Positions 1 through 32,624 of a stretch of DNA of 32,624 nt are shown piece after piece. Every line of letters begins with the position of its first letter. Position 1 is the stretch's first letter. The stretch is from Halobacteriales archaeon QS_5_70_17 (GTDB lineage Archaea; Halobacteriota; Halobacteria; Halobacteriales; Haloarculaceae). Made by a program: the position numbers and the translations under genes. The notes under the pieces are model-generated. The model worked only from the letters and a program-made list of their open reading frames with translations, did no database searches and was not told where the DNA came from. The stretch is from the NCBI GenBank assembly GCA_003021975.1, contig PXRR01000044.1:4410-37033 (forward strand), given 5' to 3'.

Positions 1-1173
1 CGCGGCGCCCGCGGCGACGAGGACCCCGACGCCGGGGACGAACGACCCGGTCAGGTCCCGCCCCGCGCCGATCAGGAACGGGCCGAGGAAGCCGCCGATC
101 TCCCCGACGGCGAAGACGAGACCGACGGCCGTGGCGGTGAGCCGCGGCCCGATCCCCTCTAGTTCCGTCGGCAGCGCGCGCACCAGCGGCGCGACGCCCC
201 CGATTCCGACCCCGGCGACCGCGACCGCGAGGACGGCCCCGGGGACCCCCGCCGCGACCAGCAGCGCCGCCGCGCCCGCGCCAGCGAGCACTCCGCAGGC
301 GGCCACCGGACCGCGACGCCGCCCCAGCGCGTCCGACGCCGGCGGGATCGTCAGCGTACCGACGACGCGCGCGACGACGAACCCCGAGGCGACGGCGCCC
401 GCTACGCCCGCCGCGATCCCCCGGGACTCCAGCAGCGTCGGCAGCCACCCCTGGAGGCCGTGCGTGACGAAGAGGTAGGCCGTGCCGACGACGACCAGGA
501 GCCGCAGTTCGCGGTGCCCGAACACTCGACGGAGGTCCCGGCGGATCGACGCCGTCGGGTCGTCGTCGCCGAAGCGGGGCGCCGTGAACCACCACGAGAC
601 AGCCCCCCACAGCGCAGCGAACGCCAGGCAGGCGAGGCCGCCGGCGAGAAAGAGGGGCCGCCACCCCCCCAGCGCCGGACCGAGGACCGGTCGGCCCAGG
701 CCGTAGGCCGCCGCGGTCCCGGCGTACGATCCGAGCAGGTAGACCGTCGAGAGCGTTCCCACGCGGCGGGCCGGGAACAGTTCGGAGACGAGTTTCGGCA
801 GACCGAAGGTGACGGCGGTACCCCCGACGCCGAGCAGCACCGTCAGCGCGAGCATCGACGGGAAGCCGCCGGCGAGCGAGCGGCCGACCTGCGCGACGCC
901 GAAGACCACACAGCCGATCCCGATCGACCGGAGGGGACCGATCCGGTCGACGATCAGCCCGCTGGCCAGCGACAGCGGCACGTAGGTCAGCGGGACGGCT
1001 CCGACGAGCACGCCGGCCTCGGTGCCGGACAGGTCCAGCGCCGCCGTGACGGGGCTGAGAAACGCCGGCAGACTGAACCAGACGAAGGTGAGCCAGAGGT
1101 AGCTCACGCCCCCGAGGGCGACCATCACGTACGACCGCGGCGGGACCCGAGCCCGATCATCGCGTTCGCCCAT
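1..1173 (-). CDS. MFS transporter (3' end cut by window edge)
   Basis: This reverse-strand frame is open for 391 codons from an ATG at 1173 to the window edge, so the C-terminus is missing. It encodes an integral membrane protein with about eleven visible hydrophobic segments. A typical MFS loop after the second segment reads SGLIVDRIGPLRSIG. The central loop (GDDDPTASIRRDLRRVF) separates two six-helix halves, and the second half repeats the signature as PPASDALGRRRGPV. The fold implies proton- or ion-coupled transport of a small solute. The overall look is of the CynX/NimT or nitrate/sugar-phosphate type, but no residue fixes the substrate. It is divergent from the ArlD/E-like gene at 1299, with about 125 bp between the two starts. 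Family assignment is firm and substrate unknown. Confidence 0.85.
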   Translation of the reverse strand, partial: MGERDDRARVPPRSYVMVALGGVSYLWLTFVWFSLPAFLSPVTAALDLSGTEAGVLVGAVPLTYVPLSLASGLIVDRIGPLRSIGIGCVVFGVAQVGRSLAGGFPSMLALTVLLGVGGTAVTFGLPKLVSELFPARRVGTLSTVYLLGSYAGTAAAYGLGRPVLGPALGGWRPLFLAGGLACLAFAALWGAVSWWFTAPRFGDDDPTASIRRDLRRVFGHRELRLLVVVGTAYLFVTHGLQGWLPTLLESRGIAAGVAGAVASGFVVARVVGTLTIPPASDALGRRRGPVAACGVLAGAGAAALLVAAGVPGAVLAVAVAGVGIGGVAPLVRALPTELEGIGPRLTATAVGLVFAVGEIGGFLGPFLIGAGRDLTGSFVPGVGVLVAAGAA

Positions 1174-1298
1174 ACTCACAGGGGTCACCGGGGGACCTAC
1201 GGCCTGTCGGTTCCCGACCGCGGCGCCGACCGCCGGGGGAACGCCGGTGGACCGCATCGGGGAAAGACCCATACCCCGCCTCGCGTACGTACGACTGG

Positions 1299-1787
1299 AT
1301 GGGCGGCATCGATCCCTCCGACTACGACGTCGACGAACTCCGCGACCTCTCGGACGGCGAGTTCCCCGACGCGCCGTTCGAACACCGCGTGCGCGAGCAG
1401 GGGTTCCTCTGGGCGACGCCGTCTGACCGCCGGCGGCTCGGCATCCAGGACCCCACTCCCGAGCAGCGGCGCCGGCTGACGACGCTGGCCGGCCTCGACG
1501 CCGACTCCCTCGAGGAGAAGCCCTACCTCGAGGCGCTTCCGGAGGAGGACGGGACGGTCCGCGACTGGCTCGAATACCTCTCGGGGGAGGCCGGCTACGA
1601 GGGCACGCTCGACGCGCTCGAACGCTACCGCCTCCTGGGCTGGTACACCGAGGCCGTCGAGTCGGACCTCCGGGGGTACATGCTCGCGGTCGAACGCCGC
1701 GAGGGCGAGGGGTTCGGGGCGCTCGACCGCACCGACCACCTCCTCAGCCTGGCCTACGTGGCGCGACTCGCCGCTGCCGATAATTGA
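1299..1787 (+). CDS. ArlD/ArlE (FlaD/FlaE)-like C-terminal domain protein, orphan
   Basis: A 162-residue acidic soluble protein. Residues about 66-160 match the pattern of the archaellum accessory domain ArlD/E (FlaD/FlaE): a KPYLEALPEE motif, then WLEYL, then DALERYRLLGWYTEAV, ending in a DHLLSLAYVARLA helix. The family usually shows KPYLxxLP, EWLxFL, ALxYYxxIGWI and HxxSLxYIxxLA in this order. In archaella, ArlC/D/E sit at the cytoplasmic base and link the motor to chemotaxis proteins. No other archaellum gene lies in the window, so this is a stand-alone paralogue whose partner is unknown. The first 60 residues are not recognisable. The ATG follows a TATA-like stretch poorly, so the start rests on the open frame and on the divergent layout with the MFS gene. 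Confidence 0.75.
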   Translation: MGGIDPSDYDVDELRDLSDGEFPDAPFEHRVREQGFLWATPSDRRRLGIQDPTPEQRRRLTTLAGLDADSLEEKPYLEALPEEDGTVRDWLEYLSGEAGYEGTLDALERYRLLGWYTEAVESDLRGYMLAVERREGEGFGALDRTDHLLSLAYVARLAAADN

Positions 1788-1814
1788 CCGATCTCGGGAA
1801 ATACACATAGTCGG

Positions 1815-1824
1815 AAATTATATT
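1815..1824 (+). promoter_or_regulatory. TATA-like promoter element of the salactin-like gene
   Basis: The AT-rich stretch AAATTATATT lies 25-34 bases ahead of the ATG at 1849 in otherwise GC-rich DNA. That spacing is what a leaderless haloarchaeal transcript needs, and there is no Shine-Dalgarno-like sequence before the ATG. It supports 1849 as both transcription and translation start. Confidence 0.5.
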
Positions 1825-1848
1825 CGTGCGTGTCCGATCCGTAGCGAT

Positions 1849-2949
1849 ATGTCGGAAGCAGAGACCGAAGAGACCGACGACGAACAGGAAGAGACCGCGC
1901 CCGACGCGGAGGAGTCCGCGTCGAGCGACGCCGACGCGCCCGCTCCCGTGGGCGTGAAACTCGGCTCCACGCGCACCGTTCTGGCCACCGACGACGACCT
2001 CGTCGAGTCGCTGACCTGCCTCGCGAGCTACGAGGACGCGCTCACCGGCGATGACCGGTACCTCTACGGCGAGGAGGCGGCCCTCGAGTACCCCGAAGCC
2101 GTCGAGTTCATGCTCCGATCGGGGCTCCCCGAGGACGACGACCGCGCCGACCTCGCGGCGACGTTCTTCGAGGAACTGCTCGCGGAGCACGACGTCGCCG
2201 ACGACAGCGTCGTCGTCTACGCCATCCCGACCATCGAGAACGACGAAGGGCTGGCGAACCTCTCGGCGGTCATCGAGGACAGCGCCATCGGCGAGCAGCA
2301 CATCCGCAGCTACCCCGAGTCGCTGTGCAGCGCGGTCCCCGCGCTCGGCGACGGCCTGGAGGCCATCGAGCGCATCTTCGTCGGCGTCAACATGGGGTCG
2401 ACGAACCTCGAGGCGTCCGCGTACCGCCGGGGCGAACAGCTCACCCGCTTCGCCACTGGGTCGGTCACCGGCAACGAGATCGACCGCCGCATCGCCAACT
2501 ACGTCGAGGACGAGACCCAGGGCCGGGTCAACATCGACCTGACGACGGCCCGGGAGTACAAGGAGAACCACGCCGACTTCGAGGACTTCCAGCCGTTCAC
2601 GGACGTCATCCAGCAACCCGGCGGCGGCAGCCACGAGTTCACGATCGAGCGCAGCGTCATGGACGCCCTCGACGAGTACGTCGACGAGGCCGTCGACGCC
2701 ATCGCCAACAGCTTCCTCCCGCAGGTGGCCAACGACTACATGAAGACCTACAACATCGCGCTCGACCACCCGATCGTCCTCACCGGCGGGATGACCGCCG
2801 TCCCCGGGCTGGCCGACGAGTTCGAGGAGCGCCTCTCGGAGGAGCTCCAGCGCGAGGTCTCGGTCGTCGCGCCCGACGACCCCGTCGTCGCGGCCGCGAC
2901 CGGCGCCCGGCGCATCGCCGAACAACTCGTCAAGCGCGACGCCTACTGA
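1849..2949 (+). CDS. Actin-superfamily ATPase, salactin-like
   Basis: A 366-residue protein with the actin/MreB/Hsp70 nucleotide-binding fold. A very acidic, probably disordered 35-residue N-terminus precedes phosphate loop 1 (VGVKLGSTRTVLA). Phosphate loop 2 is VGVNMGSTNLEASAY near residue 180, and the adenosine motif PIVLTGGMTAVPGL is near residue 308. The motif order and length fit a polymerising actin homologue and not Hsp70, whose substrate domain is absent. The best candidate is salactin, the haloarchaeal actin homologue that forms dynamically unstable filaments in Halobacterium salinarum. I assign it from motif pattern and lineage and could not run a comparison. It follows the ArlD/E-like gene by 61 bp but has its own promoter element. 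An MreB-like or ParM-like role remains possible. Confidence 0.82.
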   Translation: MSEAETEETDDEQEETAPDAEESASSDADAPAPVGVKLGSTRTVLATDDDLVESLTCLASYEDALTGDDRYLYGEEAALEYPEAVEFMLRSGLPEDDDRADLAATFFEELLAEHDVADDSVVVYAIPTIENDEGLANLSAVIEDSAIGEQHIRSYPESLCSAVPALGDGLEAIERIFVGVNMGSTNLEASAYRRGEQLTRFATGSVTGNEIDRRIANYVEDETQGRVNIDLTTAREYKENHADFEDFQPFTDVIQQPGGGSHEFTIERSVMDALDEYVDEAVDAIANSFLPQVANDYMKTYNIALDHPIVLTGGMTAVPGLADEFEERLSEELQREVSVVAPDDPVVAAATGARRIAEQLVKRDAY

Positions 2950-3080
2950 GCTTCTCTCTTTCGACCGCACGCCGGTCGACCGCGATCCGGAGCGTCCGGT
3001 CGGTCCCCCTCGTCGCCCGGTCGACGGTTTCAGGCCGGTAGGACCCGTTTACTGCCGATCCGTGAACGGTACACCGCGTC

Positions 3081-3098
3081 TTACTATTACTACGTAGT
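3081..3098 (+). promoter_or_regulatory. Promoter region with perfect palindrome ahead of the GT2 gene
   Basis: TTACTATTAC at 3081-3090 is the only AT-rich element before the ATG at 3121 and is a candidate TATA box. It overlaps a 10-bp perfect palindrome, ACTACGTAGT, at 3089-3098. A dyad just downstream of the TATA element is where a haloarchaeal repressor would compete with the preinitiation complex. No regulator is identified, and a 10-bp palindrome can occur by chance. Confidence 0.35.
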
Positions 3099-3120
3099 GA
3101 AAATCATCTGTTAGAGAACG

Positions 3121-3867
3121 ATGCTCTCGGTTATCGTCCCGACGTACAACGAAGGGGAGAACGTCGGACCGCTGTTGGAGCGCATCGAGAGAGCGCTGGG
3201 GGACCGGCCGTACGACTACGAGGTGGTCGTCGTCGACGACGACAGCCCCGACGGGACCTGGCGGCGAGCGGCCGAGTACGCCGACCGGTACCCGGTCACT
3301 GCGGTCCGTCGCCTCGAGGAGCAGGGCCTCGCGACGGCCGTCGTCCGGGGCATCGAGGAAGCGAGCTCCGACCGCATCGCCGTCATGGACGCGGACCTGC
3401 AACACCCTCCCGAGGCGCTGCCCGAGTTCGTCGACCGACTGCGCGACGGGGCCGACGTCGTCGTCGGGAGCCGCGAGGCCCCCGGCGGTTCCTACGGCGA
3501 CTTCGGTCCCGGCAGACGGATCGTCTCGGCGGCGGCGACGCTACTGGCCCGGATCGCCGTCCCGGAACTCCGCGCGGTCGACGACGTCCAGTCGGGCTTT
3601 TTCGCCTTCCGGCGGGACGTCGTCGAGGGGCGCCCGCTATCGCCGTCCGGCTACAAGATCCTCATCGAGATCCTGGCGGTGGGCTCCTACGCCGAGGTCG
3701 CGGAGGTCGGGTACGCCTTCGACGACCGCCGCGCCGGCGAGAGCAACCTCGACGCCGGGGTGGCGTCGGCGTACCTCCGGCACCTCGCCGACCTGCGACG
3801 CCGTCGGACGACGTCGGAGCGTCCGTCTCCATCGACGACCGAGCCCTCGGTGGGCGAGAGCGTGTGA
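3121..3867 (+). CDS. GT2 polyprenyl-phosphate glycosyltransferase (dolichol-phosphate mannose synthase type)
   Basis: A 248-residue family 2 glycosyltransferase of the DPM1 type, which moves a sugar from a nucleotide donor to polyprenyl phosphate at the inner membrane face. The N-terminus has the GT2 opening MLSVIVPTYNEGENV, then VVVVDDDSPDGT, and the metal-binding DxD region VMDADLQHP near residue 95. VQSGFFAFRRDVV and GYKILIEIL later on are typical of DPM1-like enzymes. There is no C-terminal membrane pair, so it is a soluble or peripheral short form; the last 30 residues are Ser/Arg-rich and look disordered. The stop is one base from the start of the GT-C gene, so the two form a translationally tight pair: one charges the lipid, the other probably uses it. 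The sugar is not predictable. Confidence 0.86.
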   Translation: MLSVIVPTYNEGENVGPLLERIERALGDRPYDYEVVVVDDDSPDGTWRRAAEYADRYPVTAVRRLEEQGLATAVVRGIEEASSDRIAVMDADLQHPPEALPEFVDRLRDGADVVVGSREAPGGSYGDFGPGRRIVSAAATLLARIAVPELRAVDDVQSGFFAFRRDVVEGRPLSPSGYKILIEILAVGSYAEVAEVGYAFDDRRAGESNLDAGVASAYLRHLADLRRRRTTSERPSPSTTEPSVGESV

Positions 3868-3868
3868 G

Positions 3869-5458
3869 ATGAGCTCACGCTACCGAGCGCTCGGCGGCGA
3901 TCGGGGGTACGGCGAGCGGGTCCGGGCGCTCGCCGCCCGCACCGCCCGGGCGGTGCGGTCCGATCCCGGGTCCGTCGCCGCCCTCCTCGTGCTCGCCGCC
4001 GCCCTGCTCGCCGGCCTAGTCCGCTACGCCCGCACCGTCGCGTACGGGCTGACGACCCCCTACGCGTTCGAGTACGGCGAGGGGTTCATGCTCTACTTCG
4101 CGACACACCTCGGGGCGATGTACGAACCCGTCGGGATCGAGCCGTTCCTTCCGACGGTCTATCCGCCGCTGTATCACCTGCTGGTCGGCGGCCTCCACTG
4201 GCTGGTCGGCGACCGGATCGGCCTGTTCGCGCTCGGCCGGAGCGTCAGCGTGGCCGCCGCCGTCGCCACGGCGCTGCTCGTCGCAGCGCTCGTCCGGGCG
4301 AGCGCCGCCGACGCTGGCGACGGGGGGACCGTCGACGGCCGGTGGAGCGCGGTCGCCGGTGTCGTCGCCGCCGGCGTCTTCCTCTCGACGCCGCTGACCC
4401 TCCAGTGGGGCGTCGCCGCCCGGGTCACGATCCTGGGGCTCTGTCTCAGCGTCGCCGCGGTCTACTGGTATCTGGCCGCCGCCGACGGGAGCCGCCGGCA
4501 GGTCGCCGGCTGCGCCCTCCTCTGTCTGCTCGCGCTGTACGCGAAACAGAGCTTCGTCGCCGCGCCGCTCTCGATCGCCCTCGCGTTCCTCCTCGCCGGG
4601 CACCGCCGCCGCGCCGCCGAGTTCGTCCTCTCGCTCGGCGCCGCCGGCCTCCTGCTCCTCGCCGCGCTCGCCGCGGCCACCGACGGCCAGGCCTGGTACC
4701 ACCTCGTCGTCTACAACTCCAGCCAGTCGGTCGAGCTCGCGCGGATCGCCGAGTTCGCCGCGCGGTTCGTCGTCGCCTACCCGATCCTGCTGGCGCTGGG
4801 CGGCGCCGTCGTCCTCCACCGGCGGTCGCTCGTCCCGACGGTCGTCCTCGTCTATCTCGTCGCCGCCGGCGCGGTCGCCGTCGCGACCGTCGGGAAGCCC
4901 GGCAGCAACGACTACTACTTCTTCGAGACCGTGACCGCGCTGTGTGTCGTCGCCGGGTGCGCGCTCGCGGCCGCCCTCTCGCCGGATCGCCGGCTGTTCG
5001 GGAGCGGAGCGACGCCCGCCGCCCGGACGCTCGTCGTCCTGATCCTCGTCGCGCAGGTGGGCCTGTTCCTCCCCGGTACCCCCGTCGACGAGCCGACCGG
5101 CGCCGCGGCGACCGCCGCGACCATCGAGGGCGCCGACGGACCGGTCCTCACCGAGGACAACAGCCTGCTGGTGGCCCTCGACCGGACGCCCACCCACGAG
5201 CCGTTCCTCACGACGCAACTGGCCGCCGCGGGGACGTGGGACCAGACGCCGGTCGTCCGCTCGATAGAGGAGGGGCGGTACAGCTACGTCGTCCTCCTGT
5301 TCGACGTCGAGGGCGACCCGACCCACCACGCCGACCGGTGGACCGACGCCCAGCTGGAGGCCATCGCCGAGCACTACGAACTCGCCGAGCGCAACGGCGA
5401 CTACCGGGTGTACGTCCCGGCCAGCGAGACCGAGCGACCGGACGGGGAGTCGTCGTGA
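3869..5458 (+). CDS. GT-C-type membrane glycosyltransferase-like protein
   Basis: A 529-residue multispanning protein with about nine to eleven hydrophobic segments between residues 35 and 400, then a soluble tail of about 130 residues. The first extracytoplasmic loop begins PYAFEYGEG, an acidic-residue loop in the position where PMT/ArnT/GT39-type enzymes carry catalytic acidic residues, and PTVYPPLYH follows, also typical of this group. Such enzymes use polyprenyl-phosphate sugars on the outer membrane face. It starts one base after the GT2 stop, which supports a donor-lipid and acceptor-transfer pair, probably in S-layer or other surface glycosylation. Acceptor and sugar are unknown, and some proteins of this class have no proven activity. 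Confidence 0.78.
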   Translation: MSSRYRALGGDRGYGERVRALAARTARAVRSDPGSVAALLVLAAALLAGLVRYARTVAYGLTTPYAFEYGEGFMLYFATHLGAMYEPVGIEPFLPTVYPPLYHLLVGGLHWLVGDRIGLFALGRSVSVAAAVATALLVAALVRASAADAGDGGTVDGRWSAVAGVVAAGVFLSTPLTLQWGVAARVTILGLCLSVAAVYWYLAAADGSRRQVAGCALLCLLALYAKQSFVAAPLSIALAFLLAGHRRRAAEFVLSLGAAGLLLLAALAAATDGQAWYHLVVYNSSQSVELARIAEFAARFVVAYPILLALGGAVVLHRRSLVPTVVLVYLVAAGAVAVATVGKPGSNDYYFFETVTALCVVAGCALAAALSPDRRLFGSGATPAARTLVVLILVAQVGLFLPGTPVDEPTGAAATAATIEGADGPVLTEDNSLLVALDRTPTHEPFLTTQLAAAGTWDQTPVVRSIEEGRYSYVVLLFDVEGDPTHHADRWTDAQLEAIAEHYELAERNGDYRVYVPASETERPDGESS

Positions 5459-5533
5459 CCGGCTCGGGGGTCGTCGCGGCCCCTCGAGTGGCCGTTCTGG
5501 TTCCCGTTCCCGGCTCCGTCTCCGAGTCCGGTC

Positions 5534-6577
5534 TCAGTCGTCGACCAGCCGGTCCCGCGCCCCGGCCGCGACCAGCGGCAGCGTGATCGTCGCGTCGGCG
5601 TACACCGAGACGTTGCGCGCCTCCTTCTCCAGTTTCCCCCACGAGCGGGCCTCGTCGAGGGTCGCCCCGGAGAGCCCGCCGGTCTGTGGCGGGTCCATCG
5701 TCAACTGGACGGCGTAGTCGTAGGCGCCCGGTGTCACGAGCATCGTCTGGAGGACGTAGTTCTTCGGGACGCCCCCGCCGACGACGAACGCGCCGGCGGT
5801 CTCGGCGTCGTGGGCGAGGTCGTTCAGCGCCCCCATGTCGCCGAGCGCGTCGAGCGAGAACGGCGCGACCTGCGAGCGGAGCCACGCCTGCAGGCCGAGC
5901 ACCGAGTCCTGGATCGCCGGGCAGTGGATCGGCACGTCGTGTTCGTCCGCCGCGGCGGCGATCCCCGGTGTCTCCTCGACCCCCTCGCGCTCGTTGACTG
6001 CGGCGTTGGCCCGCCCGAGTTCGGCGGTGAACTCGGCAATGGACACCGACCCCTCCAGGTTCGGGAACACCTCCTCGAGCAGGTGTGACTCGAAGGCCGC
6101 GAAGTGCTCCTGAGGGAGGTAGACGTTGTAGATGCGGTCGACTTCCTCGTCGCGCAGGCGCTCGTCGTGGTCCCGCAGCGAGCGGCCCTCGGCGGCTTCG
6201 CGGCCGTGGTGGTGTTTCCCGCCAATGGCCTCGATGGCGTCGTGGGTGAGGTTCGCGCCCGTCGTCACGAGCGCGTCGACGTGGCCGTCCCGGATCAGGT
6301 CCGCGACGACCGCCCGCATCCCCGTCGGGACCATGGCGCCGGCCAGCCCCATGAAGCAGGTGACGTCCTCGCGGAACATCGTTGCGGTCACGTCGACGGC
6401 CTCGTGGACCGACGCCGCGCCGATCCCCGCGCGGCCGTACTGCCCGATCAGGTCGGCGACGCTCATTCCCGCCTCCACCGCGGCGTGGTCGACGGGGTCG
6501 TGACGGAACTCCTCGCGGTCCGGGCGGGACTCCTCGGTGCCCGAGTCCGCCCCCGACCCGGAGTCGTCGTTGCTCAT
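5534..6577 (-). CDS. dys: Deoxyhypusine synthase
   Basis: A 347-residue enzyme that transfers an aminobutyl group to one lysine of aIF5A, the first step of hypusine formation, using NAD. Visible family motifs are FMGLAGAMVPTGMR, VTTGANLTHD (NAD region), GGGVPKNYVLQ, and the active-site stretch SWGKLEKEARNVSVYAD, in which Lys315 corresponds to the catalytic lysine of the human enzyme. The N-terminal 25 residues are an acidic haloarchaeal extension. It lies 2.4 kb from aIF5A and agmatinase on the same strand, so substrate protein, aminobutyl-precursor enzyme and modifying enzyme are clustered. In haloarchaea the donor is thought to derive from agmatine and not from ordinary spermidine synthesis. 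Start ATG at 6577. Assignment is firm. Confidence 0.95.
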   Translation of the reverse strand: MSNDDSGSGADSGTEESRPDREEFRHDPVDHAAVEAGMSVADLIGQYGRAGIGAASVHEAVDVTATMFREDVTCFMGLAGAMVPTGMRAVVADLIRDGHVDALVTTGANLTHDAIEAIGGKHHHGREAAEGRSLRDHDERLRDEEVDRIYNVYLPQEHFAAFESHLLEEVFPNLEGSVSIAEFTAELGRANAAVNEREGVEETPGIAAAADEHDVPIHCPAIQDSVLGLQAWLRSQVAPFSLDALGDMGALNDLAHDAETAGAFVVGGGVPKNYVLQTMLVTPGAYDYAVQLTMDPPQTGGLSGATLDEARSWGKLEKEARNVSVYADATITLPLVAAGARDRLVDD

Positions 6578-6639
6578 ACTCGCCTCTCGCGCGCGGCGGG
6601 TTTAGGCGCCGCGGAACGGGGCAGCCGTCTCGCGTCCCG

Positions 6640-7038
6640 CTACAGCTTCGACACCCGGACTATCTCCCCGTCGTACCGGAGGTAGTACGCCCCCGCGTCG
6701 GAGCTAAACGGGATCTCGTCGAGGGCCGCCTCGACTGCCTTCAGGCGCGCGCCGCGGATCGTCTCGCTGGCGTAGCCGTCCTCGGCCTCGACCGCGCGCT
6801 CGGCCAGCGACCGGAGTTCGCTCGCGTTCTCGAGGCGCTCGTCGTCGGCGTGGACCACGGTGGTGTCGTCCGGGGCCTCGCTCACGACCTCGGCACCGAA
6901 CGTCGCGCTCTCGGCCTCGTTGAGGTTGACGGCGTCGGTCGCGCCCGCCAGGTCGAAGCCCAGACAGCCGGCCGTGACGAGCAACCCCGCGAGGGCCACT
7001 ACCGCCGCACTTCTCCGTCCGCGTTCTCGGATCGACAT
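6640..7038 (-). CDS. Small predicted lipoprotein, function unknown
   Basis: A 132-residue protein with Arg residues at the N-terminus, a hydrophobic stretch AAVVALAGLLV and a lipobox-like VTAGC with Cys25, so it should be exported and lipid-anchored on the outside of the membrane. The mature part is acidic, has no other cysteines and ends in LRYDGEIVRVSKL. I do not recognise a family. It lies between deoxyhypusine synthase and the Nif3-like gene, all on the same strand, but the spacings (62 bp each side) and its own TATA-like stretch around 7066-7075 suggest separate transcription. The start at 7038 gives the proper twin-charge signal N-terminus. Confidence 0.7.
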   Translation of the reverse strand: MSIRERGRRSAAVVALAGLLVTAGCLGFDLAGATDAVNLNEAESATFGAEVVSEAPDDTTVVHADDERLENASELRSLAERAVEAEDGYASETIRGARLKAVEAALDEIPFSSDAGAYYLRYDGEIVRVSKL

Positions 7039-7099
7039 CGTTGACCGACGTGACGGAGCGCTCGCATATACATAGCCGGACGTTACAGTCCCGGCTCCC

Positions 7100-7882
7100 T
7101 CACAGTCCGGTCGGGTGATCGACGAAAGTCGTCGCTAACCCCCACGACTCGACGAGTTCAGCGAGCGCCCGGACGCCGGAGGTTTCGGTCGCGTAGTGGC
7201 CGGCCAAGTAGACGTGGACGCCCGCCTCGCGGGCCTCGTGGTAGAGCTTCCCCTTCCCCTCGCCGGTGACGAACGCGTCGACGCCCTCCCGGCGGGCCTC
7301 GCCGAACCAGTCCGCGCCGCCGCCGGTGACGACCGCGACGTCGGTGATCTCGTCGGGGCCGAAATCGAGGTGGTCGACCGCCGAACCGCCGGTGTCGAGC
7401 CTCTCGAGGACCGTCCGGACCTGCTCGGGGTCCCGGGGATCACAGCGGCCCCGCCGTCCGATGTGCTCGCCGCCCAGTTCGCCGAACGGCTCGCGGTCGT
7501 CGAGTTCGAGCAGGTCAGCCAGCCCGGCGGCGTTACCGAGTTCGGGGTGACCGTCCAGTGGGAGATGCGAGACGTACAGCGCGAGGTCGTTCTCGATCAG
7601 CGCCGCGACCCGCTCGTAGGCCTGCCCGGTCACCCGCTCGATTCCGCCCCAGGAGAGTCCGTGGTGGGCGATCAGGCAGTCGGCGCCGCGGTCGGCGGCC
7701 GCCTCGGCGGTCGCGACCGCCGCGTCGACGGCTACCGCGACCGTCCCGACCTCTCGGTCGGCGTTCGAGGCGGCGTCCCCGCCGGGCCCGATCTGGAGGC
7801 CGTTAGCGCTGGCGTCCAGGTCGGCGTAGGCGTCGGTTCGCAGTCGGTCGTCGAGACGCGTGGCGAGCGTCGACAGCTTCAT
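7100..7882 (-). CDS. Nif3/DUF34 family metal-binding protein
   Basis: A 260-residue member of the Nif3-like (DUF34, YbgI/YqfO) family, a dinuclear metal-binding fold often misnamed GTP cyclohydrolase type 2 and still without a settled reaction. Metal ligands are visible as LIAHHGLSWGG, VSHLPLDGH and, near the C-terminus, the paired AGHYATE motif. The frame stays open upstream to 8044, but I place the start at the ATG at 7882: the protein begins MKLSTLATRLDDRL as family members do, and a TATA-like TTCTTAACGG (reverse strand, about 7905-7914) lies 25 bp ahead, fitting a leaderless message. The extra upstream 54 codons overlap the opposite-strand small ORF at 7977. Several published proposals link the family to metal insertion or damaged-metabolite repair; nothing here decides between them. 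Confidence 0.9.
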   Translation of the reverse strand: MKLSTLATRLDDRLRTDAYADLDASANGLQIGPGGDAASNADREVGTVAVAVDAAVATAEAAADRGADCLIAHHGLSWGGIERVTGQAYERVAALIENDLALYVSHLPLDGHPELGNAAGLADLLELDDREPFGELGGEHIGRRGRCDPRDPEQVRTVLERLDTGGSAVDHLDFGPDEITDVAVVTGGGADWFGEARREGVDAFVTGEGKGKLYHEAREAGVHVYLAGHYATETSGVRALAELVESWGLATTFVDHPTGL

Positions 7883-7931
7883 GCGCTCCCAATCAAGCCA
7901 CACCGTTAAGAACCAGGGTGGAGTAGAGCCG

Positions 7932-7950
7932 GTGCCTGCTCCGCAGGCGC
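7932..7950 (+). promoter_or_regulatory. Short hairpin in the leader of the 32-residue ORF
   Basis: GCCTGC and GCAGGC form a perfect 6-bp stem around a 3-base loop at 7934-7948, extendable by a G-U and a G-C pair. It lies between a TATA-like TTAAGA at 7906-7911 and the ATG at 7977, so it would sit near the 5' end of the leader. It might also be a chance GC-rich dyad. Confidence 0.35.
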
Positions 7951-7976
7951 GAGCGACCAACGACTGGTGATCTATC

Positions 7977-8075
7977 ATGGGTAAGTTCCGAAAAGCCATG
8001 TTCGCTTGGCGACGGCTGCCGCGCGGTGCGAAGCGAAGCATCAAGCGGAAACTACGGCGGCTGTTCCGGCGGTAA
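7977..8075 (+). CDS. Small, highly basic 32-residue protein
   Basis: An ATG ORF encoding a peptide that begins MGKFRKAMFAWRRLPRG and ends LRRLFRR. It has 15 Arg/Lys and no Asp or Glu, striking in a genome whose proteins are acidic. GGTGATC at 7966-7972, a seven-base match to the anti-Shine-Dalgarno end of archaeal 16S rRNA, precedes the ATG by four bases, and a TATA-like element lies further upstream. Hydrophobic and basic residues alternate in a way that would form a cationic amphipathic helix, so binding to RNA, DNA, the ribosome or membrane is plausible. I know no family. Codon choice (CGA, GGT, AAA, CTA) is less GC-biased than in neighbours. The gene is divergent from the Nif3-like gene and overlaps only rejected frames. 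Reality of translation is unproven. Confidence 0.5.
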   Translation: MGKFRKAMFAWRRLPRGAKRSIKRKLRRLFRR

Positions 8076-8197
8076 GCGAACCGCCGCTCGCTTCTCGCAG
8101 ACGCACGCCGGCCAGCTCCGGCTACGGCCGCAACGGGCGGGGTGCGCGGGTCGGATCCCCTCGCTGCGAGACGGTCGGGGGGTCGCGGAGCGCGCGC

Positions 8198-9001
8198 TCA
8201 GTCGGCGCCGTTCGCGCGGGCGTAGACGAACGTCCGGAGCAGTTTGCCGGCCAGGGCGGCGGCCTGTCCGTCGTCGCGGTCGTTGACCTCGACGACGTCG
8301 AACCCCACCGCGCGCGGCGCGATCCGGTCGACGATCCGGCGCATCTCGCGGGGGAACAGCCCGAACGGCTCCATCGTCCCGGTCCCGGGCGCGAACGCGG
8401 GGTCGGCGCCGTCGACGTCGACGCTGAGGTACGCCTCGCCCTCGAAGTCGGGCGTCCACTCCCCGACGTCCTCGGGAGGGACGACGGTTACGTCGTCGGC
8501 GCCGGCCCGCTCCCACTCGGCCTCGCTGCCGGTCCGGGCGCCGACGACGACGGCCTCCCCCGCGGTCTCGAGCGCGCGGCGGGTGACGGTCGCGTGGCTC
8601 AGCGGGTTGCCGTCGTACTCCGCCCGGAGGTCGAGGTGGGCGTCCAGCGCGACGAAGACGTCGGGCTCACAGGCCCGGACGCCGGCCAGCGAGACGGTGT
8701 GCTCCCCGCCGACGAGCAGCGGGACGGCCCCGTCGGCCAGCGCGTCCCGGACCTGCCCGCCGAGGAACTCCAGGTACTCGGGGACGTCGTCCCACGCGTG
8801 GAGGTCGCCGGCGTCGTGGACGGCGAGGTCGGTGAAGCGACTGTCAGTACGGTGATCGTAGTCGTCGAACGCCCGGGAGAACCGGCGGACCCGGTCGGGC
8901 CCGAAGCGAGTCCCGGGCTGGAACGTCGTCGAGCGGTCCAGGGGCGCGCCGAACAGGACGTACCGCGCGTCCCCCCGCTCGGCGACCGCCCCGGGGAACA
9001 T
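8198..9001 (-). CDS. speB: Agmatinase (ureohydrolase family)
   Basis: A 267-residue arginase/agmatinase-fold enzyme. Manganese ligands are visible: His101 in LLVGGEHT, Asp120/His122/Asp124 in ALDAHLDLR, and Asp195/Asp197 in SVDVDGADPAFAPGTG. SHATVTRRALE corresponds to the substrate-loop motif SHGTPFRRA of agmatinases. The reaction is agmatine to putrescine plus urea. Its ATG follows the aIF5A stop with no base between (TAG then ATG), so it must be co-transcribed with, and probably coupled to, the protein whose lysine receives an aminobutyl group. In Haloferax volcanii an agmatinase homologue next to aIF5A has been linked to hypusination, so a role in that pathway, acting on agmatine or an aminobutyl-agmatine intermediate, is more likely than general polyamine synthesis. 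Confidence 0.93.
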   Translation of the reverse strand: MFPGAVAERGDARYVLFGAPLDRSTTFQPGTRFGPDRVRRFSRAFDDYDHRTDSRFTDLAVHDAGDLHAWDDVPEYLEFLGGQVRDALADGAVPLLVGGEHTVSLAGVRACEPDVFVALDAHLDLRAEYDGNPLSHATVTRRALETAGEAVVVGARTGSEAEWERAGADDVTVVPPEDVGEWTPDFEGEAYLSVDVDGADPAFAPGTGTMEPFGLFPREMRRIVDRIAPRAVGFDVVEVNDRDDGQAAALAGKLLRTFVYARANGAD

Positions 9002-9376
9002 CTATACGATCTTGCGCTGGTCCTCGTACTCGAGGAACTCGATCTCGTCGTCGGTCTCGGCGTCGACGCCCTCGGGGACCCGCATGGTGATCGTCTCGTA
9101 GGTCTCGAGGTCCATCACCTGCATCTCGCCGTCGTTCGTGGAGACGACCTGGCCCTGCTTGCGGTCGATGATCGGGACCCACACCTTCGCGTCGACCGGC
9201 TGGGTGAAGTTGCGCTTCTTGGAGTCGAAGACGCCCTTCCCCTCGACCCGGGCCTTCGCGCTGCCGTGCTTGCCGGGTTTGGCCGTGCTGTAGGAGTTGA
9301 TGACACACGGGACGTCCTCGATCATCACGTAGCTCCCTTCCTGGAGATCTCGGACTTCCGTCTGCTGTCTCGCCAT
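9002..9376 (-). CDS. eif5A: Translation factor aIF5A (hypusine-containing)
   Basis: A 124-residue aIF5A, which binds the ribosome and relieves stalling at difficult peptide bonds and helps termination. The N-terminal KOW-like domain carries the hypusination loop [12 protein letters not shown], with the modified residue predicted as Lys36, followed by the OB-fold domain. The frame is open nine codons further up, but I chose the ATG at 9376: the protein then starts [16 protein letters not shown] like its relatives, and a TATA-like CGTTTATGG on the reverse strand (about 9401-9409) sits 25-30 bases ahead, giving a leaderless message. It is the first gene of a two-gene unit with agmatinase. Assignment is certain at family level. 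Confidence 0.97.
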
Positions 9377-9467
9377 ACCCGATGCTATCGGATGGGCTGC
9401 CATAAACGGTTTGGAACCGCCCGTCCGGCCACGGAATGGCCTCTCACCCGGGAATCGGCCCCGGTTC

Positions 9468-9638
9468 CTACGTCTCCCCGGCGAGGTCGACGCAGTCCTC
9501 CGGAGCCGCCCGGAGCCACGCGCCGTCGGTCCGCCCGTCCGCGGTCTCCTCGACGATCACCAGGTCGCCGTCGCCGGTCTGGCGGGCGACGATCGATCGC
9601 GGCGCGTCGGATCCGTCGTCGGAAGTTAGCCTCGTCAT
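9468..9638 (-). CDS. Small acidic haloarchaeal protein (56 residues)
   Basis: A complete reading frame from ATG at 9638 to TAG at 9468-9470, starting [20 protein letters not shown] and ending [13 protein letters not shown]. It is rich in Asp/Glu and reads like a native haloarchaeal protein (GC-rich third positions). The core [14 protein letters not shown] and AWLRA stretches suggest a small beta-rich domain. An AT-rich region at 9640-9680 on its upstream side contains TATA-like sequence. It lies between aIF5A and the aminotransferase on the same strand. The forward frame over the same bases gives a Ser/Arg-rich shadow. I do not know its function; many haloarchaeal genomes have unnamed proteins of this size and style. 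Confidence 0.65.
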
Positions 9639-9719
9639 TTTCTTTCTATAGATACACTAGCTGCAGAATGACTTAATTATGTTCGGACTGAAGTATCTCC
9701 AGTCGGCGGTAGGACGGGC

Positions 9720-10787
9720 CTACGCGTGGCGATCGAGGAACGCGTCGAGGCGGTCGAGCCCCGTCCGGAGGTCCCCGGTCGGGAGGCCGAAGCCGATCCG
9801 GAACCGGTCGGGATGGCCGAACGCGTCCCCTGGCGCGAGTACGACGCTCTCTTCCTCGACCACCCGCCGGCAGAACGACCGGCCGGTCGCGAACCCCTCC
9901 GGGACGGTGACGAATCCGTTGACGCCGACGGGGTCGTGCCAGGAGAGGTCGTGGCGCCCGACCCACGACCGGACGAGGTCGCGGTTTTCGGCCGCGAGCG
10001 CGCGGTTCCGGGCGAGGATCTCTTCCTCCTCGGCCAGCGCCTGCCGGGCGACGTGCTGCCCGAACTTCGGCGGGGAGATTGTCGTGTAGTCCTTCCAGTT
10101 GCGCGCGGCGGAGGTCACCTCGCTCGGCCCGGCCAGCCAGCCAAACCGTAGGCCGGCGAGCCCGTGGGCCTTCGTGACGCTGGTCGTCGAGACGCCGTAC
10201 TCGCCCATCGACGCGACGGGGGCCAGCGGCTCCTCGGCCAGTAGGCGGTAGACCTCGTCACAGAGGAGATACGCGCCGGCGTCGGCCGCGAGGTCGTACA
10301 GCGCGCGGACGGTCTCCCCGTCGAGGTACCGGCCGGTCGGGTTGTTCGGGTTGTTGACCACGACGACCGACGTCTCCGGGCGGATCGCCCCGGCGACGGC
10401 GTCGGGGTCGAGGTCCCACGCCGGCGGTTCGAGGTCGACGCGGGTGACAGCCCCCAGGGCCTCCGGGACGGCGTGGAGGGACTGGTAGGTCGGCGTCACG
10501 ACGACCGCGTGGTCGGCCTCGCCGACCAGCGCGAGGAAGGCCAGGAAGTTCGCCTCCTGGGCGCCGCAGGTACAGACCACCTCCTCCGCCGACCGGTCGT
10601 ACCGATCGGCGATCCGCGCCCGGAGGTCGGGGTCGCCGTCGGTCGGGACGACGTAGCCGAGTTCGCCCGCGTCGAGGTCGAACCGGGAGGCGTCGAGGCT
10701 CCGGATCCCGCTCTCCGCGAGCATCAGGTCGGCCTCGTGCTCGTAGCGGGCGAACCACCGCTCCAGCGCGAACGGCTCGATGTTCAT
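9720..10787 (-). CDS. PLP-dependent class I/II aminotransferase
   Basis: A 355-residue fold-type I enzyme. VNNPNNPTGRY (about 144-154) is the class I signature, LLCDEVYR holds the PLP-contacting Asp177 and Tyr180, and STTSVTKAHGLAGLRFGW carries the PLP-binding Lys206. The C-terminal phosphate and carboxylate-binding arginine is in RFRIGFG. The N-terminal 40 residues are unusually short on the usual minor-domain motifs, and the sequence resembles the AspC/capreomycidine-synthase-like group used widely in archaea. The amino donor and acceptor cannot be told from motifs. It stands alone between a 56-residue ORF and the ABC1 protein, with its own start ATG at 10787. Aspartate, aromatic or a secondary-metabolite amino acid are all possible substrates. 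Confidence 0.88.
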   Translation of the reverse strand: MNIEPFALERWFARYEHEADLMLAESGIRSLDASRFDLDAGELGYVVPTDGDPDLRARIADRYDRSAEEVVCTCGAQEANFLAFLALVGEADHAVVVTPTYQSLHAVPEALGAVTRVDLEPPAWDLDPDAVAGAIRPETSVVVVNNPNNPTGRYLDGETVRALYDLAADAGAYLLCDEVYRLLAEEPLAPVASMGEYGVSTTSVTKAHGLAGLRFGWLAGPSEVTSAARNWKDYTTISPPKFGQHVARQALAEEEEILARNRALAAENRDLVRSWVGRHDLSWHDPVGVNGFVTVPEGFATGRSFCRRVVEEESVVLAPGDAFGHPDRFRIGFGLPTGDLRTGLDRLDAFLDRHA

Positions 10788-10866
10788 ACCGGCCGCTCAG
10801 GTCGAGCGGGGTTAACCGTGTCCGTACCGGCCCGGGGGCGGTCCCGTCCGCCGCTCGCCGCCGGCC

Positions 10867-12648
10867 TCACTCTTGTCGCCCGTCTCTGGCGGCCGTTCGG
10901 TCGGTCTCGTCGCCCGGGGGGCTGTTCCCGGCGATACCGCTCGCCCCGGCGACCCCGGGGGACTCGCTCTCACTCCCGCTTTTGCTCCGGCGCTCTCGGA
11001 GGTTCTGCCGGGTGAACTGGGGCTGGGCCCGGATCCCCGACTCCTCTCGGAAGGAGAGGTACAGCGCCCCGAGCGCTGCGAGCGCGAGCGCGCCCGCGAC
11101 GAGCGTGGCTTCGACGCTGGCGAACGCGTACAGCACCGCCGTCGAGAGCGTCGTCGCGGTCAGGAACAGGCCGGCCACGAGGCGCTTGGCCAGGCGCTCG
11201 AACACCCGCTCCTCGTCGTCGATCCGGGCGTGCACCGAGAGGTCGTCGCGGTTGATCCGGTCGAGGGCGGCCTCGGCCTTCGCAGGCACTCGGACCGACG
11301 ACTGGACGGCCCGGTTGACCTCGTCGACCCGGTCCTCGACGAACTGGCGCGCGCCGGCCTCGATGTACCCCTGCTCGCGGAGGTAGGAGGTCGCTACGTC
11401 GATGAAATCGAAGTCCGGGTCGAGGGTGACGCAGACCCCCTCGACGACCGTCGCGACCCGGAGCACGAGCGCGAGGTTCGGCGGCAGGCGCAGCGGGAAC
11501 TCGTAGATGGTGTCCTCGACCTGCGAGACGATCTGCTGGACGCGGTACTGCTCGATGTCCTCGCCCCTGGCGTCGGCGATGGCCAGTTCCATGACGTCGG
11601 CCATCGTCCCCCGGTCGGCCTCCGGCGAGAGCGTTCCCATCTCGATGAGCGCGTCGAGGATGGCGTCGATGTCCTGCTGGGCGACCGCGGCGTAGAAGTC
11701 GATGATCTTCTCCTGGACGAACGGGTCGACCCGGCCGGACATCCCGAAGTCGTAGAACACCAGCGTCCCGTCGCCTTTCACGGCGAGGTTCCCCGGGTGG
11801 GGGTCGGCGTGGAAGACCCCGTCGTCGATGATCATCTGGAGGTACGCCCGCTGGAGGCGCTCGGCCAACTGCGTCCGGTCGACGCCCAGTTCGTCGAGGT
11901 CCTCCAGGTTCGAGATCTTCGTCCCGGAGACGTACTCCATGGTGAGCACGCGGTCGGTCGACCGCTGGGGGATCACCGCCGGGATGCGCACCCCTCGTTG
12001 CTCGGCGAAGTCCCCCCGGATCTCCTCGAGCATCGCGGCCTCGCGAGCGTAGTCCATCTCCTGGCGGATCACCGTCGCGAACTCGTCGGCTAGCGTCTCC
12101 AGGGAGAACGCCTGGGCCTGGTCGACGAACCGCATCAGAAGCGGGATGGAGAACTTGATCACCCGGAGGTCGGCCTCCACCAGCGACTCGATGTTCGGTC
12201 GGCGGACCTTCACCGCGACCGTCCGGGTGCTGTCGCCGTCGTCGTACTCCGCGAGGTAGACCTGTCCGAGGCTGGCGCCGCTGATCGCCTGCGGATCGAA
12301 CGACTCGAAGACGTCGTCGATCGGACCCAGTTCCTCCTCGACGACCGTCTCGGCCTCCTCCCAGGGGGCCGGCGGGACGTCGTCCTGCAGCTGCGCGAAC
12401 ACCTCGACGTACTCCGGGGGGAGGATGTCCGGCCGGGTCGAGAGCAGCTGGCCGAGCTTGATGAACGTCGGTCCGAGCGTCAGCATCGAATCCAGCAGCC
12501 GTCGGGCGCGCTCCCGGCGGGTCGCGCTCGGGACCTGCCGGGAGGGGCCGAACAGCAGGAAGCGCCGCCGGTCGCGGGCGTACGCCAGCAGGATCGGGAG
12601 GAACTGATAGGCGACGACGAAAAACCGGCGGTACGCGCGGAGAGTCAC
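10867..12648 (-). CDS. ABC1/UbiB (AarF) family atypical kinase
   Basis: A 593-residue protein-kinase-like protein of the ABC1/ADCK/UbiB family. The family-specific KxGQ extension is FIKLGQ (64-67), the Ala-rich nucleotide loop is SGASLGQVY (about 123-131), the nucleotide lysine is Lys147 in VAVKV, the catalytic loop is DGVFHADPHPGN (to residue 287) and DFG is at 300-302. Two hydrophobic segments near residues 490-535 should anchor it to the membrane, and a Ser/Glu-rich tail follows. Relatives act as ATPases or lipid-linked kinases needed for coenzyme Q synthesis; in haloarchaea, menaquinone or archaeal-lipid metabolism is the obvious guess, not shown here. The start is a GTG at 12648. No neighbour points to a pathway. 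Confidence 0.92.
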   Translation of the reverse strand: MTLRAYRRFFVVAYQFLPILLAYARDRRRFLLFGPSRQVPSATRRERARRLLDSMLTLGPTFIKLGQLLSTRPDILPPEYVEVFAQLQDDVPPAPWEEAETVVEEELGPIDDVFESFDPQAISGASLGQVYLAEYDDGDSTRTVAVKVRRPNIESLVEADLRVIKFSIPLLMRFVDQAQAFSLETLADEFATVIRQEMDYAREAAMLEEIRGDFAEQRGVRIPAVIPQRSTDRVLTMEYVSGTKISNLEDLDELGVDRTQLAERLQRAYLQMIIDDGVFHADPHPGNLAVKGDGTLVFYDFGMSGRVDPFVQEKIIDFYAAVAQQDIDAILDALIEMGTLSPEADRGTMADVMELAIADARGEDIEQYRVQQIVSQVEDTIYEFPLRLPPNLALVLRVATVVEGVCVTLDPDFDFIDVATSYLREQGYIEAGARQFVEDRVDEVNRAVQSSVRVPAKAEAALDRINRDDLSVHARIDDEERVFERLAKRLVAGLFLTATTLSTAVLYAFASVEATLVAGALALAALGALYLSFREESGIRAQPQFTRQNLRERRSKSGSESESPGVAGASGIAGNSPPGDETDRTAARDGRQE

Positions 12649-12805
12649 CCGGATCCCCCCTCGCTCGCGGGTCCGGGAGTCGCCGGACCGGCGATTCCCC
12701 GCGTTCGCGCGTACCGTTCTGTCCCCGGCGCGCGCGTTCGCTGCGACGTGTGGTCTGCGGCGTCAGCGGGGGCCGTCCCGGTCCCCGGCGCGGGAGTGGG
12801 CGCTC

Positions 12806-13168
12806 TCACGCCTCGCTGTCGGAGATGGGGATGGACTCGTCGGCCGTCGACGACGTCTTGGGGAGACGGAGACGGAGCGCGCCGCGCTCGATGGTCGCCT
12901 CCGCGTCGGTCCCCGTCGCGTCGGGCGGCAGCGGGAGCTCCGCGTCGAGAAAGAGCGACCGGTCCTCCTGGACGTACTGGAACTCCGCCGGGAGGTCCTT
13001 CTCCCGCTGGGCCTCCAGGCGGAGGCGGCCGTCCTCGGCGCGCGCGTCGACCGTATCGGCCGTCGCGCCCGGCAGGTCGATGACGACCAGGTACGCGCTC
13101 TCCGACTCCAGCAGGTCGGCGAACACCGCGTCCGGGAGGTCGCGCAACGCGTCGCGCAGGGCAGACAT
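12806..13168 (-). CDS. Hsp20/alpha-crystallin family protein
   Basis: A 120-residue small heat-shock-type protein. It begins MSALRDALRDLPDAVFADLL, then has the alpha-crystallin beta sandwich: SAYLVVIDLPGATADTVD, then RLRLEAQRE, then LPLPPDATGTDAEATIERGALRLRLPK, matching the usual VxxDLPG, LxxxAxRE, and GVLxIxLPK pattern with GAL in place of GVL. The C-terminal IPIS may serve as the IxI/V motif that caps neighbouring subunits. It would act as an ATP-independent holdase. The frame extends upstream to 13273, but the ATG at 13168 gives the family-like N-terminus. It has no obvious heat-shock operator in view and is separated from its neighbours by 157 bp and 470 bp. Confidence 0.8.
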   Translation of the reverse strand: MSALRDALRDLPDAVFADLLESESAYLVVIDLPGATADTVDARAEDGRLRLEAQREKDLPAEFQYVQEDRSLFLDAELPLPPDATGTDAEATIERGALRLRLPKTSSTADESIPISDSEA

Positions 13169-13638
13169 ACCCGACGATAGGCGCGGGAGGGCGAAAAAGC
13201 CCCCGGAAGTCGACTCTCGGGCGCCCAGCGCCGCCCCCGGACGGGCGAGGCCGAGCGCCAGCGGGGACTCCATCCCGGGGGCCTCGGCAGACCTCCCGCC
13301 GTCGGCGTCTGCGATCGGAAGCGGACTCCTCCTCGACGGTCCGCCCGCGGATCCGACAGTCGCGTCCCGAGGCGGGGGCCGCGACGGGCCCCCTCGACGT
13401 CCGTGGGCCCGGTCACCGACGGCGGTCCCCGCTCGTTCGAGCGGTCGGCGACCCTCGCCGGCGGAGTCCGCGGGCGCCGGTAGGCCACCGTCAGGTGAGC
13501 GCCGTCAGATCGTCCCCGCAGTTCGAGCGCCCCGACCGTTCCCCGCTCGACCGCTCCCCCGGGCGATCGCTCGCCGCGACTCCGCCTCGCTCGGCCGACG
13601 TCCCGGGTGCTTTTGCCCGCCGGCGCGAAAGGTCCGGC
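13169..13638. other. 470-bp non-coding stretch between hsp20 and moeA1
   Basis: Both flanking genes start at its edges and point away from it, so it should hold two divergent promoters. It is as GC-rich as coding DNA and I see no convincing gene: the open frames here read as Arg/Ser/Pro-rich shadows. CGAAAAAGCC at 13190-13199 (hsp20 side) and GTGCTTTTGCC at 13607-13617 (moeA1 side) are the only AT-rich spots and lie at plausible promoter distances of about 25-30 bases from the two starts. Confidence 0.45.
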
Positions 13639-14874
13639 ATGACCGACGTGAGCGACACCGGCTTCAAGTCGGTGACGCGGGTCGACGAGGCGCGCGAGCG
13701 CCTGCTCTCGGCCGCCGACCCTGTCGAGCGCACCGATCGGCTCCCCCTGGAGCAGGCGGTCGGGCGGGCGCTGGCCGAACCCGTCGCGGCCCGGCGGAAC
13801 GTCCCCCACTACGCCCGCGCCGCCATGGACGGCTACGCGGTGCGCGCCGAGGACACCTTCAGTGCGAGCGACCGCTCGCCGGCGGTCCTCCGCGAGGGCG
13901 ACAGCCCGGGCCCGAACAGCGCCGTCAGGGTCCACACGGGCAGCGCGCTCCCGGACGGCGCCGACGCCGTCGTGATGGTCGAGGAGACCGAGCGCGTCGA
14001 GGGACGCTCGGCGGACGACGGGAGCGCCGAACTGGAGGTGTTCGACGCCGTCGCCGAGGGCGAGAACGTCGCGCCCGTCGGCGAGGACGTCAGCGAGGGC
14101 CAGGCGCTGTTCGACCCCGGCCACCGCCTCCGGCCGTCGGATCTCGGCCTGCTGAAGTCGACCGGGATCGACGCCGTCCAGGTGTACGACCGGCCGACCG
14201 TCGGCGTCGTCCCGACCGGCGAGGAACTCGTCCAGCGCGACCCGGACCCGGGCGAGGTGATCGAGACCAACGGGCTGACCGTCTCGCAGTACGTCCGCCG
14301 GTGGGGCGGAACTCCGACGTACCGCGAGGTCGTCACCGACGACGAGCGGGCGCTGCGGGCGGCCCTCGAGCGCGACCTCACCAAGGACGTCGTCGTCACG
14401 ACCGGCGGGTCGTCGGTCGGCGAGCGCGACCTCATCCCGGAGGTCGTCGACGACCTCGGCGAGGTGCTCGTCCACGGGATCGCTCTCAAGCCCGGGCACC
14501 CCTGCGCGCTGGGAGTCGTCCGCGACACGCCCGTGGTCATGCTGCCGGGCTACCCCGTCGCCTGCATCGTCAACGCCGTCCAGTTCCTCCGGCCGCTGGT
14601 GAAGGCCCTCGGCCACCTCCCCCGGGAGCCCCACCCCGCCCGCGAGGCCCGCCTGACCCGGAAGGTCCGGAGCGAACCCGGCGTCCGGACGTTCGTCCGC
14701 GTGGCGACCGAGGAGGGCGAGGACGGACTCGAGGCGACGCCCACCCGCGCCAGCGGGTCGGGCGTGCTCTCCTCGGTGGCGCTGGCCGACGGCTGGGTCG
14801 TCGTCGAGGAGGACCGCGAGGGGATCCCCGAAGGCGAGATCGTTTCCGTCGAGGACTGGGAGTACGCTCCCTGA
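13639..14874 (+). CDS. moeA: Molybdopterin molybdenumtransferase MoeA (first paralogue)
   Basis: A 411-residue MoeA, which inserts molybdate (or tungstate) into adenylylated molybdopterin. Visible are the domain I/II signature HYARAAMDGYAVRAEDTF, TGSALPDGADAVVMVEET, and in the catalytic MoCF-like domain TVGVVPTGEELV, VVTTGGSSVGERDL, GIALKPGHPCALG and VVMLPGYPVACIVN. The C-terminal domain IV is complete. The frame opens 48 codons earlier, but the ATG at 13639 gives a family-like start with a TATA-like element 25 bases ahead. A second MoeA gene follows after about 200 bp on the same strand; tandem MoeA paralogues with and without a substrate-binding domain are common in haloarchaea, perhaps for separate molybdenum and tungsten handling. 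Confidence 0.92.
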   Translation: MTDVSDTGFKSVTRVDEARERLLSAADPVERTDRLPLEQAVGRALAEPVAARRNVPHYARAAMDGYAVRAEDTFSASDRSPAVLREGDSPGPNSAVRVHTGSALPDGADAVVMVEETERVEGRSADDGSAELEVFDAVAEGENVAPVGEDVSEGQALFDPGHRLRPSDLGLLKSTGIDAVQVYDRPTVGVVPTGEELVQRDPDPGEVIETNGLTVSQYVRRWGGTPTYREVVTDDERALRAALERDLTKDVVVTTGGSSVGERDLIPEVVDDLGEVLVHGIALKPGHPCALGVVRDTPVVMLPGYPVACIVNAVQFLRPLVKALGHLPREPHPAREARLTRKVRSEPGVRTFVRVATEEGEDGLEATPTRASGSGVLSSVALADGWVVVEEDREGIPEGEIVSVEDWEYAP

Positions 14875-15077
14875 CGCTCCCCCAGGCTCGCTGGCGGTCC
14901 CCGCCCCCGCCCCGGTCGCCGCGGCGTCCGGACCGCGAAGACACAAGTAGCGCCCGCGCCCACCCGAGGGTATGACCACGACGCAGCGCCGGGCGCCGCC
15001 CGCGGGTCCGGCCCCCGGAGAGACGGTCGACGGCACCGACACCGCTACCGGCACGCGACCGTCCGCCCGCTCCACCC

Positions 15078-16986
15078 ATGGCCGAGCGTAAGGAGTTCCG
15101 CGACCTGGCGCCCCCCGAGGAGGCCCACGCGGCCATCGCGTCGCTGGATCTCACCGGCGACCCCGAGACGGTCCCGCTCCGGGAGGCCCGCGGGAGCGTG
15201 CTCGCCGAGCGGGTCGACGCGACGCTCGACGTACCGGGATTCGACCGCGCGAGCGTCGACGGCTACGCGGTGCGCGCCGCCGACACGTTCGGCGCCGACG
15301 AGGCCAGCCCCGTCGTCCTCGAACTGACCGGGACCGCCCACGCCGGCGAGGCCCCCGACGTCGTCGTCGGCGAGGGGGAGTGCGCCGAGATATCCACCGG
15401 CGCGGTCGTCCCCGAGGGCGCCGACGCCGTCGTGATGGTCGAGCGGACCGACCGCGAGGGAGACGGGGTCGCGGTCCGCACCGGCGTCGCCCCCGGCGAC
15501 CGGATCATGGTCGCGGGCGCCGACGTCGCGGCCGGCGAGCGCGCGCTCGGCCCGGGGACGACCGTTACGCCCCGAGAGATCGGTCTACTGTCGGCACTCG
15601 GCGTCGGCGAGGTGCCCGTCCGCGGGCGCCCGCGGGTCGGCATCGTCTCGACCGGCGACGAACTCGTCCGGCCCGGCGGGGACCTCGACAGCGCCGCCGG
15701 AGAGATCTACGACGTCAACAGCTACACCATCGCCAGCGGCGTCGAGGAGGCCGGCGGCGAGGCCGTCCTCTACCCCCACGCCGGCGACGACTACGACGCC
15801 ATGGAGTCGGTGCTCCGGGAGGCCGCCGACGAGTGCGACCTCGTGCTCTCCTCGGGGTCGACCTCCGCGTCCGCGGTCGACGTCATCTACCGGGTGATCG
15901 AGGAGCGCGGCGAACTCCTGCTCCACGGGGTCGCGGTCAAGCCCGGCAAGCCGATGCTCGTCGGCCGCCTCGAGGAGTCGGCGTACGTCGGCCTCCCCGG
16001 CTACCCCGTGAGCGCGCTGACCATCTTCCGGACGTTCGTCGCGCCGGCGATCCGGCGGGCCGCCGGCCGGCCGGAACCCGCGACCGCGACCGTCGAGGCC
16101 GTGATGGCCGCCCGCGAGCGCTACGCCGAGGGCCGCCTGCGGCTGATGCCGGTCGGCCTCGTCGAGGCCGGCGACGGCGAGACCCTCGAGGGGATGGCCG
16201 TGGGCGGCGAACGGCTGGTCTACCCCGTCGACAGGGGACGGCGTCGTCGAGATGCATCCAGACACCGAGCGGCTGGACCCCGGCGAGCGCGTCGAGGTGC
16301 GCCTGTTCTCCCCCGAGGTCCGCCCGCCCTCGCTGTTCGCGGTCGGCGAGGACGACCCGGCGCTCTCCCGGGTGCTCGACCGCCTGGAGCGCCCCCGGTT
16401 TCTCGGCGTCGGGAGCCGCCAGGGACTGCGCCGGCTCCGGGACGGCGTCCCCGACGCCGCCGTCCTCACGACCGGCGGCGACCCCGAGTTCCCCGTCGAT
16501 GCCCTCGGCGCCTGGACCCGCGAGTGGGGACTGGCGGTCCCGCCGGGCAACCCCGAGGGCGTCGACGGGCTCGCGGACCTCGTCGACCGGGACCTGCGCT
16601 TCGTCAACCGGACGACCGACTCCGGGCTGCGGACGAGCCTCGGGGACGCTCTCGCGGCGCTGGCCGACGAGCGGGAGGTCGACCGCCACGACCTCGTCGA
16701 GGCCATCGACGGCTTCGAGCTCGCCGTCCGCGCCCACGAGAGCCCCCCGCGGAAGGTGCTGGCCGGGGACGCCGACGCCGGCCTCGGCCTGCGCGCGACC
16801 GCCGACCGCCTCGACGCCGGCTTCGTCCCCGTCGGCACCGAGACGGTCCGCGCGCTCGGCAACCCCGATCGGACCGGGAAGCCGGGGGTGGCGGCGCTCG
16901 AAAGCGCGCTCGGGGAGATGGACGACGTGCTCGCCGGGCTTCCGGGGTACGGTCGGCCGGAGCCGTCGGACGCGGCCGGCGACTGA
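15078..16986 (+). pseudogene. MoeA fused to periplasmic-binding-like domain, frame-disrupted
   Basis: From ATG 15078 the frame encodes MoeA: FDRASVDGYAVRAADTF, STGAVVPEGADAVVMVER, RVGIVSTGDELVRPGG, GVAVKPGKPMLVG and LPGYPVSALTIF. Around 16230 the frame breaks, just after ERLVYPVD. The correct reading resumes in another frame as GDGVVEMHPDTERLDPGERVE (ATG at 16252 is internal) and runs to 16986 as the C-terminal substrate-binding-like domain (LysR/ModA-type, with ALSRVLDRLERP near its start) found in haloarchaeal MoeA fusions. Relatives have a Gly/Ser-rich stretch of about a dozen residues here, so roughly 32 bp seem to be missing; the length, 1909 bp, is one more than a multiple of three. Left alone, the first frame runs on to 17042 as Arg-rich nonsense. 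This may be a real mutation or an assembly error; the intact enzyme would pair with the MoeA upstream. Confidence 0.85.
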
Positions 16987-17071
16987 GGGGCGTCCGCGGG
17001 AGCGACGCCGGCCGCTCCGCCCGTCGGAGGGCAAAGCGTTGATAGGTCGCGCCGTCGCACGGAGACGTACG

Positions 17072-17284
17072 ATGAGCTGTGATCACGATCTCGATCCGGA
17101 GTTCCTCTACCCCTCGGACGCCGCCGTGCTGGACCTCCACAAGGACGACGGCGATCTGATGATCCGCTTCGCGATCCCCTGCCCCGAGTGCGACCAGCCG
17201 CTCGAACTGGACGCCCGGGTCGAGGAGCAACGCGAGGCGTCGCTGAGTCTGCCGCTCGACGACGCCGAGGACGTCTACGACTGA
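17072..17284 (+). CDS. Small CPxC zinc-ribbon-like haloarchaeal protein (70 residues)
   Basis: An ATG frame starting MSCDHDLDPEFLYPSDAAVL and ending DDAEDVYD. It is very acidic and contains Cys3, His5 and a CPECDQ pair near residues 42-45, a likely half zinc ribbon that could bind metal with Cys3/His5 or by dimerisation. FAIPCPECDQPLELDARV is the core. I recognise the style of a conserved haloarchaeal protein but no function. It follows the broken MoeA fusion by 85 bp on the same strand, and its stop overlaps the 3' end of the convergent HAD gene by 10 bp. A short AT-rich GTTGATAGG at 17039-17047 lies about 25-30 bases ahead of the ATG. Confidence 0.73.
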   Translation: MSCDHDLDPEFLYPSDAAVLDLHKDDGDLMIRFAIPCPECDQPLELDARVEEQREASLSLPLDDAEDVYD

Positions 17285-17907
17285 AGCTCGGTCAGGCGCT
17301 CGACCCGCCGGTCCCCGAGCACGCAGAGCCCGCGCCGGTCGTACCCGTGGCGTTCGACGTGGACGCCGTCGAGGCCGGCGTTCCAGGCAGCGCCGACGTC
17401 CTGTGGTCCGTCGCCGACGAGGACGCCGTTGGCACCGTCGGCGCCGAGTCCGAGGTTCGACAGCGCGAGCGTCACCGGCGCCGGGTCGGGCTTCCAGCCG
17501 AGGTCGTCCGAACAGCAGACCACGGTGTCGAACCAGTCGCGGATGTCCAGAGCCTCGAGCGCCGCGTCCGTGAGCCGCTGCTGGGAGTGGGTCACCAGCC
17601 CCGTCGGGCGGTCGAGGTCGGCGACGAATGCGGCGTCCTCGTAGACGAAGGAGTGTTCGGCGCGCGCGATCGGATCCTCGACCTCGTGGAACGCCTCCCA
17701 GAACGACGTCGGCTCGAACCCCCACTCGCGGAGCTGTTCGTTGCGCGATCCGCCCAGCCCGTACCAGAGCTGCTCGGCCTCGCGCTCGGTGAACGGCCGG
17801 CCGACCCGGGCGCCCACCTCGTCCATCACGTCGTGGACGTAGCCGCGCTCGACGTCGATCAGGGTCCCGTCGAGGTCGAGCAGCCAGACGTCGTACGGCG
17901 ATGCCAT
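17275..17907 (-). CDS. HAD superfamily hydrolase (phosphoglycolate phosphatase-like)
   Basis: A 210-residue HAD phosphatase. Motif I is VWLLDLDGTLID with the nucleophile Asp and the acid/base Asp two residues on; motif II is GLVTHSQQ (Thr, His in place of the common Ser/Asn pair); motif III lysine is in GWKPDPAPV; motif IV acidic pair is GVLVGDGPQDVGAAWNAG. A helical cap between motifs I and II (about 18-90) marks subclass I, as in phosphoglycolate phosphatases and beta-phosphoglucomutases. The substrate is not deducible. The frame runs on upstream in a long shadow, but the ATG at 17907 gives the proper N-terminus. It is the last of three same-strand genes after the pterin dehydratase and LWR-salt genes. 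Confidence 0.88.
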   Translation of the reverse strand: MASPYDVWLLDLDGTLIDVERGYVHDVMDEVGARVGRPFTEREAEQLWYGLGGSRNEQLREWGFEPTSFWEAFHEVEDPIARAEHSFVYEDAAFVADLDRPTGLVTHSQQRLTDAALEALDIRDWFDTVVCCSDDLGWKPDPAPVTLALSNLGLGADGANGVLVGDGPQDVGAAWNAGLDGVHVERHGYDRRGLCVLGDRRVERLTELQS

Positions 17908-17936
17908 CGGAGGGGCCGTCAGTAAGTCTCTGAACG

Positions 17937-18413
17937 CTAAGTGTTTTCCGGCCCGGACGGCGAGTGCGACTCGCTGCCGTCGGTCCCGCCTCGAACGTGG
18001 ACGGAACTCCCGAGGTAGTTCCGCAACACGTCGTCGACGCTGTCGGCTGCGCCGAACGCCCCCGTCCCGGCGTCGAGGTCCGCCCGGATCGCGTCCTTCA
18101 GCGCGTCGAGGTACTCCCGGTCGGTGCGGAGTTCGCGGAAGTCGACGGAATCGACGGTCACCGGCCGTCCCTCCGGGGTCGGCCGCCTTCGGGGCCGCTC
18201 GCCCAGCAGCGCCTCGTGGGCGAGTTCCCGGGCGTGCTCGGGATCGTTGGCCTCCCCGCGCCAGAGGTTGTCCCGGAAGAACAGCCAGCCGTCCTCGCCG
18301 GGCGGATCGGCGGCCCGCTCCATCGTGGTCTCGACGGTCGCCGGGTCGAGAGTCACGCCCTCGGCGCGGGGGTCCAGCCGGAGGCGCACGCGGAAGACGT
18401 AGGCGGCGTCCAT
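17937..18413 (-). CDS. LWR-salt protein
   Basis: A 158-residue protein matching the haloarchaeal LWR-salt family, named for its conserved Leu-Trp-Arg: here WLFFRDNLWRGEANDPEH. Other typical stretches are AAYVFRVRLRLDP at the N-terminus, VDFRELRTDREYLDALK and DDVLRNYLGSSVHVR near the end; the last 20 residues are Ser/Pro-rich. The function is unknown. Its ATG abuts the stop codon of the pterin-4a-carbinolamine dehydratase gene with no spacer, so the two are co-translated. I recognise the family from memory of its signature and did not search it. Confidence 0.8.
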   Translation of the reverse strand: MDAAYVFRVRLRLDPRAEGVTLDPATVETTMERAADPPGEDGWLFFRDNLWRGEANDPEHARELAHEALLGERPRRRPTPEGRPVTVDSVDFRELRTDREYLDALKDAIRADLDAGTGAFGAADSVDDVLRNYLGSSVHVRGGTDGSESHSPSGPENT

Positions 18414-18686
18414 CTAGAGGTCGTCGAACCGCTCGGCGAGTTCGACGTCCTTCTCGGTGATCCCGCCCTCCTCGTGGCTGGTCAGCCGGATCTCGACCTC
18501 GCCGTAGCCGATGGTGATCTCGGGGTGGTGGAAGGCGTCCTGCGCGACGCCGCCGGCGCCGGCGGCGAAGCCGACCCCGTCGAGGTAGTCGTCGAACTCG
18601 TAGGTGCGGACGATCTCGTCGCCGTCGCGCTCCCACTCCTCCGGCGTTCGCTCCTCGATCTCCTCGTCGGACAGTAGCTCAGCCAT
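18414..18686 (-). CDS. Pterin-4a-carbinolamine dehydratase
   Basis: A complete 90-residue PCD. The signature is intact: AFHHPEITIGYGEVEIRLT followed by SHEEGGITEKDVELAERFD, with the paired His, the tyrosine and the second His that form the pterin site. The reaction dehydrates 4a-hydroxytetrahydropterin; with no aromatic hydroxylase in sight, archaeal members may instead serve folate/pterin salvage or molybdopterin chemistry, which would suit nearby moeA genes but is only a guess. The stop TAG is directly followed by the ATG of the LWR-salt gene. The start ATG at 18686 follows a TATA-like TTTATC in reverse-strand order (18711-18716), about 27 bases ahead. Confidence 0.92.
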   Translation of the reverse strand: MAELLSDEEIEERTPEEWERDGDEIVRTYEFDDYLDGVGFAAGAGGVAQDAFHHPEITIGYGEVEIRLTSHEEGGITEKDVELAERFDDL

Positions 18687-18911
18687 GTTCGGGCTAACGC
18701 CCGCGGGCCCGATAAAGGTGGCCGCGTGACTGCGTGGCCGCGACGACTGCAGGCCGGAGTAGCGAGCGGGCGGCGCCGGGCGGCGAGACGCGGCGCGGTC
18801 GGTCCGACGCCGTCGGTTCGCGGGGCGCGGCGCCGCGCTCCCGCGAGCGCCCCGCGGCGGCTCTCAGTGCACGCCGTCGGTGGCCGCGCCATCCCACCTA
18901 AGAGTTCGCCT

Positions 18912-20402
18912 TCAGTCGGCGCGCAGGCCCTCGAAGTAGACCGACCGGCGCTCGTCGGTCGCCGGCGTGGTGACCGCGCTCCCGGCGACGGTCACGACCA
19001 GCCCGAGGACCATCCCGACGACCGCGGCGGGCCAGGAGCCGATCACCGGAAGCGCGTAGCTGGCGGGGAGCCAGGGGAGGAGGGCGGCGGCGACGTAGAA
19101 CGCCTGGCTGGCGACGATGCCGGCGGTGATCCCCGCGCGGGTCGTTCGGGTCCAGTAGAGCGCGACGATCACCGGGAGCGCGAGCTGCGCGAAGCCGCCG
19201 AAGGCGGTCTCGCCGATCTGGAGCAGCGTCGCGTTGGTCGCGAGGCTGAGCGCGAGCGACCCGAACGCGAAGATCGTCACGCCCGCGCGGGCGACCAGCG
19301 CCTCGCGGTCGGGCGCGCCGAACAGCGGCCGGTAGACGTCGCGGGTGAGATACGACGCCCCCGACAGCAGCATCGAGTCGCTGGAGCTCATCATCGCGGC
19401 GAGTGCGCCGGCGATGACCAGCGCCGCGAACCAGGTGGGCGTGAACTCCCGCAGCAGGAGCGGCAGGACGTTGCCCCCCTCGGGGACCTGGATCCCCAGC
19501 CCACGCGCCCACGCACCGAGCATGAACGCGGGGACGAACAGCAGGAGGACCAACACCGGCCACAGCCCGAAGGTCCGCTTGAGCGTCTCCTTCGATCCGG
19601 CGACGAAGAACCGCTGGTTGATCTGCGGGAACATCGTCACGCCGAACGCGATGTAGACGGCCGTCGCGACGACGTACTGGGGCGTGTAGAGTCCGCCGCC
19701 CAGTTCGAGGTGACCGGGGGCGGCCTCCCCGAGGCGGGCGGTGGCCGCCGCCGGACCGCCGACGCTCGCGAGCACCCAGAGGACGGCGATCCAGACCACC
19801 GACAGCATGAACAGCCCCTGGAGCGTGTCCGTCCAGGCCACCCCGCGCATCCCGGCGACGACGACGTACGCGATCATGAACAGTGTGATCCCCAGCGCGC
19901 CCGCCCAGTAGGGGACGGCGCCGTCGGTGAGGCTCACGAGCGCGAGGCCGGCGCCGCGCTGCTGGAGCATCACGTACGGGAACAGCCAGAAGAGGCTGAC
20001 GACCGCGACCAGCGTCCGGAGCCACGTCGCCCCGAAGCGGTCGCCCAGCATCTCCCCGAGCGTGACGTACCCTCGCGCGCGGCCGAGGAGCCACTGCTTG
20101 TAGCCGACGACGTACCACAGCAGGGCGAAGAGGATCCCGTCCATCAGCCCCATCACGAGGATCCACTCGGGGCCGGCGTTGTACGCGATGTTCGGTCCGG
20201 CGAAGAACGTGAACGCCGACAGCAGCGTCGCGAACGTCGTGAACAGGAGCACCACGGTCCCCAGGGTCCGCGACGCGAGGTAGTAGTCCTCGGCGGTGTT
20301 CTCGGTGAGACGGTAGGCGACGGCGCCGACCGCGAGCGCCGCCAGCAGGTAGCCGACCACGATGCCGACCTCGACCGAGAGCGCCGACTGGAGGGCCGTC
20401 AC
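18912..20402 (-). CDS. Sodium:solute symporter (SSS family)
   Basis: A 496-residue SSS permease with about thirteen hydrophobic segments. AEDYYLASRTLGTVVLLFTTFATLLSAFTFFAGP is the TM1-TM2 region typical of SSS carriers; FPYVMLQQRGAG, AGMRGVAWTDTLQGLFML (the family signature region) and SSSDSMLLSGASYLTRDVYRP, with paired Ser residues of the Na2 site, follow. The frame is open to 20555, but I take the GTG at 20402, because its first base falls inside the stop of the small membrane gene ahead (GTGA overlap), leaving a family-like N-terminus. Sodium-driven uptake of a carboxylate such as acetate, propionate or pantothenate is likely; the exact solute is not visible. The final stretch TDERRSVYFEGLRAD is cytoplasmic. 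Confidence 0.92.
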   Translation of the reverse strand: MTALQSALSVEVGIVVGYLLAALAVGAVAYRLTENTAEDYYLASRTLGTVVLLFTTFATLLSAFTFFAGPNIAYNAGPEWILVMGLMDGILFALLWYVVGYKQWLLGRARGYVTLGEMLGDRFGATWLRTLVAVVSLFWLFPYVMLQQRGAGLALVSLTDGAVPYWAGALGITLFMIAYVVVAGMRGVAWTDTLQGLFMLSVVWIAVLWVLASVGGPAAATARLGEAAPGHLELGGGLYTPQYVVATAVYIAFGVTMFPQINQRFFVAGSKETLKRTFGLWPVLVLLLFVPAFMLGAWARGLGIQVPEGGNVLPLLLREFTPTWFAALVIAGALAAMMSSSDSMLLSGASYLTRDVYRPLFGAPDREALVARAGVTIFAFGSLALSLATNATLLQIGETAFGGFAQLALPVIVALYWTRTTRAGITAGIVASQAFYVAAALLPWLPASYALPVIGSWPAAVVGMVLGLVVTVAGSAVTTPATDERRSVYFEGLRAD

Positions 20403-20632
20403 GCCCGCCCCCCTCCCCCCGGCTGGTCGGTCTCGATGCCGACTCCCCAGGCCCGCGTCGCGAACGCCCGGAAGGCGACCGCCGCCAGCGCCATCCAGCC
20501 GACGTGCCACCAGAGCCACGCCGGCAGTCCGGCGACGACCCTGCCGTCGTCCCACAGGAACCAGGGGACGGCCAGCGCGACCAGCACGACCGCGACCGCG
20601 GACCAGAGAACGGCTTCGCTTCGTTCGCCCAT
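20399..20632 (-). CDS. Small two-helix membrane partner of the SSS symporter (DUF3311-like)
   Basis: A 77-residue protein with two hydrophobic helices: VLWSAVAVVLVALAVPWFLW (about 8-27) and LWWHVGWMALAAVAFRAF (about 43-60), joined by a short loop and ending in a Gly-rich tail. This architecture, placed directly upstream of and overlapping an SSS symporter gene by four bases, is that of DUF3311 or related two-helix subunits found with SSS carriers. The frame opens nine codons earlier at a GTG, but the ATG at 20632 is preferred; an AT-rich TTTTAGTAATACTTA on the reverse strand (about 20658-20672) is the candidate promoter. Its role, perhaps assembly or regulation of the carrier, is unproven. 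Confidence 0.75.
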   Translation of the reverse strand: MGERSEAVLWSAVAVVLVALAVPWFLWDDGRVVAGLPAWLWWHVGWMALAAVAFRAFATRAWGVGIETDQPGGGGRA

Positions 20633-20880
20633 TGACAGACGTATGGTTGACGGAGCCACCTAAGTATTACTAAAAGAGACCGATAATAGGTATTGAAGAG
20701 ATATCTTCTCCATAGTCGGGAACGGAAAGCGAATCGCCGAATTCGTAGTGGGAGGTCCGTCGGTGCGCTCCTGCCGGCAGTTCGGACAGTTCTCCCGGAA
20801 ATCGGGGAACGCGCTCGGCGCGTCGGGGCCTGTCGGTCGGTCCGCGCAACGCCTATGGCGGCCCTCGCCGAGGGGACCGC

Positions 20881-21228
20881 ATGGGCATCGAGGAATCCGA
20901 CGTCGATCCGTCCCGCTTCCTAGAGGACATCGAGATGCGCATCGGCGAGGTCGTCTCGGCGGAGCCGTTCCCCGAGGCGCGCAAGGACGTCTACAAACTC
21001 GAGGTCGACTTCGGCGGGGAGCGCCGGCAGTCCGCCGCCGGTCTCACCGACAACTACGACCCGTCGGACCTCGTCGGTCGGCAGGTCGTCGCCGTCGTCA
21101 ACCTCGGGACGGTGAACGTCGCCGGGTTCGAGAGCCAGTGTCTCGTGACGGGGGTCGACGACGGCGACGGCGGAGTGGTCCACCTCCGGCCCGAACGAGA
21201 GGTGGCCAACGGGACACGGGTGTACTGA
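20881..21228 (+). CDS. csaA: CsaA-like tRNA-binding-domain protein
   Basis: A 115-residue single OB-fold protein of the CsaA/Trbp111 type. The core is MRIGEVVSAEPFPEARKDVY, then RQSAAGLTDNYDPSDLVGRQ, then VVAVVNLGTVNVAGFESQCL and a C-terminal VHLRPEREVANGTRVY, aligning along its whole length with Bacillus CsaA. Such proteins dimerise, bind the outside corner of tRNA and were described as export-related chaperones; the physiological role in archaea is unsettled. It stands alone, 125 bp ahead of dnaG on the same strand, and each gene has its own AT-rich promoter region. Confidence 0.82.
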   Translation: MGIEESDVDPSRFLEDIEMRIGEVVSAEPFPEARKDVYKLEVDFGGERRQSAAGLTDNYDPSDLVGRQVVAVVNLGTVNVAGFESQCLVTGVDDGDGGVVHLRPEREVANGTRVY

Positions 21229-21266
21229 CCGGCGGGCGTCGACCGGTCGCCGCCACAGTCGCATAG

Positions 21267-21319
21267 TTTATACACCGACCGGCGCGATTTTATAATGTTA
21301 CCTCGTCACCGGGGTGACG
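21267..21319 (+). promoter_or_regulatory. Tandem TATA-like elements and palindrome ahead of dnaG
   Basis: Two TATA-like boxes lie in the gap before dnaG: TTTATA at 21267-21272 and TTTTATAA at 21288-21295. CGTCACC and GGTGACG form a 7+2+7 perfect palindrome at 21304-21319, right where transcription from the second box should begin. It could be an operator or a leader hairpin of the transcript. The leader to the ATG at 21354 would be about 35 bases. Confidence 0.48.
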
Positions 21320-21353
21320 CATTCACCATCACGCCCACACGGGCACTCACATC

Positions 21354-22627
21354 ATGCACGACACAGCGAAATACCTCATCCACGCCGACATCACCGCCAA
21401 GGGGGTGGTCGAGCGGAGCGACGTCGTCGGCGCCATCTTCGGACAGACCGAGGGGCTGCTCGGGGACGAACTCGACCTCAGGGACCTCCAGGACTCCTCG
21501 AAGGTCGGGCGGATCGACGTCGAGATCGACTCCGAGAACGGCCAGTCGTTCGGCACCGTCACCATCGCCAGCGGTCTCGATCAGGTCGAGACCGCCATCC
21601 TCGGGGCCGCCCTGGAGTCGATCGAGCGGGTCGGCCCCTGCCGGGCGACCATCGAGGTCAACCGGATCGAGGACGTCCGCGCCGCCAAACGACGGGTCAT
21701 CGTCGAGCGCGCCAAGGAACTGCTCGACGAGGCCTTCGACGGGTCGATGCTCACCAGCCAGGAACTCGTCGAGGAGGTCCGGCGGTCGGTCCGCGTCGAG
21801 GACATCACCGAGTACGAGAGCCTGCCGGCCGGCCCCCGGGTCGCCGAGTCCGACGCCATCATCGTCGTCGAGGGGCGCGCGGACGTGCTGACGCTGCTCC
21901 GCTACGGAATCAAGAACGCCGTCGCGGTCGAGGGGACCAACGTCCCGGAGGCGATCGCCGACCTCACCGCTGACCGGACGGTGACGGCCTTCTTCGACGG
22001 CGACCGCGGGGGCAACCTCATCCTGAAGGAACTCGCCCAGGTCGGGGACGTCGACTACATCGCCAGCGCGCCTACCGGCCGCAGCGTCGAAGACCTCGAC
22101 CGGGGGGAGGTCATGCGCGCGCTCCGGGAGAAGGTCCCCTACGAGGCGGCCGGGTCGGCGGACACCGCCGACGACGGGGCCGTCCCTCACCCGAGCGCCT
22201 CCGACGGCGGGAGCGTACCGCGGACCGGTCGTCCGGCGGAACCGAGAGCGGGGAGGCAACGCCCGAGGCCGACTCCGGATCGGAGTCCGCCTCCGGGCCG
22301 GACTCCGACCGACCGGCGCGGCCGGAGACGCTCCGGGGGCACGTCGCCGCCGTCGTCGGCGAGGAGAGCGGTCGCGTCCGGTTGCTCGACGAGGAGTTCG
22401 CCGTCCTCGAGGAGGGACCGGCCGGGGACGCCTTCGACCTCGTCGAGGGGAGCGAGGCGGTCCCGGCGACGGTCGTTCTCGACGGGGAGGTGACCCAGCG
22501 CCTGCTCGACGTCGCGGCCCAGCGGGGCGTCGATCAGATCGTCGGCCGCTCGACCGGCAAGTTCGTCAAGCGCCCGACCAGCGTCCGCGTCCGCACGGCC
22601 GAGGGGCTGCTCGCACGCGAGGAGTAA
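21354..22627 (+). pseudogene. dnaG: Archaeal DnaG (TOPRIM primase-like / exosome subunit), frame-disrupted in linker
   Basis: From ATG 21354 the frame encodes archaeal Dna[21 protein letters not shown] at the N-terminus, then the TOPRIM domain with [18 protein letters not shown] and [10 protein letters not shown] (acidic triad). After VPYEAAG the frame continues into a Ser/Asp linker and derails near 22190-22225. The correct C-terminal domain, [18 protein letters not shown] to AEGLLAREE, is in another frame and ends at 22627. Total length is 1274 bp, one short of a multiple of three, so a single missing base would repair it. Archaeal DnaG has primase activity in vitro and is a stable subunit of the RNA exosome. 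Because it is normally retained in all haloarchaea, a sequencing or assembly indel in the repetitive GC-rich linker is at least as likely as real inactivation. Confidence 0.85.
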
Positions 22628-22689
22628 CACGAGTGGCCGAGTGGCCGGGGGACCACGGGTCGCTCCGGACCGCTCCGGACGGCGCTCTC

Positions 22690-24036
22690 TCAGGGGCCCA
22701 CCAGCCCGACGGCATACGCGAGCGCCGCGGCGATGACCGCGGCGGCGCTCGTCGCGGCGAAGTTGACGCCCTTGTTGTAGAGGTACGTCCCCTCGACGGT
22801 CGCCCCGAGGAGGCTGTCGACGGTCATGCCGCCGAGCCCGGCGGCGACGATCACCAGTCCGCCGACCGCTCCGAGCGGGAAGAACGCGAGCGCGATCAGG
22901 GCGACGACGGCCGCCCCCGCCGCCCCGGCGAGTTCCCCCTGCCAGGTGACCCCGCCGTCGGTTCCCGGGGGGACCCGCTGGAAGGTCGTGATCAGGCGGG
23001 TGTTGTCGTAGAGGCCGCCGATCTCGCTGGAGAGGGTGTCGCTCATCGCGGCCGCGACCGATCCGGCGAAGGCGTACAGGAACAGCCCCTCGGGCAGGCC
23101 GACCATCGGGCTGGCCGCCGCACCGACCAGGGCAGCCAGCGCCGCCGCCGAGTTGGCGATCACGTTGCCGCTGCCGCGCGCACCCTCGTTGTCCTCTGCG
23201 ATCCCCCGCTCGCGTTTCTCCTCGTAGCGGAACTTCGTCGAGAGCCCGCCGACGACGAAAAACGAGATCAGGACGGCGAACCAGCCGTAGTCCCCGAGGA
23301 CGACCGTGAGCAGGGCCAGCAGCACGCCGGTGAGCATCCCGGGGATCGAGGCCGTCTCGAGAGCGTAGGAGAGATAGCCCAGCACGGCGACCAGACCGAG
23401 GGCGACGGCGACCTGGGTCGCCGACGCCTCGACTGGGAGTTCGGTGAACAGCCAGAGCACCAGCGCGACCGAGACCATCACCAGCGGGTCGTCGCGCTCG
23501 AACAGCAGCGACCGGAGCAGCGCCGCCAGGAGGGCGCCGGCGGCGGCCAGGAAGACGACCCGCGAGAGCGAGAGCGGGACGGAACCGCCCGCGAGCGCGG
23601 CGCTGGCGAGCAACCCTCCCAGTCCGGCGGCGGTGCCGCCGAGAGAGAACGCTACGACGCCGGCGAACTCGTCGCCGACAGCCGCCAGCGCGGCCTTCTG
23701 AGCGAGGTCGCCGTACCCGACGACGACCGTGCCGGCGACGAACGCGCCGACGGGCATCCCGAACCGGAGCGCGACCAGCGCCAGGCCGGCGGCCGCGAGC
23801 GCGAACCCCGCGAGCCCGTAGAGCCGGCCCTCCTCGAAGTCGCCCGGGCGAGCGAACAACTCGAAGATCGGCCCGTCGTCGACGCCGACGAGCGCGAACG
23901 CCGCGAGCGCCGCGAACGGGGCCGCGGCGACGACGGCGGCGACCGCCGGCGCCGCTCGCCCCTGGACTGCGGGAGCGACGAGCGAGAGCGTGGAGACGGC
24001 GGCGAACGCACCCGCCCGTCGGACCGTGTGAGACAC
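22690..24036 (-). CDS. DUF92/TMEM19-like polytopic membrane protein
   Basis: A 448-residue protein with about twelve hydrophobic segments. The C-terminal two-thirds carry the DUF92 hallmarks: TKFRYEEKRERGIAEDNEG, ARGSGNVIANS, AAMSDTLSSEIG and GTDGGVTWQGE, ending NKGVNFAATS. Plant VTE6 of this family is a phytyl-phosphate kinase, so an archaeal role in phosphorylating an isoprenoid alcohol monophosphate is a reasonable hypothesis; the N-terminal third resembles the membrane fold of CTP-dependent dolichol/phytol kinases. The start is a GTG at 24036, with TATA-like ATTAAGT on the reverse strand about 25-31 bases ahead, so the message should be leaderless. Its first 11 bases and promoter recur inverted at the very end of the window. 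Confidence 0.84.
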   Translation of the reverse strand: MSHTVRRAGAFAAVSTLSLVAPAVQGRAAPAVAAVVAAAPFAALAAFALVGVDDGPIFELFARPGDFEEGRLYGLAGFALAAAGLALVALRFGMPVGAFVAGTVVVGYGDLAQKAALAAVGDEFAGVVAFSLGGTAAGLGGLLASAALAGGSVPLSLSRVVFLAAAGALLAALLRSLLFERDDPLVMVSVALVLWLFTELPVEASATQVAVALGLVAVLGYLSYALETASIPGMLTGVLLALLTVVLGDYGWFAVLISFFVVGGLSTKFRYEEKRERGIAEDNEGARGSGNVIANSAAALAALVGAAASPMVGLPEGLFLYAFAGSVAAAMSDTLSSEIGGLYDNTRLITTFQRVPPGTDGGVTWQGELAGAAGAAVVALIALAFFPLGAVGGLVIVAAGLGGMTVDSLLGATVEGTYLYNKGVNFAATSAAAVIAAALAYAVGLVGP

Positions 24037-24124
24037 GACACTGGATTCCGCCGAGGCCCACTTAATCCTCTCGGGATTTGGATACGCCGCCGGACGCGGT
24101 CGCCGACGGGACCGAGAGCGCCCG
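24026..24124. repeat. Internal copy of a 99-bp inverted repeat
   Basis: These 99 bases hold the first 11 bases of the DUF92 gene, its promoter and the last codons of the neighbouring gene. Their exact reverse complement forms the last 99 bases of the window (32526-32624). The match ends at 24125/32525. See the terminal copy. Confidence 0.9.
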
Positions 24125-24451
24125 GCCGCTGGCCGGGTTCCGGAACGTCCGGTTCTGGAGCATCTCGACGACGTTCGCGGCGACGTAGGTCAACCCGTCG
24201 TCGGCGACGGCCAGCCGTCGCTCCTCGGGGACGTGGTGCTCGGCGAACAGGGCGTCGACGGCGTCGCGTTTCTCCGCCGGCCAGTTGGCCATCGTCTCCA
24301 TGGTGTCCTTGCGCTCCGCCACGAACTCCACGGTCCGCCCTTCGGCCATCGCTGCCCGCGCCTCCTCGACGGTCGCTGACTGGCCCTGGTCGATCGCGGA
24401 GTTGACGTTGAAGAACAGCAGCGTCAGGTCGTCGACGGTGATCGTCGCCAT
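24062..24451 (-). CDS. Haloarchaeal conserved protein of unknown function (129 residues)
   Basis: A soluble protein starting MATITVDDLTLLFFNVNSAI and ending SGGVSKSRED, with a helical middle (ATVEEARAAMAEGRTVEFVAERKDTMETMANWP) and VAANVVEMLQNRTFRNPASG near the end. No catalytic or metal motif is visible and I do not recognise the family. The frame is open six codons further, but the ATG at 24451 gives the simpler N-terminus. It is upstream of the DUF92 gene on the same strand; the 25-bp gap to that GTG contains a TATA-like ATTAAGT that overlaps its own stop codon, so the next gene can be transcribed separately. The base composition is ordinary for the window. Confidence 0.74.
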   Translation of the reverse strand: MATITVDDLTLLFFNVNSAIDQGQSATVEEARAAMAEGRTVEFVAERKDTMETMANWPAEKRDAVDALFAEHHVPEERRLAVADDGLTYVAANVVEMLQNRTFRNPASGRALSVPSATASGGVSKSRED

Positions 24452-24630
24452 ACCGGCGGATACGGCCACGACCGTATGAACCGACCGGTAGCGGTCCGTC
24501 TTCCGGGGCGCCGGAGCGGCGATACCCCACGGTCTCGATAGCGGCTCCTGCGGGGCTCGGCGAACGCGGCCGCTGTTTTACCAGACGGTCGCGCGAACTG
24601 GTTCCCGGGTCCGATCAGGCGACGATTTCC

Positions 24631-24780
24631 GTGCGAGAAGACGACCGGGGGCGGGTCGTCGTAATCGACGAGGCGACGGGGATCCGAGTCGAGAGCGACA
24701 ATCGACCGATCGCGCTACGAACGCTCGCGGAGAAACTGGAGGTCGAACGGCCCCCGGAGGAGAGACGATCCCGGCGGTGA
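24631..24780 (+). CDS. Small ORF with uncertain start (49 residues)
   Basis: The frame VREDDRGRVVVIDEATGIRV, then ESDNRPIALRTLAEKLE and a basic tail, reads like a native small haloarchaeal protein. The codons before GTG 24631 (TSDQATIS in the same frame) are also protein-like, but no ATG, GTG or TTG precedes them in that frame, only a CTG at 24598. So either GTG 24631 is the start, a non-standard start is used, or the 5' end has been lost. There is no clear Shine-Dalgarno match; TTTTA at 24576-24580 is the only TATA-like spot. Function unknown. Confidence 0.42.
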   Translation: MREDDRGRVVVIDEATGIRVESDNRPIALRTLAEKLEVERPPEERRSRR

Positions 24781-25041
24781 CTCGCGGCCCCCACCGCCAG
24801 GCAGAGGACGGGAGGTGCGCCTCGGCCCTCGCCGTCCGGCGGTCCAGGCGGCACTCCCGGCCGCCGACGGACGCCGCGACCGCGATGTAGTCGGGGGGGA
24901 CGGGTGCGACGAGGAGCGCGCCGCCGTCGAGTGCGCGGCGTGGTCGGTCGCGGTCGGGGCCGGCCGCCCCGGCGAGAGGCGGTGCTGGCAGAGGCGGTAG
25001 GGGCGTGATACTTACGTCGGTTCCCCGATAGACTCTCCTCC

Positions 25042-25650
25042 GTGGGACTGTACGACCGCTATCTGGCCGCCCGCATCCGGCGGAACGACGCCGACCCGCC
25101 CCGGACTATCGCGCTCGTGATCACCGAGCGCGACCTGCTCGAACAGGACGCCTACGACCGACTGGAGGCGTTCCTCCGGTGGGCGTTCGACGGCGGCGCC
25201 GAGCGGGTCATGGTCTACGTCTCCGTGCTCGACGAGGCCGCGGTGCCGACGCTGCGCCGGACGCTCGCGGAGATCGACTCCCCCCGACCGCTGGCGGTCC
25301 GGGGTCCCGACGACGACGAGCGCGCCGACGCCCCCGTCCAGGTGAGCATCGGGCTGGGCGGGAAGGCGGAGTTCGCGAGCGCGGTCCGGAGCGTCGCCGA
25401 GGACGTCGAGGACGGCGAACTCTCCAGCGACGACCTCTCGGAGAGCGACATCGAGGCCGGACTGGTCTTCCCGACGGCGCCGGACCTCGTGATCAAGACC
25501 GGCGCCGAGCGGCTCTCGGATTTCATGATCTGGCAGTCGGTCTACTCGGAGCTGTACTTCACTGACGTCAACTGGCGGGACTTCCGCAAGCGGGACTTCC
25601 TCCGGGCGGTCAGGGACTACCAGGACCGCCAGCGGCGGTTCGGACGGTGA
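25042..25650 (+). CDS. Cis-prenyltransferase homologue lacking DGNRR, keeping C-terminal RxG (NgBR-like)
   Basis: A 202-residue member of the undecaprenyl-diphosphate synthase fold, clearest at DLVIKTGAERLSDFMIWQ and SELYFTDVNWRDF, which align with bacterial UppS regions. The N-terminal catalytic block is gone: where DGNRR belongs the sequence reads ALVITERDLL, and RTGGE has become KTGAE. The C-terminus RDYQDRQRRFGR keeps the RxG motif (199-201) that other subunits need for activity. This is the pattern of the non-catalytic subunit NgBR/Nus1 in eukaryotic dolichol synthesis. A DGNRR-bearing partner lacking RxG is encoded at 26613-27536. The start is a GTG at 25042 with a TATA-like GATACTTAC at 25007-25015, 27 bases ahead, so leaderless. 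It may therefore be the accessory subunit of a two-part enzyme making the polyprenyl carrier. Confidence 0.85.
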   Translation: MGLYDRYLAARIRRNDADPPRTIALVITERDLLEQDAYDRLEAFLRWAFDGGAERVMVYVSVLDEAAVPTLRRTLAEIDSPRPLAVRGPDDDERADAPVQVSIGLGGKAEFASAVRSVAEDVEDGELSSDDLSESDIEAGLVFPTAPDLVIKTGAERLSDFMIWQSVYSELYFTDVNWRDFRKRDFLRAVRDYQDRQRRFGR

Positions 25651-25746
25651 ACGGCGGCCGTCGACCGGTGTCCGCCACCGCGCCGGGGATTCCGGTCCGG
25701 ACGCGGACTGGTACGATTTACGTGCCGGCTGGCGTTACCCCGAGGT

Positions 25747-26616
25747 ATGACCGGGACGACGATCCGCACGCTCCGCGAGAAGTACGACGCCGGCGAGCCG
25801 CTGACCATGCTGACGGCTTACGACGCGCCGATCGCCCGGCTCGTCGACGAGGGCGGGGTGGACATGATCCTCGTCGGGGACAGCGCGGGCCACAACCACC
25901 TCGGCTACGGGGACACGCTCCCCGTGACCCTCGAGGAGGCGCTCTCGAACACCGGTGCCGTGGCCCGCGCGGCCGACGACGCGCTGGTGATCGGCGACCT
26001 CCCCTTTCTCACCTACGGCGCCTCCCTCGAGCAGTCGGTCGAGAACGCCGGTCGCTTCCTGAAAGAGGCGGGCGCGGACGCGGTGAAACTCGAGACCGCT
26101 CCCGGGGGGGAGACCACGATCGAGCTCGTCGAGCGGCTGGTCGAACTCGGCATCCCCGTCCAGGGCCACGTCGGGCTGACGCCCCAGCGCATGAACGAGA
26201 TGGGCGGGGCCGTCATCCAGGGTCGGGAGGGGCCGGAGTCGGCGTTCGCGGACGAACTCGTCGATACCGCCCGCCGGCTGGCCGACGCGGGCGTGTTCAC
26301 GCTCGTCCTCGAGGGGATCACCGAACCGGTCGCCAAGCGCGTCACCGAGGCCGTCGACGTCCCGACGATCGGCATCGGGGCCGGGCGGTACGTCGACGGT
26401 CAGGTGCTCGTGATCAACGACGTGCTCGGGCTCGGCGGCGAGGGCTACAGGCTCTCGAAGCAGTACGCCGACCTGGACGGCGTGATCGCCGGGGCCGTCG
26501 AGTCGTACGTCTCGGACGTCGAGAGCGGCGCCTTCCCGACCGAGGAGAACATCTACGAGCCGATCGACGACGGCGGGACGGATGCGGGGGCCGATCGCGG
26601 CGCGGACGAGGACTAG
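25747..26616 (+). CDS. panB: 3-methyl-2-oxobutanoate hydroxymethyltransferase (ketopantoate synthesis)
   Basis: A 289-residue PanB, adding a hydroxymethyl group from methylene-tetrahydrofolate or the archaeal equivalent to 2-oxoisovalerate, the first step to pantothenate and coenzyme A. The TIM-barrel motifs are complete: LTAYDAPIARLVDEGGVD, MILVGDSAGHNHLGY (metal Asp), VIGDLPFLTYG, AVKLE, QGHVGLTPQ, TLVLEGI (catalytic Glu) and TIGIGAGRYVDGQVLV. An acidic tail of about 25 residues is a haloarchaeal addition. ATG at 25747 with a TATA-like GATTTACG about 30 bases ahead. Its stop and that of the convergent uppS share the four bases CTAG. It lies between two cis-prenyltransferase homologues with no evident metabolic link. 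Confidence 0.95.
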   Translation: MTGTTIRTLREKYDAGEPLTMLTAYDAPIARLVDEGGVDMILVGDSAGHNHLGYGDTLPVTLEEALSNTGAVARAADDALVIGDLPFLTYGASLEQSVENAGRFLKEAGADAVKLETAPGGETTIELVERLVELGIPVQGHVGLTPQRMNEMGGAVIQGREGPESAFADELVDTARRLADAGVFTLVLEGITEPVAKRVTEAVDVPTIGIGAGRYVDGQVLVINDVLGLGGEGYRLSKQYADLDGVIAGAVESYVSDVESGAFPTEENIYEPIDDGGTDAGADRGADED

Positions 26617-27536
26617 TCGGCGGCGGGTTCGGGGAGTTCCTCGTCGACGCGGTCGATGGGTTCGATCTCCAGTTCCGGGAGGTCCCCGACGTTCTCGCGG
26701 AGGCGGCGCACCAGCCCCCCGTCGGCGCCGACGGCGCCGACGAGCGCGAGCGCGCGCTCGGCGCGGGTCCGCTGCCAGGACTGCTGGCGGGACTGGTAGG
26801 TGCGGATCGCCCGCAGGAAGTCCACCCGGGAGAACTCCGGCCAGTAGGGCGCGCAGAAGAAGACGGCGGCCTCGTTGCCGTTGGCGTGCCACGGCAGGAA
26901 GTTCGAGGTGCGTTCGTCGCCGCCCGTCCGGATGATCAGGTCGACGTCCCGCGGCGGGCGCTCTGCGAGGTGCTCCTCGACGGTGTCGACGTCGACGTCC
27001 TCGCTCGTCAGGTCGTCGGCCTCGACCGCGGCGGCGACCTTCCGGGCGGCGTCGAGCAGTTCCGCCCGACCGCCGTACGCGAGCGCGACGTTGAGCCGCT
27101 GGGCCTCGTACCCCTCCGTCCGCCGCTCGGCGTAGTCGACGGCCTCCCGGACCCGCTCGGGGAGCTGCTCGAGCTGTCCGATCGCGCGGATGCGGACTTC
27201 CTCCTCGTGTACGCTCGGCTCGTCGGCGAACTCGTAGAGCTTCCGCTCGATGAGGTCGAACAGCTCCTCGCGCTCCGCTGGCGGTCGATCGAAGTTCTCC
27301 GTCGAGAAGGCGTACAGCGTCAGTTCCCGGACGCCCAGTTCCGCACACCAGTCGAGGATCTCCTCGGTCGTTCGCGCGCCCTCGCGGTGGCCCGACGCCG
27401 TGTCGTCGCCGCGCTGCTGGGCGTACCGCCGGTTCCCGTCCTGTATCACCGCGACGTGGTCCGGAGCGCCGTCGACCTCTCGCTCGAGAACCCGCTCGTA
27501 GACCCCGTGTGCCAGCCGCTGCAACCGCCGTGCCAT
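26613..27536 (-). CDS. uppS: Cis-prenyltransferase (undecaprenyl-diphosphate synthase family), catalytic type
   Basis: A 307-residue long-form cis-prenyltransferase making the C50-60 polyprenyl-diphosphate carrier for glycan assembly. DHVAVIQDGNRRYAQ has the catalytic Asp33 and Arg36/37; TLYAFSTENFDRP, NVALAYGGRAEL and IIRTGGDERTSNFLPW (203-216) are also intact. The C-terminal part differs from bacterial enzymes: after LRAIRTYQSRQQSWQRTRAE there is no RxG motif, and a further 50 residues rich in acidic residues follow. Eukaryotic DHDDS likewise lacks RxG and depends on NgBR to supply it; here a homologue with RxG but no DGNRR lies 1 kb away. Start ATG 27536. Substrate chain length is inferred only from lineage. 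Confidence 0.93.
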   Translation of the reverse strand: MARRLQRLAHGVYERVLEREVDGAPDHVAVIQDGNRRYAQQRGDDTASGHREGARTTEEILDWCAELGVRELTLYAFSTENFDRPPAEREELFDLIERKLYEFADEPSVHEEEVRIRAIGQLEQLPERVREAVDYAERRTEGYEAQRLNVALAYGGRAELLDAARKVAAAVEADDLTSEDVDVDTVEEHLAERPPRDVDLIIRTGGDERTSNFLPWHANGNEAAVFFCAPYWPEFSRVDFLRAIRTYQSRQQSWQRTRAERALALVGAVGADGGLVRRLRENVGDLPELEIEPIDRVDEELPEPAAD

Positions 27537-27700
27537 GGCCGGGACGAGTCTTGCCGTCGGTATGAGTCTTTTGAACGTTTACACGCTCGCGCCGGCGAGC
27601 GTCGGTCGGCCGAACCGGGAGGATCCCCCCGATCGCGCCGGTAGCGTCCGGCAGCCGCCCCCTACCCGACGCTGAACCGTCCGAGCTGTCACCCGGAGGG

Positions 27701-27710
27701 TTTTAATATA
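27701..27710 (+). promoter_or_regulatory. TATA-like promoter of the tandem csp genes
   Basis: TTTTAATATA at 27701-27710 lies about 25-30 bases before the ATG at 27733, giving a leaderless or near-leaderless transcript. It is the strongest TATA-like element in the window, fitting a highly expressed gene pair. Confidence 0.6.
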
Positions 27711-27732
27711 GGGACGACAAGGGTAAACTGCA

Positions 27733-27927
27733 ATGGCGACCGGTACGGTTGATTTCTTCAACGACACTGGCGGTTACGGGTTCATCGAGACCGACGAGTC
27801 CGACGAGGACGTGTTCTTCCACATGGAGGACGTCGGCGGCGAGGACCTCGAGGAGGGGCAGGAAGTCGAATTCGAGATCGTGCAGGCCGACAAGGGCCCG
27901 CGCGCGAAGAACCTGACGAGGCTCTAG
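27733..27927 (+). CDS. cspA: Cold-shock-domain protein CspA, first copy
   Basis: A 64-residue OB-fold RNA chaperone. RNP1-like [10 protein letters not shown] and RNP2-like DVFFHMEDV are intact, flanked by GTVDFFND and KGPRAKNL. It binds single-stranded RNA or DNA and melts secondary structure, mostly in the cold or at high expression generally. The acidic loop DESDEDVFF is a halophile feature. It has a strong TATA box ahead and is followed, after one base, by a second near-identical copy. The differences are a few residues (for example GGEDLEEG against GGPDLEEG), so the two arose by recent tandem duplication or are kept alike by gene conversion. Confidence 0.95.
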
Positions 27928-27928
27928 G

Positions 27929-28123
27929 ATGGCGAAAGGAACTGTCGACTTCTTCAACGACACGGGCGGCTACGGGTTCATCGAGACCGAGGAATCCGAC
28001 GAGGACGTGTTCTTCCACATGGAAGACGTCGGCGGCCCCGACCTCGAGGAGGGGCAGGAGGTCGAGTTCGAGATCGAGCAGGCCGACAAGGGCCCGCGCG
28101 CGACGAACCTCGAACGCCTGTAA
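27929..28123 (+). CDS. cspA: Cold-shock-domain protein CspA, second copy
   Basis: A 64-residue paralogue of the csp gene ahead, with the same RNP1 ([10 protein letters not shown]) and RNP2 (DVFFHMEDV) motifs and no differences at nucleic-acid-contacting aromatics. Its ATG is one base after the previous stop (TAG, G, ATG), so it should be translated by re-initiation from the same message. The end of this gene is repeated in tandem: CTCGAACGCC plus GTAAG occurs at 28109-28124 and again at 28125-28140, so the second copy lies just past the stop. The doubled gene may raise dose or form a heterodimer. Confidence 0.95.
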
Positions 28124-28140
28124 GCTCGAACGCCCGTAAG
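28109..28140 (+). repeat. Tandem 16-bp repeat across the second csp stop codon
   Basis: Two 16-base units, CTCGAACGCCTGTAAG at 28109-28124 and CTCGAACGCCCGTAAG at 28125-28140, differ at one base. The first holds the last codons and stop of csp2; the second repeats them, TAA included, as untranslated sequence, consistent with slippage. Confidence 0.7.
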
Positions 28141-28235
28141 GCACCGACCGATCGATTCTGACGGGGCCGGCCTTCGCCGCCCCCGTTCGCATTCCGGACC
28201 GTGAGGCGTATGTCCGCGCAGAGATAGACACGATC

Positions 28236-28631
28236 ATGGAAACCGTCGACGAGGACCTCTACCAGCGCACGAAGGCGCTCCTAGAGCCGGGCGACGTCGA
28301 ACTGAACGGACTGATCGTCCACACCGACTTCGGCGGGAACGAGGAGGCCCGCCTCCACGAGGCGACCCTCGAGATCGGCGACGCCGTCGCCGACCGCGCC
28401 GGGAAGGGCGACACGTACGTCTACTCCGGCAACGACGACGATCGGTTCGGCCTCAACCAGCACCAGGGACTCACTATCGAGGGCGACGAGTTCGTCTGGG
28501 AGTGCCAGCAGCTCCTGCGGGACGGGACGTTCGATCTGGTGATCTACTACGAGGCCGACGTCGACCAGGCGGCGCTCGTCGAGGAGGTCGAGGGGATGGG
28601 CTTCGAGGTGACCAGCGTCGAGGGCGACTGA
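28236..28631 (+). CDS. Haloarchaeal DUF5778-like protein
   Basis: A 131-residue acidic soluble protein, starting METVDEDLYQRTKALLEPGD, with conserved-looking stretches DTYVYSGNDDDRFGLNQHQG, DEFVWECQQLLRDGTFDLV and a final GFEVTSVEGD. I believe this is the family called DUF5778 in haloarchaea, from memory of its signature; no activity is known. The single Cys in WECQQLL and paired His are not enough for a metal site. It is 112 bp downstream of csp2 on the same strand; the gap holds only a short TATA-poor leader, so co-transcription with csp is possible. Confidence 0.75.
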   Translation: METVDEDLYQRTKALLEPGDVELNGLIVHTDFGGNEEARLHEATLEIGDAVADRAGKGDTYVYSGNDDDRFGLNQHQGLTIEGDEFVWECQQLLRDGTFDLVIYYEADVDQAALVEEVEGMGFEVTSVEGD

Positions 28632-28709
28632 CGCCGCCCGCACTGTCAGTTTTCACGACTGGTAGGACGATTTTTATTGCCCGCGTCGATGAGAGAAACA
28701 CGTCCTCGA

Positions 28710-28717
28710 GGAGGTGA
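28710..28717 (+). promoter_or_regulatory. Shine-Dalgarno site that fixes the winged-helix gene start
   Basis: GGAGGTGA at 28710-28717 is a full match to the anti-Shine-Dalgarno of archaeal 16S rRNA and lies five bases before a GTG at 28723. An upstream GTG at 28714 is inside the site and so cannot be the start. TTTTTATTG at 28671-28679 is the likely TATA box, leaving a leader of about 25 bases. Confidence 0.6.
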
Positions 28718-28722
28718 CGCAA

Positions 28723-29076
28723 GTGAGCGAACTGTGGGATCGAACCAATGCCGGCGATGCACCGTTGCTCGAACGTGCCGAGCGGTCGTCCACGCCCGAC
28801 GCCGCTGACGAACTGTTCTCGCTGTTGAGCGACAGACGGCGACGGCGGGCCGCCGCCTGGATCGGCGAGGCCGACGAACCGGTGGCGCTCGCGTCGGCCG
28901 TGGCCGGCCCCGAGGGCGGAGCGGACCGCGCACGCGTCGCTCTCGCCCACAACAACCTCCCGAAACTCGAGGACGCCGGCGTCCTCGAGTTCGACCGGGA
29001 GCGCGCCGTGGTCGCCCCGGGCGACCGTCTCGACGCGATCCTCGGAGTGCTGGACGTAGTCGTCGGAGCGAGCTAG
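28723..29076 (+). CDS. Winged-helix DNA-binding protein (DUF7344-like)
   Basis: A 117-residue protein. After a 25-residue acidic lead, DELFSLLSDRRRRRAAAWI is the first helix pair of a DUF7344/ArsR-like winged helix, and ARVALAHNNLPKLEDAGVLEFDRER is the recognition helix and wing as in the haloarchaeal family (commonly HNHLPKLEDAG). It should be a transcription regulator without a sensor domain. The start is set by the Shine-Dalgarno at 28710. Its stop shares the four bases CTAG with the convergent zinc protein at 29073. No target can be read from the sequence; an unlinked haloarchaeal regulon or auto-control is likely. Confidence 0.75.
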   Translation: MSELWDRTNAGDAPLLERAERSSTPDAADELFSLLSDRRRRRAAAWIGEADEPVALASAVAGPEGGADRARVALAHNNLPKLEDAGVLEFDRERAVVAPGDRLDAILGVLDVVVGAS

Positions 29077-29234
29077 TCGGAACAGACTGGGCAGCGTCCG
29101 GTCCACTCCGACTGATTGGCCGGACCGACGACCCCGTCGATGCGGAGGTCGGTCCAGCCCTCCGAACGGGCCGCGTGCTCGTCCTCGAAGCGCTCCGTCT
29201 CGCTACACTCCGCACAGACCACGTCGACGTTCAT
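29073..29234 (-). CDS. Mini zinc-binding protein (53 residues, two CxxC)
   Basis: A complete small protein, starting MNVDVVCAECSETERFEDEH and ending WTGRCPVCSD. Two CxxC pairs (CAEC near the N-terminus, CPVC at the end) would hold one zinc and clasp the intervening helix, as in haloarchaeal micro zinc-finger proteins, several of which are linked to stress and biofilm traits. An ATG start at 29234 and native acidic composition support it; a longer open frame upstream reads as Ser/Arg-rich shadow. It is divergent from ahbAB (start 29323), 88 bp apart. Target unknown. Confidence 0.75.
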   Translation of the reverse strand: MNVDVVCAECSETERFEDEHAARSEGWTDLRIDGVVGPANQSEWTGRCPVCSD

Positions 29235-29322
29235 GACGTCCCGTAGTCCACCCGCCCACTTAGGTGATGCTGCACGGCCGTCGAGCGCGTCGCTTATGCC
29301 GCGGTAGTTCCGAGGGCCGCCC

Positions 29323-30450
29323 ATGAGTACGACCGCGGAGCTAGACCGGGTCGACCGGGCGATCGTCAACGCGTTCCAGGGAGGGTTCCCGGTCGCCCGG
29401 CAGCCCTTCGAACCGGCCGCGGCCGCGCTCCGCGAGCGCGGCGTCGGCGTCTCCGCGGACGACCTCCTCGCGCGCGTTCGCGAGATGGACGAGGCGGGGA
29501 CGCTCTCGCGGTTCGGCGCGCTGGTCGACGCCGAGGCCATCGGCGGCACCGCGACCCTCGTCGCGATGCACGCCCCCGAGGACCGGTTCGACGAGGTCGC
29601 AGAGCGGGTCAACGCCCACCGGGAGGTCGCGCACAACTACGAGCGCGAGCACCCCCACCTGAACATGTGGTTCGTCGTCAGCGTCGCCGACCCCGAGGAG
29701 GTCGGGCGCGTGCTCGACGACATCGAGCGGGAGACGGGTCAGGAGACGTACAACCTGCCGAAGGTCGACGAGTTCCGCGTCGAGGCGAAGTTCCTCCTCG
29801 ACGGGCCCGTCCCCGACGGCGACGTCGACTGCTCGGGGGCGGGACCGGACGTCGCTCCCGTCGAGCGCGACGCGCTGACGCCCGCCGAGCGCGACCTCGT
29901 CGTCGAGATCCAGGACGGCCTCCCGGTCACCGAGACGCCGTACGCCGACGTCGCCGAGGCGATCGGCCGCGACCCGGAGTGGGTCGTCCGAACGATCGAG
30001 CGCTTCGACCGCGAGGGGAAGGTCCGACGCGTCGGCGTGATCCCCAACCACTACGCGCTGGGCTACACCGAGAACGGCATGACCGTCTGGGACGTCCCCG
30101 ACGGCGTCGTAGGCGAGGTCGGACCCGCGGTGGCGAGCCTGGATTTCGTCACCCACTGTTACCGGCGGCCGCGTCACGAGGGCGTCTGGCCGTACAACTT
30201 CTTCGCAATGACCCACGGGCGCACCGAAGACGAGTCCCGCGAGCGCATCCGGCGGGTCCGCGAGACCATGGCGGAGTTCTGGTCGGTCGGCGAGGACGAC
30301 TGGGACACGCTGTTCTCGACGCGGATCCTCAAGAAGACGGGCATCCGAATCGGAGAGCGCGCCGCGGCGAACACCGCCGACGGCGAGGGCGACCCCGAGG
30401 ACATAGACGGCGGCCCCCCGGGCGCGAACGCGGACGCGACCCCCGAGTGA
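29323..30450 (+). CDS. ahbAB: Fused siroheme decarboxylase AhbA-AhbB (Lrp/AsnC-like double domain)
   Basis: A 375-residue protein with two Lrp/AsnC-like halves: each begins with a winged helix (DRVDRAIVNAFQGGFPV; AERDLVVEIQDGLPVTETPY) and continues to a RAM-like domain (NYEREHPHLNMWFVV; HCYRRPRHEGVWPYNFFAM). The family is known as siroheme decarboxylase, often two proteins AhbA and AhbB, which removes two acetate carboxyls from siroheme to give 12,18-didecarboxysiroheme in the alternative archaeal heme pathway. The His/Arg-rich RRPRH and WPYN stretch is typical of the active site. The downstream genes, precorrin-2 dehydrogenase and HemA, belong to the same route, so this is a heme operon. The fusion looks real: the two halves join without a stop. 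A short acidic tail ends at 30450. Confidence 0.9.
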   Translation: MSTTAELDRVDRAIVNAFQGGFPVARQPFEPAAAALRERGVGVSADDLLARVREMDEAGTLSRFGALVDAEAIGGTATLVAMHAPEDRFDEVAERVNAHREVAHNYEREHPHLNMWFVVSVADPEEVGRVLDDIERETGQETYNLPKVDEFRVEAKFLLDGPVPDGDVDCSGAGPDVAPVERDALTPAERDLVVEIQDGLPVTETPYADVAEAIGRDPEWVVRTIERFDREGKVRRVGVIPNHYALGYTENGMTVWDVPDGVVGEVGPAVASLDFVTHCYRRPRHEGVWPYNFFAMTHGRTEDESRERIRRVRETMAEFWSVGEDDWDTLFSTRILKKTGIRIGERAAANTADGEGDPEDIDGGPPGANADATPE

Positions 30451-30508
30451 GCATGACCGGGAGCGGGCCGTTCGGCGCGCGGTCGCGGCGAGAACGGGGG
30501 CGGTAGCC

Positions 30509-31068
30509 GTGCAACCGCTGCTCCACGACTTCGAGGGCGAGCGCGTGCTCGTGTTCGGCGGCGGGCGGGTCGGCGCGGTTGCAGAGCGTCCCGCGCTCGT
30601 CGGCGGCCGCGGCGACGGCGTCGTTGACGTCGCCGTCGTCGGTCGCGGCGACGACCAGCGCCGGGGCGACCCGGTCGAGCCACCCGGCGACCGCGTCGGG
30701 GCCGGGGGCTGCCCGGACCTGACCGCGCCGACCACTCGGGCGCGCGTGACCCGGGGCGGGTCGCGGTCCCGTCGACGGTCCGTGAGGGGCCGGTCGTCGT
30801 CGGCATCTCGACGGGCGCTCCGGCGCTCACCCGGGTCCTCCGCCAGCGGATCGAGGAGACCGTCCGGGCGGCCGGCGAACTGGCGCCGCTGGTCGGACGG
30901 CTCCGCGGGCGACTCGACGGCCTCCCTGCGGACCGGCGCCGCGCCGTCCTCCGTCGGGTGGTCCGGTCGGACCGCGTTTGGAAGGCTTTAGGTTCCGGAA
31001 CCACTAATCCGGAGCAGACAGTGGACGAAATAGTCTCCGAGGAGCTCGGTGAGGACAGACAATGGTAG
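30509..31068 (+). pseudogene. cysG: Precorrin-2 dehydrogenase / siroheme synthase N-type, scrambled by an internal inversion and a deletion
   Basis: The GTG at 30509 opens HDFEGERVLVFGGGRVGA, the NAD-binding start of the dehydrogenase that makes sirohydrochlorin (CysG N-half/Met8 type). The next 140 bases make no sense forward, but their reverse complement encodes the missing middle, including VAGWLDRVAPALVVAATDD and NDAVAAAADERGTLCNRAD. From 30723 on, DHSGARDPGRVAVPSTVREG and the helical C-terminus are again forward and run in one frame to a TAG at 31066-31068, overlapping the hemA start by seven bases. Turning the middle back restores the CNRAD-HSGARD join in frame. The left join is still off frame and lacks the RKARRF-type stretch and about 28-30 residues, roughly 85-90 bp. 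It is non-functional as written; without it the pathway from HemA products to AhbAB would be blocked. Confidence 0.86.
30568..30733. repeat. 12-bp perfect inverted repeat bounding the inverted cysG segment
   Basis: GGTCGGCGCGGT at 30568-30579 and ACCGCGCCGACC at 30722-30733 are exact reverse complements and enclose 142 bp (30580-30721) that read correctly only on the opposite strand. The left copy follows from the VGA codons, the right from the NRAD codons of an ordinary gene of this family, so the repeat probably pre-existed by chance and served as the site of exchange. Confidence 0.8.
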
Positions 31069-32370
31069 GCACGGGCGTCGTCACGGGGATCAGCATCGCT
31101 CACGAGCGTGCGGACCTTGCCACCATCGAAGCCGCCTGCGCCGACGGGCAGGCCGGCGTCGTCCGTTCGCTGCTCGCGGACGCGGCAGTCACCGAGGCCT
31201 TCGCCCTCCAGACGTGCAACCGCGCGGAGGCGTACGTCGTCGCCGAGGACGGCGAGGCCGGCCGCGCGGCCCTCGAGCCGCTCGTCGCCGGCGTCGAGGA
31301 GTCCGCGGTCCGGTGGCTCGGCCACGAGGAGGGGCTACGCCACCTGATGCGGGTCGCCTGCGGGCTGGAGTCGATCGTCGTCGGCGAGGACCAGATCCTC
31401 GGGCAGGTGCGCGACGCCTACGTCGAGGCCCGCGACGTCGGCGGGATCGGGCCGGTCTTCGAGGACGCCGTCACGAAGGCGATCCACGTCGGCGAGCGGG
31501 CCCGCACCGAAACCGCGATCAACGAGGGGGCGACCTCGCTGGGCAGCGCGGCCGCCGACGTGGCGGCCCTCGAGGTGGCCCTGGAGTCGGCGACGGCACT
31601 GGTCGTCGGCACCGGCGAGATGGGCACGCTCGCCGCCCGCGCGCTCGCCGACCGGGTCGATCACCTCGTCGTCGCCAACCGGACGCTCCGGAGCGCGCGC
31701 CACGTCGCCGAGACGCTCTCCGGCGACGGCCTCGAAACCAGCGCCGTCGGCCTGGGGGCGCTCCCGACGGTGCTGGCCTGGGCGGACGTCGCCGTCACCG
31801 CGACCGGCGCCGAGGACCCCGTCGTCGACGCCGGCGACGTCGCGACCGCCGGCGAGACCGTCCTGATCGACATCGCCCGGCCGCGGGACGTCGACCCCGC
31901 GACCGACGACGTCGACGGGGGCACCGTCCGCGGTCGAGGCGATGATCGACCGGGAGTTCGATCGCCTCATCTCCCAGTTCAAGCGCAAGCGCGCCGACGA
32001 GGTCATCAGCGCGATGTACGAGTCCGCCGAGCGGACCAAGCGCCGCGAGGTCGGGCGCGCGCTGTCGAAACTCGAGGCCGACGACCTGACCGACGACCAG
32101 CGCGAGACCGTCGAGGCGATGGCCGACGCGCTGGTCGGTCAGTTGCTCGCCGCACCGACGAAGAGCCTCCGGGACGCCGCCGAGCGCGACGATTGGTCGA
32201 CGATCAACACCGCGATCCGGCTGTTCGATCCCCACGGCGGCGCCGGCGGGGCCGACGGGTCGGTGCCCAACGAGATCCCCGACCTGGAAGAGGCCGGCCC
32301 CGAGGACGTCCCCGAGGGGGTCCGCGACGCGATGCCCCAGGCGGTGCTCGACCGGATCGGGGAGGACTGA
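31062..32370 (+). pseudogene. hemA: Glutamyl-tRNA reductase HemA, frame-disrupted by a deletion
   Basis: The ATG at 31062 starts VTGISIAHERADLATIEAAC, followed by the catalytic-Cys region AFALQTCNRAEAYVV, then CGLESIVVGEDQILGQV and the NADPH domain ALVVGTGEMGTLAARALAD and DIARPRDVDPATDDVDGG. Near 31920-31935 the frame breaks. The C-terminal dimerisation domain, SAVEAMIDREFDRLISQFKR onwards, is in another frame from about 31929 and ends at 32370. Relatives have about 23 residues between VDG and VEAM, so about 70 bp appear to be missing; length is 1309 bp, not a multiple of three. HemA makes glutamate-1-semialdehyde from glutamyl-tRNA, the entry to all tetrapyrroles, and is the last gene of this heme operon. 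As sole HemA it would be essential, so an artefact must be considered. Confidence 0.88.
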
Positions 32371-32423
32371 CGGCCGGGGGCGGGTTTCAGTGACAGAGCC
32401 TCGTGAATGTGGCAGTACACTCG

Positions 32424-32525
32424 CTAGCGCGTCGGAAATCCAGCAACCAGTTGCTTGAACTCCCCGGCATACAGGTCGTCTGACCGCTCGCGGCCCGTGA
32501 GGTTTAGCTGTGAATGGGTTGGCAA
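32424..32525 (-). pseudogene. Possible 3' fragment of an unidentified gene, low GC
   Basis: Read on the reverse strand, this stretch ends in LTGRERSDDLYAGEFKQLV followed by AGFPTR and a TAG at 32424-32426, in a frame with no stop back to 32526, where the sequence changes to the 99-bp repeat. It reads like a real protein C-terminus, and its GC content (roughly 55-60%) is visibly below the rest of the window, as for insertion-sequence genes in haloarchaea. I cannot name the family. The upstream part is absent here, so it is a fragment at a join. Confidence 0.35.
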
Positions 32526-32624
32526 CGGGCGCTCTCGGTCCCGTCGGCGACCGCGTCCGGCGGCGTATCCAAATCCCGAGAGGATTAAGTGGGCCTCGGC
32601 GGAATCCAGTGTCGTGTCTCACAC
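32526..32624. repeat. Terminal copy of a 99-bp inverted repeat
   Basis: The last 99 bases equal the reverse complement of 24026-24124: the tail of the conserved protein gene, the DUF92 promoter and its first 11 bases (GTG at 32614), now on the + strand. Identity ends at the junction with low-GC sequence at 32525. An exact 99-base overlap at a contig end is what short-read assembly graphs give at an unresolved branch, but a real second copy is possible. Confidence 0.9.

Follow-up and report, generated by a model that had tools for sequence, protein, structure and literature searches.

One-piece cis-prenyltransferases of the UppS type, present in bacteria, Thermococcus, Methanosphaera and Thermoplasmatota, are homodimers in which D-G-N-x-R and R-x-G lie on one chain. 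In heteromeric enzymes these elements are divided: in DHDDS/NgBR (NUS1) and Nus1/Rer2 the catalytic subunit has DGNRR and lacks RxG, and the partner lacks the catalytic motif and carries the E of a YxE motif and the R-x-G tail. Archaeoglobus fulgidus reportedly has a second archaeal heteromeric cis-prenyltransferase. The other is from Methanosarcina mazei, in which the two paralogs besides MM_0014, namely MM_0618 and MM_1083, together form a heteromer (Emi et al. 2019, as summarized in PMC8131916). In the human complex, the RxG tail of the partner sits in the active site of the catalytic subunit (PMC7573591). In the non-subscription literature searched, we found no report of a haloarchaeal heteromeric cis-prenyltransferase, a weak negative, and no measurement of complex formation, activity or product from any haloarchaeon.

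We analyzed a window of 32,624 nucleotides (the whole stretch of DNA) from Halobacteriales archaeon QS_5_70_17, which contains two members of this family. A small, NgBR-like and presumably non-catalytic subunit is encoded at 25042-25650 on the plus strand (202 aa, GTG start; PF01255, 2.1e-26), and a large, DHDDS-like and presumably catalytic subunit at 26613-27536 on the minus strand (307 aa; PF01255, 5.2e-70; TIGR00055, 4.8e-70). They are the only PF01255 matches in this genome, which is 73% complete; no third match was detected. We propose that the two genes very probably encode the subunits of a heteromeric cis-prenyltransferase which makes the polyprenyl diphosphate precursor of a dolichol-type sugar carrier. 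The role as carrier-lipid synthase is inferred from the family and from the sole PF01255 pair in this incomplete genome.

The large protein contains QDGNRR and RTGGDERTSNFLPW, and its core ends in RTYQSRQQSWQRTRAE, followed by an extension of ~50 residues; RxG is absent from the core end, as the preliminary description had stated, and from the extension. The catalytic motif D33-G-N-R-R37 is located at 27426-27440 (minus strand), and its D, G, N and R37 were present in all 36 large proteins compared. The IPP pyrophosphate-binding motif, R203-TGGDERTS-N212 (26901-26930, minus strand), has R203, T204, G205, G206, E208, R209, S211 and N212 invariant in 19 aligned rows. At the place of the lost YxE, the alignment showed G220-N-E-A-A224 (26865-26879, minus strand), where the chain is two residues longer than that of bacterial UppS owing to an insertion. 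The C-terminal extension (residues 259-307; 26616-26762, minus strand) is predicted to be helical (H237-269 and H273-283 in a model with pLDDT 89.0), and this long last helix followed by a short one recalls the helix-turn-helix of DHDDS, which likewise bears a C-terminal helical extension. When the model was used as a Foldseek query, human DHDDS chains aligned over 291-296 columns (rmsd 7.8-9.1), and the other matches listed over 223-239.

In the small protein, TERDLLE takes the place of DGNRR (ERDLLE, residues 29-34; 25126-25143, plus strand), and KTGAERLSDF replaces RTGGExRxSNF. It retains Y168-S-E170 (25543-25551, plus strand), the YxE common to small and one-piece proteins and lost in large ones, and R199-F-G201 (25636-25644, plus strand), the RxG of a C-terminus that reads DRQRRFGR* on the DNA. 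Both genes lie where the preliminary description placed them, and the motifs it assigned to this protein were confirmed: loss of DGNRR, KTGAE for RTGGE and an RxG tail. The UppS fold claimed for it was supported by sequence for the C-terminal half, the PF01255 match spanning residues 97-201 only; for the whole fold the support is an AlphaFold2 model (mean pLDDT 85.7, pTM 0.83), built on an alignment of 46 rows of which 10 were one-piece enzymes. The 50 Foldseek matches listed for this model were all cis-prenyltransferases, DHDDS included, with no NgBR/NUS1 chain among them, and by this search the modeled protein is nearer to one-piece enzymes. These data point to a predicted cis-prenyltransferase fold. 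Unlike NUS1, the small protein has no N-terminal membrane anchor or hydrophobic segment: its start, MGLYDRYLAARIRRNDADPP, is charged, and the first helix of the model begins at residue 3. It also keeps K-T-G-A-E-R-x-S and Y168, the position occupied by L in NUS1.

To place these motifs in the family, we compared alignment columns of 36 large, 48 small and 21 one-piece proteins. Eighteen columns were kept by large and one-piece proteins and not by small ones, and six (P147, Y168, E170, R198, R199 and G201) were kept by 48/48 small proteins and by one-piece proteins and were lost or rare in large ones. Specifically, the D, G, N and R of DGNxR were found in every large and every one-piece protein (21/21), whereas among the 48 small proteins D remained in 4, G in 2, and N and R in none. 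Conversely, Y and E of YxE occurred in 48/48 small, 21/21 one-piece and 0/36 large proteins, and R199 together with G201 showed the same distribution (48/48, 21/21 and 0/36). In the YxE region, 29 of the 36 large proteins had the insertion, and the E position was A in 29 and V, T, F, I or Y in 7; DHDDS has no insertion and has C at this position. When the human proteins were lined up by eye, NUS1 kept the E of YxE and RLG, and DHDDS had lost both, so that the partition of E and RxG parallels that between small and large proteins. One large protein (L069) was considered as an RxG carrier and rejected, as the RRFGG in its tail, RRFGGQKYK, is two residues out of register. As judged by these alignments, the split of motifs between the two proteins is real.

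Haloarchaeal small proteins also retain part of the IPP-site motif (K152-T-G-A-E-R157-x-S159) and may therefore still bind a phosphate group. This might suggest that the small protein has an unrelated function of its own, such as prenyl diphosphate binding or another prenyl transfer. However, this explanation is highly improbable in view of the near absence of DGNxR residues from small proteins and of the pattern seen in their diverged members: L207, L209 and L221, the most diverged examined, all retained YxE and RR[FY]G, and in L207 and L221 the TG motif was lost as well while the tail was kept.

In the proposed heteromer, the large subunit would supply the cis-acting residues (D33, R37 and the RTGGxxRxS IPP site), and the small subunit, in which the first of these are lost, would contribute YxE and the R-x-G tail. 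By analogy with DHDDS/NgBR and the M. mazei enzyme, the two would form a heterodimer resembling the UppS homodimer, whose fold they share and whose set of site residues the small and large subunits have between them. The C-terminal RFG tail of the small subunit would then cross the interface into the active site of the large subunit, where the phosphate of IPP would be held by backbone amides of the tail and the Mg/pyrophosphate site organized by its arginine; E170 may also belong to this trans-acting module. On its own, the small subunit would be expected to yield no product.

It should be noted that a missing RxG does not prove the need for a partner, because M. mazei MM_0014 lacks RxG yet is active as a homodimer (PMC8131916), and because homodimers of DHDDS alone show weak activity and the R of RxG is N in yeast Nus1 (PMC7573591). 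The large protein could accordingly be a self-sufficient homodimer, the long C-terminal extension seen in its model perhaps replacing the tail, and the small protein an optional regulator or membrane adaptor. The resemblance to the MM_0014/MA1831 type is that the large subunit is also a PF01255 protein without RxG. That type differs in being a homodimer (PMC8131916), in ending in TLGG in the relatives examined and in forming its own, long-branched clade. The three MM_0014-like proteins retain D in the E170 column and G in that of G201, whereas E or D occurs at the former in 0/36 large proteins and G at the latter in 1/36. An optional regulator would also hardly be expected to keep Y168, E170, R198, R199 and G201 in every one of 48 proteins while the rest diverges. 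We consider a self-sufficient large protein unlikely, and the heteromer remains the favored reading.

The two proteins were then placed in a tree (which lacks Asgard and eukaryotic rows), where small and large proteins formed separate clades (100/100 and 100/98, respectively), both with methanosarcinal members, Methanosarcina spelaei (L125) falling in the small clade. The haloarchaeal proteins are therefore orthologs of the kind reported to be heteromeric in M. mazei, and they share with MM_0618/MM_1083 the presence of two PF01255 paralogs and a proposed role in making a glycosyl carrier lipid. Orthology to the M. mazei pair was judged through a proxy genome (G400), recognized by a third cis-prenyltransferase that matches MM_0014 across the whole frame (2.7e-126); the window proteins were 47% (large) and 35% (small) identical to its pair. 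Whether small and large proteins together form a single clade was neither shown nor rejected (AU test, p 0.382).

The predicted co-occurrence was also observed, with at least two PF01255 matches in 291 of 292 Halobacteria genomes and in 385 of 390 Halobacteriota genomes searched. In two genomes (G072, 120 contigs, and G414, 80 contigs) a small gene was found without a large one, which may be due to assembly gaps. Since the same pair is present in nearly all sampled genomes of the phylum, the window pair, though real, is for the most part what would be expected of a heteromer type already known. If this assignment is correct, nearly all members of an archaeal phylum, among them the haloarchaea that serve as models of N-glycosylation, would use a split enzyme to make the lipid that carries their sugars, and the division of labor seen in the human disease-linked DHDDS/NgBR would be available in a genetically tractable host.

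The interpretation in the preliminary description was thus supported by the motif split, the co-occurrence and the orthology to methanosarcinal pairs, but its designation of the heteromer as ancestral in type was not supported, as a complete one-piece enzyme occurs in nine sampled archaeal genomes outside the phylum (Thermococcus, Methanosphaera and Thermoplasmatota). The one-piece enzyme was the sole PF01255 match in 8 of these nine genomes, and of the 77 genomes searched in one other archaeal phylum, 62 had exactly one match. Five Thermoplasmatota genomes had a complete copy and a second copy lacking YxE and RxG, a joint loss shared with Halobacteriota large subunits and human DHDDS; it points to a second testable residue in the trans-acting module. 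All five second copies have P147, none has the insertion, and the E position is L in 2, D in 2 and H in 1. Their place in the tree and these residues suggest that they are independent of the Halobacteriota large proteins, although AU tests rejected neither a single clade of the two (p 0.267) nor one of the five second copies (p 0.208). It is conceivable, if somewhat doubtful, that YxE and R-R-x-G constitute one trans-acting module and that heteromers arise repeatedly, one duplicate losing the module and its sister later losing DGNRR. The Thermoplasmatota pairs would then be heteromers of a complete and a catalytic-only chain, living intermediates that give a chance to watch the onset of such splits, and the Halobacteriota split would have been fixed early and often kept tail-to-tail. 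This scenario is made less probable by the D at the E position in two of the five second copies and by the common origin with Halobacteriota large proteins that was not rejected.

With regard to gene order, the tail-to-tail pair is conserved: haloarchaeal genes lay within 5 kb of each other in this orientation in 48 of 62 cases. This differs from the MM_0618/MM_1083 type, as the two genes were widely separated in each of the 7 genomes sampled from family f13, taken as Methanosarcinaceae. Other pairs were within 5 kb in 21 of 59 cases, all 21 convergent. Inverted repeats flanking the window pair were examined and dismissed, as their arms were merely GC-rich and chance-like. The gene between the two was, as previously described, panB (ketopantoate hydroxymethyltransferase; 25747-26616, plus strand; PF02548, 1.4e-94), which is not part of the enzyme and whose stop overlaps that of the large gene by 4 bp. 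Among the 62 loci scanned, this arrangement was seen only at loci of the window's own genome (L001, L002 and L033).

The small protein (25042-25650, plus strand; 202 aa, GTG start) and the large protein (26613-27536, minus strand; 307 aa) have the coordinates and sequence features initially assigned to them. The small protein reads TERDLLE at the place of DGNRR, has KTGAERLSDF instead of RTGGExRxSNF, and ends in RQRRFGR. The large protein carries QDGNRR and RTGGDERTSNFLPW, with RQQSWQRTRAE at the expected RxG site followed by an extension; PF01255 covers its whole domain (Pfam, 5.2e-70). The panB gene (25747-26616, plus strand) does lie between the two, overlapping the stop of the large gene by four bases. 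The UppS fold attributed to the small protein was supported by a whole-chain AlphaFold2 model (pLDDT 85.7, pTM 0.83), whereas PF01255 matches only residues 97-201 (Pfam, 2.1e-26). By Foldseek, the modeled fold is that of a cis-prenyltransferase: all 50 matches listed belonged to this family (TM to query 0.62-0.75), including DHDDS chains but no NgBR/NUS1 chain. The model should be read with caution because 10 of the 46 rows in its alignment were one-piece enzymes, i.e., homodimeric enzymes with DGNRR and RxG on one chain. Small proteins L222 (from genome G072), L143 and L149 (both Halorubrum) were longer (217-226 residues, versus 202 in the window), and the extra residues of L222 sit immediately ahead of the VGLGGK stretch.

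To define how site residues are partitioned, we aligned 48 small, 36 large and 21 one-piece (9 archaeal, 12 bacterial) proteins. Eight columns were common to all three groups. Eighteen columns conserved in one-piece enzymes were kept by large proteins and lost or rare in small ones, including D33, G34, N35, R37, G49, H50, F77, S78, E80, N81 and R84 (numbering of the window's large protein). Six columns showed the reverse pattern (P147, Y168, E170, R198, R199 and G201, numbering of the window's small protein): all were present in 48/48 small proteins, while P147, Y168 and E170 occurred in 0/36 large proteins, R198 in seven, R199 in one (L083) and G201 in one (L063), the last two never together. 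At the YxE site, 29 of the 36 large proteins had a two-residue insertion, and the E position was occupied by A in 29 and by V, T, F, I or Y in seven. Even the most diverged small proteins retained YxE (YTE in L207, YSE in L209 and L221) and RR[FY]G. Thus, the proposed split of motifs between two proteins was borne out, with the DGNRR columns in large proteins and R199 and G201 in every small one. A presumed Archaeoglobaceae-like large protein, L069 (genome G391), has the C-terminus RTWQVRRFGGQKYK, whose end, RRFGGQKYK, is RxG-like but offset by two residues from the small tail.

The comparison with the human enzyme gave a similar picture. In fragments matched to PDB chains and aligned by eye on FLxW, NUS1 (FLPWHIRLTE...EQRLGK) keeps the E of YxE and RxG, with L for Y, whereas DHDDS (FLLWQTSHSC...MNHSVLQ) has C in place of this E and lacks RxG. 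In the human structure (PMC7573591), the NgBR tail crosses the interface, the backbone nitrogens of L291 and G292 hold the IPP-site phosphate, and R290 sits between the two sites. Most likely, the large protein would bind the allylic diphosphate and IPP and perform elongation, and the small protein would complete the large protein's site with its RFG tail, in the way that NgBR completes that of DHDDS; we infer that E170 acts together with this tail. It should be noted, however, that MM_0014, a Methanosarcina mazei paralog without RxG, works as a homodimer (PMC8131916), that DHDDS alone is weakly active, and that in yeast Nus1 the R of RxG is replaced by N (both PMC7573591). The literature searched contained no assay of a haloarchaeal pair, and a term search of the accessible text of a Haloferax volcanii annotation review (PMC8305020) found neither UppS nor dolichol. 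On balance, the pair is real and well conserved, and the likeliest reading places it among the archaeal heteromeric cis-prenyltransferases, as their haloarchaeal member; added here are its breadth, a putative second trans-module residue, a conserved tail-to-tail pair and half-split pairs in Thermoplasmatota. The large protein model also has a long last helix (H237-269) followed by helix H273-283, an arrangement reminiscent of the helix-turn-helix through which human DHDDS forms the tetramer (PMC7573591). Foldseek aligned 291-296 columns to DHDDS chains, versus 223-239 for the other matches listed, but with an rmsd of 7.8-9.1 for DHDDS, and therefore a haloarchaeal tetramer would be only a thought.

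In a tree of 108 proteins, one branch set off the small proteins (100/100) and another the large proteins (100/98). Each group held haloarchaeal, methanosarcinal, methanomicrobial and presumed Archaeoglobaceae-like members, and both stood apart from the one-piece enzymes of archaea and from MM_0014-like proteins. A second tree (76 rows) agreed; orthology to methanosarcinal pairs was therefore supported. The third copy in genome G400 matched MM_0014 over the whole frame (2.7e-126), so its other two copies should be the counterparts of MM_0618 and MM_1083, the two subunits of a heteromer with C45-50 products (PMC8131916). The window proteins are 35% (small) and 47% (large) identical to the G400 pair. 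The AU test did not decide for or against small and large groups as sisters (p 0.382).

The term "ancestral-type", applied to the heteromer in the preliminary description, was not supported. Nine archaeal loci outside Halobacteriota (Thermococcus, Methanosphaera, Thermoplasmata, Methanomassiliicoccales) encoded a complete one-piece enzyme, the sole family match in 8/9 of these genomes (G581, a Methanomassiliicoccus, had three matches in two places), and as far as sampled the heteromer is not ancestral to archaea. Among 77 Thermoplasmatota genomes, 62 had one match, seven two, one three and seven none; judged by match coordinates, most of the 62 single matches reach the family model's end. In one two-match genome (G626) the second match was 27 positions long. 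Six others were fetched (L247-L258): five (G629, G630, G645, G646, G650) had one complete copy and a second with DGNRR but without the Y and E of YxE (N in four and H in one; L in two, D in two and H in one) and without RxG, and in G654 the second protein was of a different sort. The five second copies adjoin complete Thermoplasmatota copies in two places in the tree, but the AU test did not reject one clade with Halobacteriota large proteins (p 0.267). Judged by their sequences, these half-split pairs may represent intermediate stages on the same route to a split enzyme.

Co-occurrence, proposed earlier as a check, was nearly universal in the genomes sampled. The window's genome has exactly two PF01255 matches and no third (assembly 73% complete). 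At least two matches were found in 291/292 Halobacteria (table read by the analyst) and 385/390 Halobacteriota, sets sharing 103 Halobacteria by handle; these are counts of PF01255 matches, copies being classed as small or large in a subset of genomes. The sole exception among Halobacteria, G072 (120 contigs), and G414 in the phylum set have one match each, a small gene. No match was found in G298, G306 (family f18) and G578, whose completeness is 91-95%, so either gaps hide the genes or these archaea make the carrier lipid by another route. The small protein as query matched in 292/292 Halobacteria; because the cut-off could accept a paralog, the weakest matches were examined individually, and direct reading showed a strongly diverged small gene in G218 and G286 (L207, L209), while that of G236 was fragmented at contig ends. 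A small profile matched in 68/70 genomes, 64 of the 70 being outside Halobacteria.

The two genes are often tail to tail. Among 62 haloarchaeal pairs shared by the best-scoring 150 small and 147 large genomes, a non-random draw, the genes were convergent within 5 kb in 48 (including the window's genome) and within 20 kb in 51, with no other orientation within 20 kb; the other 11 were further apart, one on the same strand at 20.8 kb, or on different contigs. Outside Halobacteria, 21/59 pairs were within 5 kb, all convergent and from 11 families by code; G407 was convergent at 10 kb, G396 same-strand at 9 kb and G410 divergent at 8 kb, and the remaining 35 were further apart or on different contigs. 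Small and large genes were far apart in the seven f13 and the ten f15 genomes. As genomes are related, these counts are not independent events. That the order persists across such distances points to an ancient arrangement, perhaps with a shared 3' region.

A DUF92 membrane protein gene (22690-24036, minus strand) lies divergently upstream of the small gene, as in 8/30 loci with 2 kb upstream (L128, L133, L134, L135, L138, L139, L141, L142); L136 and L148 also have it but fall outside this criterion because their open frames overlap the start of the small gene. The plant phytyl-phosphate kinase VTE6 belongs to DUF92, so this neighbor may serve carrier-lipid synthesis as a kinase of prenols or prenyl phosphates. 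Elsewhere in the window, a gene for one 375-aa chain (29323-30450, plus strand) with matches to siroheme decarboxylase AhbA (residues 11-157) and AhbB (192-343), read as a fused AhbA-AhbB, lies upstream of hemA (31062-32393).
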